NCBI GenBank assembly: GCA_003222395.1 | Contig: QHWB01000031.1 | Span: 312,501 to 376,500, forward strand | DNA from: Acidobacteriota bacterium | GTDB lineage: Bacteria > Acidobacteriota > Vicinamibacteria > Vicinamibacterales > CAVVIG01 | DNA length: 64,000 bases | Direction: 5' to 3' | Shown here: positions 1-64,000 of the stretch, one piece after another | Layout: the number at the start of each line of letters is the position of its first letter | Numbering within the stretch: the stretch's first letter is position 1 | The notes under the pieces: model-generated | Told to the model about the DNA's origin: nothing | What the model saw: the letters and a program-made list of their open reading frames with translations, nothing else | The model's database searches: none | Made by a program: the position numbers and the translations under genes

Positions 1-321
1 GCGGTCGTCGGCATCGTCAGCGGAACATTCCAGCGCCTCGTCGCGATTACGGCGTTCTTCCTTGCGCTCAACTACGGCATCTGCTGCGTCGCGCTCGTCG
101 TGTTACGCCGCCGCGAGCCGCACCGCGCGCGGCCGTTCGTCGCGCCCGGATATCCGTGGTCCGCGTACATCGTCCTGTCTGGCGCTGTCGCGCTGGTCGT
201 CGGCACGCTGGTGGGCGACACGGTGAACGGCGGGCTCGCGATTGCGCTGCTGATCGCGGGCCTTATCGGGCGGATGGCGTTCGCCCGGCGCGGTGCGCGG
301 CGATCGGTGGCGAAGTTGTAG
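1..321 (+). CDS. APC-family amino acid permease, C-terminal part (5' end outside window)
   Basis: Frame 1 is open from base 1: AVVGIVSGTFQRLVAITAFFLALNYGICCVALVVLRRREPHRARPFVAPGYPW...; typical APC last TM helices with a RPFxxPGYPW motif. Confidence 0.8.
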   Translation, partial: AVVGIVSGTFQRLVAITAFFLALNYGICCVALVVLRRREPHRARPFVAPGYPWSAYIVLSGAVALVVGTLVGDTVNGGLAIALLIAGLIGRMAFARRGARRSVAKL

Positions 322-343
322 CGCAGGCCATACGGCTCCGCTC

Positions 344-463
344 GCCTGAAAGGCTCGCGCTACGAAAGCCTGAAAGGCTCGCGCTACGAAAGCCTGAAGG
401 GCTCGCGCTACGAAGGCTTGAAAGGCTCGCGCTGCGAAAGCCTGAAGGGCTCGCGCTACGAGA
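344..463. repeat. Five tandem 24-bp units gcctgaaaggctcgcgctacgaaa (GTAGCGC-type palindromic repeat) between convergent genes
   Basis: Units at 344, 368, 392, 416, 440 with 1-3 mismatches each. Confidence 0.95.
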
Positions 464-2084
464 GGAGCAGGCCAACGACGACGACGACGACGGCGCCGAT
501 CAGGTTGTGCCACAGGAACTCGATCCACGGCAGCTCGATGGCGACCGTCAGAACGGCCGCCATGCCGGCGATGAGGCCGATGAAGGCGCCGCGCGCCGTC
601 GCGCGCGGCGTCAGGATCGCGAGGATGAAGACGCCGAGCAGCGAGCCGTATACGAACGATCCGTAGCGGTTCACGACCTCGATCAACGATCCCTGCCCGG
701 CCGCCCGCATGGCGACAACGCACGCGAAGAGTCCCCAGAACACCGTCGCGATCTTCGAGACATGGACGTAGTGCTGCTCGGGCGCGGACGTCACGAAGTG
801 GCGCCGGTAGAAATCGATGATCGTCGCCGTCGCCAGCGCGTTCAGCTCGCCGCCGCTCGCCGACATCGCCGCGACGAAGATCGCTCCAATCAGCAGCCCG
901 ACGAGGCCGACGGGCATACGCGTGGTGACGAACGTCGGAAAGATGTAGTTGGAATCGTTGTAGTTCTCGTCGCCGCTCGCCTGCTTCACGAGCGCGACCG
1001 CCCTGGCGCGGACGCCCTGCAGCCGCGCGTCGCTCGCCAGAAACGCGGTGCGCTCCCCGCGCTCGGCCGCGCCGCGCCGCGCCGCCACCGATCGATCGAA
1101 TTCCTGCTGGAGCGCTGCATAGTCGGCCGCATACGCGCTCCCGGCGATCCGATCGTCGTACACGCGGTTGAACAGCATGGGCGGCGTCTGGAACAGGTAG
1201 TACACGAACAGCAGCACGCCCGTCCCGAGGATCAGCAACTGCAGCGGGATCTTCACGTACGCGCTCATCATGAGCGAGTGGCGCGCCTCGTCGATCGACT
1301 TCGCCGAGAGATACCGCTGCACCTGGCTCTGATCGCAGCCGAAGTACGACAGCATCAGGAAGAGGCCGCCGATCATGCCCGACCAGAACGTGTAGCGCTC
1401 CGTGAGGTTGACGTTGAAGTCGATCGCGTGAAGCCGCCCGCTGGCGCCGGCGAGGTGCAGCGCCTGACCGAGGCCGACGTGCTGCACGATGCCGTACAAG
1501 AGGATCGCCACCGCCGCCAGCATCCCGAACACGACAATGAACATCTGCTTCACGTCGGTCCATGCCACCGCCTGCACGCCGCCGAACGTCGTATAGACGA
1601 TCATCGGCACGCAGATCACCAGGACCGTGACCGGGAGCGTCCATCCCAGAATGGCCGACATGACGACCGACGGCGCCGCGAGCGTGACGCCGAGCGAGGC
1701 GGCGCGCCCGACGAGGAAGAGGAGGCTGGCGAGCGACCGCGTCTTCGCGTCGAAGCGGCGCTCGAGATATTCGTACGCCGTGTAGACCCGTGCCCGAGTG
1801 AAGAACGGCACGACGGTGACCGACAGAATCACCATCGCGAGCGGCAGGCCGAAATAGAACTGCACGAAGCGCAGACCGGTCAGATATCCGAGTCCCGTGG
1901 TACTGACAATCGTCACCGCGCTCATCTGCGTCGCCATCACCGACAGGCCGACCGCCCACCACGGCAGCGATCGGTTGGCGAGTAGATAACCGTCGACCTG
2001 ATCGGTGGCTTTCGATCGGCGCAGCCCGTCGACGATGACCCACGCGATGTAGGCGATGACGACGGCCCAGTCGAGCGGACGCAT
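456..2084 (-). CDS. Sodium:solute symporter (SSS family)
   Basis: 542 aa multi-TM protein: YLLANRSLPWWAVGLSVMATQMSAVTIVSTTGLGY... Confidence 0.88.
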   Translation of the reverse strand: MRPLDWAVVIAYIAWVIVDGLRRSKATDQVDGYLLANRSLPWWAVGLSVMATQMSAVTIVSTTGLGYLTGLRFVQFYFGLPLAMVILSVTVVPFFTRARVYTAYEYLERRFDAKTRSLASLLFLVGRAASLGVTLAAPSVVMSAILGWTLPVTVLVICVPMIVYTTFGGVQAVAWTDVKQMFIVVFGMLAAVAILLYGIVQHVGLGQALHLAGASGRLHAIDFNVNLTERYTFWSGMIGGLFLMLSYFGCDQSQVQRYLSAKSIDEARHSLMMSAYVKIPLQLLILGTGVLLFVYYLFQTPPMLFNRVYDDRIAGSAYAADYAALQQEFDRSVAARRGAAERGERTAFLASDARLQGVRARAVALVKQASGDENYNDSNYIFPTFVTTRMPVGLVGLLIGAIFVAAMSASGGELNALATATIIDFYRRHFVTSAPEQHYVHVSKIATVFWGLFACVVAMRAAGQGSLIEVVNRYGSFVYGSLLGVFILAILTPRATARGAFIGLIAGMAAVLTVAIELPWIEFLWHNLIGAVVVVVVGLLLS

Positions 2085-2184
2085 CAGGCGAAGAGGCGGC
2101 CGAAGATCCAGAGGACGGTGATGACGAGAGCTTCGAGGACGATGACCTGGATATACCTGCGAGTCATTTTCTTTATTTGCGCGC

Positions 2185-2405
2185 GGGGCCCCACCTTTCT
2201 TTAGGCGGCGGAGACCCCACCCCCGCCGCTGTTGCTCGGCGCATGCGCGCCTCGCAACGGCTCAAAGCTGTCGCGCGCTGACGCGCTCGGGCTTTTCTGA
2301 CTGCTCTCGCAGCTCCACCCCCGCTCGGCTCGCTCGCGCAATTGCGCTCGCTCGAGCCGCGGGCGCTGCGCTCGCGCGTATCCAGAACGGATCGTCACGG
2401 CAACC
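2185..2405. repeat. Dispersed intergenic element, copy A ('SLEPLRGAYAPSNSGG' family)
   Basis: Shares gccgctgttgctcggcgcat.cgcgcctcgcaacggctcaa.gctg and gccgcgggcgctgcgctcg.gcgtatccagaac with 9258-9415. Confidence 0.8.
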
Positions 2406-3860
2406 TCACAGCGCCGCTGATCGTGCGGCAAGGTTGCGTTCGGCGTCCGCGAGGCCGGTCGTGGCGCCGTTCCACCATGCTTCGTCGGACTCGAGCGCGG
2501 CGCGTGACTGCCTGGCGGCGCGCGCTGTCTCTTCCGGCGCCGGTCCGCCGAGCGTGCGTCGGATCTCGATGAAATGGCGCGCGCTGAGAATCTGCGCGAT
2601 CGCCGCCTCGTCGTACGCAAGCGGCACGCCGGTCAGATCGGCCGATACCCTCGCGAGCGTGTGCGACAGCGGCACGCCCGGATCTCTTTCCCGCTCGTGC
2701 ATCAGCCGCGACGAAATGGCGTGCGCCGTCCTGAACGGCAGCCCGTGATCGCGGACGAGCGTATCGGCCAGCTCCGTCAGCGTCGTCCAGCCGTCGGCGG
2801 CGCGCGCTTCCAGTCGCTTCGCGTCGAACGCAGCGGTCGTCATCGCCGCGGCGACGAGCTTCACCGCGCGCGTCGCGTCGCGGAACATCGCGAAGACGAG
2901 CGGCTGCAGGTCGTCCTCGGTGTCGACGATGTCGCCGAACGGCGTGTTGTGGACGGCGGTGACGATGGCCTGCGCCTGGCCGAGCGCCTTGCTGCCGATG
3001 GCGCGCGCGTGCTCGATGGCGACCGGATTCCGCTTCTGCGGCATGATGCTGCTGCACTGCACGTAGCCGTCGCCGAAGGAGACGTAGTTGAACTCCGCCG
3101 TCCCCCACAGCAGCAAATCCTGGAGGAAGCGGCCGAGCCCGACCAGCAGGACCGACGACGCGGTCACGCTTTCGAGCAGGTAGTCGACGGTCGCAATGCT
3201 GCCGTAGGTATTGCCGGTCGGCCCGCAGAAGCCGAGCAGATCGGACGTGAGCTGCCGATCGATCGGAAATCCGGTCCCGGTGATCGCGCACGCGCCGAGC
3301 GGATTGCGATTCGTGCGGTCGTACGCGCCTTTCAGTCTCGTCGCGTCGCGCTCGAGCTGCTCCACCACCGCCAGCAGGTAGTGCGCCACGGTCGTCGGCT
3401 GCGCGCGCTGCGTGTGCGTGTGCACCGCCAGCACCGTCTCGCGGTTGCGATCGATCACGTCGACGAGCGAGCGCCGCAGCGCGAACGTGGCCGAGAGGAG
3501 ACCGAGCACGAACTCGCGCTGCCGCATGCGGTACATCGTCATGTCGATGTCGTTGCGCGACCGCGCGGTATGCAACCGTCCTGCGACGTCCTCTCCGCAT
3601 CGAGCGATGACCAGCCGTTCGATATAGAAGAAGAGATCCTCGTAGCTGCCGTCGTACCTGGCTTCCTGCACCTCGTCGAGCGAGATGGAGTCCAACGCCT
3701 CACGGATCCGATGCGCATCCTCGCGCGAGACGATACCCTGCTCGGCGAGCATCACGAGGTGCGCGTGGTGAATCGCCATCAGCGGCGAGAGAAACAGCTC
3801 TTTGGCGTCCTCGAAGTTCTCGTTGAGCACGTACGTGACGTATTCCGGAGCGAATTTCAT
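2406..3860 (-). CDS. argH: Argininosuccinate lyase
   Basis: HTARSRNDIDMT, HTHTQRAQPTT and SSIMPQKRNPV signature motifs; start ATG at 3860. Confidence 0.92.
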   Translation of the reverse strand: MKFAPEYVTYVLNENFEDAKELFLSPLMAIHHAHLVMLAEQGIVSREDAHRIREALDSISLDEVQEARYDGSYEDLFFYIERLVIARCGEDVAGRLHTARSRNDIDMTMYRMRQREFVLGLLSATFALRRSLVDVIDRNRETVLAVHTHTQRAQPTTVAHYLLAVVEQLERDATRLKGAYDRTNRNPLGACAITGTGFPIDRQLTSDLLGFCGPTGNTYGSIATVDYLLESVTASSVLLVGLGRFLQDLLLWGTAEFNYVSFGDGYVQCSSIMPQKRNPVAIEHARAIGSKALGQAQAIVTAVHNTPFGDIVDTEDDLQPLVFAMFRDATRAVKLVAAAMTTAAFDAKRLEARAADGWTTLTELADTLVRDHGLPFRTAHAISSRLMHERERDPGVPLSHTLARVSADLTGVPLAYDEAAIAQILSARHFIEIRRTLGGPAPEETARAARQSRAALESDEAWWNGATTGLADAERNLAARSAAL

Positions 3861-3881
3861 TGTTTTGAGTATAGTTCGATT

Positions 3882-5270
3882 ATGCGTACACCTGTCGCAA
3901 TCGCCTGCAGCATCGTCTTTGCGCTCGCGATGCCGACCGCTCCATCGGCGCCGAACGATCAGCGCGCAAGAGACCTGTTCAAGCAATTGATCGAAATCAA
4001 CACGACCGACACGCCGGCCGGCAACGTGACGAAGGCGGCCGACGCCGTCGCGGAGCGGTTGAAGGCGGCGGGATTTCCGGCGGCGGACATTCAGGTGCTC
4101 GGACCGGATCCGAAGAAACACAACGTCGTCGCCCGGCTGCGCGGCAGCGGCGCGAAGCGGCCGTTGCTCCTCCTCGCGCATCTCGACGTCGTCGAAGCGA
4201 AGCGTGAGGACTGGTCGTTCGATCCGTTCGCCTTTCTCGAGAAGGACGGCTTCTTCTACGGCCGCGGCACGAGCGACGACAAGGCGATGGCATCCATCCT
4301 CACGGCGAATCTGATCCGACTGAAGGAGGAAGGGTTCAAGCCCAATCGCGACCTGATCCTCGCGCTCACCGCCGACGAAGAGGGCGGCCGCTTCAACGGC
4401 GTCGACTGGCTCGTGAAGAACCACCGGACGCTGGTCGACGCGGCGCTCGCGCTCAACGAGGGCGGATCGGGTCAGATGAAGAACGGGAAGTATCTGATCA
4501 ACGAAGTGCAGGCGAGCGAGAAGGTGTATCAGGACTTCCGGCTCGAGTCGCGCAATCCGGGCGGGCACAGCTCGCGGCCCATCCGAGACAACGCCATCTA
4601 CCATCTCGCCGACGGTCTCGCGAAGCTCGAACGTCTGGACTTCCCGACGCGCCTCGGCGAGGTCACGCGAACGTACTTCGAACGGATGGCGGCGTTTCAG
4701 AGCGACGCACAGGTCGCCGCCGACATGCGCGCCGCCGCGCAGCCCGAGCCGGATCCGCAGGCCGTCGCGCGGTTGTCGGCCGGCTCCTCGTACTTCAACG
4801 CGCTGATGCGGACGACGTGCGTGGCGACGAGGCTCGAAGGAGGACACGCGAACAACGCGCTCCCGCAGATCGCGGCCGCGAACGTGAACTGCCGCATTCT
4901 GCCGGGCGAAGCGCCGGAGGCGGTGAAGCAGAAGATCGAAGAGACGCTCGCGGATCGGAAAATCAACGTCACGTTCGTCGACAAGGCCACGCCGAGCGCG
5001 CCGTCGCCGCTCACGCCGGAGGTGATGACGGCGATCGAGTCGACGACCAAGACGATGTGGCCCGGCGTCATCGTCGTCCCGATGATGGGCACCGGCGCGA
5101 CCGACGGTCTCTTCCTGAGGAACGCTGCCATTCCGACCTACGGCATCGAAGGCATCTTCTACGAGATCGACGACAACCGCGCGCACGGCCGCGACGAGCG
5201 CATCGGCGTCAGGCAGTACTTCGAAGGGCTCGAGTTTCAGTACAGACTGATCAAGGCGCTTTCGCAATGA
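3882..5270 (+). CDS. M20 family metallopeptidase (secreted carboxypeptidase/aminoacylase-like)
   Basis: Signal peptide, then LLLLAHLDVVEAKREDWSFDPF, GRGTSDDKAM and ALTADEEGG metal-site motifs. Confidence 0.88.
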   Translation: MRTPVAIACSIVFALAMPTAPSAPNDQRARDLFKQLIEINTTDTPAGNVTKAADAVAERLKAAGFPAADIQVLGPDPKKHNVVARLRGSGAKRPLLLLAHLDVVEAKREDWSFDPFAFLEKDGFFYGRGTSDDKAMASILTANLIRLKEEGFKPNRDLILALTADEEGGRFNGVDWLVKNHRTLVDAALALNEGGSGQMKNGKYLINEVQASEKVYQDFRLESRNPGGHSSRPIRDNAIYHLADGLAKLERLDFPTRLGEVTRTYFERMAAFQSDAQVAADMRAAAQPEPDPQAVARLSAGSSYFNALMRTTCVATRLEGGHANNALPQIAAANVNCRILPGEAPEAVKQKIEETLADRKINVTFVDKATPSAPSPLTPEVMTAIESTTKTMWPGVIVVPMMGTGATDGLFLRNAAIPTYGIEGIFYEIDDNRAHGRDERIGVRQYFEGLEFQYRLIKALSQ

Positions 5271-5339
5271 ACAGGCCGGCGGTCGCGTTCGCCCTTGCCG
5301 TCTTCGCCGCTGGCAAAACACTCGGGCGACGGCGGGCCG

Positions 5340-6290
5340 CTATCGCTTCAGCGTGCGGACGTACGCCTTGACGACGTCGTAGACGAAGTCCTCGCACGCT
5401 TCGCTGGTCTTCGGATCGTACGCGTCGCCGTTCGTGATGTTGTCGGACACGACGCGGATGCCGAGGAACGGCACGCTCAACAGCTTCGCGATCTGCGCGG
5501 CCGAGGCCGTTTCCATTTCCTCGACGGCGGTCCCGAATTCCGTGTGGAACCGCGCGATCAGATCGACCTCGTCGTTCCACATGTCGCTCGAGCCAATCGC
5601 GCCCTCGACGACTTTTCCGCGCGTGTAGGTTTTGGTCACGCTCCGGGCCGCGTCGAGCAGCGGGCCGTCGGCCTCGAAGCGCGCGGCGCGGCGCGCGTTC
5701 GGATCGTTGGCCGCGCTCCCGTCCGCCGCGGTGAGATCCATCGGCCTCCAGTCGAGCGGATTGCTGCCGGACCCCGCCGCGCGGTAGCGGCTCCTGAACG
5801 CGCCGAGATTCACCGCGCTCGTGCCGAGCACGATGTCGTACAGCCGGAGCCGCGGATCGTGGCCGCCCGCGGTGCCCTGATTGATGATCGCGAGCGGCCG
5901 GAATCGCTCGACGGCGAGGACGGTTGCCGCCGCCGCGCTCGACATCCCCTTCAGCGTCTTCGAAACAATGACTGGATAGCCATCGATCGTGCCGCTCCAG
6001 AACGTCCAGTCGCCCACGCGCTCGACCTTGACGTGTTCCAGCCGGCCGGCGAGCTTCTCCGTCTCGATCTGCATCGCGCCCTGGACGATGACAGGACGCA
6101 GCGCGGCCGCCGGCGATTGAGCGAACGCCGGAAGCGGAACGAGCAGAAGTACAAGCACGAAGGACGAAGTCCGAAGTCGGAAGAAGTCCGAAGTACGAAG
6201 TACGAAGTCGGAAGATCGGCTTCGTACTTCGTTACTTCGTACTTCGTTACTTCGGACGTCGTACTTCAGACTCCGTCCTATGCCAGCCAT
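5340..6290 (-). CDS. Secreted nucleosidase / purine nucleoside phosphorylase-like protein
   Basis: EMETASAAQIAKLLSVPFLGIRVVSDN motif of the PNP/MTA-SAH nucleosidase superfamily; ATGA overlap with upstream gene. Confidence 0.75.
   Translation of the reverse strand: MAGIGRSLKYDVRSNEVRSNEVRSRSSDFVLRTSDFFRLRTSSFVLVLLLVPLPAFAQSPAAALRPVIVQGAMQIETEKLAGRLEHVKVERVGDWTFWSGTIDGYPVIVSKTLKGMSSAAAATVLAVERFRPLAIINQGTAGGHDPRLRLYDIVLGTSAVNLGAFRSRYRAAGSGSNPLDWRPMDLTAADGSAANDPNARRAARFEADGPLLDAARSVTKTYTRGKVVEGAIGSSDMWNDEVDLIARFHTEFGTAVEEMETASAAQIAKLLSVPFLGIRVVSDNITNGDAYDPKTSEACEDFVYDVVKAYVRTLKR
6156..6274. repeat. 7-bp-period (ACGAAGT)n / (ACTTCGT)n inverted repeat inside the 5' end of the nucleosidase ORF
   Basis: cgaagtacgaagtacgaagtcgg ... 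cttcgtacttcgttacttcgtacttcgttacttcgg. Confidence 0.9.
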
Positions 6291-7195
6291 CACAGCACGC
6301 GCGCCTGCCGCATGACCCCTTCCGCCTTCGGCCGGATCTCCCGCGCGACCTCGAACGGATCGCCTTGCTGGAATTTCGGCAGGAAGAGCTCGACGGACAG
6401 CGCACCCGTATAGCCCTTGTCGGCGAGCTTCCGGAGAATCGTCGTCAGCGGCGACACGCCGTCGCCGGGGATGACGCGCGTCACGGTGTCCAGCAGCTCG
6501 CGCGGCATGTCGGGCACGTCCTGGAAGTGCACGTGACCGAGCTCGCCCGGCTTGAGCAGATCCAGGTCCTCGAGCTTGTTGAGACCGGACCAGAAGTGAT
6601 AGCAGTCGAGCATCGGACGCATGTTTGGATGTCCGGCGGCGCGCGTCATCTTCAGCAGCGTCGGCAGCGTGGAGATGAGCGGCGACGTGCGTATGAACTC
6701 GGCCATCGCCGTCATGTCGAACTGTCTGGCGATTTCTCCGACTTCGCGCATGCTGTCGGGAACAGGTTTGTAGTCCTCGGCGGTGACCTTCTGCTGTGGC
6801 GTAGCGGTCGTCGAGTAAATGCGCTTCAGACCGAGCGTTGCGAACATCTCGCAGCGCTTCTTCAACGCGTCGAGCGCGGCCGGTCGGTTCGGATTCTGTT
6901 CCCACAATCCCTGCAGCGCGCCGCCGTTGCACGATACCGGCGTCAGTCCGAGGTCGGTGAGCAGCCGGTGCGCTGTCGCCAGCGATTCGGTCTTCAAGAA
7001 CTCGTCGAGAAGATTCCCGGCGATCTCGACTTGCCGGATGCCCGCGCGCGACCAGCCTTCGAGCGACTGCCGGAAGCCCGCTCTCGAAGACGTGTTCTGA
7101 TGGATCGCGAGCGTCATCTTCGACGCCGCGGCCGGCGCGCCGCGCGCCGCAGCCAACGCGACCGGCGTCAGAAGCATCGTTCGTCTGGACAGCAT
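6290..7195 (-). CDS. Sugar phosphate isomerase/epimerase-like TIM-barrel protein with Tat-like leader
   Basis: MLSRRTMLLTPVALAAARG leader; HVHFQDVPDMPRELLD ... GDGVSPLTTILRKLADKGYTGALSVELF. Confidence 0.82.
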   Translation of the reverse strand: MLSRRTMLLTPVALAAARGAPAAASKMTLAIHQNTSSRAGFRQSLEGWSRAGIRQVEIAGNLLDEFLKTESLATAHRLLTDLGLTPVSCNGGALQGLWEQNPNRPAALDALKKRCEMFATLGLKRIYSTTATPQQKVTAEDYKPVPDSMREVGEIARQFDMTAMAEFIRTSPLISTLPTLLKMTRAAGHPNMRPMLDCYHFWSGLNKLEDLDLLKPGELGHVHFQDVPDMPRELLDTVTRVIPGDGVSPLTTILRKLADKGYTGALSVELFLPKFQQGDPFEVAREIRPKAEGVMRQARVL

Positions 7196-7293
7196 GAGCC
7201 CTGCTTTCGTTCGAACGCTACTTGGCGTGGATTTCGATACAACCTGCCCACCACGGTTCCTCCGTGTCCTGAACGACCTCCGTGGTGGAGAGC

Positions 7294-7722
7294 TTACTTC
7301 TGCGACGTGCCCCTGCTCTTCGTGACAGGATTGCCCGCGTTCACCCACTCATTCCATCCGCCGAGGAGGGCGCGCACGTTCTTCACGCCGCGCTGCTGCA
7401 GCATGAGCGCCGCACGGGCGCTCGTGAACTCGTCGCGTCAGGCACAGTAGGTGACGATCGGCTTCCGGCTCTTCTGGATCATCTGCGCGACCTTCTCGTA
7501 CTCAGCCGGCCACGTCATCAATCCTTCGAGCGGCAGCAGCACCGCGCCCGGGATGTGCGAGATCTCGTATGCGTCGACGTTGCGCGTGTCGACGATGAGC
7601 ACGTTGTTCGACGCGACGAGCTTCTTGAAGTCCTGCTGGGTGATACGGGGCGCGTCGACCTGCGCGGACGCGGCGGGCGCGAGCAGCAGCAGAGCGGCGA
7701 GGGACAAGCATGCGTGTTTCAT
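7294..7722 (-). CDS. Rhodanese-like protein, probable selenoprotein (in-frame TGA at codon 95)
   Basis: MKHACLSLAALLLLAPAASAQVDAPRITQQDFKKLVASNNVLIVDTRNVDAYEISHIPGAVLLPLEGL...KPIVTYCA[TGA]RDEFTSARAALMLQQRGVKNVRALLGGWNEWVNAGNPVTKSRGTSQK*; rhodanese homology is continuous across the TGA at 7438-7440. Confidence 0.8.
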
Positions 7723-7747
7723 GGGTCTACTATAACGACATATCACA

Positions 7748-9241
7748 TTGTTGATTCGGCGCGATCCGGACGTGCTCTCTGCGTTTCTCGAGGACGCGGC
7801 CCACTTTCCAGGCGGGCACGCGGCGGGAATCGCCTCGCCGTCGAGTGAATCGGAGGTCGCCGACGTTCTGCGATCGGCGAGCGCGGTGCTGCCAATCGGC
7901 GCGCAATCGTCGCTCACCGGCGGCGCGACGCCGATGGGCGAGGTGCTGCTCGGCACCTCGCGGCTCAATCGCATCCTCGAAATCGGATCGGATTGGGCGC
8001 GCGTGCAGGCGGGCGTGACGCTCGCGGATCTCGATGCGGCGCTCCGGGCGGTAGGCAAGTACTATCCGCCTGCGCCGACGTTCACCGGCGCGTTCGTCGG
8101 CGGCACGGTGGCCACCAACGCAGCCGGCGCCGCCACCTTCAAGTACGGCACGACGCGCGACTGGGTGCGTGCGATGACCGTCGTGCTCGCCAGCGGCGAC
8201 GCGCGTCGGATCGAACGCGGCGGCGTGAAGGCCTCCAGCCTGGTGCCGGTGCCCACCTACCGGATGCCGGCAGTGCCGAAGAATTCGGCCGGTTATTTCG
8301 CGGCGGCCGGCATGGACCTCATCGATCTCTTCATCGGATCGGAAGGAACGCTCGGCGTCATCACCGAGGTCACGCTGCGCGTTCTGCCTCGGCGTCCCGC
8401 GTTATGCCATGCGTTCGTGACGTTCGCCGATCGATCGGCGGCGCTCGCGTTCGTGGCAGGCCTGCGTCGCGCGTCGCACGCCGTCGCCGTCTCCGCGATC
8501 GAGCACATGGACGCGCGCTGTCTCTCCATCCTTCGAGAAGACGGCGTCGATCGTCAGCTCGGCGTGCCGATTCCGGACGATTCGGCGATCGCGCTGCTCG
8601 TCACGCTCGAGCTCCCTGCGGGCACGGACGCCGAGCAGGCGTTCGACGAGATCGGCCGTGCGCATGACGGGTCGCCGCCCGATACGCCGCTCGTCCGCCT
8701 GTGCCGGATGCTCGACGAGGCGGGCGTGCTCGAGCGCGTGGAAATTGCGGTGCCCGGCGATTCCGCCCGCGCGGAGCAGCTGCTGGCGGTCCGCGAGGCG
8801 GTGCCGGCGTCGGTCAACGCGCGCGTCGGCCGCGCGAAGCACGCCATCGATCCGCTCATCGCGAAGACCGCGGCCGATATGGTCGTTCCCTTCGATCGGG
8901 TCGGCGATCTGATGACGATGTACGACGAGGAGTTCGCGAGGCGTCGACTCGACGCAGCCGTGTGGGGACACATTTCGGACGGGAATCTTCACCCGAACGT
9001 TTTGCCGCGATCGTACTCGGACGTCGAATCGGGCAAGGACGCCATCATGACGTTCGGCCGCGCGGTCATTGCCATGGGTGGATCGCCTTTGGCCGAGCAC
9101 GGCGTCGGCCGGAATCCGGTGAAGCAGGCGTTGCTTGGCGAGCTCTACGGCGACCGCGGCGTGGCCGAGATGCGAGCCGTAAAAGAAACGTTGGATCCGG
9201 ACTACAAGCTCGCGCCTGGTGTCCTCTTTCCACGGCGATGA
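7748..9241 (+). CDS. FAD-binding oxidoreductase (GlcD/D-lactate dehydrogenase type)
   Basis: GSEGTLGVITEVTLRVLP, WGHISDGNLHPNVLP and EHGVGRNPVKQ motifs. Confidence 0.9.
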   Translation: MLIRRDPDVLSAFLEDAAHFPGGHAAGIASPSSESEVADVLRSASAVLPIGAQSSLTGGATPMGEVLLGTSRLNRILEIGSDWARVQAGVTLADLDAALRAVGKYYPPAPTFTGAFVGGTVATNAAGAATFKYGTTRDWVRAMTVVLASGDARRIERGGVKASSLVPVPTYRMPAVPKNSAGYFAAAGMDLIDLFIGSEGTLGVITEVTLRVLPRRPALCHAFVTFADRSAALAFVAGLRRASHAVAVSAIEHMDARCLSILREDGVDRQLGVPIPDDSAIALLVTLELPAGTDAEQAFDEIGRAHDGSPPDTPLVRLCRMLDEAGVLERVEIAVPGDSARAEQLLAVREAVPASVNARVGRAKHAIDPLIAKTAADMVVPFDRVGDLMTMYDEEFARRRLDAAVWGHISDGNLHPNVLPRSYSDVESGKDAIMTFGRAVIAMGGSPLAEHGVGRNPVKQALLGELYGDRGVAEMRAVKETLDPDYKLAPGVLFPRR

Positions 9242-9257
9242 TGACGAACATTCTCTC

Positions 9258-9415
9258 AGTCGCGCGGGGGCGGCCCCGCTTTTCTTTCCGCGGCGGAGAC
9301 TCACCCCGCCGCTGTTGCTCGGCGCATACGCGCCTCGCAACGGCTCAAGGCTGCCGCGCAAGCCGCGGGCGCTGCGCTCGGGCGTATCCAGAACAGAACG
9401 TCGCAGACTGATGGC
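9258..9415. repeat. Dispersed intergenic element, copy B
   Basis: Long near-identity with 2185-2405. Confidence 0.85.
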
Positions 9416-9418
9416 GCG

Positions 9419-10000
9419 TCACACCAGCACAGCGATGCCGATTACCGCAAGCGCGACGATGATCAACCAGAGCGTGAGCGTGCCGGCGACGCTGGCAGCG
9501 CGAGGATCGCGTTCGCGTTCCATCGCATACGCAATGGTCGACTGAGCGCTGAACGAGGCGCCGATCGCGGCGAGCAGCAGCAGCCATCCGGCGCCGAGCG
9601 CGACGCGGGCGCCGACGCTGCCGCCGGTGAGCCGCGTCGCGAAGAACAACGTCCCGAGCCAGCTCGCCACGGCGACGCCGGCCAGCAGGCGCAGCCGTCC
9701 GATTTCGCGATCGCCGGCCTGCCGCAGCAGCTCGAGCTGCAGCGCGCGCTCGGCGCGGTTGCGCTCCGCCTCGAGCTGCTCGCGCTCGAGCTCCAGCCGC
9801 CGCGTGTCGCGGTCGAACGCCTCCTTGAGCGCCGCCACGACGACGCCCGCAAGGCGCGTTTCGAGGCCGCCGAGCGCCCGCCCGGGATCGGCCTGCTGCA
9901 GCGTCTCGTTCTCCGACGCCATCGATCGCATCCTGCGGCTGCGCGCCAGATCGGTGACGCCGATCAGCGTGTCGAGAATGCGGAGCCAGGGAACTGCCAT
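9419..10000 (-). CDS. Coiled-coil membrane protein of unknown function
   Basis: Coiled coil RDTRRLELEREQLEAERNRAERALQLELLRQ followed by three predicted TM helices. Confidence 0.6.
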   Translation of the reverse strand: MAVPWLRILDTLIGVTDLARSRRMRSMASENETLQQADPGRALGGLETRLAGVVVAALKEAFDRDTRRLELEREQLEAERNRAERALQLELLRQAGDREIGRLRLLAGVAVASWLGTLFFATRLTGGSVGARVALGAGWLLLLAAIGASFSAQSTIAYAMERERDPRAASVAGTLTLWLIIVALAVIGIAVLV

Positions 10001-10039
10001 TACTGGTTGCTGGCTGCTGGAATGACCAACGACCAACGA

Positions 10040-11908
10040 CTAATTATGCAGCCATCGATCGCGGAACGCGCGCTGCGCCGACGTCATCGTTCCGCCGGCG
10101 GCTTCGATCGGTACGGCCTCGAGGTGTGGGTCTTCGGCAAGCGTCACGGTCGGTCGACGCGTGAGGCGCGTTCGATCGACGAAGACGACCTGCACGCGGT
10201 CGCCCGGCCTGTGCCGCTGCAACGCGGCGGCCGCGTCGTTCTCCGATCGGATCGGACGACCATCGATTTCGGTCACCTCATCGTCCTGTTCGAGTCCGGC
10301 TGCGTAGACCGGCCATGACGGCGAGACGATGGAGGCGACGCGCGCGCCGTTGCGCATCTCGTATTTCACGTCGCCCAGCCACGCGCGGCCGGCATTCCGC
10401 CTGCGAAGAGTCACTCCTGCGCGGCCGAGCAGCCGCTCGTAGTCCGCGACGTCGCGTCCCTCGATGTACTTCGCGAAGAACTCGCGCGCGAAGGCGCGAT
10501 CGCCGCTGACGCCGGCGAGCGTTTCCTCGGCGTCGGCCAGCGAGTACGGGCGATCGACGTAGCCTTCGCGCGCGCCGCCGGGCCGGCCGAACTTCTGCCA
10601 CATGGCCCGCATGAAGTCGTCGAGCGACACGCGGCCGTCGCTGCGATCGCGCAGCGAAAGATCGAGTGCGAGTGCGATGGCGCCCCCGAACGGATAGTAC
10701 GAGATGACGGTGTTCGCCCAGTTGGTGCGATCGACGGTCCGGCCACCGTCGATGAACGGCGCCATGCGGCTCATCTCGACGGCGGATCGAACGCCGCGGC
10801 CGGGATCGTTCACGACCGTGTCGACCAGGCCACCGACGATGGCGGCCGTCGCGGCGACGTCGACCAGCTGCGCGCGCTGCATCGCCAGCGGTCCGTAGTA
10901 CTGCGTGAAGCCTTCCGCGAGCCACAGGGAATCGGACAGGTTCGCGCGATCGAAATCGAACGGCTCGAGCCCTGACGGACGAATCCGTTCGACGTTCCAG
11001 CAGTGAAAGAATTCGTGCGCCACGGTTTCGAGAAGCCCCGTGCGCGAGCTGCCGATCGACCCCGACGAGGTCATGACGGTGCTGTTGCGATGCTCCATCC
11101 CGTCACCGCTCGCCCACGGCACATAGTCGGCGAGAAACGTGTAGTATCCCGGCTCGTACTGCGGGTACTCGCCGAAGATCGCGCCTTCCTGCCGAACGAT
11201 CTTCTCGACGTCCTTCACGTAGCCATCGAGCTCGGCGTCGGTCCCCGTGTGGTGCAGCGAGAAGCGGAACGTTCGCCCGCCCGCGGTGAACTGCCGAACG
11301 CTGACCGGGCCGAACTCCACCGGGCTGTCCATCAGGTACTGAAGATTGGGCGCGGTGAACTCGAGCGGAGACGACGAGGCGTGCAGCTGCGTGGCGACCT
11401 GCCAGCGCATGCCGGCGGGCTCCTCGAACGTGAGCGTCGCGGGACGATCGTCGAGGCCGTGCGCCCACATGATGGCCGCCGGCATGTTGATGTGCGCGTG
11501 CGTTTCGTCGACGGCGAGATACGTGCCGTCGACGCGATCGCCGTACACCTTGTAGCCCACCGTCACGCTGCCGCCGTGTCCCGCGACATTCCATCCGTAC
11601 GGGTCGGGCCTCGTCGGCTGTATCCCGCGACCGTCGGCGCCGACCGCGCCGACGTCGTACACGTTCTTCGCGAAATCATGAAGCGAATAGCGGCCGGGCG
11701 ACGATCGGCTCATCCTCAGCTCGAGCGTGCCCGATTCGAGATCCGGAAACGTCGCCTCGACCTGCATCCACCGATGCTGGGGCTGGGGAAACGAGAAGCG
11801 GTAGCGAATCGGAGAATCGCCGTGCAGCCGAACGTTGTGCGGGACACAGAAAGCGACGGCGGCGAGAAGGGCGAAGCCGGTGCGGATCAGCGGGCGCGAA
11901 ACATCCAT
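10040..11908 (-). CDS. M61 family peptidase with C-terminal PDZ domain
   Basis: ETVAHEFFHCWNVERIRP...LWLAEGFTQYYG zinc site; PDZ YAAGLEQDDEVTEIDGRPI. Confidence 0.92.
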   Translation of the reverse strand: MDVSRPLIRTGFALLAAVAFCVPHNVRLHGDSPIRYRFSFPQPQHRWMQVEATFPDLESGTLELRMSRSSPGRYSLHDFAKNVYDVGAVGADGRGIQPTRPDPYGWNVAGHGGSVTVGYKVYGDRVDGTYLAVDETHAHINMPAAIMWAHGLDDRPATLTFEEPAGMRWQVATQLHASSSPLEFTAPNLQYLMDSPVEFGPVSVRQFTAGGRTFRFSLHHTGTDAELDGYVKDVEKIVRQEGAIFGEYPQYEPGYYTFLADYVPWASGDGMEHRNSTVMTSSGSIGSSRTGLLETVAHEFFHCWNVERIRPSGLEPFDFDRANLSDSLWLAEGFTQYYGPLAMQRAQLVDVAATAAIVGGLVDTVVNDPGRGVRSAVEMSRMAPFIDGGRTVDRTNWANTVISYYPFGGAIALALDLSLRDRSDGRVSLDDFMRAMWQKFGRPGGAREGYVDRPYSLADAEETLAGVSGDRAFAREFFAKYIEGRDVADYERLLGRAGVTLRRRNAGRAWLGDVKYEMRNGARVASIVSPSWPVYAAGLEQDDEVTEIDGRPIRSENDAAAALQRHRPGDRVQVVFVDRTRLTRRPTVTLAEDPHLEAVPIEAAGGTMTSAQRAFRDRWLHN

Positions 11909-13236
11909 ATCGCATCGTACAGCGGCGATCGGCCGCCCTCGACCGTGGCGACGATGGCCGAGCGCGAGTGAATCGGCGACAGACCCGCGGCGCGGCCGGC
12001 CGCGGCGGCGAGGGGACGCGGCTCGTTGTGCAGCAGTATGCCATCGGGCGCCAGCATCAGCGCGATGTTGGCGAGCGCAAGCGACAGATCGGCGTCCGTC
12101 AGATACGGAAAGACGTTGGTGACGACGACGAGATCGAACTTTCGATCGAGTCGATCGACGACCGCGTCGAGCGTTGCCGCGTCGACGGCATCGGTGATTC
12201 CTGCGGACAGATCGATCGTCTTCGCCAGATGTCCCGGCGCGGCGGTACGGGCGGCCTCGACACCAATCGAACGTCCCAGCCTCTCGAAATAGCTGCGGTA
12301 GTCGTCGGTGAATCGGACGCGATCGGTCTCGCGGACGCCGCTGACGAGCATCAGGTGTGGCCGCGTGCCGCGCGAGCCGCGCACCCAGTCGACGACGTGC
12401 GCGTTGATGTCAGCGGCGGTGACGTGGAGCGTCGCGCGGTCCGCCAGGCCGCGGCCGAGAAGCGAATCGATCACCGCGAACGGCTGATAGCTTTGCGGCT
12501 CTCCGCTCTCGACCAGCCCCGTGCGCGGCGCCACGTCGAGGCCCGGTCCGACGATGAGCACTTCACGAATGCGGCAGCGCGGCTCGAGCTCGCGCAGCGT
12601 CGCCAGCTCCAGATCGACGAGGTATCCGGCCTCGACCGACGTGTCGGTGCTCAGCCCGCGTTGTTGGTACAGCAGACCGGTCGCCGCCGCGGCGTCAGCA
12701 TCCGCAGCCGCGACGAATTCCTTGTCGTAGAGGAACCGCATCGCGCGCGCGTACTCGCCGAGGATCGAGGATCGCCGCGTCGCGCGATCGGGATATGCCC
12801 GCGCCGCGATCTCCCGGAAGTATGAGAGGCGCGGGCTCGGATCGCCGCCGTCGATCGCCTTGAGGAGCGCGTCGACGCGTGCCGCGACGTCAGGAGGAAT
12901 CGACCGCCGGTCGATGAACGCCTTCGCGCTCAGCGCCGGTTCGATCGCCGGCAGGCTCGTGAACGACGCCGACTGCAGCGTGTAGTAAACGAGGTGATCG
13001 AGCTCGCCTTCCCGGACCCGCTTCTGGTTTCGTTCGCGGACACTGCCGATGTAGGCGGTAAAGGTCGGTCCGCTGAGCCCGTGGGCTTCGAGGATCTGCT
13101 GGAGCGGCCGGGCGAGATCATCCCACCGGATCTCGCGAATAACGGAGTCGGCGCTTAGCGTCGCCCCGATCGCGAAGACAAGCGAAACAGCAATGCAGAA
13201 GTTCTTAGCCACAGAGAACATCGAGACACAGAGCAA
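11887..13236 (-). CDS. SAM-dependent methyltransferase-like protein with N-terminal signal sequence
   Basis: VLIVGPGLDVAPRTGL and FDLVVVTNVFPYLTDADLSLALANIALMLAPDGILLHNE; N-terminus overlaps the CACAGAG repeat. Confidence 0.65.
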   Translation of the reverse strand: MLCVSMFSVAKNFCIAVSLVFAIGATLSADSVIREIRWDDLARPLQQILEAHGLSGPTFTAYIGSVRERNQKRVREGELDHLVYYTLQSASFTSLPAIEPALSAKAFIDRRSIPPDVAARVDALLKAIDGGDPSPRLSYFREIAARAYPDRATRRSSILGEYARAMRFLYDKEFVAAADADAAAATGLLYQQRGLSTDTSVEAGYLVDLELATLRELEPRCRIREVLIVGPGLDVAPRTGLVESGEPQSYQPFAVIDSLLGRGLADRATLHVTAADINAHVVDWVRGSRGTRPHLMLVSGVRETDRVRFTDDYRSYFERLGRSIGVEAARTAAPGHLAKTIDLSAGITDAVDAATLDAVVDRLDRKFDLVVVTNVFPYLTDADLSLALANIALMLAPDGILLHNEPRPLAAAAGRAAGLSPIHSRSAIVATVEGGRSPLYDAIWMFRAR

Positions 13237-13380
13237 GGATTAGCCACGGAGACACAGAGACACTGAGAAAAGCAAAGCAAACGCAGAGATCGCCAGTATG
13301 AGTACGGCAAAGTGAACGCCGACCGGGTCGACGGCGGCGGCCTGCGGAGCAGGCCGCTGGGCCTCTGTCTCCGTGGCTTA
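13205..13380. repeat. CACAGAGA-armed hairpin element, copy 1 (degenerate)
   Basis: Arms ttagccacagaga.../gcctctgtctccgtggctta; core hairpins CGAC-CGG-GTCG (13320-13330) and GCGGCCTGC-GGA-GCAGGCCGC (13337-13357). Confidence 0.75.
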
Positions 13381-13395
13381 TCCAAACTTCATCGT

Positions 13396-16300
13396 TCAAA
13401 ATAGCAGCTTGATGCCAAGCTGGCCGTACCGCGGGAAGTTCGACTGGCGCACGACCGTCCGATCGATCGTTCCGAACAGTGAGTTGGTCGGATTGTTCTC
13501 GTACTGGCGCTCGTCGTAGATCACCTGGTTCAGCACGTTGTACAGCTCGAACCGGAGCTGCAGCCGCACGCTGCGCGTCAACTGCGTTGTCTTGGCGAAG
13601 TTGATGTCGAACTGATAGAACGGCGGCCGACGGATGCCGTTGTCGCGGAAGTTCACGTACGTGCCGGTGTAATTCGGCTTGATGATGAAGTTCGGCTCCG
13701 TGCAGCCGGCGGCCACCGAGTAGCTGAGCATGGTGACGACGCCCGCATCGCTCATCTGCGCCACGCACGGCCTGACCGCGCGAATCACCCCCGCGTCGAA
13801 GTCGACGTTGTCGATCGCCGCGTCCTTCACGTAAATGACGTTCTGCGGCAGGCCCCACGGCCGGCCGCTGTTGAACAGCCACATGCCCGCGACTTCCCAG
13901 CCCGCGGCGAGGCCATTGACGATCGAGCTCGACGTCGACAGGAACTTCTGTTCGCGTCCGAATGGCAGGTGGTACACCCCGGACACGGTGACGCGGTGAC
14001 GCCGATCGCTCTCGAAGGGCGACCGTTGGACGATCCGATCGACGTCGGTGATGAGCGGGTTCACGTTGTTGTTCCCGCCGATATCATTCGCGCCGCCGTT
14101 TTCCTCGATCATCTTCGACAACGTGTAGGTGCCGGAGAGCGTGAGGCCGGTCGACACGCGCTTGTTCGCGACGAACTGCGCCGAGTTGTACCAAATCCGG
14201 CCGTCGTTGCGGTCGAACATCGTGATGCTGCCGAACTGCGGGAACGGCCGGCTCAGCTCGTAACGCGACAACGTCGGGCTCGTGAAGCGCGCCGTCCCTT
14301 CGAAGCCGGGCACCTGGAAGAAGGGATTCGGCAGCAGCTCGTTGCAGAAGGCGACGCTGCCGCCTTTCGTCGGATCGCAGCGATCGCGCAGCGACAGCGG
14401 CGGCTCGTTGAATCCTCCCCAGCGGTTCTGCTCCTGTCTCGTGCGGCTGCCGACGTAGGAGAGCTCGATCGTCGTCCGCCACGGCAGCTCGCGCTGCGCG
14501 CCGATCGAGAACTGGTGAACGTACGGATTGACGAAGTCGGGATTCGAGAAACCGACAGTGCGGCCGAGAAACGTCTGCAGCCCCTGCGACGATCCCGGAG
14601 CTGGCGCGATGCCCTGTGAGAAGGGATTCGACAACGCGAACGTCGACGTGCGGTCGGCATCGAGCGACGTAATCAGCGGTGTCTGGACACCGAAGCCGTT
14701 CGACGCGGAGATGCTGACGACGTTGAGGTAATAGAGCCCATAGCCGCCGCGCACGACGGTCTTCTCGCCGAGCAGATAGGCGAACCCGACGCGCGGCTGG
14801 ACGTTGTTTCGATCCCATTGGTACGGGTACTTCGGGTTGCCGCCGACGTCGACGAATCCGAGGCCACCGCGCACCTGATAGCCGGGGAACTGCTGCTGGT
14901 CGATCCGCGACGACGCGGGGTTGATCGTCTGTGTGTCGAACCCGTAGTTGAGCCGGTCGTCCCGTTCGAACACCGGCGTGTTCAGGTCCCAGCGGAATCC
15001 GAGATTCACGGTGAACCGGTCCGTCACCTTCCAGTCGTCCTGCACCCACGGTGCCGCGTAACGCCACCGGAACGTCGGATAGAAGTTGTTCTCGACGATG
15101 CCGAACGCCGGCGCGCCGAGCAGGAACGACGCGATGGAATTGCCGCTGAGCGCATCGGCCGCGTTGAAGACCCGCTGGGTGAACCGGCGGTCGAACGTCA
15201 TCACGAACAGATTGAAGTTGATCTCGCGCGTGTACCATGTGAGCCGCATGTCGAGGCCGCCGCGGACGCTGTGCGCGCCTTTCACCAGCGAAAAGTTCGG
15301 TTGCAGGCTGAATCCCGTCGTCGTCTCGCTGTTGCGGCTGTTGCGTCCGAGGTTCTGGTACTCGGTCGTCCCGCCGGTTGACGCGCCGAAGCCGCTCGGC
15401 GCGCTCGCCGTCGTCACGAAATTCAGCCGTGGAAACACCTTGTTCGGAAGCTGATTGACGAACGACGCGGGGAAGCCGAGCTCGGCGGGGTTGGAATTCA
15501 GGCCCGGATCCGACCGCGCGAGCTCGAGGTACTGATTGAGGCCGGCGCGAACGTTCAGGATGAACGACGAGCTCACGGTTCGAACCCAGTCGGCGACGCC
15601 CGTGTGGTTGATGCGCCACAGCGGCAGCTGGCCGTCCTGTGCCGGTCCGCTCGTGATGCCGTTCGTGCTGCGCTGCTCGGTCCGCTTGTTGTAGGCATAG
15701 CGCACGAACATCCTCGTCTTGCTGCTGATGTTCTGATCGACCTTCATCGCGACGTTGTGGAAGGTGTCGAACGCCAGGTTCGGCGCGAAGACGAAGTTGT
15801 TGCGCCATGGATCGCTTCCGACCGGCGCCGAGGCGTTCGGCTGCAGGAAGTACTGCGAGAGCCGCTGCGCCATCGGGTCGATGCGGTTGGCGGGAATGAC
15901 GTTGCCGGGGAACGGATCGCGGATCCACTGTCCGTTTTCCAGGCGTCCGGTCGCCGGATCGTAAATGGTGATGAGACGTCCCTGCGCGTCCCGCAGGTTG
16001 CTGAAGTCGCCGCGAAGCTGCGCCGCATCGGGCACCGTGTAGGTCGCCGGGTTGGGCGTCGCTTCCTTGTAGCCTTCGTAGTTGAACATGAAGAACGTCT
16101 TGTTGCGCCCGTCGTACAGCCCCGGAATCTGGACCGGGCCGTCGACCTGGAAGCCGTATTGATCCAACTTGTGATCCGGCTTCTCGCGGTCGTTCACCTT
16201 GAAGAAGTACTCGTTCGAGTCGAGCTCTTTTCGGCGCGCGAACTCGTACGCGGCTCCATGAAACGTGTTCGTGCCGGACTTCAACGAGACGTTGATGACG

Positions 16301-17028
16301 CCGCCGGCCGTCCGCCCGTACTGCGCGTCGTAGCTGTTGGTGACGATCTTGAACTCCTGCACCGAATCGACCGGCGGCACGTACGCGATGTTGTTGCCGC
16401 CCTGGATGGAGTTGTTCGGCGCGCCGTCGAGCAGGAACTCGTTGTTGCGGTTCTGGCCGCCGTTGATCGACCAGTCGGCGATGGCGCCGTTGTCGAACGG
16501 CCGCTGGTAGATCGCCGGACCGTTGTAGGTGATGCCCGGCGCGAGGTAGGACAGCATGAACGGGTTGCGGGCGTTGAGCGGCAGCTCGGTGACGCGCTGG
16601 TTGTCGATGACCATGCCGCGGTCCGCCTTCGACGTCTCGATGAGCGGCGATTCTCCGATGACGGTCACCGTCTCGGAAATCGATCCGACCTGCATCGTCA
16701 TGTTGAGCGTCACCGTCTGGCCCACTTCGAGCTGCATGCGCTCCTGCGTCCACTTGCGGAATCCCTCGAGCTCGGCTGCAAGCGTGTACACGCCGGGCTT
16801 CAGAAACGGGAGCGAGTAGACGCCGTCGGCGCTCGTGATGGCCGTCGCGATCTCGTTCGTCTGCGTATTGGTGGCGCTCACGGTCACGCCCGGAATCGGC
16901 AGTCCCGCGGCATCGACCACGCGACCCGTCACCGTCGCGCGAAACTCCTGCGACCACGCAGATGGAGAAACGAGACAGGCGAGAACGAGGAGGATCTGCA
17001 CGCTGATGCGCGGCGAGAAATTGATCAT
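13396..17028 (-). CDS. TonB-dependent receptor, Oar-like, with N-terminal carboxypeptidase regulatory-like domain
   Basis: ATVTGRVVDAAGLPIPGVTVSATNTQTNEIATAITSADGVYSLPFLKPGVYTL; plug and beta-barrel repeats; 1210 aa. Confidence 0.92.
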   Translation of the reverse strand: MINFSPRISVQILLVLACLVSPSAWSQEFRATVTGRVVDAAGLPIPGVTVSATNTQTNEIATAITSADGVYSLPFLKPGVYTLAAELEGFRKWTQERMQLEVGQTVTLNMTMQVGSISETVTVIGESPLIETSKADRGMVIDNQRVTELPLNARNPFMLSYLAPGITYNGPAIYQRPFDNGAIADWSINGGQNRNNEFLLDGAPNNSIQGGNNIAYVPPVDSVQEFKIVTNSYDAQYGRTAGGVINVSLKSGTNTFHGAAYEFARRKELDSNEYFFKVNDREKPDHKLDQYGFQVDGPVQIPGLYDGRNKTFFMFNYEGYKEATPNPATYTVPDAAQLRGDFSNLRDAQGRLITIYDPATGRLENGQWIRDPFPGNVIPANRIDPMAQRLSQYFLQPNASAPVGSDPWRNNFVFAPNLAFDTFHNVAMKVDQNISSKTRMFVRYAYNKRTEQRSTNGITSGPAQDGQLPLWRINHTGVADWVRTVSSSFILNVRAGLNQYLELARSDPGLNSNPAELGFPASFVNQLPNKVFPRLNFVTTASAPSGFGASTGGTTEYQNLGRNSRNSETTTGFSLQPNFSLVKGAHSVRGGLDMRLTWYTREINFNLFVMTFDRRFTQRVFNAADALSGNSIASFLLGAPAFGIVENNFYPTFRWRYAAPWVQDDWKVTDRFTVNLGFRWDLNTPVFERDDRLNYGFDTQTINPASSRIDQQQFPGYQVRGGLGFVDVGGNPKYPYQWDRNNVQPRVGFAYLLGEKTVVRGGYGLYYLNVVSISASNGFGVQTPLITSLDADRTSTFALSNPFSQGIAPAPGSSQGLQTFLGRTVGFSNPDFVNPYVHQFSIGAQRELPWRTTIELSYVGSRTRQEQNRWGGFNEPPLSLRDRCDPTKGGSVAFCNELLPNPFFQVPGFEGTARFTSPTLSRYELSRPFPQFGSITMFDRNDGRIWYNSAQFVANKRVSTGLTLSGTYTLSKMIEENGGANDIGGNNNVNPLITDVDRIVQRSPFESDRRHRVTVSGVYHLPFGREQKFLSTSSSIVNGLAAGWEVAGMWLFNSGRPWGLPQNVIYVKDAAIDNVDFDAGVIRAVRPCVAQMSDAGVVTMLSYSVAAGCTEPNFIIKPNYTGTYVNFRDNGIRRPPFYQFDINFAKTTQLTRSVRLQLRFELYNVLNQVIYDERQYENNPTNSLFGTIDRTVVRQSNFPRYGQLGIKLLF

Positions 17029-17118
17029 CAGTTTCCTCCAGCGCAGTTTGACCCCGCAGTATAGGTGCAGCGGCCGCGAACGCGAGGAAAAAGTCTTGCG
17101 CGCGGCGGCGTCTCGAAG

Positions 17119-17142
17119 TGGTCAGACCAGAAGGTCAGACCA
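17119..17142. promoter_or_regulatory. Candidate FadR/GntR-type operator, two copies spaced 13 bp
   Basis: TGGTCAGACCA (17119-17129) and AGGTCAGACCA (17132-17142), about 90 bp upstream of the TonB receptor start. Confidence 0.55.
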
Positions 17143-17151
17143 GCGGCGGCA

Positions 17152-17814
17152 TCATCTGCTGGCGGGGTGAGCGTGGCGACCGGCGATCGACTGCAGAAGA
17201 TCGTCGAGGTACGGCCAGATGTTGTCGGCGATCGCGCGCGCGCCCGCGGCGTTGGGATGCGCTCGATCGGGCTGCATCATCTCGGGATTGCCGATCACGT
17301 TCAGCAGCATGAACGGCACCAGCGGCACCTGATATTTCCCGGCGAGCTCGCGATACGCGTTGTGGAAGGCGACCGAATAGTCCCACCCGTGAATCGGGAG
17401 CGCCTCCATCCCGCACAGCAGCACCGAGATGCCGCGCGCCTGCGCGGTCTCGATGATGCGACCCAGGTTCGCCTCGAGCTGCGCGATCGGCACCCCGCGC
17501 AGCCCGTCGTTCGCGCCCAGCGCGACGATGAGCACCCGAACGTCGCCGTCGAGGGCGCGCTCGAGGCGCCGGACGCCGCCGGCTGAGGTATCGCCCGAGA
17601 TGCCCGCATTCACCATCGTGAATTCGAGTTCTTGTGCGTCGAGGCGCTGTTGCAGGACGGCCGGGTAGGCGCTATCGACGCCGATGCCGCGGCCCGACGT
17701 CAGGCTGTCGCCAAGCGCGACGATGCGTGCGCGCGCAGACGATTGCGCCGGTTGAGCCGAAGAAATCACGAGAGCCGACACGAGTGGCAGGAGAAAGCTC
17801 GACAGAATCATCAA
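17152..17814 (-). CDS. SGNH/GDSL hydrolase (TesA-type arylesterase)
   Basis: IVALGDSLTSGRG, NAGISGDTSAGG, VALGANDGLRG, DRAHPNAAG blocks. Confidence 0.9.
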   Translation of the reverse strand: MMILSSFLLPLVSALVISSAQPAQSSARARIVALGDSLTSGRGIGVDSAYPAVLQQRLDAQELEFTMVNAGISGDTSAGGVRRLERALDGDVRVLIVALGANDGLRGVPIAQLEANLGRIIETAQARGISVLLCGMEALPIHGWDYSVAFHNAYRELAGKYQVPLVPFMLLNVIGNPEMMQPDRAHPNAAGARAIADNIWPYLDDLLQSIAGRHAHPASR

Positions 17815-17833
17815 CAGGAACCTTTCCTTACAA

Positions 17834-20335
<2,502 letters not shown>

Positions 20336-20339
20336 CGAA

Positions 20340-20777
20340 TCAGCGCATATCCAGCTCGTTGAGCGGCACGTCCCAGTGCGCGTCGAGGATCTCGAACCGG
20401 CGCTGCTCTTCCTTGAGGAACTTCTGCCGATCGGGATAGAGCCGCTTCTGGATTTCTTCCTCGCCCGAGGGCCCGGTCATCGCCGCCGCATCCTTGAACA
20501 CGATCTGCACGGCGAACGTCCAGTCGGCGCGTCCGTCGCCGTGATAGGTCGGGACGAACGTCTTCACGCCGACGAGCCGGCCGCCCTTGATCTCCTCGCG
20601 CAGCACCGGCAGGTGATTGCGCGCGAACAGCGACTGAAACTCTTCCTGGAATCCCCATTTCACGCGGTAGAAGTACCAGACGGTCCGCTGCGGGCTCGCG
20701 GCGTTCTGCGCCGCGGGCGATTGCGCGTGGCCGACCGCCGACAGCAGGAGCAGCGATCCCAGAACGATGTGCCGCAT
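20340..20777 (-). CDS. Secreted protein of unknown function
   Basis: 145 aa ORF with signal peptide MRHIVLGSLLLLSAVGHAQS. Confidence 0.6.
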   Translation of the reverse strand: MRHIVLGSLLLLSAVGHAQSPAAQNAASPQRTVWYFYRVKWGFQEEFQSLFARNHLPVLREEIKGGRLVGVKTFVPTYHGDGRADWTFAVQIVFKDAAAMTGPSGEEEIQKRLYPDRQKFLKEEQRRFEILDAHWDVPLNELDMR

Positions 20778-20781
20778 ACGG

Positions 20782-21711
20782 TCACCTCACCAGAGCGCAG
20801 AGAAACTCGAACATCACGTTTGCCGCCAGCACCGCCGTGATCTGACCCGGACCGTCGAAGAGCGGCGCCACTTCGACGATGTCGCCGCCGACGAGCGACA
20901 GGCCGCGCAGCCCGCGAACGAGGCGGATGGCTTCGTGGCTCGTCAACCCGCCGACCTCGGGCGTACCGGTTCCGGGCGCGAACGCCGGATCGACGCCGTC
21001 GATATCGAACGTCATGTACGCAGGACCGGTGACGATGCGCCGGATCTCGTCGATGGTCCACGCGACGCCGCGATCCTTCACCTGATCGATGTCGACGACG
21101 GTGATGCCGTGCTCGCGGTGGAAGTCGAAGTCGTCCTCGCCGTACATCGGTCCGCGAATGCCCACCTGCACGAACCGGCGGCCGTCGACGAGACCCTCTT
21201 CGATCGCGCGCCGGAACATCGTGCCGTGGAAGTACTTGCCGCCGAAGTACTCGTCCCACGTGTCGATGTGCGCATCGAACTGCACGAGGCCGAGCTGGCC
21301 GTGACGACGCGCGAGCGCGCGCAGAACCGGCAGCGTGATCGAGTGGTCGCCGCCGACCACGATCGGCCGCGCGCCGGCGTCGGCGATCTGGCCGATGCGC
21401 GCGTCGATCGCGTCGTAGGCCTTCTCGATGCTCACCGGCGGCGGGTCGACGTCGCCCGCGTCGGCGACGTTGAGGCGATCGAAGGGGGCGACCTTCTGGA
21501 AGGAGTTGTAGGTGCGGATGAGCGACGACTGATGGCGAACCTCGCGCGGCCCGAGCCGCGCGCCCGGCCGGTACGACGTGCCGCCGTCGTACGGCACGCC
21601 GACGATCGCGACGTCGACGCCGGCGAGATCGTCGGTGTGAGGGAGGCGCATGAACGTCGCGGGCTGCGCGAAGCGCGGAGACTTGAACGAAGGGCGCGGC
21701 TGATTGTTCAT
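20782..21711 (-). CDS. Agmatinase/arginase family ureohydrolase
   Basis: VVGGDHSITLPV, QFDAHIDTWDEYFG, MTFDIDGVDPAFAPGTGTPEVGG metal-site motifs. Confidence 0.9.
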   Translation of the reverse strand: MNNQPRPSFKSPRFAQPATFMRLPHTDDLAGVDVAIVGVPYDGGTSYRPGARLGPREVRHQSSLIRTYNSFQKVAPFDRLNVADAGDVDPPPVSIEKAYDAIDARIGQIADAGARPIVVGGDHSITLPVLRALARRHGQLGLVQFDAHIDTWDEYFGGKYFHGTMFRRAIEEGLVDGRRFVQVGIRGPMYGEDDFDFHREHGITVVDIDQVKDRGVAWTIDEIRRIVTGPAYMTFDIDGVDPAFAPGTGTPEVGGLTSHEAIRLVRGLRGLSLVGGDIVEVAPLFDGPGQITAVLAANVMFEFLCALVR

Positions 21712-21772
21712 CGCCGGCAATTCTACGGCTTCTCGCCGTCGTCTTCCTCTTTTCCACGCATCGTGATCTATA

Positions 21773-23176
21773 GTGCGGCGGCGAATGGCGACACGCGCGG
21801 CGACAAGACCGGCGCTCCACGGCGGGCTCAGCACCGTCGAGTACTTCACCTTCGGCTTCGGCACGATGATCGGCGTCGGCTGGCTCGTGCTGATGGACGA
21901 CTGGCTGGCACGCGGCGGGCCGGGCGGCGGCATGCTCGGTTACCTGGTCGGCGGCCTCCTGCTCTTTCCAATCGCCCACACCTACGGCCGCCTAGTGCAA
22001 CGCATCCGCGATGCGGGCGCCGAGATCGCGTACACCGAAGGCGTCTTTCCGCCCTTCATCAGCTTTGCCGCCGGCTGGACGATGGTGCTGTCGTACGCAA
22101 TCGTCTGCCCGTGGGAGGCGGTCGCGACGGGCAACCTCCTCGCGCGCGTGTTTCCCTCGCTGAACACGTATCAGCTGTACGTCGTCGGCGGATCGCCGAT
22201 CTACGCGCCGCGGCTCGGCGTCGGCCTCGCGCTGACCGTCCTTGTCGCGTACGTCAACTACCGCGGCATCAAACCGAGCGGCCTGTTCCAGGACGTCATG
22301 ACCTTCGGGCTTCTCGCGACGTTCGCGATCTTCACCGCGCTCGGCTTCGTCCGCGGGTCGGCGGCCAACATGCGGCCGTTCTTCTCGCAGGGCGGATCGG
22401 CGGGACCGTGGCTGTCGATCTTCCTGGTACTGCAGATCGTGCCGTACTTCATGACCGGCTTCGAGTCGGTCGCCAAGGGGTCGGAGGAAGCCAAACCCGG
22501 TTTCGATCCGGCAAACTTCACGAAGGCGATCTACGCCGCGCTCGTCGCCGGCTTCGTCTTCTACGTCCTCATCATCGGCGTCGTCACGTACGTATACCCG
22601 TGGCAGGAGATCGTTTCCGGCCACGTGCGCACCGAAGTCGCCTTCGAGCGCACGTTCGGCTCGCACGCCATCGCGCAGCTGATTCTGTTCGGCGCCTTTC
22701 TCTCGCTGCTGAAAATCTTCAACGGCAACTTCGTGGCCGCCACGCGGATGCTGTACGCGATCGGCCGCCGCAATCTCGTGCACCCGTCGCTCGGCCGCGT
22801 GCACGCGGCGTTCGGCACGCCGGTCGTCGCGGTCTCGTTGATGGGCGTCCTGACCGCCGCCGCGGCGATGTTCGGCGACGCGCTCCTCGTGCCCGTGACC
22901 GAGGTCGGCTCGCTCGCCGTCGGCATCGGCTGGCTGTCGGCGTGCGCCGCCTATCTGGCTCGCCGGCGGCGGCGTGAATGGAGCGCGGGCCCTGAGGCGA
23001 GCGAGTCGGCGCTGTTCGCGTGGGCCGGCGCGGCGGTCGCCGCCGCGATCGTCCTGATGAAAGTCGTTCCGAACGTGCCCGGCAGCTTCACCCGAGCTGA
23101 GTGGACCGCCTTCATCGCGTGGTCGGTGGCCGGCCTGCTGTTTTGGCTGATGCGACCACGATCAATGAACAATTAA
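21773..23176 (+). CDS. APC-family amino acid permease
   Basis: 12-TM protein starting STVEYFTFGFGTMIGVGWLVLMDDWLARGGPGG. Confidence 0.88.
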   Translation: MRRRMATRAATRPALHGGLSTVEYFTFGFGTMIGVGWLVLMDDWLARGGPGGGMLGYLVGGLLLFPIAHTYGRLVQRIRDAGAEIAYTEGVFPPFISFAAGWTMVLSYAIVCPWEAVATGNLLARVFPSLNTYQLYVVGGSPIYAPRLGVGLALTVLVAYVNYRGIKPSGLFQDVMTFGLLATFAIFTALGFVRGSAANMRPFFSQGGSAGPWLSIFLVLQIVPYFMTGFESVAKGSEEAKPGFDPANFTKAIYAALVAGFVFYVLIIGVVTYVYPWQEIVSGHVRTEVAFERTFGSHAIAQLILFGAFLSLLKIFNGNFVAATRMLYAIGRRNLVHPSLGRVHAAFGTPVVAVSLMGVLTAAAAMFGDALLVPVTEVGSLAVGIGWLSACAAYLARRRRREWSAGPEASESALFAWAGAAVAAAIVLMKVVPNVPGSFTRAEWTAFIAWSVAGLLFWLMRPRSMNN

Positions 23177-23219
23177 CAATCTAGCCCTTTGTAAATTGTG
23201 AATTGTCAATTGTAAATTG
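23164..23219. repeat. 7-bp-period A/T-rich repeat (caattaa / taaattg / tgaattg / tcaattg)
   Basis: aatgaacaattaacaatctagccctttgtaaattgtgaattgtcaattgtaaattg; low GC in a high-GC context. Confidence 0.85.
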
Positions 23220-23867
23220 ACCGAGCGCCTGTTCGATGAACGCGTCCTGCGGCAGCGCGCCGAGAATCTCCACCTGATCGTTCACGACCGTCTTCGGCAC
23301 GCCGGTCACCGTGTACCGGCGCGCCAGATCGGGGAACTCCGTCGCTTCGACGGCAATCGCCGTGATGTTCGGGTTGGCGAAGGCGATTTCGTGCGCGAGG
23401 CTGACCGCCCGCGGGCAATGCGGTCAGGTCGGCGTCGTGAACACCTGAAATGTGAGCGGCGTGGCGACGGCGGCGATCTTCTTCCGGTTGCTTTCGGTGA
23501 GATTCGACTCGCGTCCGCCGACGAGCAGCACGGCGTTGATGAGCGACATGAATTCGTAGCCCGCCGGCGTGCCCAGGAACCGTATTCGCGAATCGCGCTC
23601 CTGTCCGTCGCCGTCGGGGCCAACCAGCGCGAGCGCCGGCACGCGATCGACGCCGTATCGCTTCGCTTTCTCGGCGTCGAGCACGAGATTGACTTCGTCG
23701 ACGGTGATCTTGTCCGACAGCGGCGGGAGCTCGTCGATGATCTGACGCGCCTGCGGGCATGTCTCGCAGCCGAGCGTCTGGGTGAAGAACAGAATCTTGA
23801 CCGAATGCCGCATCTCCGCGAATGCCTCGCGGAGCTTCGCCTGATCGGACGGGGACAGAAGGGCCAT
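23181..23867 (-). CDS. Glutaredoxin-like protein disulfide oxidoreductase (two thioredoxin folds), probable selenoprotein (in-frame TGA at codon 148)
   Basis: MALLSPSDQAKLREAF...TLGCETCPQARQIIDEL...LTFQVFTTPT[TGA]PHCPRAVSLAHEIAFANPNITAIAVEATEFPDLARRYTVTGVPKTVVNDQVEILGALPQDAFIEQALGQFTIDNSQFTKG*; TGA at 23424-23426 replaces the first Cys of the second CxxC. Confidence 0.88.
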
Positions 23868-23885
23868 TTCCTGATTATGACGGGG

Positions 23886-23916
23886 CCGGTTGCTGGTTGC
23901 TAGGTGCTCGTTGCCA
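23886..23916. repeat. GGTTGCT 7-bp-period repeat
   Basis: ggttgctggttgctaggtgctcgttgcc. Confidence 0.7.
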
Positions 23917-23938
23917 AGCCGGGCGCTGGCGACGCGCC

Positions 23939-24010
23939 GGCAGGCCTAAAGGCCTGCGCTACCGCCTCGACGGCGAACTGTTTCGGTAGTGCAGCCCTTC
24001 AGGGCTGCTC
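23939..24010. repeat. Two GTAGYGC-type palindromic repeats
   Basis: ggCAGGCCTaaAGGCCTGcgctacc and gtagtGCAGCCCTtcAGGGCTGCtc. Confidence 0.75.
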
Positions 24011-24470
24011 ACTTGAACAAATCATCAAATGCTTTGCGGGCGCTCGTCGTCTCGCCGCTCGGCGCGCCGGGGGTGCTCGTCTGGCGCTCGACAGTCGTGC
24101 GCGGCGTGAAGAACACGCAATCGTTGCGCTCGTCTTTCGGCGCGACGCGCGCCGGCAGCTTCGCGCTCTGCGCGCATTCCCACCGCGCGCTCGTGTCGAA
24201 CGAGACGCACTGAATGCAGCTGTGGATGTCGACGCCGCAGCGCGAGCATTTCGCGTCCGCCGCCACCGGTACGGCGAGCAGGTTGCCGCACCGCGCGCAG
24301 CGGAACACCTCGTGCGCCGACATGAGGTTCGGCGTCTTCGGACCCGACGCGTCCTGCAGCACACGGCCCGGTGCCCGCTCCTGCGGCGGCTTCGGCGGAC
24401 GCGGGCCCTTCGGCCCGCGCTGGCCCGAGTCCTGGTAGCCGCGCTGGCGATACTTCCTGTCGTCAGACAT
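24009..24470 (-). CDS. Cys-rich zinc-ribbon-like protein of unknown function
   Basis: FRCARCGNLLAVPVAADAKCSRCGVDIHSCIQCVSFDTSARWECAQ. Confidence 0.65.
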   Translation of the reverse strand: MSDDRKYRQRGYQDSGQRGPKGPRPPKPPQERAPGRVLQDASGPKTPNLMSAHEVFRCARCGNLLAVPVAADAKCSRCGVDIHSCIQCVSFDTSARWECAQSAKLPARVAPKDERNDCVFFTPRTTVERQTSTPGAPSGETTSARKAFDDLFK

Positions 24471-24490
24471 GAGTCATCGGTTCGGATCGA

Positions 24491-25597
24491 TCAACGAATC
24501 GAATGTGCATCCTCGTTTTCTTTCAGAAACTGTTCGAGGTACTTGCCCCAGACCGCCGGCAGCGAATGCGTGCCATGCCCGCGGGTCTGCTCGCTGGTTG
24601 GAATAAGGATATACCGCCCGCGCTTCACGCGCGGCATCAGCTTCTCCATCAGCCCGAGCTCCGGCGGGTTCACGACGTCGTCGGCCGAGTTGATCGCGAG
24701 CACGGCAGCGGTGATCCTGTCGAGATTCGGTGAGGGATCGTAGTCGCGCGACGCGTTGTACTGGTACAGCATGTCGTTCGCATCGGTCGATGCGAGGCGC
24801 GACTTGATCTGGTTCTCGTACCACTCGTCGGCCGCATCGCGCGTCGGGCCCGACTTGTGCCACTGAAGCGGACTGCTGGTCATCATCATCAGCAGGTTGA
24901 TCGCGCCGGTCAGTCCCTGCCGCGGCTGCTCGGTGTACTCGCCGTTCCTGTAATTCGGATCGCGGGTGATGCTGTCCATGATCATCGTTCGCATCACGCG
25001 GTTGCGTCCGGCGATCGCGGTCGGCGCGCTCGCGAGCGGCACGAGCGCGTCGACGAAGTCGGGATACATCTCACCCCACACCCAGCAGTGCATCGCGCCC
25101 ATCGACGTGCCGAGCACGAGCCGAAGATGATTCACGCGCAAACCGTCGGTCAGGAGCGCGTGCTGTGCGCGGACCATGTCGTCGTACGTGTACTTCGGAA
25201 ACCGCGCGTGCAGCCCCTCGCTCGGCTTGCTCGACCTGCCGTGGCCGATGCCGTCCGGAAGAACGATGAAGTAGCGCGTCGCATCGAGCATCTGGCCCGC
25301 GCCGAAGAGTCCGCCGGCGAACGTCTGGTTCAGGAATCCGCCGCCGCTGCCGCCCGTGCCGTGCAGAATCAGGACCGCGTTTCGGACGACGCCGGCCGCG
25401 TCGCGGCGAGGCGTGCCGATCGTGCGGTAGTGCAGCTTCAGCTCCGGCAGCATCTCACCGGTGCCGAACCGGAAATTGCGCACGACGAAGTCGGCCTCGG
25501 TCGGCGCCGGGTACTCCGCCGCCAGCGCCGCGTGGCTCGCGGCGCCGGCGCACAGAACGAGAACGACACGAAGCCAGGTCTTCACAACGCTCATCAC
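24491..25597 (-). CDS. Secreted alpha/beta hydrolase, homoserine acetyltransferase (MetX)-like
   Basis: ILHGTGGSGG, nucleophile LVLGTSMGAMHCWVWGEMYPDFVDALVPLASAP. Confidence 0.82.
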   Translation of the reverse strand: MMSVVKTWLRVVLVLCAGAASHAALAAEYPAPTEADFVVRNFRFGTGEMLPELKLHYRTIGTPRRDAAGVVRNAVLILHGTGGSGGGFLNQTFAGGLFGAGQMLDATRYFIVLPDGIGHGRSSKPSEGLHARFPKYTYDDMVRAQHALLTDGLRVNHLRLVLGTSMGAMHCWVWGEMYPDFVDALVPLASAPTAIAGRNRVMRTMIMDSITRDPNYRNGEYTEQPRQGLTGAINLLMMMTSSPLQWHKSGPTRDAADEWYENQIKSRLASTDANDMLYQYNASRDYDPSPNLDRITAAVLAINSADDVVNPPELGLMEKLMPRVKRGRYILIPTSEQTRGHGTHSLPAVWGKYLEQFLKENEDAHSIR

Positions 25598-25601
25598 GTC
25601 C

Positions 25602-28600
25602 TCAGAACCGGTACACGAACGTCACCTGCAGCGCGCGGGCCGGTTGCTGGTTGCGCATCTGCAGGAAGTTCGCCTGGTTGAACACCTCGTTGGCGCCGTT
25701 GTAGTTGTACTGCGTGAAATCGCCGGCGTTCAGCAGGTTGAAGATGTTCGCCGCCACCTCGATGTTTCGTCCGCCGCCAAGAGAGAGCTTCTTGCCAATC
25801 TTCAGACCGAGCGTCTTGACCGCCGGCGCCATCACCTGCCCCTCTCCCCTCGTCGGATACACGAATCGCATGCCGGTCGACAGCGGATTCGACGCCCGGA
25901 ATCCGGTCGAGGACACGACGATGCCGGGCCCGAACGCCAACCTGCGTGGATCGTTCGGATCGGTGATGAAGTCGACAATCGCGCCGGACCACGGACCCGC
26001 CTCGACGGTGTAGCTGGCGGCAACGACGACACCGTACGGCGCGATCCAAGAGCCGCCGAAGTTCAGCCGGTACTTCTGCCACGTCGGTCCGTACGTGTGC
26101 ACAGTCGTGCCAGTCGTGATTGGCAGGCTGTTCTCCTCGTTGTTCCCGCGTGGCATGTACAGCAATCGGTCGTTTGGAAACGCCGACGGCTGGATGAAAC
26201 GAGCGGGATCGGTCGGGTTCCAATCTCCGCTGATGTGCTGCCACTGCCGGTTGATGCCCGCCATGAACTGGAAGCCGTGCGTGAGATTCTTGGTGGCCGT
26301 GATCTCCAGCGCTGTGTAATTCAGGCGACTCCATGAGTTGTTCGTTTGCTGGAACACGATGCCGCGCGTGGGATCCACCTTGCCGAAACCGCCGAACGGC
26401 TGGTTCGGGCCGCTTGGATAGAAGCCGTTGATGTCGATGCGGGCATACGTGTCTTTGTAGGCGCGATGGATCCCGGCGATGTCGATACCGATCGAATACG
26501 GCAGCTGTTTTCGATAGCCGAGGATGAACTCGTCCACGTACGGCTGGTGAAGATTCGGGGCGAACTCGGACGCCGCCAACGATCCCGTCCGCGCCGGATC
26601 GTCGAAGCGGGTTTCGAACACGCCGTCGCCGTCGAGATCGTACGTGTCGACGAATCCGGCGCGTCCGCCTGCGCCGAACAGCGTGACGGCGTCGCGCCCC
26701 ATCATCTGCTCCCCGACGCGAACGTAGCTGCCGCGCAGGACGTTTCTCGCGTCACCGGTCACGAGGTACGAGAATCCGAGCCGCGGCTGCACGACGTGTG
26801 CGTTCTCGCGCGTCACGTCGAAAATCTTGTCGTAGCGCTTCACCCAGTCGAACCGGATACCGAGACTGGCGGTGAGCCTTTCAGTGGGCCTCCAACTATC
26901 CTGGACGTAGAACGCGAAGTTGCGATCGCGTGCAAGACGGGTTGTGAGATCGAGCGGTGTGGCAAAGCGACGATGGAACGGCACGGTCCCTCTCCCGGGA
27001 TCGTTGGCATCCACCTGTCGCCGTTCTTCGAGGATGAAGCCGTCGTTGAGATAGATCGTCTCGGTGTCGTATGTGCTGCGCGGCGAGCCGAAGAACCCTG
27101 TCTGAAACTCGTGCGATCCCGCCAGGCCCTCCTTGTAGTAGGTGAGATCGCCTCGCAGCGTGATTTGCGATGACGGCAGGTATGAGATCGACGCCTGCCC
27201 GGCGCCAGGGGAGCCGTCGTCGATATTTCCGCCAGAGACCAGCCGGCCGGTTCCAACCAAGCGTCCGCCCTGGAGGTTGACGCCTTGGTGGATCGTAACC
27301 GTCGGACCGGAGCCAATCCGACCCTCGAACGTGCTGGCATCGGAGCCGCCTTTGTTGTTGTACGACGCGAGGAAGGTCGTCGTCACCTTCTGGCCCCAGA
27401 CCGAAGTGATCTTGCCGCCGTACAAACCACCGCCGGTGGAATACACGACGGCGCGGCTGTAGTGGTACTCGCGGTCGCCGGTGGCGGTGAGTCGATCCTG
27501 CTGCACGAAGCCGACGAGCTCGTGCGACGGCGTGAGCTTCGCGGTCACCTTCCCGTAGGGCTGCCAGCTCTTGGTCGTGTTGTTGAAGAGTGAGGCGTTG
27601 GGGAAGAACGCCTTCAGTCGCCCGACCTCGTCAGAGGTCCGGCTGATGCCGGCCTCGAGATCGGCGCGGCGAACGGATCCGAAGAACCACACTTTGTCGC
27701 GCTTGATCGGCCCGCCGACGCCGCCGTCGAACTGCCGGACGATTGCAGTGGTGGATGTGCCGGCGGCAGCCAAAGACGACGGCTTGCAGCCGGCGCTCGG
27801 TGAACAGTTGTTGGCGTTGTCGCCGTTCCAGTCCTCCGGTTGATACGCGAGCGCGGCGGACCCCTTGAACATATTGCCGCCGCTCTTCGTGATGACGTTG
27901 ATATTCAGACCGACGCCCATCGGCGCCGACGCGTCGACGCCGCCTGTCTTGACCTGTACGTCATCGATCATGTCTGCGCCCATTGCAACGTAGGTAACCT
28001 GTGCGTCCTGGTAATTCGAGGCGATGGCGCCTTCGAGCTGGATCACATGGGCGAAGTGCTCGGTGCTGTGACCGAAATACACCATGCGGCCGCTGCCGTC
28101 GTCGAATGGCCGCGAGTGGACGCCCGGCGTAATCTCCAGGAAATCGCTCCAGTTTCGGCGCGCCTGAATCGGCATGTCGCGCTGGAACTCGCCGGAGATA
28201 TTCAGCACGTTGCTCGGCTTGCTGACCTCGAGCATCGGCGATTCGCCGGCGACCGTTACCGTCTCCTGCAGCGAGCCGATCTTCATCGTCACGTCGACCT
28301 GGAAGTTCGCGCCGGCGCGAAGCAGGACGTCTTCGCGCCGGTACGGCGCAAAACCGGTCAGCTCCGCCTTGATCACGTATGTTCCCGGCGGCAGATTGAT
28401 AAGGCGGTAATAGCCCTCGGCGTCCGTCGTGGCCGTCGTCGGCTGAATCAGCGCGGGGCTGGTCGCCGTCACCGTCACGCCCGGGAGCGCGCCGCCCTGT
28501 TCATCCTTGATGTACCCGCGTAAACTGCCCTGGCCCGTCTGGGCCTCGGCGATCGCCGCAGCAATCAGCATGACGAGGCAGGCGATTGCGATTCGTGTGC

Positions 28601-28607
28601 GGACCAT
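25602..28607 (-). CDS. TonB-dependent receptor with carboxypeptidase regulatory-like domain
   Basis: GSLRGYIKDEQGGALPGVTVTATSPALIQPTTATTDAEGYYRLINLPPGTYVI; 1001 aa beta-barrel. Confidence 0.9.
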   Translation of the reverse strand: MVRTRIAIACLVMLIAAAIAEAQTGQGSLRGYIKDEQGGALPGVTVTATSPALIQPTTATTDAEGYYRLINLPPGTYVIKAELTGFAPYRREDVLLRAGANFQVDVTMKIGSLQETVTVAGESPMLEVSKPSNVLNISGEFQRDMPIQARRNWSDFLEITPGVHSRPFDDGSGRMVYFGHSTEHFAHVIQLEGAIASNYQDAQVTYVAMGADMIDDVQVKTGGVDASAPMGVGLNINVITKSGGNMFKGSAALAYQPEDWNGDNANNCSPSAGCKPSSLAAAGTSTTAIVRQFDGGVGGPIKRDKVWFFGSVRRADLEAGISRTSDEVGRLKAFFPNASLFNNTTKSWQPYGKVTAKLTPSHELVGFVQQDRLTATGDREYHYSRAVVYSTGGGLYGGKITSVWGQKVTTTFLASYNNKGGSDASTFEGRIGSGPTVTIHQGVNLQGGRLVGTGRLVSGGNIDDGSPGAGQASISYLPSSQITLRGDLTYYKEGLAGSHEFQTGFFGSPRSTYDTETIYLNDGFILEERRQVDANDPGRGTVPFHRRFATPLDLTTRLARDRNFAFYVQDSWRPTERLTASLGIRFDWVKRYDKIFDVTRENAHVVQPRLGFSYLVTGDARNVLRGSYVRVGEQMMGRDAVTLFGAGGRAGFVDTYDLDGDGVFETRFDDPARTGSLAASEFAPNLHQPYVDEFILGYRKQLPYSIGIDIAGIHRAYKDTYARIDINGFYPSGPNQPFGGFGKVDPTRGIVFQQTNNSWSRLNYTALEITATKNLTHGFQFMAGINRQWQHISGDWNPTDPARFIQPSAFPNDRLLYMPRGNNEENSLPITTGTTVHTYGPTWQKYRLNFGGSWIAPYGVVVAASYTVEAGPWSGAIVDFITDPNDPRRLAFGPGIVVSSTGFRASNPLSTGMRFVYPTRGEGQVMAPAVKTLGLKIGKKLSLGGGRNIEVAANIFNLLNAGDFTQYNYNGANEVFNQANFLQMRNQQPARALQVTFVYRF

Positions 28608-28643
28608 CGTGACCTCCTCGAAGAAACGGGAGATGCCGAACGG

Positions 28644-29717
28644 ATGAGTGCCGCGGGGGCGATGAAGTGCCGCCTCTTATATCAGCCGCTTCGGACGCTG
28701 GCAAGCTGCGTCGTCTGGCTCGCCGTCGCGCTTCGAGCCGCCGCGCCATCCGCCGCCGCGGCCGAACTCCCACGCGTCCATCTGCTCGCGACCGGCGGCA
28801 CGATTTCCGGCGGACAGCAGCCGCTCGACGCCGCCGGCGTCACCGCGCTCGTGCCCGGCGTGAAACAGATCGCAGCTGTGTCTATGGAGGACGTGACGCG
28901 AGTGGGCAGCTCGCGCATGACGCCCGAGCTGCAGTTCAAGCTCGCATCGCGGATCAACGAGCTGTTCACGAAAGATCCGGCGCTGGCCGGGATCGTCGTC
29001 ACGCACGGCACCGACACACTCGAAGAAACGGCATTTCTCGTCGACCTGCTGCTCGCTGGCGATCGGCCGGTCGTGTTCGCGGCGGCGCAGCGTCCGCCGC
29101 GCGAGACCGACACCGACGGTCCGCGCAATCTGCTGAACGCGTTTCGCATCGCGGCGTCGCCGACCGCGCGCGGCACCGGCGTGCTCGTCACGCTGAACGA
29201 CGAAATCCACAGCGCGCGCTACGTGAGGAAGACGCACGCGATTGCCGTCGAAGCGTTTCAGTCGCCGTGGGCCGGGTCCGTTGGCTACGTCGATGCGGGA
29301 CACGTCATCCTGACGCGCCGTCCTGCGGCGCGCGTGACGATCGCGACGTCGCGCGTCGAGCCGAATGTCGATCTGATCACCCTGACCGCCGGCAGCGACG
29401 GTCATCTGATTCGCGCGGCGACGGCTGCCGGAGCGAAGGGAATCGTCGTCGAAGTGTTCGGCCGCGGTAACGTGCCGCCGGCAATCGTCGAAGCGGTACA
29501 AGAAGCGAGAGCGAAAGACGTCGCGGTGGTGTACACGACGCGGACGCGCGGCGGACGCGTCGAAGTAGATCAGGAATCCCGAAAGGTCGGCGTCATCGGC
29601 GGCGAAGATCTCGACGGCCTGAAAGCGCGCATGCTGCTGGTCGCCGCGCTCGGCGCCGGGGCTGCGACTGAGACTATTCAGGAGTGGGTGAATCGACTCG
29701 CGGGATCGCGGCCATAA
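28644..29717 (+). CDS. Secreted L-asparaginase
   Basis: HLLATGGTISGG and VVTHGTDTLEETAFL signatures. Confidence 0.92.
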   Translation: MSAAGAMKCRLLYQPLRTLASCVVWLAVALRAAAPSAAAAELPRVHLLATGGTISGGQQPLDAAGVTALVPGVKQIAAVSMEDVTRVGSSRMTPELQFKLASRINELFTKDPALAGIVVTHGTDTLEETAFLVDLLLAGDRPVVFAAAQRPPRETDTDGPRNLLNAFRIAASPTARGTGVLVTLNDEIHSARYVRKTHAIAVEAFQSPWAGSVGYVDAGHVILTRRPAARVTIATSRVEPNVDLITLTAGSDGHLIRAATAAGAKGIVVEVFGRGNVPPAIVEAVQEARAKDVAVVYTTRTRGGRVEVDQESRKVGVIGGEDLDGLKARMLLVAALGAGAATETIQEWVNRLAGSRP

Positions 29718-29721
29718 TGCG

Positions 29722-29848
29722 GCTCGCCTGAAAGGCTCGCCCTACGGGCGCGCTGTAGCGCGAGGCTTTCAGCCGAGCGTGGCACAGCGTAGCGCGAGGC
29801 TTTCAGCCGAGCGTGGCACAGCGTAGCGCGAGGCTTTCAGCCGAGCGT
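29722..29848. repeat. GTAGCGC-type repeats: one inverted copy then a tandem array with 34-bp period (about 2.75 units)
   Basis: gtagcgcgaggctttcagccgagcgtggcacagc at 29755, 29789, 29823 (last truncated). Confidence 0.95.
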
Positions 29849-29862
29849 CCGATGGAGGAAAA

Positions 29863-31911
29863 ATGCGTTCTGCTCATCGAATCATTGTCGTACTCGCCGT
29901 CCTCATCGCCGCCGGCATCGCCGTGCGGGCGCAGTCGCCGCGGCCGATGGGCATCGTCGATCTGCTGAACCTCCCGCGGCTCGGCGATCCCGAGATCTCG
30001 CCCGACGGCCGCACGGTGTTGTTCACCCGCGGGGACGCCGACTGGAAGGCCGATCGGCGCGTCACGCATGTTTGGCGCGTATCGACCGACGGCGGCCAGC
30101 CGCTGCAGCTGACGTTCGGTACCGAGAGCGAATCGTCGCCGCGCTGGGCGCCGGACGGCAAGACGATCGCGTTCACGGCCAAGCGGGGCGACAACGAGTT
30201 CGCACAGCTGTACCTCCTGCCGATCGACGGCGGCGAAGCGCGTCAGCTGACGACGCATGCGAGCGCCGTGTCGGACGTGCGGTGGTCCGGTGATGGAACG
30301 GCGCTGTACTTCTCGGCGCCGGAACCGAAGACCGCCGACGAACGCACGCGCGACAAAGCCAAAGACGACGCGTATTCGTACGACGAGAACTACAAGCAGA
30401 CGCAGATCTGGAAAGTGACGATTGCGACGAAGGAGGAATCGCGGATTACGGGCGGTGATTTTTCCGTCACCTCGTACGAGCTGTCCGACGACGGGAAGAA
30501 GATCGCGTATCACCGGGCGCCGACGCCGCTCCTCGGATCGTCGGCCGACGGCGAGGTGTGGATCGCGAACGCCGATGGATCGGGCGCAGTCCGCCTGACC
30601 AACAACGGCGTTCCCGAAACGAACGCACGCGTGTCGCCCGATGACTCGCGCGTGCTCTTCATCTCACAGGCCAACGCCCGCTTCGACACGTACTACAACG
30701 GCCGCCTGTTCGTCGTGCCCGCCGCCGGAGGTCCGGCCCGCGTCGTCGCCGGCGAAACGGAGTCCTTGGACGTCGACCGCGCGTCGTGGTCGAAGGACGG
30801 CAAGTCGATCTACTTCCTCGCGAACCTCGGCGTCCACGAAGAGATCTTCAGCGTCCCCGCGGAAGGAGGCAAACCGACACAGCTCACCGACGGCCGGCAA
30901 AACATCGGCGCGTGGTCGCTGGCGGGCGATCGGCTGGCCATGACCATCAGCGATTCGACGAGCGACGAGATCTGGACGATGCGCGTGGGCGACCAGAAGC
31001 CGTCACGGCTCACGCATGTGTTCGACTACGTGACACGCGACTTCAAGCTCGGAAAGCAGGAAGCCATTCAGTGGAAAGGCGCCGACGGCATGACCGTCGA
31101 AGGAGTCCTCACCTATCCGGTCGACTATCAGGCGGGACGCAGGTATCCGCTCGCGGTGATGACGCACGGCGGACCGCAGGCGGCCGACAAATACAGCCTC
31201 GGCAGCACCAACTACGAATTTCAGGTGCTGGCCGGCAAGGGCTACGCCACACTGCAGCCGAACTACCGGGGATCGACCGGCTACGGCGACGCCTTCCTGC
31301 GTGACATGGTCGGTCATTACTTTCAGAACGCGCATCTCGACGTGATGACGGGCGTCGACGAGGTGATCCGACGTGGCATCGCCGATCCGGACCGGATGGT
31401 GAAGATGGGGTGGAGCGGCGGCGGACACATGACGAACAAGATCATCACCTTCACGGATCGCTTCAAGGCGGCGTCGAGCGGCGCCGGCGCGGCCAACTGG
31501 ACGTCGATGTACGCGCAGAGCGACATCCGCTTCATGCGGACCCCGTGGTTCGGCGGCACGCCGTGGCAGAAGAACGCGCCGATCGAGGCCTACTGGAACA
31601 ACTCGCCGCTCAAGGACATCGCGAACGTGAAGACGCCGACGATCTTCTTCGTCGGCGAGCGCGATCCGCGCGTGCCGATGCCGCAGTCGATCGAGATGCA
31701 CCGCGCGCTGAAATCCAACGGCGTGCCGACGCATCTCTACGTCGCGCCGCGCGAGCCGCACGTGTGGGCCGAGCTGCGCCATCAGCTGTTCAAGCTGAAC
31801 ACCGAGATCGCGTGGTTCGAGCAGTACGCGACGAAGCGGCCGTTCACCCCCGAAAAAGCGCCGGCGGAGGAATCGAACAAGGACGGACGGCCGACGACCG
31901 ACCAGCCGTAG
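29863..31911 (+). CDS. S9 family peptidase (acylaminoacyl-peptidase/prolyl oligopeptidase-like)
   Basis: WD40-like TolB repeats, catalytic MGWSGGGHMT, GERDPRVPMPQSIEMHRAL, PREPHVWAEL. Confidence 0.92.
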   Translation: MRSAHRIIVVLAVLIAAGIAVRAQSPRPMGIVDLLNLPRLGDPEISPDGRTVLFTRGDADWKADRRVTHVWRVSTDGGQPLQLTFGTESESSPRWAPDGKTIAFTAKRGDNEFAQLYLLPIDGGEARQLTTHASAVSDVRWSGDGTALYFSAPEPKTADERTRDKAKDDAYSYDENYKQTQIWKVTIATKEESRITGGDFSVTSYELSDDGKKIAYHRAPTPLLGSSADGEVWIANADGSGAVRLTNNGVPETNARVSPDDSRVLFISQANARFDTYYNGRLFVVPAAGGPARVVAGETESLDVDRASWSKDGKSIYFLANLGVHEEIFSVPAEGGKPTQLTDGRQNIGAWSLAGDRLAMTISDSTSDEIWTMRVGDQKPSRLTHVFDYVTRDFKLGKQEAIQWKGADGMTVEGVLTYPVDYQAGRRYPLAVMTHGGPQAADKYSLGSTNYEFQVLAGKGYATLQPNYRGSTGYGDAFLRDMVGHYFQNAHLDVMTGVDEVIRRGIADPDRMVKMGWSGGGHMTNKIITFTDRFKAASSGAGAANWTSMYAQSDIRFMRTPWFGGTPWQKNAPIEAYWNNSPLKDIANVKTPTIFFVGERDPRVPMPQSIEMHRALKSNGVPTHLYVAPREPHVWAELRHQLFKLNTEIAWFEQYATKRPFTPEKAPAEESNKDGRPTTDQP

Positions 31912-31998
31912 GGGGGCGCGTGACGTTTGATGAGATAGGGGGGTCGCGAAGGCCGACGGAAACGGAGTAAGCTCGGGAAGTTTCGCATCGTTCGATCG

Positions 31999-32649
31999 AT
32001 GTCGCAGATCTTTCATCGAAGCGCGAACACGATCGCGCGGGTCAGCATTTTCGGAGCCGTCTTCTTCATCGCGGCGCTCCTCGGACTCTTCGACGAAGTG
32101 AATCGATCGCCGTGGGTGACGCAGGCGCGCACCGCGCGCGAGCAGCCGATTCAGTTCAGCCACGAGCGCCACGTCGCCGGCAACGGCATCGATTGCCGCT
32201 ACTGCCACACCTCGGTCGAGGAGTCGTCGTTCGCCGGCATCCCGCCGACGAAGACGTGCATGAACTGCCACTCGCAAATCTTCGCGAACAGTCCGTTCCT
32301 CGAACCGGTGCGCGAGAGCTTCCGCAGCGGGCGATCGATCGAGTGGACGCGCGTGCACGACCTGCCCGACTTCGTCTACTTCAACCACAGCATCCACGTG
32401 CACAAAGGCATCGGCTGCACGACCTGCCACGGCCAGGTGGACCGCATGCCGCTCATGTGGCAGGAGAACTCGCTCCAGATGGAATGGTGCCTCGACTGCC
32501 ATCGCAATCCGGAACGCTACGTGCGCCCGCGCGCCGCGGTCTTCCGCGTCGATTACGCGGCGCCGGCCAATCAGCTCGAGCTCGGACGGACGCTGGTCGC
32601 TGAGTACCAAATCCAGAAGCTGACGAGCTGCTCGACGTGCCATCGATGA
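31999..32649 (+). CDS. actA: Alternative complex III subunit ActA (pentaheme cytochrome c)
   Basis: Five CxxCH: CRYCH, CMNCH, CTTCH, CLDCH, CSTCH. Confidence 0.92.
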   Translation: MSQIFHRSANTIARVSIFGAVFFIAALLGLFDEVNRSPWVTQARTAREQPIQFSHERHVAGNGIDCRYCHTSVEESSFAGIPPTKTCMNCHSQIFANSPFLEPVRESFRSGRSIEWTRVHDLPDFVYFNHSIHVHKGIGCTTCHGQVDRMPLMWQENSLQMEWCLDCHRNPERYVRPRAAVFRVDYAAPANQLELGRTLVAEYQIQKLTSCSTCHR

Positions 32650-35600
32650 GCGCTGACACTCCTCGGGACTCGGGATTCGGGATTCGGGATTCGCTCAAGA
32701 TTCGGGATTCGGGATTGGGGATTCGGGATTCGTTGGGGATTCGCGACGCGCAATCCAGCAATCGAGGCTTGCCCCGCGAATCCCGAGTCCCCAATCCCGA
32801 ATCCCGCAATCGAGACCTGCCCGACGAATCACGAATCCCAAATCCCGAATCCCGACACGGATCGTTCTGGAGAACGCTCGACGAACGCGCGAGCGATCCG
32901 GCATTTCAGCAGCGGCTTTACCGCGAGTTCCCGTCGCAGATCGAGGCGATCGCCGATCCGGTCGAACGCAGAACGTTTCTCAAGTTGATGGGCGCGTCGC
33001 TCGCGCTGGCCGGCGTGACCGCGTGCACGCGGCAGCCGGCAGAGACGATCGTTCCCTACGTTCGGCAGCCCGAGGAGTTGATCCCCGGGCGGCCGCTGTT
33101 CTTCGCGACCGCGATGCCGCTGGGCGGCGTCGCGACGGGCCTGCTCGTCGAGAGCCACGAAGGGCGGCCGACGAAGGTCGAAGGCAATCCGCTGCACCCC
33201 GGAAGCCTCGGCGCGACGGACGTGTACGCGCAGGCGGCGATTCTCGGCCTCTACGATCCGGATCGATCGCAGACGCTCACCAACCTCGGCGAGATTCGCC
33301 CGTGGGCCGCGTTCCTCGGCGCGATCCGCGCGGCGTTGACGGCGCAGGCGCCGCTCAGAGGATCCGGGCTGCGAATCCTCACGGAATCGGTGAACTCACC
33401 GACGCTCGCCGCGCAGATCCGCGATCTGCTCGCCCGCTTCCCGTCGGCGAAATGGCATCAGTGGGATCCGGCGAGCGCCGACAGCGCGCGCGCCGGCGCG
33501 AAGCTCGCATTCAACGAGTACGTCGACGCGCAGTACCGCCTCGACCAGGCCGACGTGATCGTCGCGCTCGACGCCGATTTCCTCGGCTGCGGCCGCGGCA
33601 GCCTCCGCTACGCACGCGATTTCGCCGCGCGCCGCAACCCCGAGCAGCCCGAGCGCATGAATCGTCTCTACGCGGTCGAGACGATGCCGACATCCACTGG
33701 CGCTCGCGCGGATCATCGTCTGCCGCTCAAGCCGAGCGAGATCGCGCGCGTGGCCCTCGCTATCGCCGGGGCCGTGGGGGCTGGCGGGGCGGGAGAGGGA
33801 AATGTAGCGCAGCCGCCTTCGCAAGGCTTCGGCGCGCCTGCTGTCCAGAAATGGATCGACGCGGTCGCGAAAGATCTGCGCGATCACCGCGGCCGGTCAG
33901 TCGTGATCGCCGGCGACTCGCAACCCGCGGTGGTCCACGCGCTCGCGCACGCGATGAACGGCGCGCTCGGCAACGCCGGCCGCACGGTCGTCTATATGCA
34001 AACCGCCGAAGCCGAGCCGGTCGACCAGCTCGCGTCGATCCGCGATCTCGTCGCCGACATGAACGCCGGCAAGGTGGATCTGCTCGTCATTATCGGCGGC
34101 AATCCGGTGTACACGGCGCCCGTCGATCTCGCCTTTGCGAGCGCGATGGGCAAGGTGCAGCTTCGCGCGCATCTGAGCCTGTACGACGACGAGACGTCTG
34201 AGCTGTGCCACTGGCAGATTCCTGAAGCGCATTTCCTGGAGGCGTGGAGCGACGCGCGCGCGTACGACGGCACAGCGTCGATCGTCCAGCCGCTGATCGC
34301 CCCGCTCTACGGCGGCAAGAGCGCGCACGAAGTGCTCGCCGCGATGAGCGACCGGCCGGAGCGGTCGGGCTACGACCTCGTTCGCGAGCTCTGGAAGGTC
34401 GATCCCAAAGACGATTCCGCGTGGCGCCGCTGGCTGCACGACGGCGTGATTCCGGACACGGCGTTCGCGCCAAGGAACGTCAGCGTGACGCCGTCGCGTC
34501 CAGCCCCCAGCCCCCAGCCCCCAGCCGAAGGATTCGAAATTTCGTTCCGAAACGATCCGTCGATCCTCGACGGCCGCTTCGCGAACAACGGCTGGCTGCA
34601 GGAGCTGCCGAAGCCGATCACGAAGCTGACCTGGGACAACGCGGTCATCATCAGTCCTGCGACGGCGGCGAAGATCAGCGGACACCAGGCTCCGGCCTTC
34701 ACGGGCGGCGAGCACGGACAGGTCGTCAGCGACGTGCTCGAGGTCCGCTACGGCGGCCGGACGGTGCGCGGACCGATGTTCGCCGTCGCCGGCCACGCCG
34801 ACGACTGCGCGACTCTATTTACAGGCTACGGCCGGACGCGCGCCGGCCGCATCGGCACGGGCGCCGGCTTCAACGCCAACGCGCTGCGCACCGCCGACGC
34901 GCGTCTGTTCGCCGGCGGCGCCGAGCTGGCGCGGACGGGCGACACGTTTTCGCTCGCGTGCACGCAGTATCACCACCTGATGGAAGGGCGCGATCTGATT
35001 CGCGCGGTCACGCGTGACGAGTACGCGCGCGATCCCAGGTCGATCCGCGAGCACCCTGGAATAGAAGCCACTCCGCCGCGAACCATCACGCTGTATCCGG
35101 ATTACCGGTACGAAGGCTACAAGTGGGGCATGGCCATCGACGTCAACGCCTGCATCGGCTGCAACGCGTGCGTCGTCGGCTGCCAGGCCGAGAACAACAT
35201 CGCGGTGGTCGGCAAGGATCAGGTGCTGCGCGGGCGCGAGATGCACTGGCTGCGCGTCGACACGTACTACCGCGGGCCGGCCGACAATCCCGAGACCTAC
35301 TTCCAGCCGGTGCCGTGCATGCAGTGCGAGAACGCGCCGTGCGAAGTCGTGTGCCCCGTCGGGGCGACCGTGCACAGCCATGAAGGGCTGAACGACATGG
35401 TCTACAACCGGTGCGTCGGCACGCGGTACTGTTCGAACAACTGTCCGTACAAAGTGCGCCGGTTCAATTTCCTGCTCTATCAGGACTGGGACACGCCGAG
35501 TCTGAAGCTCGGACGCAATCCTGACGTCAGCGTCCGGAGCCGCGGCGTCATGGAGAAGTGCACGTACTGCGTGCAGCGGATCAACGCCGCGAAGATCGAA

Positions 35601-35828
35601 TCGGAGAAACAGGATCGCCGCATCGCGGACGGCGAGATCCAGACCGCGTGTCAGCAGGCGTGTCCCGCCAACGCGATTGTGTTCGGCGATCTCAACGATC
35701 CGAACAGCCGCGTCGCGAAGCTGCAGCGACAGGAGCGCAACTACGCGCTGCTCGGCGAGCTGAACACGCGTCCGCGCACGACGTATCTCGGCGCCGTGAG
35801 GAATGTGAATCCGGAGTTGGAGAGCTGA
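32646..35828 (+). CDS. actB: Alternative complex III subunit ActB (molybdopterin oxidoreductase-like plus 4Fe-4S domain)
   Basis: Tat-like RRTFLKLMGASLALAG, TRQPAETIVPYVRQPEELIPG; CIGCNACVVGCQAENNI ferredoxin cluster motifs; ATGA overlap with actA. Confidence 0.92.
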   Translation: MSADTPRDSGFGIRDSLKIRDSGLGIRDSLGIRDAQSSNRGLPRESRVPNPESRNRDLPDESRIPNPESRHGSFWRTLDERASDPAFQQRLYREFPSQIEAIADPVERRTFLKLMGASLALAGVTACTRQPAETIVPYVRQPEELIPGRPLFFATAMPLGGVATGLLVESHEGRPTKVEGNPLHPGSLGATDVYAQAAILGLYDPDRSQTLTNLGEIRPWAAFLGAIRAALTAQAPLRGSGLRILTESVNSPTLAAQIRDLLARFPSAKWHQWDPASADSARAGAKLAFNEYVDAQYRLDQADVIVALDADFLGCGRGSLRYARDFAARRNPEQPERMNRLYAVETMPTSTGARADHRLPLKPSEIARVALAIAGAVGAGGAGEGNVAQPPSQGFGAPAVQKWIDAVAKDLRDHRGRSVVIAGDSQPAVVHALAHAMNGALGNAGRTVVYMQTAEAEPVDQLASIRDLVADMNAGKVDLLVIIGGNPVYTAPVDLAFASAMGKVQLRAHLSLYDDETSELCHWQIPEAHFLEAWSDARAYDGTASIVQPLIAPLYGGKSAHEVLAAMSDRPERSGYDLVRELWKVDPKDDSAWRRWLHDGVIPDTAFAPRNVSVTPSRPAPSPQPPAEGFEISFRNDPSILDGRFANNGWLQELPKPITKLTWDNAVIISPATAAKISGHQAPAFTGGEHGQVVSDVLEVRYGGRTVRGPMFAVAGHADDCATLFTGYGRTRAGRIGTGAGFNANALRTADARLFAGGAELARTGDTFSLACTQYHHLMEGRDLIRAVTRDEYARDPRSIREHPGIEATPPRTITLYPDYRYEGYKWGMAIDVNACIGCNACVVGCQAENNIAVVGKDQVLRGREMHWLRVDTYYRGPADNPETYFQPVPCMQCENAPCEVVCPVGATVHSHEGLNDMVYNRCVGTRYCSNNCPYKVRRFNFLLYQDWDTPSLKLGRNPDVSVRSRGVMEKCTYCVQRINAAKIESEKQDRRIADGEIQTACQQACPANAIVFGDLNDPNSRVAKLQRQERNYALLGELNTRPRTTYLGAVRNVNPELES
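32662..32858. repeat. GGGATTC heptamer inverted repeat within actB N-terminus
   Basis: (GGGATTC)n at 32670-32740 and (GAATCCC)n at 32777-32855. Confidence 0.95.
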
Positions 35829-35864
35829 CGGTACAGGGAATGCCAAGCGCACAGCCGAAGATCA

Positions 35865-36089
35865 ACCACAGAGACACCGAGACGCGGAGCGCCTCGATTC
35901 GACGGGATGGCCGGCGTAGCCGGCCATCGTGCGGACCGACGCCGCCGCTTCGCGGCGCCCGTCGAATCGATCGGCGTTCACCGGCTGTGCGCTCCGCATC
36001 TGCCGATGCCAATGTCATGATGCCGCCCCGCGAGCGAATGCTGCTGCTGCGCGCTCGAGTTTCTCCGTGTCTCTGTGTCTCTGTGGTTG
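35865..36089. repeat. CACAGAGA-armed three-way-junction element, copy 2
   Basis: 16-bp perfect terminal inverted repeat (TCAACCACAGAGACAC, 35863-35878 / 36076-36091); outer stem 35894-35906/35958-35970; inner hairpins 35907-35927 and 35943-35957. Confidence 0.85.
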
Positions 36090-36132
36090 ATTCGTCTCCG
36101 TGTCCTGCCGCCAACTCCGTGTCGTCACGTAC

Positions 36133-37551
36133 ATGGATCCACTGAACCCGCTCGCCCCGCCGTCCGAAGGTCCCGAGGCCATCCACAAGGTCCCGGCCAC
36201 GCCGCCCGTGATCGCGCCGGGGCACACGTTCGGGACGGTCACCGACAAGATCAGCTCGATCGTCCTCACGCGGAAGACGCCGCTCGGCTGGTGGCTCGGA
36301 TTCGGCCTCGCCTCGATGTTCACGTTCCTGCTCATGATGTCGCTGACCTATCTCGTCGTGAAGGGCATCGGCATCTGGGGCAACAACATCCCTGTCGGCT
36401 GGGCGTTCGACATCACGAACTTCGTGTGGTGGATCGGCATCGGCCACGCCGGCACGCTGATCTCCGCGATTCTGCTGCTGCTCAAGCAGACGTGGCGGAC
36501 GTCGATCAATCGGTTCGCCGAAGCGATGACGCTCTTCGCGGTGGCGTGCGCCGGCATCTTCCCGCTCTTCCACACGGGACGGCCGTGGCTCGCGTACTGG
36601 CTGATCCCGTATCCGAACACCATGAACGTCTGGCCGCAGTTCCGGAGCCCGTTGATCTGGGACGTGTTCGCCGTGTCGACCTATGCGACGGTGTCGGCGC
36701 TGTTCTGGTTCGTGGGACTCATCCCCGATCTCGCGACGCTTCGCGACCGATCGCAATCGAGAGCCGGGCGCGTCATCTACGGCATGCTCGCCATGGGTTG
36801 GCGCGGCTCGTCGCACCACTGGCACCGCTACGAGACGGCGTATCTGCTGCTCGCGGGCCTCGCGACGCCGCTCGTCGTCTCGGTCCACACGGTGGTGAGC
36901 TTCGACTTCGCGATCTCGATCCTGCCCGGCTGGCACACGACGATCTTCCCGCCTTACTTCGTCGCCGGCGCCATCTACTCCGGCTTCGCGATGGTGCTGA
37001 CGCTGGCGATTCCGATCCGCGCGGTGTACGGGCTCGAGGACTTCATCACCATGCGCCACATCCAGAACATGGCGAAGGTGATGCTCGTCACCGGGCTGAT
37101 CGTCGCGTACGGCTACGGCGTCGAGGCATTCATGGCCTGGTACAGCGCCGACAAATTCGAATCGTTCGTGCCGCTCAACCGCTTCACCGGTCCGTACTGG
37201 CCATTCTATTGGGGACTGCTGGCGTGCAACATCGTGCTCGTGCAGTCGCTGTGGATCAGGCGCGTCCGCACGAACGTGGTCGTGCTGTTCATCATCGCGC
37301 TGATCGTCAACGTCGGCATGTGGCTGGAGCGCTTCATCATCATCGTCACGAGCCTGCACCGTGACTTCGCGCCCTCGTCGTGGGGCATGTTCAACGCGAC
37401 GTTCTGGGACTGGTCGACCTACTTCGGCACTATCGGGTTGTTCCTCGCGCTGCTGTTCCTGTTCCTGCGCTTCCTGCCGATGATTTCGATCGCCGAGATG
37501 CGCGCGATCCTGCCCGAAGCGCGGCTCGACGACGACATTCGGGTGATTTGA
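36133..37551 (+). CDS. actC: Alternative complex III subunit ActC (NrfD/PsrC-like membrane protein)
   Basis: MDPLNPLAPPSEGPEAIHKV...; multi-TM NrfD-like core. Confidence 0.92.
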   Translation: MDPLNPLAPPSEGPEAIHKVPATPPVIAPGHTFGTVTDKISSIVLTRKTPLGWWLGFGLASMFTFLLMMSLTYLVVKGIGIWGNNIPVGWAFDITNFVWWIGIGHAGTLISAILLLLKQTWRTSINRFAEAMTLFAVACAGIFPLFHTGRPWLAYWLIPYPNTMNVWPQFRSPLIWDVFAVSTYATVSALFWFVGLIPDLATLRDRSQSRAGRVIYGMLAMGWRGSSHHWHRYETAYLLLAGLATPLVVSVHTVVSFDFAISILPGWHTTIFPPYFVAGAIYSGFAMVLTLAIPIRAVYGLEDFITMRHIQNMAKVMLVTGLIVAYGYGVEAFMAWYSADKFESFVPLNRFTGPYWPFYWGLLACNIVLVQSLWIRRVRTNVVVLFIIALIVNVGMWLERFIIIVTSLHRDFAPSSWGMFNATFWDWSTYFGTIGLFLALLFLFLRFLPMISIAEMRAILPEARLDDDIRVI

Positions 37552-38090
37552 TGGCGACACGCTCTTCGATTTACGGATTGATGGCGGAGTTCGACGATCC
37601 GGCCGCGCTCGTCACGGCGGCGCAGCGCGCGCGCCAGGACGGCTACAGCTGCATGGACGGGTATGCGCCATACCCGATCGAGGAGCTGCACCACGCGCTC
37701 GGTTCGCCCACGACGCGGCTGCCGCTCGTCGTGCTCATCGGCGGCCTGCTCGGCTGCGGCGGCGGCTACGCAATGCAGTATTGGATGTCGGCAGTCGCGT
37801 ACCCGCTGAACATCGGCGGCAAGCCGTTACACAGCTGGCCGGCGTTCATTCCGGTGACGTTCGAGTGCACGATTCTCGCGGCCGCGCTCTCGGCCGTGCT
37901 CGGCATGCTCGCGCTGAACGGCCTGCCGCAGCCGTATCACCCGGTCTTCAACGTGCCGCGATTCGCGCTGGCGAGCCGCAATAGGTTCTTCCTGTGCATC
38001 GAGGCCGCCGATCCGAAGTTCGATCTCGAGCAGACACGAAGATTCCTCGAGACGTTGAATCCGCGCGAGGTGTCGACTGTCGCTGATTGA
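37551..38090 (+). CDS. actD: Alternative complex III subunit ActD (DUF3341-type)
   Basis: SSIYGLMAEFDDPAALVTAAQRARQDGYSCMDGYAPYPIEEL. Confidence 0.92.
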   Translation: MATRSSIYGLMAEFDDPAALVTAAQRARQDGYSCMDGYAPYPIEELHHALGSPTTRLPLVVLIGGLLGCGGGYAMQYWMSAVAYPLNIGGKPLHSWPAFIPVTFECTILAAALSAVLGMLALNGLPQPYHPVFNVPRFALASRNRFFLCIEAADPKFDLEQTRRFLETLNPREVSTVAD

Positions 38091-38130
38091 GATTGGGAGG
38101 ACACAGAGCTTGGAAGAGACACAGACCAAA

Positions 38131-38288
38131 TCAACCACAGAGATGCGGAGACCCAGAGACGGCGAATCGAAGTCGACGAGCGCAGTCTGGGAACGCCGAG
38201 CGGTTCGGCGGCGTCGCGAAGCGACTTGCCGGCCTGCGCAGCAGGCCGGCCGCCGAACCGCCCTCTGCACGACTGTGTCTCTGTGGTT
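38131..38288. repeat. CACAGAGA-armed three-way-junction element, copy 3
   Basis: Outer stem 38200-38212/38249-38261; hairpins GTCGC-GAA-GCGAC (38213-38225) and GCCGGCCTGC-GCA-GCAGGCCGGC (38228-38250); arms AACCACAGAGA/TCTCTGTGGTT. Confidence 0.85.
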
Positions 38289-38838
38289 TGCCTGTCTCTG
38301 TGTTCTCTGCCCTCTCTGTGTCCTCGGCTGCCGCCAGGACATGCACGATCAACCGAAGTTCGTCCCGCTCCGTCAATCGACCTTCTTCTCCGATTCGCGA
38401 TCGGCGCGGCCGCTCGTCGCCGGCACCGTGGCGCGCGGTCAGCTTCGCGACGACGTGTTGCTCTACACGGGGAAGGCGAACGGGAAGGATGCGGACATGT
38501 TTCCGTTTCTGATCGACGGCAAGGTCATGTCGCGCGGCCAGGAGCGGTTCGACATTTACTGCTCGCCGTGCCACGGCCGCACCGGGCAGGGAGACGGGAT
38601 GATCGTGCGCCGCGGGTACCGTCGGCCGCCGACCTACCATCAGGACCGCCTCCGTGATGCGCCGGTCGGCCACTTCTTCGACGTGATCACCAACGGCTTC
38701 GGCGCGATGCCCGACTACGCGGCGCAAATCAGGCCGGACGATCGCTGGGCCATCATCGCCTACGTGCGCGCTCTGCAGCTGAGCGAGCACGCGACCATCA
38801 ATGATGTTCCACCAACCGACAGAGACAAGCTTCGGTGA
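38275..38838 (+). CDS. actE: Alternative complex III subunit ActE (lipoprotein monoheme cytochrome c); start uncertain
   Basis: Lipobox CPLCVLGCRQDMHDQPKFVPL; heme site CSPCHG; in-frame GTG at 38275, open frame extends to 38110. Confidence 0.85.
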   Translation: MSLWFACLCVLCPLCVLGCRQDMHDQPKFVPLRQSTFFSDSRSARPLVAGTVARGQLRDDVLLYTGKANGKDADMFPFLIDGKVMSRGQERFDIYCSPCHGRTGQGDGMIVRRGYRRPPTYHQDRLRDAPVGHFFDVITNGFGAMPDYAAQIRPDDRWAIIAYVRALQLSEHATINDVPPTDRDKLR

Positions 38839-38935
38839 TGTTCTGTTCCAGACGAGAGCGAACGGCGAGCGGGGGCAGCTCTGAGCCCGACGGTACAGGG
38901 GCCCCACGCGCGTGAAGATGACCCCCGCGAGATGG
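38836..38935. repeat. Dispersed intergenic element, partial copy C
   Basis: gttctgttccagac...gcgagcgggggcagctctgagcc...ggggccccacgcgcgtgaag; shares modules with 57262-57430 and 61090-61170. Confidence 0.5.
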
Positions 38936-40155
38936 TAATAAACGAGACAGCTGACGTTGCGATTCCAGAGCTGGCCGGCGTTCAACGGCGCGCCTTCGCG
39001 GTCGGCGCCGTCGCCGCCCTCGTGTCGGCGATCGGGCTGTTCGTGAACGTCGATCAGTTTCTGCAGTCGTATCTGATGGCGTTCATGTGGTGTCTCGGCG
39101 TGACGCTCGGCTGCCTGGCGCTCGGCATGGTCCACCAGTTGTCGGGCGGCGCGTGGGGTGTCGTGCTGCGCCGGCCGATTGGCGCCGCCGCGCGCGTCCT
39201 GCCGGTGATGACGGCCCTTTTTCTGCCGATAGTGGTCGGCGCGCGGCATCTTTATATTTGGACGCACGCCGACGTCGTGGCGGCCGACGAAGCGCTCCAG
39301 CACAAGCAGCTGTATCTGAATACGCCGTTCTGGATCGTGCGCGCGATCCTGTACTTCGCCGTCTGGAACGCGCTCTCGTACGTGCTCAATCGCTGGTCGG
39401 CCGAACAGGACCGCACCGCCGATCCGCGCATCGCGCGCAAGATGCAGCTCGTGAGCGCCGGCGGCCTGGTCGCCTACGGCGTCACGATCACGTTCGCGTC
39501 GTTCGACTGGCTGATGTCGCTGGAACCGCGCTGGTACTCGACGATCTACGGCGTCCTCGTCATGGGCGGCCAGGGGCTGTCCGCGCTCGCCTTTCTCATC
39601 GTCACCATCGTGTGGCTCAGCCGGCGCGCTCCGCTCGATCGCATCATCGTCGCTTCGCATTTCCACGACGTCGGCAACCTGATGCTCGCGTTCGTGATGC
39701 TGTGGGCTTACTTCTCGTTCTCGCAGTACCTGATCATCTGGGCCGGGAACCTGCCTGCGGAGATCGCGTGGTACCAGCACCGGCTCCAAACCGGCTGGCG
39801 AGCCGTCGGCGTCGCGCTCGTTCTGTTTCACTTCGCCGTTCCGTTCGTGCTGCTACTGTCTCGGGTGATCAAGCGCACGCCGGACCTGCTCGTCAAGGTC
39901 GCACTCGGCGTGCTGTTCGTCCGGCTGATCGATCTGTTCTGGCTCATCGCGCCTGAATTTCACATGCAGGGACTCGCGATCAGCTGGCTGGACGTCGCGC
40001 TGCCGATCGCGCTGGCGGCGGTGTGGCTCGGCTGCTTCGTGCGGCAGCTTCGCGGCCGCGCCATTCTGCCCGTGCACGACCCGCAGTTCGACGAAGCGCT
40101 CGGCCGCATCATCGAGCGCGGCGCTCCGCCGAGGACGCGCACCAGCGAGCCATGA
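38932..40155 (+). CDS. actF: Alternative complex III subunit ActF (quinol:cytochrome c oxidoreductase membrane subunit)
   Basis: RRAFAVGAVAALVSAIGLFVNVDQFLQSYLMAFMWCLGVTLGCLALGMVHQLSGGAWG. Confidence 0.92.
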   Translation: MVINETADVAIPELAGVQRRAFAVGAVAALVSAIGLFVNVDQFLQSYLMAFMWCLGVTLGCLALGMVHQLSGGAWGVVLRRPIGAAARVLPVMTALFLPIVVGARHLYIWTHADVVAADEALQHKQLYLNTPFWIVRAILYFAVWNALSYVLNRWSAEQDRTADPRIARKMQLVSAGGLVAYGVTITFASFDWLMSLEPRWYSTIYGVLVMGGQGLSALAFLIVTIVWLSRRAPLDRIIVASHFHDVGNLMLAFVMLWAYFSFSQYLIIWAGNLPAEIAWYQHRLQTGWRAVGVALVLFHFAVPFVLLLSRVIKRTPDLLVKVALGVLFVRLIDLFWLIAPEFHMQGLAISWLDVALPIALAAVWLGCFVRQLRGRAILPVHDPQFDEALGRIIERGAPPRTRTSEP

Positions 40156-40580
40156 GCGAGCTTCACCTTCCGCACGGCGCCCACGCGGAAAGCCCGCGCG
40201 TCGACAGCCCGGACGTTCGCCACGAAGAGAGCGACGTCAACATCCGCGCCATCTTCGGGTTCGGCATCGGCCTCGCCGTGGCCGGTATCGTCATCTCCTT
40301 CGTCGTCTGGCTGCTGTTCCAGTACTTCGAGGCACGCGAGAGCCGGAAGGTGACGCCCGAGTTCCCGCTCGCCGCGCAGCAGGAGAACCGCCTGCCGCCC
40401 GAGCCGCGCCTGCAGACGAACCCGCGCGCCGATCTCGCCGACCTTCGCGCGCAGGAAGAGAACGTGCTCAAGACCTACGGATGGATCGACAAGAAGGCGT
40501 CGGTGGTGCGGATTCCGATCGAGGAGGCGATGAAACTGACCGTGCAACGCGGGCTGCCCGCGAGACAGGAACGCCGATGA
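40152..40580 (+). CDS. Small single-TM protein in the ACIII-oxidase cluster
   Basis: One TM (IRAIFGFGIGLAVAGIVISFVVWLLF) then a periplasmic tail; ATGA overlaps on both sides. Confidence 0.7.
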   Translation: MSELHLPHGAHAESPRVDSPDVRHEESDVNIRAIFGFGIGLAVAGIVISFVVWLLFQYFEARESRKVTPEFPLAAQQENRLPPEPRLQTNPRADLADLRAQEENVLKTYGWIDKKASVVRIPIEEAMKLTVQRGLPARQERR

Positions 40581-41452
40581 GGCCCGTTGGACGTTCTCGT
40601 GCTTTCGTGTTTTTCGTGGCGCTTGCGTGGCTGGAGTTGAACGCGCCGCTGCTGCGGGCGCAGATGACCGGCGCCCCCACCGCGGGCTACAAGCTCGAGC
40701 CCGGCATCACGTCGTCGACGATGCCGCGGCCGCTGCGCGAGATCGGGTTCGATCAGAACCTCGATCAGTACGTGCCGCTCGACGTCCCGTTCCGCGACGA
40801 AAGCGGCCGCACGGTCCGACTCGCTGATTACTTCGGCAGCCGTCCCGTTGTGCTGGTCTTCGCGTACTACGACTGCCCGATGCTTTGTACGCAGGTGATC
40901 AACGGGCTGTCGACCGCGCTCAATCTTCTTTCGCTCGCGCCTGGAAAGGATTTCGAGATCGTCACTGTCAGCTTCAATCCTCGCGACACGCCGGCGACGG
41001 CATCCGCGAAGAAAGCCGTGTACCTCGAGCGGTACACGCGCGACGGCGCGGCGCGGGCATGGCACTTCCTCTCAGGCGATGAGCCGTCGATCGACCGGCT
41101 CACGAAAGCCGCCGGTTTCCGCTACGTGTGGGACGCGGAGACGAAGCAGTTCGCGCATCCGACCGGCGTCATCGTGCTCACGGCGGACGGACGCCTTTCG
41201 CGGTATCTGTTCGGCATCGAGTACGGCCCGCGCGATCTGCGCTACGCGCTCGTCGAGGCATCGGCCGGCAGCGTCGGCAACGCCGCCGATACGCTGCTGC
41301 TCTACTGCTATCACTACGACCCGATGACCGGCCGCTACGGCTTCGTCGTCATGCGCGCCGTCCGGATTGCCGGCGCGGCGACGGTGCTGGCGCTCGTCTC
41401 GTTCATCATCGTCATGGTGCGGAAGGAGAAGCGTGCCGCCTCTCTTTCCTGA
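40577..41452 (+). CDS. SCO1/SenC family copper chaperone
   Basis: VLVFAYYDCPMLCTQVINGL copper site; C-terminal TM. Confidence 0.9.
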   Translation: MRPVGRSRAFVFFVALAWLELNAPLLRAQMTGAPTAGYKLEPGITSSTMPRPLREIGFDQNLDQYVPLDVPFRDESGRTVRLADYFGSRPVVLVFAYYDCPMLCTQVINGLSTALNLLSLAPGKDFEIVTVSFNPRDTPATASAKKAVYLERYTRDGAARAWHFLSGDEPSIDRLTKAAGFRYVWDAETKQFAHPTGVIVLTADGRLSRYLFGIEYGPRDLRYALVEASAGSVGNAADTLLLYCYHYDPMTGRYGFVVMRAVRIAGAATVLALVSFIIVMVRKEKRAASLS

Positions 41453-42374
41453 GCGCGCCTCGACGATCGCGGCGCGCGTCGACGCGCTGTACTTCTTCCT
41501 GCTCGCGATCGCGATCTTCTTCGGGCTGCTGATTGCCGGCCTCATCGTCTATTACGCGGTGAAATTCCACCGCCGCTCGCCGAGCGCGGTCGGCGCGCGC
41601 ATCCATGGCGGCATGGTGCTCGAAGTCACCTGGACGGTCGTGCCGCTGCTGATCACGATGGTCATCTTCGTATGGGGCGCGAGCGTCTACTTCGCGATGG
41701 CGCACCCCCCGGACGAAACGCTGAACATCTACGTCGTCGGCAAGCAGTGGATGTGGAAGTTCCAGCATCTCGACGGCCAGCGCGAGATCAACGAGCTGCA
41801 CGTCCCCGTCGGCCGTGCGGTGAAGCTGATCACGACGTCGGAGGACGTCATCCACGATTTCTTCGTGCCCGCCTTTCGGGTGAAGGCCGACGTGCTGCCG
41901 GGACGCTACGTGACGATCTGGTTTCAGCCGACCCGGCCCGGACGCTATCACCTGTTCTGCGCCGAGTATTGCGGCACGCGCCATTCAGGGATGATCGGCG
42001 AAGTCGTCGTGATGGAGCCGAACGAGTACGAAACGTGGCTGAGCGGCGGGGCGGCCGAAGGTTCGCTCGCGTCGGCTGGCGCGAAGTTGTTTCAGGATCT
42101 CGCGTGCAACACGTGTCATCGACCCGACGCGCAGGGCCGCGGGCCGATGCTGGAGGGGCTCTTCGGCAAGACCGTCACGCTGCAGAGCGGCGAGACGGTG
42201 ACGGTCGACGAAGCGTACGTGCGCGAATCCATTCTGACGCCGTCGGCGAAGATCACCGCCGGCTTCCAGCCGATCATGCCGACCTTTCAGGGGCTCGTCA
42301 CCGAAGAACAGCTGCTGGCGCTGATCGAGTACGTGAAATCGCTGCAGGCGCAGCCGCAGGTGACGGCGAAGTAA
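41433..42374 (+). CDS. coxB: Cytochrome c oxidase subunit II with fused cytochrome c (caa3 type)
   Basis: CuA site CAEYCGTRHSGM; C-terminal CNTCH heme. Confidence 0.93.
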   Translation: MPPLFPERASTIAARVDALYFFLLAIAIFFGLLIAGLIVYYAVKFHRRSPSAVGARIHGGMVLEVTWTVVPLLITMVIFVWGASVYFAMAHPPDETLNIYVVGKQWMWKFQHLDGQREINELHVPVGRAVKLITTSEDVIHDFFVPAFRVKADVLPGRYVTIWFQPTRPGRYHLFCAEYCGTRHSGMIGEVVVMEPNEYETWLSGGAAEGSLASAGAKLFQDLACNTCHRPDAQGRGPMLEGLFGKTVTLQSGETVTVDEAYVRESILTPSAKITAGFQPIMPTFQGLVTEEQLLALIEYVKSLQAQPQVTAK

Positions 42375-42380
42375 CCATTT

Positions 42381-43997
42381 ATGTCAACCGTCCTTCTTCC
42401 ACCGCGTCACTACCTGAACGACGGCTACGGCGTCAGGTCGTGGCTGCTCACGCGCGATCACAAGCGCATCGCCCTGTTGTACCTCGCCGGCGTCACCTTC
42501 TTCTTCTTCATCGGCGGCGCGATGGCGGTGCTCATCCGGCTCGAGCTCGCCACGCCGCCCGGCGACCTGGTGACCGACGAAACCTACAACAAGCTGTTCA
42601 CGATGCATGGCGTGATGATGGTGTTCTTCTTCCTCATCCCCGTCATTCCGTCGGTGCTCGGCAACTTCCTGGTGCCGATCATGATCGGCGCCAAGGATCT
42701 CGCGTTTCCGAAGATCAACCTTCTGAGCTGGTACATCTACGTCGTCGGCGGCCTCTTCACGCTGTATGCGCTCATCAGCGGCGGGCTCGATACCGGCTGG
42801 ACCTTCTACACGCCGTTCAGCACCGTCGCATCGACGACCAACGTCATTCCGGCGGCGCTCGGCATCTTCATCACCGGCTTCTCGTCGATCCTGACCGGCC
42901 TCAACTTCATCGTCACGATCCACCGCATGCGCGCGCCTGGCATGACGTGGTTCCGCATGCCGCTGTTCCTGTGGTCGACCTACGCGACGAGCCTGATCAA
43001 CGTGCTCGGCACACCGGTGATCGCCATCACGATTCTCCTCGTCGCGGCCGAGCGCGTCTTCCACTTCGGCTTCTTCAATCCGGCTGTCGGCGGCGACCCG
43101 GTTCTCTTCCAGCATCTCTTCTGGTTCTACTCGCACCCGGCGGTCTACATCATGGTGCTGCCGGCGATGGGCGTCGTCAGCGAGCTCGTCGCCGCCGGCT
43201 GCCGCAAGCCGGTTTTCGGCTACTCGTTCGTCGCGTTCGCAAGCCTCGCCATCGCGGTTCTTGGATTCCTTGTGTGGGGCCATCACATGTTCGTGGCCGG
43301 CGAATCGGTCTACTCGGCGCTGATCTTTTCGATCCTCAGCTTTCTCGTGGCAATTCCGTCGGCGGTGAAAGTCTTCAACTGGACGGCGACGATGTACCAG
43401 GGCGCGGTGTCGTGGGAGACGCCGATGCTCTACGCGTACGGCTTCATCGGGCTGTTCACGATCGGAGGGCTCACCGGATTGTTCCTGGCGGCGATCGGCG
43501 TCGACGTGCACGTGACCGACACGTACTTCATCATCGCGCACTTCCACTACATCATGGTCGGCGGCACGATCATGGGATATCTCGGCGGGCTGCACTACTG
43601 GTGGCCGAAGATGAGCGGGCGCTTGTACAACGAAGGGCTCGCGAAGCTGAGCGCCGGCATCATCTTCATCGGCTTCAACCTCACGTTCTTCCCGCAGTTC
43701 GTGGTCGGCTATCTCGGCATGCCGCGGCGCTATCACGCATATCCGCCTGAATTTCAGGTGCTCAACGTGTTGTCGTCTGCCGGCGCATCGATCCTCGGCG
43801 TCGGCTACCTGATTCCGATGGTGTACCTGATGTGGTCGCTGCGCTACGGACGCCTCGCCGGATCGAACCCGTGGGGCGCGGTCGGGCTCGAGTGGACGAC
43901 GTCGTCGCCTCCGCCGACGGAAAATTTCACGGAGACGCCGCGCGTGACGTGGGACGCGTACGAATATCCCGCCTCGGTGGAGACCGATGTTGCCTGA
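42381..43997 (+). CDS. coxA: Cytochrome c oxidase subunit I
   Basis: [21 protein letters not shown] and GHHMF; 538 aa. Confidence 0.95.
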
Positions 43998-44652
43998 AGC
44001 GGCGCATCACCATCCGGCGGGGCTCGCGCATCAGTTCGACAACCTCGAACAGCAGAAGGAAGCCGCGACGCTGGGCATGTGGGCGTTCCTCACCACCGAG
44101 ATTCTGTTCTTCGGCGGGCTGTTCATGGTCTACACGGTGTACCGCAGCTCGTATCCCGACGCGTTCGCCGCCGCGAGCCACGAGCTCGTCGTGTGGGCCG
44201 GCACGGTGAACACCGCCGTGCTGATCACGAGCAGTCTGACGATGGCGCTGGCCGTGCACGCGGCGCAGTTGGGACAGCGGCGGCTGCTGATTGTGTTCCT
44301 CCTGCTCACCATGGCGCTCGGATGCGTGTTCCTCGGCATCAAGGCGTTCGAGTACTACACGGAGTTCGTCGAGCGCCACATCCCCGGCCTGAACTACGAC
44401 TTCGAGCCGAAGTACTTCCGCAACGCGCAGCTCTTTTTCTCGCTGTACTTCCTGATGACGGGATTACATGCGCTGCACATGATCATCGGCCTCGGCATCA
44501 TGGCGTTCATGCTGTGGTGGTCCGTTCGCGGCGTGATTACGGCGGAGTACTACATCCCGATCGAGATCAGCGGTCTCTACTGGCACTTCGTCGACATCGT
44601 CTGGATCTTCCTGTTCCCGCTTCTCTATCTCATCGGCCGTCATGCCCACTAA
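43987..44652 (+). CDS. coxC: Cytochrome c oxidase subunit III
   Basis: [18 protein letters not shown] ... [22 protein letters not shown]. Confidence 0.93.
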
Positions 44653-44938
44653 CCATATCCTTCCGACCCGCGTGTACTACACGATCTTCGCGATCCTGAT
44701 GCTCTGCACGTTTGCGACGGTGCTGATCGCGTTCTTCGACCTCGGTCCGCTCAATGCCATCGCCGCGCTGACGATTGCCGTGTTCAAGGCGGTGCTGGTC
44801 GTCCTGTTCTTCATGCATGTCCGCTATAGCACCCGGCTCACATGGGCAGTCGTTGCCGGTGGGGTTTTTTGGCTCGGGATTCTGCTTGCCTTGACACTTT
44901 CCGACTACTTGACCCGCTCCTGGCAGACCTTCGGATAA
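44642..44938 (+). CDS. coxD: Cytochrome c oxidase subunit IV (prokaryotic type)
   Basis: 98 aa, three TM helices, [27 protein letters not shown]. Confidence 0.88.
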
Positions 44939-45163
44939 ACTTTCACATCCGAATTGATTGATCCCGCAAGGCTCGCAAGGCGCTTGCGTTGACGCAGCGC
45001 TGGGCATCAGCCTGCCACCCGCGGCGCGCCAGGCCCAGGCGCTGCGCCGATCGATAGCGCCCTCACGGCGGCGAGACCCGTGCGGGCCACCCTCGCTCTG
45101 GCGCCCCGTTCGACAAGAGGGCGCCCGTGAAGGCTGCGTACAATGGCTGCGGAGGGAGGGACT

Positions 45164-45637
45164 ATGACCAATTGGAAAGGAGTTCCCGACGGCGCGTCGG
45201 CCGTGATCCCCAGGCTCTTCTGCCTCGATCCAGTTGCGGAGATCGAGTTCTGCACGACCGCGTTTGGAGCCGAAGAAGGTGTCCGCAGGCCTGGTGCTGA
45301 CGGGAAGATTGCTCACGCGCTCATCACGATCGGACCAGCCATGGTGATGATTGAGAGCGAGTGGCCGGAAGTTCCCAACCGTGCGCCCGCGCCTGATGGC
45401 AGTTCGTCGGTGGCGCTCTACGTATACGTCGAGAATGTCGACGAAGCCGTCCAACGCGCGGTGAGGTCCGGAGCAAGGATTCTGATGCCGGCGACGAATC
45501 AGTTCTGGGGCGACCGGACCGCATGGATCATCGACCCGTCCGGACATGTGTGGACCGTCGCCACGCGTATCGAGGAGACAACCGAAGAGCAAAGACAGGA
45601 ACGCTTGGCGCGCCTTCACGCCAAATCGTCGCTCTAG
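45164..45637 (+). CDS. VOC family (glyoxalase/PhnB-like) protein
   Basis: VIPRLFCLDPVAEIEFCTTAFGAEE...WGDRTAWIIDPSGHVWTVATRIEE. Confidence 0.88.
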   Translation: MTNWKGVPDGASAVIPRLFCLDPVAEIEFCTTAFGAEEGVRRPGADGKIAHALITIGPAMVMIESEWPEVPNRAPAPDGSSSVALYVYVENVDEAVQRAVRSGARILMPATNQFWGDRTAWIIDPSGHVWTVATRIEETTEEQRQERLARLHAKSSL

Positions 45638-46350
45638 CGCTTCATCGCGCGCGGCTCATCCACCTTCGGCCGCACGGGCTCGAGCAGCAGGTGCTCGTAA
45701 GCGAGCGCGGCGACACAAGCGCCGGCAATCGGCGCCACCCAATACGCCCAATGCCACTGCCAGTACATCTGCAGCACAGCCGGCCCGAACGATCGCGCCG
45801 GGTTCATCGAAGCGCCGGTGACGCCGCCGCCCGCGAGAATGTCGAATGCGACGGTGAGCCCGATACCGAAGCCGCCGATCTTGACGTTCCGCCCGCGCTC
45901 GTCGACAGCGGTTCCGAACACCGACGTCATCAGCAGGTAGGTGAGTAGGAGTTCGGTCACGAGCACGACGCGGGTCGAGGCCCAGGCCGCGGGAAGCGGC
46001 AGGCCGAGCTTGACGGCCGCCACGATGTCGGCCGGAAAGATGAACCGGCAGAAACCGGCGGCCGTCGTCGCGCCGAGCAGTTGCGAGATGATGTACGCGA
46101 CGGCAAGCGTCGGCGTGACTCGCCCGGTCACGAGGAACCCGCACGTCACCGCAGGGTTCACGTGCGCGCCGGATATGCCGCCGAAATTGCTGATGGCCAG
46201 CGAGAGGCCGAGCCCATGGGCCAGCGCAATCACCACGAGTGCCGCGCCGGGCTCAACGCCTTTCGCGGTCGCGAGAATCGCGGCGATTCCGGGAAAACAC
46301 AAGTAAAAAGTGCCCACAAACTCGGCCAGACACGGTCTGAACGTCTTCAT
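45634..46350 (-). CDS. Aquaporin / MIP family channel
   Basis: Two NPA motifs: GAHVNPAVT and GASMNPARSFGPA. Confidence 0.92.
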   Translation of the reverse strand: MKTFRPCLAEFVGTFYLCFPGIAAILATAKGVEPGAALVVIALAHGLGLSLAISNFGGISGAHVNPAVTCGFLVTGRVTPTLAVAYIISQLLGATTAAGFCRFIFPADIVAAVKLGLPLPAAWASTRVVLVTELLLTYLLMTSVFGTAVDERGRNVKIGGFGIGLTVAFDILAGGGVTGASMNPARSFGPAVLQMYWQWHWAYWVAPIAGACVAALAYEHLLLEPVRPKVDEPRAMKR

Positions 46351-47221
46351 GAGGTACTCCCTTGGAGCGACGCTGCTACTTCAGGTGTCCGCTGCGTCGT
46401 GGGGACCGCAGCGAGTCGGCGCGCCGCAGCGATCCACCGACGGCGCCGGCGTGCATGCGTACGTAGTCGACACCGGCGTAAGGAAGACTCATGCCGAGTT
46501 TGGCGGCCGCGCCGACTGGGTCGGCGACTTCGTCGGCGCGACCTCATCGCGTCCGGTGAGCGACGACGCGCGCGACTGCGATCCCGGCGACGGTCACGGC
46601 ACGCACGTCGCCGGCGTTCTCGGCGGCCGCACGCTTGGCGTCGCGCCAGGCGTCCAGCTCCACGCGCTGCGCATCCTCGCGTGCACCGGCACGACGCGAA
46701 CCGATCCGGAAGCGGCCATCCACGCCGTCGACTGGATCACCGAGAACGGACGCAAGCCCGCCGTCGTGAACATCAGCCCGCTGCGCCTGGAGACGACCGA
46801 GGCCCGACTTGACGACGCGATCCGCCGATCCATTCGAGCCGGGTTCGTGTACGTCGTGTCCGCCGGTGGGATGCCGGATCTGTCGCGCTTCACGCCGCAG
46901 CGGATAGCTGAGGTCATCGTGGTGGGCGCCTCGACCGAGGACGATCGCGCGATGCAGAGCGAATACGGTCCACGCTTGACGCTGTTCGCGCCCGGCGCGC
47001 GGATTCCGGCGGCGGGACGCGCGGCCGACGACGCGATCGTCGTCGGCGACGGCGATTCGTACGCCGCGCCGATGGTGTCCGGTATCGTCGCGATGTATCT
47101 TCAGCGTCACGCCGGCGCGTCGGCCGCCGACGCGAAGCAGGCGCTGCTGGCGTCGGCGAAGCGAGATGCGATCGCGAACGCGGGTCGCTCGCCAGGCCTC
47201 CTCGCGCACGTGATTCAGTAG
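46349..47221 (+). CDS. S8 family (subtilisin-like) protease, atypical
   Basis: VVDTGV, GHGTHVAG, GDSYAAPMVSG catalytic motifs; short signal peptide, no propeptide. Confidence 0.82.
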   Translation: MRYSLGATLLLQVSAASWGPQRVGAPQRSTDGAGVHAYVVDTGVRKTHAEFGGRADWVGDFVGATSSRPVSDDARDCDPGDGHGTHVAGVLGGRTLGVAPGVQLHALRILACTGTTRTDPEAAIHAVDWITENGRKPAVVNISPLRLETTEARLDDAIRRSIRAGFVYVVSAGGMPDLSRFTPQRIAEVIVVGASTEDDRAMQSEYGPRLTLFAPGARIPAAGRAADDAIVVGDGDSYAAPMVSGIVAMYLQRHAGASAADAKQALLASAKRDAIANAGRSPGLLAHVIQ

Positions 47222-47232
47222 AATGATGACGC

Positions 47233-49149
47233 GTGGCCGATCCGTCCGCTCTTGAAGAAACGATCGCGATTCTCGAGGCGACGCTCGATGCGACACACGA
47301 CGGCGTCGTCGTGTTCGATTTGAATCGCCGGTTGATCCGGTACAACCGCAGGTTCCTCGAAATCTTCCGCATCACCCCCGACGTCGTGGCCGGCGGCGTC
47401 CCGGCAATCGCCTCGTACATCCGCGCGCAGCTCGACGAGTCGGCGCCGTTCCTGTTCGACGCCGACGCGATGTGGACCGACCCGGCGTCGGAGTCGACCA
47501 GCCTGATGCGCTGCCGCGACGGCCGCATCGTCGAACGATTCGTCGCGCCGCAGCGCGTCGAAGGGCGGATCGTCGGCCGCGTCGCGAGCTACCGCGATGT
47601 CGGCGACTCCATTCGCGCGGCGGACGCGATCGAGCAGCATCGCGCGTTCCTCGAACGGGCGCAGGAAGTCGCGCACGTCGGCAGCTGGGTCGCGGAGCTC
47701 GACGGATCGGGTCATCTCGGCTGGTCGAACGAAACGCATCGCATCTTCGGCGTGGCGCCGGGCCAGTTCGTCGGCACCTCCGCGGCGTTTTTCGAGTTCG
47801 TTCACCCCGACGACCGCGACACCGTGCGGGCTGCGAGCCGGGCGGCGACCGAAACGGGCCAACGCTACGACATCGAGCACCGCATCGTGCGTGTCGACGG
47901 GACGGTGCGCTGGGTCCACGAGCTGGCCGACATCGTTCGCGACGACGAGGGCCGCGCGATCCGCATGATCGGCACCGTGCAGGACATCACCGAACGGCGC
48001 CACCTCGAGGATCAGCTTCGGCAGTCGCAGAAGATGGAGGCGATCGGGCGACTCGCCGGCGGCATCGCGCACGATCTGAACAATACGCTGACCGCCATGG
48101 TCGGCTACGCCGAGCTCGCGCTCACCGCCATCGCCGCGGATCACGAGGCGCGGCCCGACATCGAAGAAATCCGGCGCGCAATCGAGCGGGCGGCCGCGGT
48201 CACGCGCCAGCTGCTCGCGTTCAGCCGCAAGCAGATCCTCGAGCCGCGTCTCTTCGACGTCAACGACACGGTGGCGTCGATCGCGCGGCTGTTGTCGCGG
48301 CTCGTCGGACCCGACATTCGCGTGCGCACGGCGCTCACCGAAGGCGTCCAACCAATCCTCGGCGATCCGGGACAGGTGGAGCAGGCGATCGTCAACCTGG
48401 CCGTCAACGCGCGCGACGCCATGCCGAAGGGGGGCGAGCTGACGATTTCGAGCGAGCTGCTGGTGGTCGACGAAGCGTTCGCGCGCGCGCACGTGCCGAT
48501 GCCGCCGGGACGGTACGTCACGCTGAGCGTCAGCGACACCGGGCACGGCATGTCTCGGGAAACGCAGGCGCGAATCTTCGAGCCGTTCTTCACGACGAAA
48601 GGGGTCGGCCAGGGCACCGGCCTCGGTCTGTCGATGGTGTACGGGACGCTCAAACAGGTCGGCGGCTTCATCTTCGTCGACAGCGAGGTCGGCCGCGGAA
48701 CCACGTTCCGGCTGTACTTTCCGCCCGCGCGGCAGGCCGCGCCTCCCGCGAAGCCCACGACTGCGGAGCCGACCGTCGCGGAGGGTCAGGAGACGCTGCT
48801 GGTCGTCGAAGACGAGGACGCGGTGCGGAACCTCGTCGCCTCGGCCCTGCGGCACGACCGGTACACCGTGCTGCTGGCGACGTCGGCCGAGGAGGCGCTG
48901 CAGGTCGCCGACTCGTATCCGGGCACGATCGATCTGCTGCTCACCGACGCGATCATGCCAGGCAAGAGCGGCGTCGAGCTCGCGAAGACGCTGCTCGAGC
49001 GCTGGCCGAAGCTGCCGGTGATTTTCATGTCCGGCTACACGGAAGAGGACGTGCACGTCGCCGCGCTCAACCGGCCGATCGAGCTGTTGCAGAAGCCGTT
49101 CACGCCGCGCGACCTCCGGCAGCGGATTCGGCGCGTCCTCGGCCGCTGA
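47233..49149 (+). CDS. PAS hybrid sensor histidine kinase with receiver domain
   Basis: PAS domains, GGIAHDLNNTLTAMVGYAELAL, HATPase, REC LLVVEDEDAVRNLV. Confidence 0.92.
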   Translation: MADPSALEETIAILEATLDATHDGVVVFDLNRRLIRYNRRFLEIFRITPDVVAGGVPAIASYIRAQLDESAPFLFDADAMWTDPASESTSLMRCRDGRIVERFVAPQRVEGRIVGRVASYRDVGDSIRAADAIEQHRAFLERAQEVAHVGSWVAELDGSGHLGWSNETHRIFGVAPGQFVGTSAAFFEFVHPDDRDTVRAASRAATETGQRYDIEHRIVRVDGTVRWVHELADIVRDDEGRAIRMIGTVQDITERRHLEDQLRQSQKMEAIGRLAGGIAHDLNNTLTAMVGYAELALTAIAADHEARPDIEEIRRAIERAAAVTRQLLAFSRKQILEPRLFDVNDTVASIARLLSRLVGPDIRVRTALTEGVQPILGDPGQVEQAIVNLAVNARDAMPKGGELTISSELLVVDEAFARAHVPMPPGRYVTLSVSDTGHGMSRETQARIFEPFFTTKGVGQGTGLGLSMVYGTLKQVGGFIFVDSEVGRGTTFRLYFPPARQAAPPAKPTTAEPTVAEGQETLLVVEDEDAVRNLVASALRHDRYTVLLATSAEEALQVADSYPGTIDLLLTDAIMPGKSGVELAKTLLERWPKLPVIFMSGYTEEDVHVAALNRPIELLQKPFTPRDLRQRIRRVLGR

Positions 49150-49742
49150 TGTCGGTCGTCGCGCACTATGTGAAGTGGCGCCTCGGCCTCGCGGCGGCCG
49201 AGGGCGCGACCACCGCAGCCGAGGCGGACTGCCTGGTGCGCCATGCCTGCGGGAAGAAACGGCTCGCCGAAATCGGCGTGTGGCAGGGCGGCACGACGGC
49301 GCGCCTGCGCGCCGCAATGGCGCCCGGCGCGACGCTGTTCGCGGTCGACCCGTTTCCGAAGGGGCGCCTCGGGTTCAGCACGCAGCGCGCGATTGCGACG
49401 CGTGAGGTCGCGAAGATCGCCAACGGCCAGGTCGTGTGGATCCGGCAGACGGCGGCGGACGCGTCACGGGATCCGATCGTGCGCAGCGGCGGCTTCGAGT
49501 TCGTATTCCTCGATGCGCTCCACACGTACGACGGGCTGCGCGAGGACTGGGAAGCGTGGTCGCCGCTCGTGGCGAATGGCGGCGTGATCGCGATTCACGA
49601 CAGCCGCGCCTCGCCTGGCGGTCACAGCGAAGACGTCGGAGGCGTGCGCTTCACGAACGACGTCATCGTCAAGGATGACCGGTTCGAGATGATCGAGACG
49701 ATCGATTCGTTGACGGTGCTGCGACGACGGACCGTCGCCTGA
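49149..49742 (+). CDS. Class I SAM-dependent methyltransferase (methyltransf_24 type)
   Basis: LAEIGVWQGGTTARLRAAMAPGATLFAVDPF...FVFLDALHTYDGLREDWEAWSPLVANGGVIAIHD. Confidence 0.82.
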   Translation: MSVVAHYVKWRLGLAAAEGATTAAEADCLVRHACGKKRLAEIGVWQGGTTARLRAAMAPGATLFAVDPFPKGRLGFSTQRAIATREVAKIANGQVVWIRQTAADASRDPIVRSGGFEFVFLDALHTYDGLREDWEAWSPLVANGGVIAIHDSRASPGGHSEDVGGVRFTNDVIVKDDRFEMIETIDSLTVLRRRTVA

Positions 49743-49855
49743 AGGCTCGCGCTCCATTTGCGCCGCCGCTCGCCTGAAAGGCTCGCGCTACCGCGGTACC
49801 GTGTGGCGCGAAGCTCTCAGCCGACTTTGATCGGCGACCTGTAGCGCGAGCATCA
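49738..49855. repeat. Cluster of GTAGCGC-type repeats
   Basis: gcctgaaggctcgcgct, gcctgaaaggctcgcgctac, ggcgcgaagctctcagccga, gtagcgcgagcatcag. Confidence 0.8.
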
Positions 49856-49912
49856 GCGGACGCATGACGTCCTCCGCAGGGCGACACTGTAGCGTACACA
49901 GCGCGCAGCGAG

Positions 49913-50962
49913 TTGACGGACGATCCGCGGCCAATTAATGTTGGCCCGGTGCGTCTGCGGATCGGTTTGATCGGTTTCGGCCGCTGGGGACCCAATTACG
50001 CGCGCGTGCTCAGCGACCTGCCGGGCGCCGAGCTCGCGATCATCTGCGATCGAAGCGCCGACCGTCTCGACCTGGCGCGGCAGCGCTACCCGACGGTGAC
50101 GACGTGCCGCGACCTCGACCCGGTGTTGAGGCGCGACCGTCTCGACGCCGCGGTGATTGCGACCTCCGCGTCGACGCACGAAGACATCGTGAAGCGGTCT
50201 CTCGAAGCCGGCCTTCACGTCCTCGTCGAAAAGCCGATGGCGCTCCGGGCCGACAGCTGCACCGCGCTGACCGGGCTCGCCGCCGCCGCCGACCGCGTGC
50301 TGATGATCGGGTACACCTTCTTGTACAACGCGGGCGTCCGCAAGATGAAGGAATGCATGGCGGCGGATCAGTTCGGCGACGTCTACTACCTGCACGCGAC
50401 GCGCACCAACCTCGGGCCCATTCGTCCCGACGTCAACGCCGTCTGGGATCTTGCGCCCCACGACGTGGCGATCTTCAATTACCTGCTCGGCGAACAGCCG
50501 CAGTGGGCCTCGGCCATCGGCACCCGGGTTCTGCGGACCACTCGCGACGACATCGCGTTCGCGACGCTCGGCTACGCGCACGACGTCGTCGGAAACATCC
50601 ACGTCAGCTGGGCCGATCCAAACAAAGTTCGCGAGGTCGTCGCCGTCGGCAGCCGCCGCCGCGTCGTGTTCAACGATCTGAACGACGCCGAGCGGGTGCG
50701 GTACTTCGAGCGCGGCGTGTCGGTGGGCGAGGCGATCGCCGACTCGTTCGGCGAGTTCAAGCTGCTCGTCCGCGACGGCGAGATCGTCAGCCCACGGGTC
50801 GAACCGGCCGAGCCGCTGAAGGCGCAGTGCGTCGAATTCGTCGACTGCATCGCCGAGCGGCGTTCGCCGCTCGCCGACGGCCGCTTCGCGCTCGGCGTCA
50901 TTCGGGCCCTTGCCGCCATCGACAAGTCGATCCAGTCGAGAGGCGCGGCCGTTGACGTCTGA
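49913..50962 (+). CDS. Gfo/Idh/MocA family oxidoreductase
   Basis: LRIGLIGFGRWGPNYARVL, HVLVEKPMAL, WDLAPHDVAIFNYLL. Confidence 0.9.
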   Translation: MTDDPRPINVGPVRLRIGLIGFGRWGPNYARVLSDLPGAELAIICDRSADRLDLARQRYPTVTTCRDLDPVLRRDRLDAAVIATSASTHEDIVKRSLEAGLHVLVEKPMALRADSCTALTGLAAAADRVLMIGYTFLYNAGVRKMKECMAADQFGDVYYLHATRTNLGPIRPDVNAVWDLAPHDVAIFNYLLGEQPQWASAIGTRVLRTTRDDIAFATLGYAHDVVGNIHVSWADPNKVREVVAVGSRRRVVFNDLNDAERVRYFERGVSVGEAIADSFGEFKLLVRDGEIVSPRVEPAEPLKAQCVEFVDCIAERRSPLADGRFALGVIRALAAIDKSIQSRGAAVDV

Positions 50963-51674
50963 CGTGGCGCGCGTCCTCACCGCCACGTTTGCCTACAACG
51001 AGGGCGAGAAGATCCGGCAGACGCTCGCCCGCCACCCGCGCACGCGCGCGTACGATCTGCTCGTCGTCGACGATGGCTCGACCGACGGCGCGCTCGACGG
51101 GGTGGATCCGGCCGTCATCGTGCTGCGCAACGAGAGGAACCTCGGTATAGGCGCGTCGATGAAGCGCGTCTTCCGGCACGCGCTCGACGAGGGCTACGAC
51201 GTGCTGGTCATTCAGGCGGGCAACGACAAGGACGATCCGCTGGAGATTCCGTCGCTCGTCGATCCGATCGTGAGCGATGCGGCCGATTTCGTGCAGGGCT
51301 CGCGCTATCTTGGCGGCGGCGGGTTCGGCAACATGCCCCTGTACCGCGTATTCGGGACGCGCGTCGTCCACCCGCTCGTCTTCTCGCTCGCCGCCCGCAA
51401 GCGCGTCACCGAGAGCACGAACGGCTTTCGCGCGTTTCGAACCGCGCTGCTTCGCGATCCGCGAATCAACTGGCGCCAGGACTGGCTCGACCGCTACGAG
51501 CTCGAGCCGTACCTCCTGCTGAAGGCGATCACGCTGGGATACCGGCATCGCGAGGTTCCGGTGACGAAGATTTATCCGCCGCATCAGCTCGGGTACACGA
51601 AAATGCGGCCGTTCGTCGACTGGTGGAGCATCCTGCGCCCCGTCGTCTATCTCGGCCTCGGACTGAAAACATGA
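50952..51674 (+). CDS. Family 2 glycosyltransferase (dolichyl-phosphate mannose synthase-like)
   Basis: DLLVVDDGSTDGA, FVQGSRYLGGG. Confidence 0.87.
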   Translation: MTSDVARVLTATFAYNEGEKIRQTLARHPRTRAYDLLVVDDGSTDGALDGVDPAVIVLRNERNLGIGASMKRVFRHALDEGYDVLVIQAGNDKDDPLEIPSLVDPIVSDAADFVQGSRYLGGGGFGNMPLYRVFGTRVVHPLVFSLAARKRVTESTNGFRAFRTALLRDPRINWRQDWLDRYELEPYLLLKAITLGYRHREVPVTKIYPPHQLGYTKMRPFVDWWSILRPVVYLGLGLKT

Positions 51675-52771
51675 CCACCGCGACGCAGGTGCCGTTCGTC
51701 GATCTTCGCGCGCAGTACGAGCAGATCCGCACCGACGTCGATCGCGCGATGCGGCAGGTGATCGATCGCGGCGACTTCATTCACGGCAGCGCGGTCGCGC
51801 GGTTCGAGAGCGACTTCGCGGCGTACATCGGCGTCAGCCACGCAATCGGCGTCGGCAACGGCGGCGATGCGATCGAGCTGGCGCTGCGGGCGTTCGACGT
51901 CGGGCCCGGCGACGAGGTCATCACCGCGGCGAACACGTTCATCGCGACCGTGCTGGCGATCTCGGCAACCGGCGCCCGGCCCGTGCTCGTCGACATGGAC
52001 CGCGAGTCGTACACGATCGATCCGGCCGCGATCGGCGCCGCCGTCACGCCGCGCACGCGCGCCATCGTGCCGGTCCACCTGTACGGACAGCCGGCCGACA
52101 TCGAGGCGGTGCTGGCGGTCGCGTCGCGGCACAATCTCGTCGTCATCGAAGACGCCGCGCAGGCGCACGGCGCGCGCGTCAGCGGGCGGCGCGCCGGCGC
52201 GTTCGGCCACGCGGCGGCCTTCAGCTTCTACCCATCGAAGAACCTCGGCGCGTACGGCGACGCCGGGATCGTCGTGACCAACGACGGTCGCGCGGCGGAA
52301 AAGCTGCGGCTCCTCGGGAATTACGGGCAGCGCGTGAAGTACGAGCACGCGGTCGAAGGGCGCAATTCGCGCCTCGACACGATGCAGGCGGCCGTGCTCG
52401 CGGTGAAACTTCCGCACCTCGATCGCTGGAACGCGGCGCGGCGCGCCCACGCCGAGACCTATCGCGCGCGTCTTCTGCGCCGCGTGCATACGCCCGCCAC
52501 GCGGTCCGGCGTCGAGCACGTGTTCCACTTGTACGTGATTGAAACCGAACAGCGCGATCGGCTGCGGGAGAAGCTCTCCGAGCGCGGGGTGCACACCGGT
52601 ATCCATTATCCGGTGCCGGTGCACCTGCAGGATGCGTACGCGTCGCTCGGCTACAGGACCGGCGCGTTTCCCGCGACGGAAGCAGCGGCAAAGAGGATGC
52701 TGTCGCTGCCGATGTACGCCGAGCTCACGGAGGAACAGATCGATTACGTCTGCAGCGCGATCAACGTGTAG
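51671..52771 (+). CDS. DegT/DnrJ/EryC1/StrS family aminotransferase
   Basis: VPFVDLRAQYEQIRTDVDRAM, VVIEDAAQAHGA, FSFYPSKNLGAYGDAG (PLP lysine). Confidence 0.93.
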   Translation: MTTATQVPFVDLRAQYEQIRTDVDRAMRQVIDRGDFIHGSAVARFESDFAAYIGVSHAIGVGNGGDAIELALRAFDVGPGDEVITAANTFIATVLAISATGARPVLVDMDRESYTIDPAAIGAAVTPRTRAIVPVHLYGQPADIEAVLAVASRHNLVVIEDAAQAHGARVSGRRAGAFGHAAAFSFYPSKNLGAYGDAGIVVTNDGRAAEKLRLLGNYGQRVKYEHAVEGRNSRLDTMQAAVLAVKLPHLDRWNAARRAHAETYRARLLRRVHTPATRSGVEHVFHLYVIETEQRDRLREKLSERGVHTGIHYPVPVHLQDAYASLGYRTGAFPATEAAAKRMLSLPMYAELTEEQIDYVCSAINV

Positions 52772-53156
52772 GGGCGGCCGGCGTTGCGAGCGGCTTTCCT
52801 TTTTCCACGATGTACGTCGCGAGGATGCGTGCCGCGCCCTGCCCCTTGTTCGTCGCGTTGTGCACGGCGCCGGCGGCAATCAGAAACGTCTGGCCCGCGT
52901 TGAGCGTCGCGGCCGGCTTGCCTTCCTGCTCGAGGAGCACCGTGCCCTCGAGGACATAACCGACTTCCTCGCCGGGATGCGTGTGGCGTCCGGCCGCAAC
53001 TCCTGGCTGAAGCTCCGCGATCGCGGTGACAGCCTCGCGTCCTGGCACCGACAGGTCGACCTGCTGCAGCACCGTCCGCTTGAACCCTGTCTGCTGCGCT
53101 GCCGCGGCACTCACGACCGCCACGATTGATACAGCGCCAATCACGAGCTTTTTCAT
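52761..53156 (-). CDS. Secreted cupin-domain protein
   Basis: GRHTHPGEEVGYVLEGTVLLEQEG. Confidence 0.88.
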   Translation of the reverse strand: MKKLVIGAVSIVAVVSAAAAQQTGFKRTVLQQVDLSVPGREAVTAIAELQPGVAAGRHTHPGEEVGYVLEGTVLLEQEGKPAATLNAGQTFLIAAGAVHNATNKGQGAARILATYIVEKGKPLATPAAPTR

Positions 53157-53194
53157 ATCAGCCCCCCAGCCCCCGGCAACCAGCCGCCAGCAAC

Positions 53195-54397
53195 TCAACG
53201 AGCGGCGCGCAGCGTCACCTTCTGGACCCGCCAGTTCGTCAACTCGCCGATGTACAACTCATTTTCATTTCGGCAGTCGATCGAATTGACCATGCCGAAC
53301 TCCTTCGGCAGCTTCCCGGCGCGCCCGAACTTGCCGACGATGCGGCCGTCGAGCTCGAGCTTGTAGATCTCGCCGTTGTCCAGCGTTTCCGGATCGTTGG
53401 AGTTCGAGCTGTAGAGATATTGATGCGCGCCCGGCGTGATGCAGACCGCGTACGGCGTGCCGACGTTCGCGATCGCGGTCTTGAACGTGCCGTCGCCGTC
53501 GAACACCTGGATGCGTTTGTTGCCCGCGTCGGCGACGTACACGTTGCCCTGCGCGTCGAGCGCGATGCCGTGGAGCGAATTGAACTGGCCGGGCTCGCTG
53601 CCGCGCGCGCCCCACGACTTGATGAAGTGGCCGTCCTTGTCGAACTTCGCGACGCGCGCGTTGCCGCCTCCCACGGCGACGCCGTCGGCGACGTAGATGT
53701 TGCCGGCGCGATCCCACGCGACATCGGCGGTGCGCACGAAGCTGTCGCCTGGAATTCCCGACCCCGGAGGTCCGGGGATGCCGCGTCCGCCGCCGCCACC
53801 GGCGCCGGGGGGCGCGCCGCCGCGGGCTTCGCTTCCACCGCGTCCTTCGGGCGGCGGGGCCGCGCGTCCTTCAGCCCCGCGTCCTTCGGGCGGCGGACCG
53901 CCGCGCGGCGCGGCGGGTCGAACGCCGATGGCTTCAGGCTTGCGGCTCAGGACGAGCTGAATCCGGCCTTCGGGATCGAACTTGATCACGTTGCTCGATC
54001 CCTGATCGACCGCCCAGATGTTGTCCTGCGGATCGATGCGCAGCGCCTGCGCGAAATTCAGTCCGTAGACGCCGGCGCCGATCTCGCGCACGAACTTGCC
54101 GGTCTGATCGAACTCGAGCAGCCGCGAGCCGGCCTTGTAGAACGTGCGCGACGCGCCGACGGTGGCGTTCGCCGGACCGGTGCGTGTGTACACGAACACA
54201 TGCCCCCTCGAGTTGGTCGCGACACCCGCCGCTTCGCCGAGATGAATCGTGTCCGGCAGCTTCAGGAAGTCCGCATTCGAGTCGAACGCGATATCGGGAG
54301 CTGAGGGTTGCGCTCGGAGCGACACACCGAGGGCGAGCCCGAGGAGCGCGAGGAAACGCAAAGACCGCGGAGAGCTCAAAGGATTTGTTCTTCTCAT
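53195..54397 (-). CDS. NHL-repeat (peptidyl-alpha-hydroxyglycine lyase-like) secreted protein
   Basis: Repeated DAQGNVYVADAGNKRIQVFDGDG blocks; PEGRG low-complexity insert. Confidence 0.85.
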   Translation of the reverse strand: MRRTNPLSSPRSLRFLALLGLALGVSLRAQPSAPDIAFDSNADFLKLPDTIHLGEAAGVATNSRGHVFVYTRTGPANATVGASRTFYKAGSRLLEFDQTGKFVREIGAGVYGLNFAQALRIDPQDNIWAVDQGSSNVIKFDPEGRIQLVLSRKPEAIGVRPAAPRGGPPPEGRGAEGRAAPPPEGRGGSEARGGAPPGAGGGGGRGIPGPPGSGIPGDSFVRTADVAWDRAGNIYVADGVAVGGGNARVAKFDKDGHFIKSWGARGSEPGQFNSLHGIALDAQGNVYVADAGNKRIQVFDGDGTFKTAIANVGTPYAVCITPGAHQYLYSSNSNDPETLDNGEIYKLELDGRIVGKFGRAGKLPKEFGMVNSIDCRNENELYIGELTNWRVQKVTLRAAR

Positions 54398-54407
54398 GGG
54401 CGGTCTC

Positions 54408-55457
54408 CTACTTTCCGCTCGACGTCGGGAGTTGCTGGCGCAGGATGATTTTCTGCACGCGCCAGTCGGTGATCTCCGACACGAACAGCTCGTTCGGATT
54501 CCGGCAGTCGATCTCGTGGACCGTGCTGAACTCCTTCAGCGCCTTCCCCGCCTTGCCGAAACGGCCGACGATCGTGCCGTCGAGCTCCATCTTGTAGATC
54601 TCGCCGGTCTGCGCCGCGAGCCGCGAGTCGCCGTTGTCGGGAATCGAGTTCGACACGAATAAATATTGATGCGTTCCCGGCGACACGCAGATTGCCCACG
54701 GGCTGCCGACCGTGTCGTAGATCGCCTTGAAGGTCAGGTTGTTGTCCCACACCTGCACGCGCGCGTTGCTGCGGTCGCCGATGTAGACGTTGCCCTGCGC
54801 GTCGGTGGCGAGCGTGTGCGGCAGGTTCAGCTGACCCGGCTGGGTGCCGCGCGTGCCGGCGCTCTTGATGAAGCGGCCGTTCCTGTCGTACTTCACCACG
54901 CGCGAGTCGCCGTAGCCGTCCGACACGAAGATGTTGCCGTCCTTGTCCCACGCGACGTCGGTCGGCCGGTTGAACGAGTACGGCTTGTTCGCGCCGGTGT
55001 ACGCGCCCTGACCCGGCATGTCGGCGAGCTGATCGACCGTTTCCTGGCGCCGGCCGAGCACCAATACGACGCGTCCCTGTGGGTTGAACTTGATCACCAT
55101 GTTCGTGCCTTCGTCGACCGCCCACACGTTGTCCTGCGGATCGACGCGCACCGCGTGCGCGAACGCGAAGCCGTAGAGGCCCTGTCCCCACTCCTTCACG
55201 TAATTGCCGTTCTGATCGAACTCGAAGAGGCGGGTCTCGCCGCTCCGCGTGTAGACGAACACGTGCCCTTTCGAGTTGGTGGCGACGCCAATCCCTTCGC
55301 CGAAGTAGATGTTCGGCGGAAACTTGAAGAAGTTCGGCACCGAGTCGTAGGCGATCTCCGGAACGTTCTGGGCCTTGGCCTTCGACTGCGCGAACGCCGG
55401 CGCGGCCGAGACGACTGCAAGCGAGATGACGACGCCAATCAGAGTGCGGCGCTGCAT
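54408..55457 (-). CDS. NHL-repeat secreted protein, paralogue of 53195-54397
   Basis: DAQGNVYIGDRSNARVQVWDNN; same N- and C-terminal architecture as its neighbour. Confidence 0.87.
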   Translation of the reverse strand: MQRRTLIGVVISLAVVSAAPAFAQSKAKAQNVPEIAYDSVPNFFKFPPNIYFGEGIGVATNSKGHVFVYTRSGETRLFEFDQNGNYVKEWGQGLYGFAFAHAVRVDPQDNVWAVDEGTNMVIKFNPQGRVVLVLGRRQETVDQLADMPGQGAYTGANKPYSFNRPTDVAWDKDGNIFVSDGYGDSRVVKYDRNGRFIKSAGTRGTQPGQLNLPHTLATDAQGNVYIGDRSNARVQVWDNNLTFKAIYDTVGSPWAICVSPGTHQYLFVSNSIPDNGDSRLAAQTGEIYKMELDGTIVGRFGKAGKALKEFSTVHEIDCRNPNELFVSEITDWRVQKIILRQQLPTSSGK

Positions 55458-55500
55458 GCGAACCTCCGTCCGACCGAAACTGTAGAATACGGGCGGCCCG

Positions 55501-57252
55501 ATGACAACCCCTCCGACCCGCCGGGCGCAGCCGAACGCGCCGTCGCAGAGCGTCGACTCGGATCTGCTGCAGATCCTGATGTTCCGCAAGGCGCTGACGC
55601 GCGAGCAGGCCGAGCGCGTCCGCAAGCACGCGCGCGCCAGCGCGATGCCCGTCGTCGAAGCGGTCGTCAAGCTGGGATTCGCGACGGAGGTTCAGGTCGC
55701 CGAGGCGCTGGCGCAGTTCACCGGCCTGCGCTTCGTCAAGATCAATCCGCTCGAGCTCGACCTCGACGTCGTCACCGGCGCGCTCTCCGGTCCGTTCGCA
55801 CGCAAACACGGCATCGTCGCCCTCGCGAAGACCGAGGAGAAGCTCACCGTCGCCGTCTCCGATCCGTTCGCGCCATTTCCCGCCGACGACATCAAGCGCG
55901 TCACCGGACTGCTCGCGATCGAGCGCGTCATCGCGACGCGGTCCGACATCGAATCGGTCAACAAGAGCTTCTACGATCTGAAGTCGAGCCTCAAGACCGC
56001 GGAGAAGCAGCTGTCGGCGCGGTCGGTACCGGCGTTCGATCTCGGCAACCAGGAGTACTTATCCGGCGAAGCCGAGGAGCTCGATCCCGGTTCGGGTCCG
56101 GTGATCAAGGCGCTCGACCATCTGCTCGGCTACGCCTTCGAGCAGCGCGCGTCGGACATTCATTTCGAGCCGAAGCGCAACGCGACGCTCGTGCGACTGC
56201 GCATCGACGGCATGCTGCACGACGTCCATGTCATCCCGCGCATCGTCTATCAGGCGGTCGTCTCGCGGGTGAAGCTGCTCTCGGGCTGCAACATCGCCGA
56301 AAAACGGCGGCCGCAGGACGGCCGCATCAAGCGCGACCAGAACGGCCGCGAGATCGAGCTGCGCGTGTCGACGATGCCGACGGCGTTCGGCGAGAAGGCG
56401 GTGCTGCGCATTTTCGATCCCGACGTGCTGCTGAAAGGGGTCGACGAGCTCGGGTTCGCGGCGCCCGACCTCGCGAAGTTCCATCAGTTCCTCACGCGCT
56501 CGCACGGCATCATCCTCGTCACCGGCCCCACCGGCAGCGGCAAGACGACGACGCTGTATTCGGTGCTGAAGCATCTGTCGCGGCCCGAGGTGAACATCGT
56601 CACGATTGAAGATCCGATCGAGATGGTGCACGAGGAGTTCAACCAGGTGGCGGTGCGGCCGGCGATCGAGCTGACATTCGGCAACGCGCTGCGCACGGTT
56701 CTGCGACAGGATCCAGACATCATCATGGTCGGCGAAATCCGCGACGGCGAAACGGCCGCGAACGCCGTGCAGGCGGCGCTCACCGGGCACCTCGTGCTGT
56801 CGACGCTGCACACCAACGACGCGCCGTCGACCGTCACGCGGCTGCTGGACCTCGGCATCCCGCACTTCCTCATCCTGTCGACGGTGATCGGCATCGTCGC
56901 GCAGCGTCTGGTGCGCGTGAACTGCAATCACTGCTCGGTCGACGTCGAGCCCGACGCCGAGGAAGCGGTTGCGCTCGGCGTGCCGCTCGATCAGCTGCCC
57001 GATCGCCGGCTGCGTCGCGGAACCGGATGCCTGCACTGCCGGCAGACGGGATATGCCGGACGCGACGGCGTGTTTCAGGTCATGCCGATCGGCGAGCGCC
57101 TGCGCAGTCTGATCGGGCGGCAGAGCACGTCGCTCGAGATCTTCGAGGCGGCGCGCGGAGAAGGGATGCGTACGGTTCGCGAAGCGGCGATCGAGAAGGT
57201 TCTGCAGGGCGTGACGACGGTGTCGGAAATGGTACGCGTCACCGGCGCGTGA
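55501..57252 (+). CDS. Type IV pilus / type II secretion assembly ATPase (PilB/GspE)
   Basis: Walker A TGPTGSGKTTTLYS, VGEIRDGETAANAVQAALTGHLVLSTLHTNDAPSTVTRLLDLG. Confidence 0.92.
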   Translation: MTTPPTRRAQPNAPSQSVDSDLLQILMFRKALTREQAERVRKHARASAMPVVEAVVKLGFATEVQVAEALAQFTGLRFVKINPLELDLDVVTGALSGPFARKHGIVALAKTEEKLTVAVSDPFAPFPADDIKRVTGLLAIERVIATRSDIESVNKSFYDLKSSLKTAEKQLSARSVPAFDLGNQEYLSGEAEELDPGSGPVIKALDHLLGYAFEQRASDIHFEPKRNATLVRLRIDGMLHDVHVIPRIVYQAVVSRVKLLSGCNIAEKRRPQDGRIKRDQNGREIELRVSTMPTAFGEKAVLRIFDPDVLLKGVDELGFAAPDLAKFHQFLTRSHGIILVTGPTGSGKTTTLYSVLKHLSRPEVNIVTIEDPIEMVHEEFNQVAVRPAIELTFGNALRTVLRQDPDIIMVGEIRDGETAANAVQAALTGHLVLSTLHTNDAPSTVTRLLDLGIPHFLILSTVIGIVAQRLVRVNCNHCSVDVEPDAEEAVALGVPLDQLPDRRLRRGTGCLHCRQTGYAGRDGVFQVMPIGERLRSLIGRQSTSLEIFEAARGEGMRTVREAAIEKVLQGVTTVSEMVRVTGA

Positions 57253-57261
57253 AGCGCCAGC

Positions 57262-57430
57262 GGCTCGAGCGAGGCGCCGGGTCCCCAACGCGGCAGCCGC
57301 GTTGGGGTGGCTCGCCGGAGGGAAGCCCGGCGAAGCCGGGCCGCCGAGTGAGCGCGAGCGGGGGCAGCCTTGAGCCAAGCGTGGGGGTGGGCCCCCACGC
57401 GAATAAGGGAAGTTCCCCGCGAGCATTGCA
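57262..57430. repeat. Dispersed intergenic element, copy D, with strong hairpins
   Basis: CCCCAACGCGG-cagC-CGCGTTGGGG, gCCCGGC-gaa-GCCGGGc and GTGGGGGTgGGCCCCCAC. Confidence 0.6.
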
Positions 57431-57442
57431 GAAAGGTTCGAC

Positions 57443-59854
57443 ATGTTCTTCCACGACATCCGCTACGCGTTCCGATCCATCTCGCGTCAGCCGACGTTCG
57501 CGGCGATGGCCATCCTGACCCTGGTGCTCGGCATCGGCGCCAACACCGCCATCTTCGGCGTGGTCAAGGCGGTGCTGCTGAACCGCCTCCCGTACGAGAA
57601 GCCGTCGGGTCTCGTCGTCCTGTGGGAGCAGAATCCCAACGGCTCGCCCGATCTCGTCGCGCCGCTGACGTTCAAGGACTGGCAGTCGCAGTCGCGCGCG
57701 ATCGAATCGATGGCGGCGTACCGATCGCTCCGCTATGCGTTCGCGGGATCGCCTGTAAAGGAAGACCCGCTCGACGTACCAAGCATCCGCGCCACGCCGA
57801 ATCTCTTCGGGGTCCTCGGCGTTAACGCGATGCTCGGCCGGACGTTTCTCCCCGAGGAAGGCGTTCCGGGCGCCGACCACGTCGCGATGCTCAGCCGCGC
57901 GTTCTGGGAGCGTCATTTCGGCGGAGCGCCGAGCATCATCGGCCGCACGATTCAGCTCGACGCGCAGCCCTATACGGTCGTCGGCATCATGGCGGCGAAC
58001 TTCGACTTTCCGCCGAGCGATCACATCGACATCTGGACGCCTTTGAGCTTCGACCCGAACGACGCGCATGGCCGATCGCGGAAGGGACGCTCGCTGAGCG
58101 TCGTCGGACGGCTGGCGTCGGGCGTTCCGCGCGAGCAGGCGCAGCGCGAGATGAGCCTCATCGCGAGCCGTCTCGGCGTGACGTATGCCGACAGCAACGC
58201 CGGCTGGGGCGCGCGTGTGATCTCCGCCCAGGAACAGCTCGTCACGACCGTGCGTCCGGCGCTGCTGCTCGTCACAGCAGCTGTCGGTTTCCTGCTGCTG
58301 ATCGTCTGCGCGAACGTCGCGAACCTGCTGCTCGCGCGGATCTCGAGCCGGCGCACCGAGCTCGCCGTTCGCGCGGCGCTCGGCGCGGGCCGCGGGCAGC
58401 TCGTGAGGCAGGTGCTCGCGGAGAGCTTCGTGCTGTCAGGGATCGGCGGCGCGCTCGGCGTGCTCGTCGCGTGGGCCGGCGTGCGGTTCGTGCACGCGCT
58501 GCCGGAAGGCAGCCTGCCGCGGATGAACGACGTGCGGCTCGACGCGGGCGTGCTCCTGTTCGCCGTCGTCGTGTCGCTCGTCGTCGCGTTGATCTTCGGA
58601 CTCGTGCCGGCGCTGCAGGCATCGCGCGCGGGGCTGCGCGACACCGTCGGCGCGTTCGGCACGACGACGGCGGTGTCGGGCACGCGGGTGCTCAGCGCGC
58701 TGATCGTCGTGGAGGTGGCGCTGGCGCTCGTGCTCCTCGTCGGCGCCGGGCTGATGACGCGAAGCTTCGCGCAGCTGATGCGCGTGTCGCCCGGATTCGA
58801 GCCGTCGAATCTGCTCGCGGTGCAGGTCTATCTGCCGCAGACGAAATACAAGGACGCCGCTTCGCGCATGCGGTTCTACAAGGAGGCGCTCGGCCGCATC
58901 GACGGTCTGCCGGGCGTCCGCTCGGCTGCCGCCGTCAGCGCGCTGCCGATGTATCCGGTCGGCATCGATTTCGCGCTGCCGTTCACCATCGAAGGCAAGG
59001 CGGCGCCGACCAACGGCGAGGAGCCGCGCGCCGACATCCGGATCGCGACGCCGCGCTACTTCGAGACGATGAAGATCCCGATGGTGAAGGGGCGGTCGAT
59101 CGACGAGCGCGATCTCCCTGGCCGTCCCGGAGCGATGGTGATCAACGAGACGATGGCGCGGCGGTATTTCCCTGGCGAGGATCCGATCGGACGCGTCGTC
59201 AGGGGCCCGCACGGCACCGCCGAAGTCGTCGGCATCTCGGGCGACGTGAAGCATTACGGCCTCGACGGCGGCCCGCGCGCCGAGCTGTTCATGCCGGCGT
59301 GGCAGCAGCCGCTGAACGGCATGGCGTTCGTCGTCCGGACGGCGTCGGATCCGACGAACTTCATCGAGCCGATCCGCCGCTCGATTGCGGCGATCGACGC
59401 GGAACAGCCGATCTTCGATTCGAGCGCGATGGTCGACGTAGTGGCGCGATCGGTGTTCCTGCCGCGCATCAGCATGGTGCTGCTCGCGACGTTCGCGGCG
59501 CTGGCGCTCGTGCTCGCGGTCGTCGGCATCTTCGGCGTCGTCTCGTACAGCGTCGCCGAGCGGACGCGCGAGATCGGCGTCCGCATGGCGCTCGGCGCGA
59601 ACGCGGGCGACACGCTGCGGCTCGTGCTCGGAAGAAGCATGGCGCTCGTCGCCGCCGGAACCGTCGTAGGACTCATTGCGGCGGTCGCGCTCACACGTGC
59701 GATCACCGGGCTGCTCTACGAGGTGAGCCCGCTCGATCCCATCGTGTTCGTGGGCGTTTCGATCGTGCTCGCCGCCGCCGGACTGCTGGCGAGCGTCATC
59801 CCCGCCCGCCGCGCGACGCGTGTAGATCCGCTCGTCGCGCTGCGGGTGCAGTGA
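57443..59854 (+). CDS. ABC transporter permease, ADOP/MacB-like (FtsX domains)
   Basis: FFHDIRYAFRSISRQPTFAAMAILTLVLGIGANTAIFGVVKAVLL ... VSYSVAERTREIGVRMALGA. Confidence 0.92.
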   Translation: MFFHDIRYAFRSISRQPTFAAMAILTLVLGIGANTAIFGVVKAVLLNRLPYEKPSGLVVLWEQNPNGSPDLVAPLTFKDWQSQSRAIESMAAYRSLRYAFAGSPVKEDPLDVPSIRATPNLFGVLGVNAMLGRTFLPEEGVPGADHVAMLSRAFWERHFGGAPSIIGRTIQLDAQPYTVVGIMAANFDFPPSDHIDIWTPLSFDPNDAHGRSRKGRSLSVVGRLASGVPREQAQREMSLIASRLGVTYADSNAGWGARVISAQEQLVTTVRPALLLVTAAVGFLLLIVCANVANLLLARISSRRTELAVRAALGAGRGQLVRQVLAESFVLSGIGGALGVLVAWAGVRFVHALPEGSLPRMNDVRLDAGVLLFAVVVSLVVALIFGLVPALQASRAGLRDTVGAFGTTTAVSGTRVLSALIVVEVALALVLLVGAGLMTRSFAQLMRVSPGFEPSNLLAVQVYLPQTKYKDAASRMRFYKEALGRIDGLPGVRSAAAVSALPMYPVGIDFALPFTIEGKAAPTNGEEPRADIRIATPRYFETMKIPMVKGRSIDERDLPGRPGAMVINETMARRYFPGEDPIGRVVRGPHGTAEVVGISGDVKHYGLDGGPRAELFMPAWQQPLNGMAFVVRTASDPTNFIEPIRRSIAAIDAEQPIFDSSAMVDVVARSVFLPRISMVLLATFAALALVLAVVGIFGVVSYSVAERTREIGVRMALGANAGDTLRLVLGRSMALVAAGTVVGLIAAVALTRAITGLLYEVSPLDPIVFVGVSIVLAAAGLLASVIPARRATRVDPLVALRVQ

Positions 59855-59953
59855 GGCGATGCTGGCAATTAATCCCCCTCGAAATCCGAGCGGCGGCGCA
59901 TTAATGCCCGGCATATGGCCCGTCGTCGGTGACCGTCTTGCCCTGTTGCCGCA

Positions 59954-59978
59954 GGCGCCGCTCGTCGTGAGCGGCGCC
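59954..59978. terminator. Perfect 10-bp stem, 5-nt loop hairpin downstream of permease (terminator-like, no clear U-tract)
   Basis: GGCGCCGCTC-gtcgt-GAGCGGCGCC. Confidence 0.4.
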
Positions 59979-60049
59979 GTCGAGAGTCTCGAAGAGAATC
60001 CGCGCAGCTCCGGCCTTTGCACGCAGGTGCACTCACGGCGGGAGCGCGT

Positions 60050-60916
60050 ATGAGCCGGGAGGTGTCACAGCCGCCGGCCACGCGCGTGATTACGTCGGTG
60101 GCAGATCGCCGCGACACGATCCTCGATGTCATCCGCAACGCCGAGCGCGACATCTGTCTGTCGCTCTTCCGCTGCAGCGACGCGGCGATCTTCGAAGAGA
60201 TCGGCCGCGCGGTGAAGCGCGGCGTCGGCGTCAACGCGCTCATCACGTCGCGCGCCAAGGGCGGCCAGAAAAAACTGACGAAGCTGTGCGCCGCGCTGGA
60301 CGATACCGGCGCGACGATCTCGGCCTACACCGACGCGGTCGTCAAGTATCACGCCAAGTACCTCGTCGCCGACGATGGTCCGGCCGTCGTGGGATCGTGC
60401 AACTTCACGCGGAAATGTTTCGAGCGCACGTGCGACGCGCTCGTCGTCACTTACGACGCCGGCGTCGTGTCTGGCCTGCGGGCGCTGATGGCCGCCGACC
60501 GTGACGGCCTGCGCGCGCCGGAAACCGTCACCGAGCGGCTCGTCATCGGTCCGGAGCGGGCGCGCCGGCAGCTCACGACCATCGTCGAACAGGCGCGATC
60601 CAGCATCCGGCTGATCGACGCCAAGCTCTCCGATCCCGACCTCGTCACGCTGCTCAACGCCAGGCGTGCCGCCGGCTTGAAAGTCGAGGTGTTCGGATCG
60701 AAGAACCTCGGCGGCCTGAAATCGCACGGCAAGATCCTGCTCGTCGATGATCGCCTCGCCGTCGTCGGCAGCCTCGCGCTGGCCGCGATCAGCCTCGATT
60801 TCCGCCGCGAGGTCGCCATCATCGTCGACGAGCCCGACGCGGTCGCCGAAGTACGCAAGCTGTTCCGATCGATCGATGGCGCTCCGATGATTGGCGCAGA
60901 AGGGCTGGCGTTGTGA
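60050..60916 (+). CDS. Phospholipase D-like domain protein
   Basis: VVKYHAKYLVADDGPAVVGSCNFT and LKSHGKILLVDDRLAVVGSLAL (two HxKxxxxD motifs). Confidence 0.87.
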   Translation: MSREVSQPPATRVITSVADRRDTILDVIRNAERDICLSLFRCSDAAIFEEIGRAVKRGVGVNALITSRAKGGQKKLTKLCAALDDTGATISAYTDAVVKYHAKYLVADDGPAVVGSCNFTRKCFERTCDALVVTYDAGVVSGLRALMAADRDGLRAPETVTERLVIGPERARRQLTTIVEQARSSIRLIDAKLSDPDLVTLLNARRAAGLKVEVFGSKNLGGLKSHGKILLVDDRLAVVGSLALAAISLDFRREVAIIVDEPDAVAEVRKLFRSIDGAPMIGAEGLAL

Positions 60917-61089
60917 TTTCGGTACGCCGTCGAGAGCTTCATCGCCGACCAGGACGGGTTCAACGGCGATTACGGCGTCAACAACTTCTACTGGTACCGC
61001 TGGACGAACAAGAACCAGTTCACGTGCCGATACGCGCGGCTGGAGCGCGAGATCGAGTGCGTCTGCCTGTAGAAGGGGAATGGCGGCGG

Positions 61090-61170
61090 TGACGTTCTGT
61101 TCTAAATACGCGCGAGCGGTTTACGCCGCGAGCGCGTCTGCGCGTGGGAGTGGGGCCCCACGCGAATAAA
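61090..61170. repeat. Dispersed intergenic element, partial copy E
   Basis: gttctgttctaaatacgcgcgagcgg...gtggggccccacgcgaataa. Confidence 0.5.
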
Positions 61171-61716
61171 ATAAATCCTTTGCAGGTGCCGGCGCGCGCG
61201 GTCGGTCAGCTGATTCCGCGTCAGCCCGTATCCGCCCGCAGATAACCGTTCGCAGCCGAACTCGACGAAGCCGGCCAGCCCGCCGCTGCGCGTCGGCGCC
61301 GCGTCGACACAGCGTGCTTCGTCGGGGCGCGCCGCGAACGAGAACAGATTCTTCAGCCAGCCGCCCGGCAGCCCGGCCGCGCGGCCGAACGCAATCGCGG
61401 TCACCACGTACGGCGCCGCCGCCACGACCCGTCCTTCGGCAAGCGCCGGACGGATTTCCCATCGAAGACGGAACGCCAGGTCGGCGGCGTACAGTAGTAA
61501 GAGCGTGCGCGCCGACGGCTCGCCGGCCTCTTCGCCGGCCACGACGAGGTCGTCGAAGACGCCCGACGCATCCCACTCGCTCACGCCGCCGCGATGCCCG
61601 CGCTTGACCGCCGCGATTTCATGTTTCGCGGCGGCCTGCACCGCCACGCCGCTGACGCCATCGACCGCGATCAGCTTGCCCGACGGCCGACCCCGGTCCT
61701 GCCGTGGTCCAGCCAC
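61102..61716 (-). CDS. Thymidylate kinase-like protein with degenerate P-loop
   Basis: GKLIAVDGVSGVAVQAAAK in P-loop position; LLLLYAADLAFRLRWEIRPALAEGRVV aligns with the neighbouring Tmk LLHAADFRHRVEHTVLPALWAGKVV. Confidence 0.6.
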   Translation of the reverse strand: MAGPRQDRGRPSGKLIAVDGVSGVAVQAAAKHEIAAVKRGHRGGVSEWDASGVFDDLVVAGEEAGEPSARTLLLLYAADLAFRLRWEIRPALAEGRVVAAAPYVVTAIAFGRAAGLPGGWLKNLFSFAARPDEARCVDAAPTRSGGLAGFVEFGCERLSAGGYGLTRNQLTDRARRHLQRIYFIRVGPHSHAQTRSRRKPLARI

Positions 61717-61717
61717 G

Positions 61718-62482
61718 TCAGCCTCGGCCTCCGTTGAGCGCGAGCCACTCCGTCACCGCGTCGACGTTCCACTCGGACCACGGACGCCGCTGCCCCTGGC
61801 GAAAGAGGTCGCGCAGCTTGTGATGCTGATCGCCAATCGGCTGCTCGGCGTCGATCGTGATCATGTTGAAGATGATCGCCAGCGACTCGTACTCCTTGAT
61901 GACGCGCTTGATGAACCGGTAGTAGCTTTCGACCGGATCGACGAGATCGGTGACGTCGCGCCCCGACTCGTAGTAGTTGGGCGTGCGCGTCGCCGTGACG
62001 CGGCGGCTCGACGTGTCGGGTGTGACGGTGAAACAAAACACGAGGTCGGGCCAGAGCAGCGGCTGATACAGCTTCAGGACCCAATCGAGATCGAGACCGC
62101 GCGCGACGTCGCGGGCGAGGCCGGTGAAGAGAAACCGATCGGCAATCACCACCTTGCCGGCCCAGAGCGCCGGCAGCACCGTATGCTCGACGCGATGCCT
62201 GAAGTCGGCGGCGTGAAGTAGCGAGAACTCTTCCGGGCTCAGCGCCTGCACCGACTTGCGCGCCTTGATGATCGGCTTGATGAGCTCGGACGAATTCCAT
62301 TTGGTCGTGACGACTTCGTAGCCCTCCGTCTGCAGCCACGTCTTGAACAGCTTCCGCTGCGTCGTCTTTCCCGATCCGTCGGGGCCTTCGAACGCGATCA
62401 GAAAGCCGCGACGATCGGGATCGGTGAAGCGCGCGCGGGCGCGCTGCCGAAGCTGACGCAGCGTGGCGGGAGGCGTCGCCAT
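61718..62482 (-). CDS. Thymidylate kinase-like P-loop protein
   Basis: FLIAFEGPDGSGKTTQRKLF Walker A; VVIADRFLFTGLARD. Confidence 0.85.
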   Translation of the reverse strand: MATPPATLRQLRQRARARFTDPDRRGFLIAFEGPDGSGKTTQRKLFKTWLQTEGYEVVTTKWNSSELIKPIIKARKSVQALSPEEFSLLHAADFRHRVEHTVLPALWAGKVVIADRFLFTGLARDVARGLDLDWVLKLYQPLLWPDLVFCFTVTPDTSSRRVTATRTPNYYESGRDVTDLVDPVESYYRFIKRVIKEYESLAIIFNMITIDAEQPIGDQHHKLRDLFRQGQRRPWSEWNVDAVTEWLALNGGRG

Positions 62483-62639
62483 TTTTTAGCGCGCAAAGTT
62501 TACATCGCGAGCCACAGAATTCGAATCGCTGCCACGTCCCTGCCGCGAAAGGTGTCGTCCGGGTCGTACCGCTATAATCGCGACGGGGGCGCCGCAGCTG
62601 TCTCATCGCGAATCCGATCCCGACGCGGCCTGGACAATC

Positions 62640-63557
62640 GTGCTCGCCGCGGCGCGGCATGCCGAACGCCTCGCACACACGCATGAACAGTCGACGTTCG
62701 CCGTGACCGATGGCGGCCAGCTGCGAACGGTGACGCCAGAGCACACCGACGCCGTCCTCGAGTGGCGTCCCGGCGCCGGCTGGGCCCTCGCGCTTCGTGG
62801 CGATGACCCGCGCAGCGCCATCATCGACCTCTATCTCCCCATCTGCAGCGCGACCAGCGCGCGACCGGTGACGGTCGGTCACCTCGGTCAGAGCCTCGAC
62901 GGCTTCATCGCCACGCACGCCGGCGAATCGCGGTGGGTCACCGGGCACGAGAACATGGTGCACATGCACCGGCTCCGCGCGCTCTGCGACGCGGTCGTCG
63001 TCGGCTCGGGGACCGTGGCCGCCGACGATCCGCAGTTGACGACGCGACTCGTGGAGGGGCCGAATCCGCTGCGCGTGGTGCTCGATCCCGCACGCAGGCT
63101 GGGCGTTCACCACCGCGTGTTCACGGACGGATCGGCCGAAACGATCTACGTCTGCTCGCGCCCGCTCGTCCGCGCCGGCGAAGATCGTTTCGGCTGCGCG
63201 TCGATCGTCGGGCTCGAAGGCACCGCCGAGCGAATCGATCCGGCGGCGCTGATGCGGCTGCTGCGCGGCCGCGGATGCACGCGGGTCTTCGTCGAAGGCG
63301 GCGGCGTGACGGTGTCGATGTTCCTCGAAGCGAACCAGCTCGATCGCCTGCACATGACGATCGCGCCGCTGCTCATCGGCAACGGACGTCCGGCCATCAG
63401 GCTGCCGGCGCCGGCGGCGCTCGGCGACTGTCACCGCCCGCGATACCGCGTGTTCCGGATGGGCGGCGACGTCCTGTTCGATTGCGAGCTCGGCGTCCGC
63501 GCGGAGGACGAAGGGCCGGACGCCGGCGATCGTCCGCCGGTGACGCGCGTCGTGTAG
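62640..63557 (+). CDS. RibD C-terminal / dihydrofolate reductase-like protein (start may lie upstream)
   Basis: HLGQSLDGFIATHAGESRWVTG...LCDAVVVGSGTVAADDPQLTTR...VFVEGGGVTVSMFLEANQLDRLHMTIAPLLIGNGRPAI. Confidence 0.88.
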   Translation: MLAAARHAERLAHTHEQSTFAVTDGGQLRTVTPEHTDAVLEWRPGAGWALALRGDDPRSAIIDLYLPICSATSARPVTVGHLGQSLDGFIATHAGESRWVTGHENMVHMHRLRALCDAVVVGSGTVAADDPQLTTRLVEGPNPLRVVLDPARRLGVHHRVFTDGSAETIYVCSRPLVRAGEDRFGCASIVGLEGTAERIDPAALMRLLRGRGCTRVFVEGGGVTVSMFLEANQLDRLHMTIAPLLIGNGRPAIRLPAPAALGDCHRPRYRVFRMGGDVLFDCELGVRAEDEGPDAGDRPPVTRVV

Positions 63558-63589
63558 TGGAATGTCGTTGCCACATCGGGCAGTCGTTC

Positions 63590-63640
63590 CACGGGCACGA
63601 AGAGTTTCGTGTTTTTCGTGGTTTCGAATCTTCGTGATCA
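63590..63640. repeat. TTTCGTG-type short-period repeat
   Basis: acgggcacgaagagtttcgtgtttttcgtggtttcgaatcttcgtg. Confidence 0.6.
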
Positions 63641-63686
63641 AGCAGCGTTTGCTGATTCAGCGAAGACGGTCAGCGAGCGTGAACAG

Positions 63687-64000
63687 CTAAGGCAGCCAGC
63701 CGCCGAGATCGTCGTGGCCGACGACGATCCGCGATCGATTCTGCGCAACGTGATCCTGTCGTCTGACACGCCAGCTTTGAATCATCGCCGACTCCTCCGG
63801 CGCGATCTCCGCCGCAGCTTCGGCCCATCCCTCAATCAACTCACGCTGCAGCGCGTGCATCTCTGATGGGAGCGCCCAGTCGCTCGGCTCGCGCGTCATG
63901 ACGTATCCGGCCGCGGCAAAGCAGCGCTCCGCTCGATCGACGGCGTCCGGTCCGGCCGCTCGGCCGAATCCCTTATCGTTCGCCCGCTGATGCCGGTTCA
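63687..64000 (-). CDS. C-terminal fragment, possibly a class I SAM-dependent methyltransferase (5' end outside window)
   Basis: Open from 64000: NRHQRANDKGFGRAAGPDAVDRAERCFAAAGYVMTREPSDWALPSEMHALQRELIEGWAEAAAEIAPEESAMIQSWRVRRQDHVAQNRSRIVVGHDDLGGWLP*. Confidence 0.6.
   Translation of the reverse strand, partial: NRHQRANDKGFGRAAGPDAVDRAERCFAAAGYVMTREPSDWALPSEMHALQRELIEGWAEAAAEIAPEESAMIQSWRVRRQDHVAQNRSRIVVGHDDLGGWLP

Follow-up and report, generated by a model that had tools for sequence, protein, structure and literature searches.

A two-domain protein disulfide oxidoreductase of Vicinamibacteria with a predicted selenocysteine in its second active site

Protein disulfide oxidoreductases (PDOs) such as those of Pyrococcus furiosus (1a8l) and Aquifex aeolicus (2ayt, 2ywm) consist of two thioredoxin folds, each with a CxxC-type site. 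In the bacterial selenoprotein thioredoxins and glutaredoxins (UxxC), which are single-domain proteins, selenocysteine (Sec) takes the first position of this motif. Proteins of the TIGR02187 family with a UxxC motif have been listed as a predicted selenoprotein family under the description 'homolog of AhpF N-terminal domain' (PMC1794560 2006; PMC9312934 2022; PMC13188914 2026). They are also termed 'Grx-like domain protein', with ABB15282.1 as an example, and the 2006 survey included such proteins from Carboxydothermus hydrogenoformans and Symbiobacterium thermophilum (PMC1794560). Since these proteins are on published selenoprotein lists, the Sec form of the PDO family is already known to science and has been catalogued since 2006. 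A literature search for Sec-containing PDOs by that name returned nothing relevant, the family being filed as the AhpF N-terminal homolog.

The window, i.e., the whole stretch of 64,000 nucleotides that was analysed, contains a minus-strand frame that starts with ATG at 23867, meets a TGA at 23426-23424 (codon 148) and ends with TAG at 23183-23181. When this single in-frame TGA is read through, the product has 228 residues. The preliminary description had the ORF of 23424-23867 stopping inside a thioredoxin active site, with a truncated protein of 147 aa as the outcome of standard annotation; both statements are correct, and the ORF caller lists exactly that ORF. From the comparison of sequences discussed below, the TGA is almost certainly read as Sec at the active site of a two-domain PDO. 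The features of the gene and its surroundings are as follows.

23181 to 23867, minus strand: PDO gene, identified by TIGR02187 and phmmer matches; the predicted selenoprotein has 228 aa, with Sec at UGA-148
23424 to 23426, minus strand: in-frame TGA, codon 148, predicted to encode the Sec with which the UPHC motif (second active site) begins
23415 to 23417, minus strand: Cys151, predicted resolving cysteine of UxxC, invariant in alignment A1
23757 to 23768, minus strand: N-terminal CETC (Cys34, Cys37; residues 34-37), first active site, from the translation
23181 to 23219, minus strand: A/T-rich tail coding for the last residues, FTIDNSQFTKG, and the stop, beyond the family domain
23394 to 23413, minus strand: putative apical hairpin of a bacterial SECIS, 11-30 nt past the UGA, with loop GGUCA at 23402-23406 and a bulged U
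24009 to 24470, minus strand (same strand as the PDO gene): putative double zinc-ribbon protein of 153 aa, conserved upstream neighbour

The read-through product scores 252.9 bits against the NCBIfam model TIGR02187 (protein disulfide oxidoreductase), for which the curated cut-off is 185 and whose short name, PDO_seleno_TRX, already says seleno. This match is far above chance, spans positions 3-206 of the 209 in the model and ends at residue 214. The phmmer matches to the solved PDOs 1a8l, 2ayt, 2ywm and 1j08 extend across both domains, and these homologs cover the fold of the protein. Thus, the frame does go on past the TGA with homology to the second fold, as had been claimed. In the nearly full-length alignment with 1a8l, 2ayt and 2ywm, the second site has Cys in the solved proteins, whereas here it has the predicted Sec. 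Both folds show the expected motifs: CETC (34-37) goes with RVPA and UPHC (148-151) with GVPK, where xVP is the cis-Pro-type motif, and Pro77 and Pro191 are invariant in the alignment. The proposal that the TGA occupies the first Cys of the second CxxC was borne out as well; codon 148 falls in a column that is Cys or Sec in 17/17 aligned members, and the exchange of one for the other is directly visible among the relatives. Cys37 is nearly invariant, but Cys34 is absent from the lists of invariant and near-invariant residues and is lost in some members. Since Cys/Sec148 and Cys151 are invariant and Cys34 is not, the alignment suggests that the C-terminal active site is the main one. The protein shares the family model, the UxxC motif and a Sec in a thioredoxin fold with the TIGR02187 selenoproteins already catalogued, but it comes from the Vicinamibacteria, where the form occurs in about half of the genomes examined. 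The C-terminal position of the Sec refers to the present PDO, the likeness to ABB15282.1 being one of family model and UxxC only. No second TIGR02187 gene was found in the PDO's own genome.

The tail of the gene (23181-23219) is a repeat-like, A/T-rich stretch, CAATTTACAATTGACAATTCACAATT, amid a G+C-rich region. A CAATT.ACAATT.ACAATT unit occurs in it twice, the copies being offset, and the stretch looks like intergenic repeat DNA that lengthened the frame.

The same frame is found in many relatives. Among 27 genomes surveyed within the same family, a single TGA was seen in 16 loci and none in 6, and across the class 98 of 193 genomes have a PDO of full length that contains a TGA in frame. Twelve of the 193 have a Cys form only, and two of the 98 have both forms. 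One genome, G012, carries its Cys-PDO and its Sec-PDO (L011 and L033) on separate branches of the tree. In the rest of the phylum, Cys forms dominate, with some TGA forms. One PDO from a record titled Bifidobacterium breve MAG (L074) groups with those of Vicinamibacterales; hence, this title is probably wrong, and so is that of L071, titled Acidimicrobiia.

The genome that carries the PDO gene (7.74 Mb, 99% complete) contains all four components of the Sec machinery for which a search had been proposed. Its single tRNA-Sec (anticodon TCA) scores 62.5 bits, and SelA (542 bits), SelB and SelD are encoded as well. Because the tRNA-Sec model also matches long-arm tRNA-Ser near 50 bits, tRNA-Sec was counted only at ≥59 bits. 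SelD itself (L040, C26:9514-10446) is a selenoprotein: its TGA falls in CAGUASK, where Sec usually sits in this protein. The gene for a formate dehydrogenase alpha subunit (L140, C88:37999-39039) also has one in-frame TGA. Given this machinery and these further TGA codons, the genome looks like that of an organism that actively uses Sec in several proteins.

In the fdhF mRNA of Escherichia coli, the SECIS is a stem-loop just 3' of the UGA, with a loop that starts with GGUC. The hairpin in the PDO gene similarly lies just downstream of the UGA, at a distance that suits a bacterial SECIS, and has GGUC at the start of its loop; it consists of 7 bp with one bulged U, and the loop, GGUCA, begins 17 nt after the UGA. 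The bulged U, on the 3' side of the stem, sets it apart from the fdhF element, and several relatives lack the bulge. In the single sequence, the hairpin does not exceed chance, as an equal stem arises in 7.5% of synonymous recodings. Folding of 47 nt gave z = +0.52, with a UGACCGC/GCGGUCA stem as the minimum-energy structure instead, and an Rfam search of the window gave no match. The evidence for the hairpin comes from its conservation. With a stem of at least 5 bp and a loop starting 16-18 nt after the UGA as the criterion, it is present in 27/30 Sec copies, where synonymous recoding predicts 9.8, as against 4/10 Cys copies, where 3.5 are expected. When the loop codons +5 to +8 are held fixed, stems of at least 6 bp still number 27 among the 30 Sec copies versus 15.5 expected. 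Stems are formed by differing sequences (GCGGGC/GCC(U)CGC, CCGGGC/GCCUGG, CCAGGC/GCCUGG, GCGAGC/GCUCGC), and the hairpin persists across synonymous and non-synonymous changes. Exceptions are six Sec copies in which the loop starts with CG rather than GG and three in which the stem has only 4 bp. Thus, of the SECIS-like element described from the single sequence, its presence was confirmed and its conservation added, whereas its significance in that sequence alone was not upheld.

The loop codons are constrained as well, and only in the copies with TGA. Of the 25 Sec copies with Ser at codon +8, 24 use AGC, which accounts for 108 of the 495 Ser codons in the rest of these genes (p = 2e-14), and at codon +7 (Val), GTC is used in 24/30 Sec and 1/10 Cys copies (p = 1.5e-4). 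Since residue +8 is Ser in 25/30 Sec copies and in 0/10 Cys copies, the RNA signal probably fixes the amino acid at this position, too. Because of the relatedness among Sec copies, the counts are not independent. The second stem proposed earlier, UGACCGC/GCGGUCA (7 bp), which includes the UGA itself and excludes the apical hairpin, does exist as the minimum-energy fold. It is perfect in 17/30 Sec copies versus 12.1 expected with the loop codons fixed; on these numbers it was left out of the signal and is probably incidental.

Could the TGA be a true stop, behind which the remainder of the gene is a decaying remnant of a protein with a functional 147-aa N-terminal domain? The standard genetic code reads it this way, and the ORF of 147 aa is complete as it stands. 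However, pN/pS values from comparisons of the PDO gene with eleven Sec copies of the same family are 0.10-0.34 for the 45 codons after the TGA versus 0.42-0.70 for the 45 codons before it. Hence, purifying selection is stronger in the part that the standard code leaves untranslated, which is also the better conserved one. Moreover, the TGA occupies one and the same codon wherever the loci of relatives were read, in many genera, and the Cys copies read on through that codon. A true stop is therefore very improbable. An even smaller chance is left for a sequencing error or a pseudogene created by a point mutation in this strain, in favour of which is that TGA lies one base away from TGC or TGT. 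The preliminary description itself had named a miscalled base and disruption of the frame in relatives as refuting findings. The same TGA recurs in the 98 genomes of the class, which refutes an error in practice, and nearly all TGA-bearing copies in the class have exactly one stop, this TGA, with an extra TAG in one genome (G053). A TGA at one codon without other disruption in the relatives argues against both a pseudogene and an error.

Near-cognate tRNAs are generally known to read through UGA, and a near-cognate tRNA for Cys or Trp, or general suppression, might decode this codon without SelB. In 12 of the Sec-PDO genomes, a search for the wing domain of SelB indeed found no match. However, tRNA-Sec at ≥59 bits is present in 11 of these 12, the exception being a genome (G158) that is 77% complete. 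Across the class, SelB was found in 86/98 Sec-PDO genomes but in only 2/12 genomes with Cys forms only (Fisher p = 7e-7), i.e., ten of the latter lack it. Three Cys-only genomes reach the tRNA-Sec level (G030, G071 and G161), and the others stay at the tRNA-Ser level of the same model. The restriction of the nucleotide constraint at the hairpin loop to TGA copies also speaks against decoding without SelB, which we consider highly unlikely, if not quite as remote as an error or a pseudogene.

The preferred reading, a cytosolic PDO with Sec148 inserted by means of SelB and a redox scheme based on UPHC, has a probability of about 0.96. The product would be a disulfide oxidoreductase of two fused thioredoxin folds. 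SelB with Sec-tRNA-Sec would bind the stem-loop, and Sec would be put in at UGA-148, yielding the UPHC active site. By analogy with the PDO and thioredoxin families, the selenolate of Sec148 would attack substrate disulfides and Cys151 would resolve the mixed bond as a selenenylsulfide, whilst the N-terminal CETC and an NADPH-dependent thioredoxin-reductase-like enzyme may return the electrons. When selenium is lacking, translation would end at the one-domain product of 147 aa.

A tree of 54 PDO proteins contains a main Vicinamibacteria clade of 33 rows (support 100/99), most of which are Sec forms, with six Cys rows nested within; a few Sec rows (L045, L055 and L057) fall outside it. The Sec/Cys labels need six changes on the tree, at least four of which are forced by well-supported branches, and most of the nested Cys forms come from genomes without a SelB match. 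These forms are read as Sec-to-Cys reversals, a direction that we infer, since the tree was rooted at its midpoint.

The 153-aa protein encoded upstream is found near the PDO gene in 21 loci, with its CxxC pairs conserved. Its gene is immediately upstream and in the same orientation, except in L072 (opposite strand) and L076 (at a distance of 2.5 kb), and it adjoins both Sec and Cys forms of the PDO. A Pfam search with this protein found no family, and NCBIfam gave weak zinc-finger matches alone, below the cut-off. Its C-terminus, AFDDLFK, is conserved. Upstream of it lies a gene for a MetX-like hydrolase, and 3' of the PDO gene follow a convergent amino acid permease gene and an agmatinase gene; this gene order is kept in many close relatives. 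As a tentative and rather unlikely possibility, the Sec-PDO and the zinc-ribbon protein might make up a redox unit of two genes, assisted by selenium, in the Vicinamibacteria, in which the Sec-PDO, for example, keeps the cysteines of its neighbour reduced or metal-loaded. If true, this would be an undescribed partnership.

In the open-licence papers searched, no description was found of the wide spread of the Sec form in Vicinamibacteria, of the Cys reversals or of the neighbour gene. Standard gene calling splits or truncates the PDO gene; in this class of soil Acidobacteriota, a large proportion of genomes may consequently be annotated with a PDO of half its size. The data also provide, within one bacterial family, a clean natural series in which Sec and Cys forms can be compared. 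As the Sec clade includes nested Cys forms and most Cys-only genomes lack SelB, the selective value of Sec in a two-domain PDO becomes directly testable.
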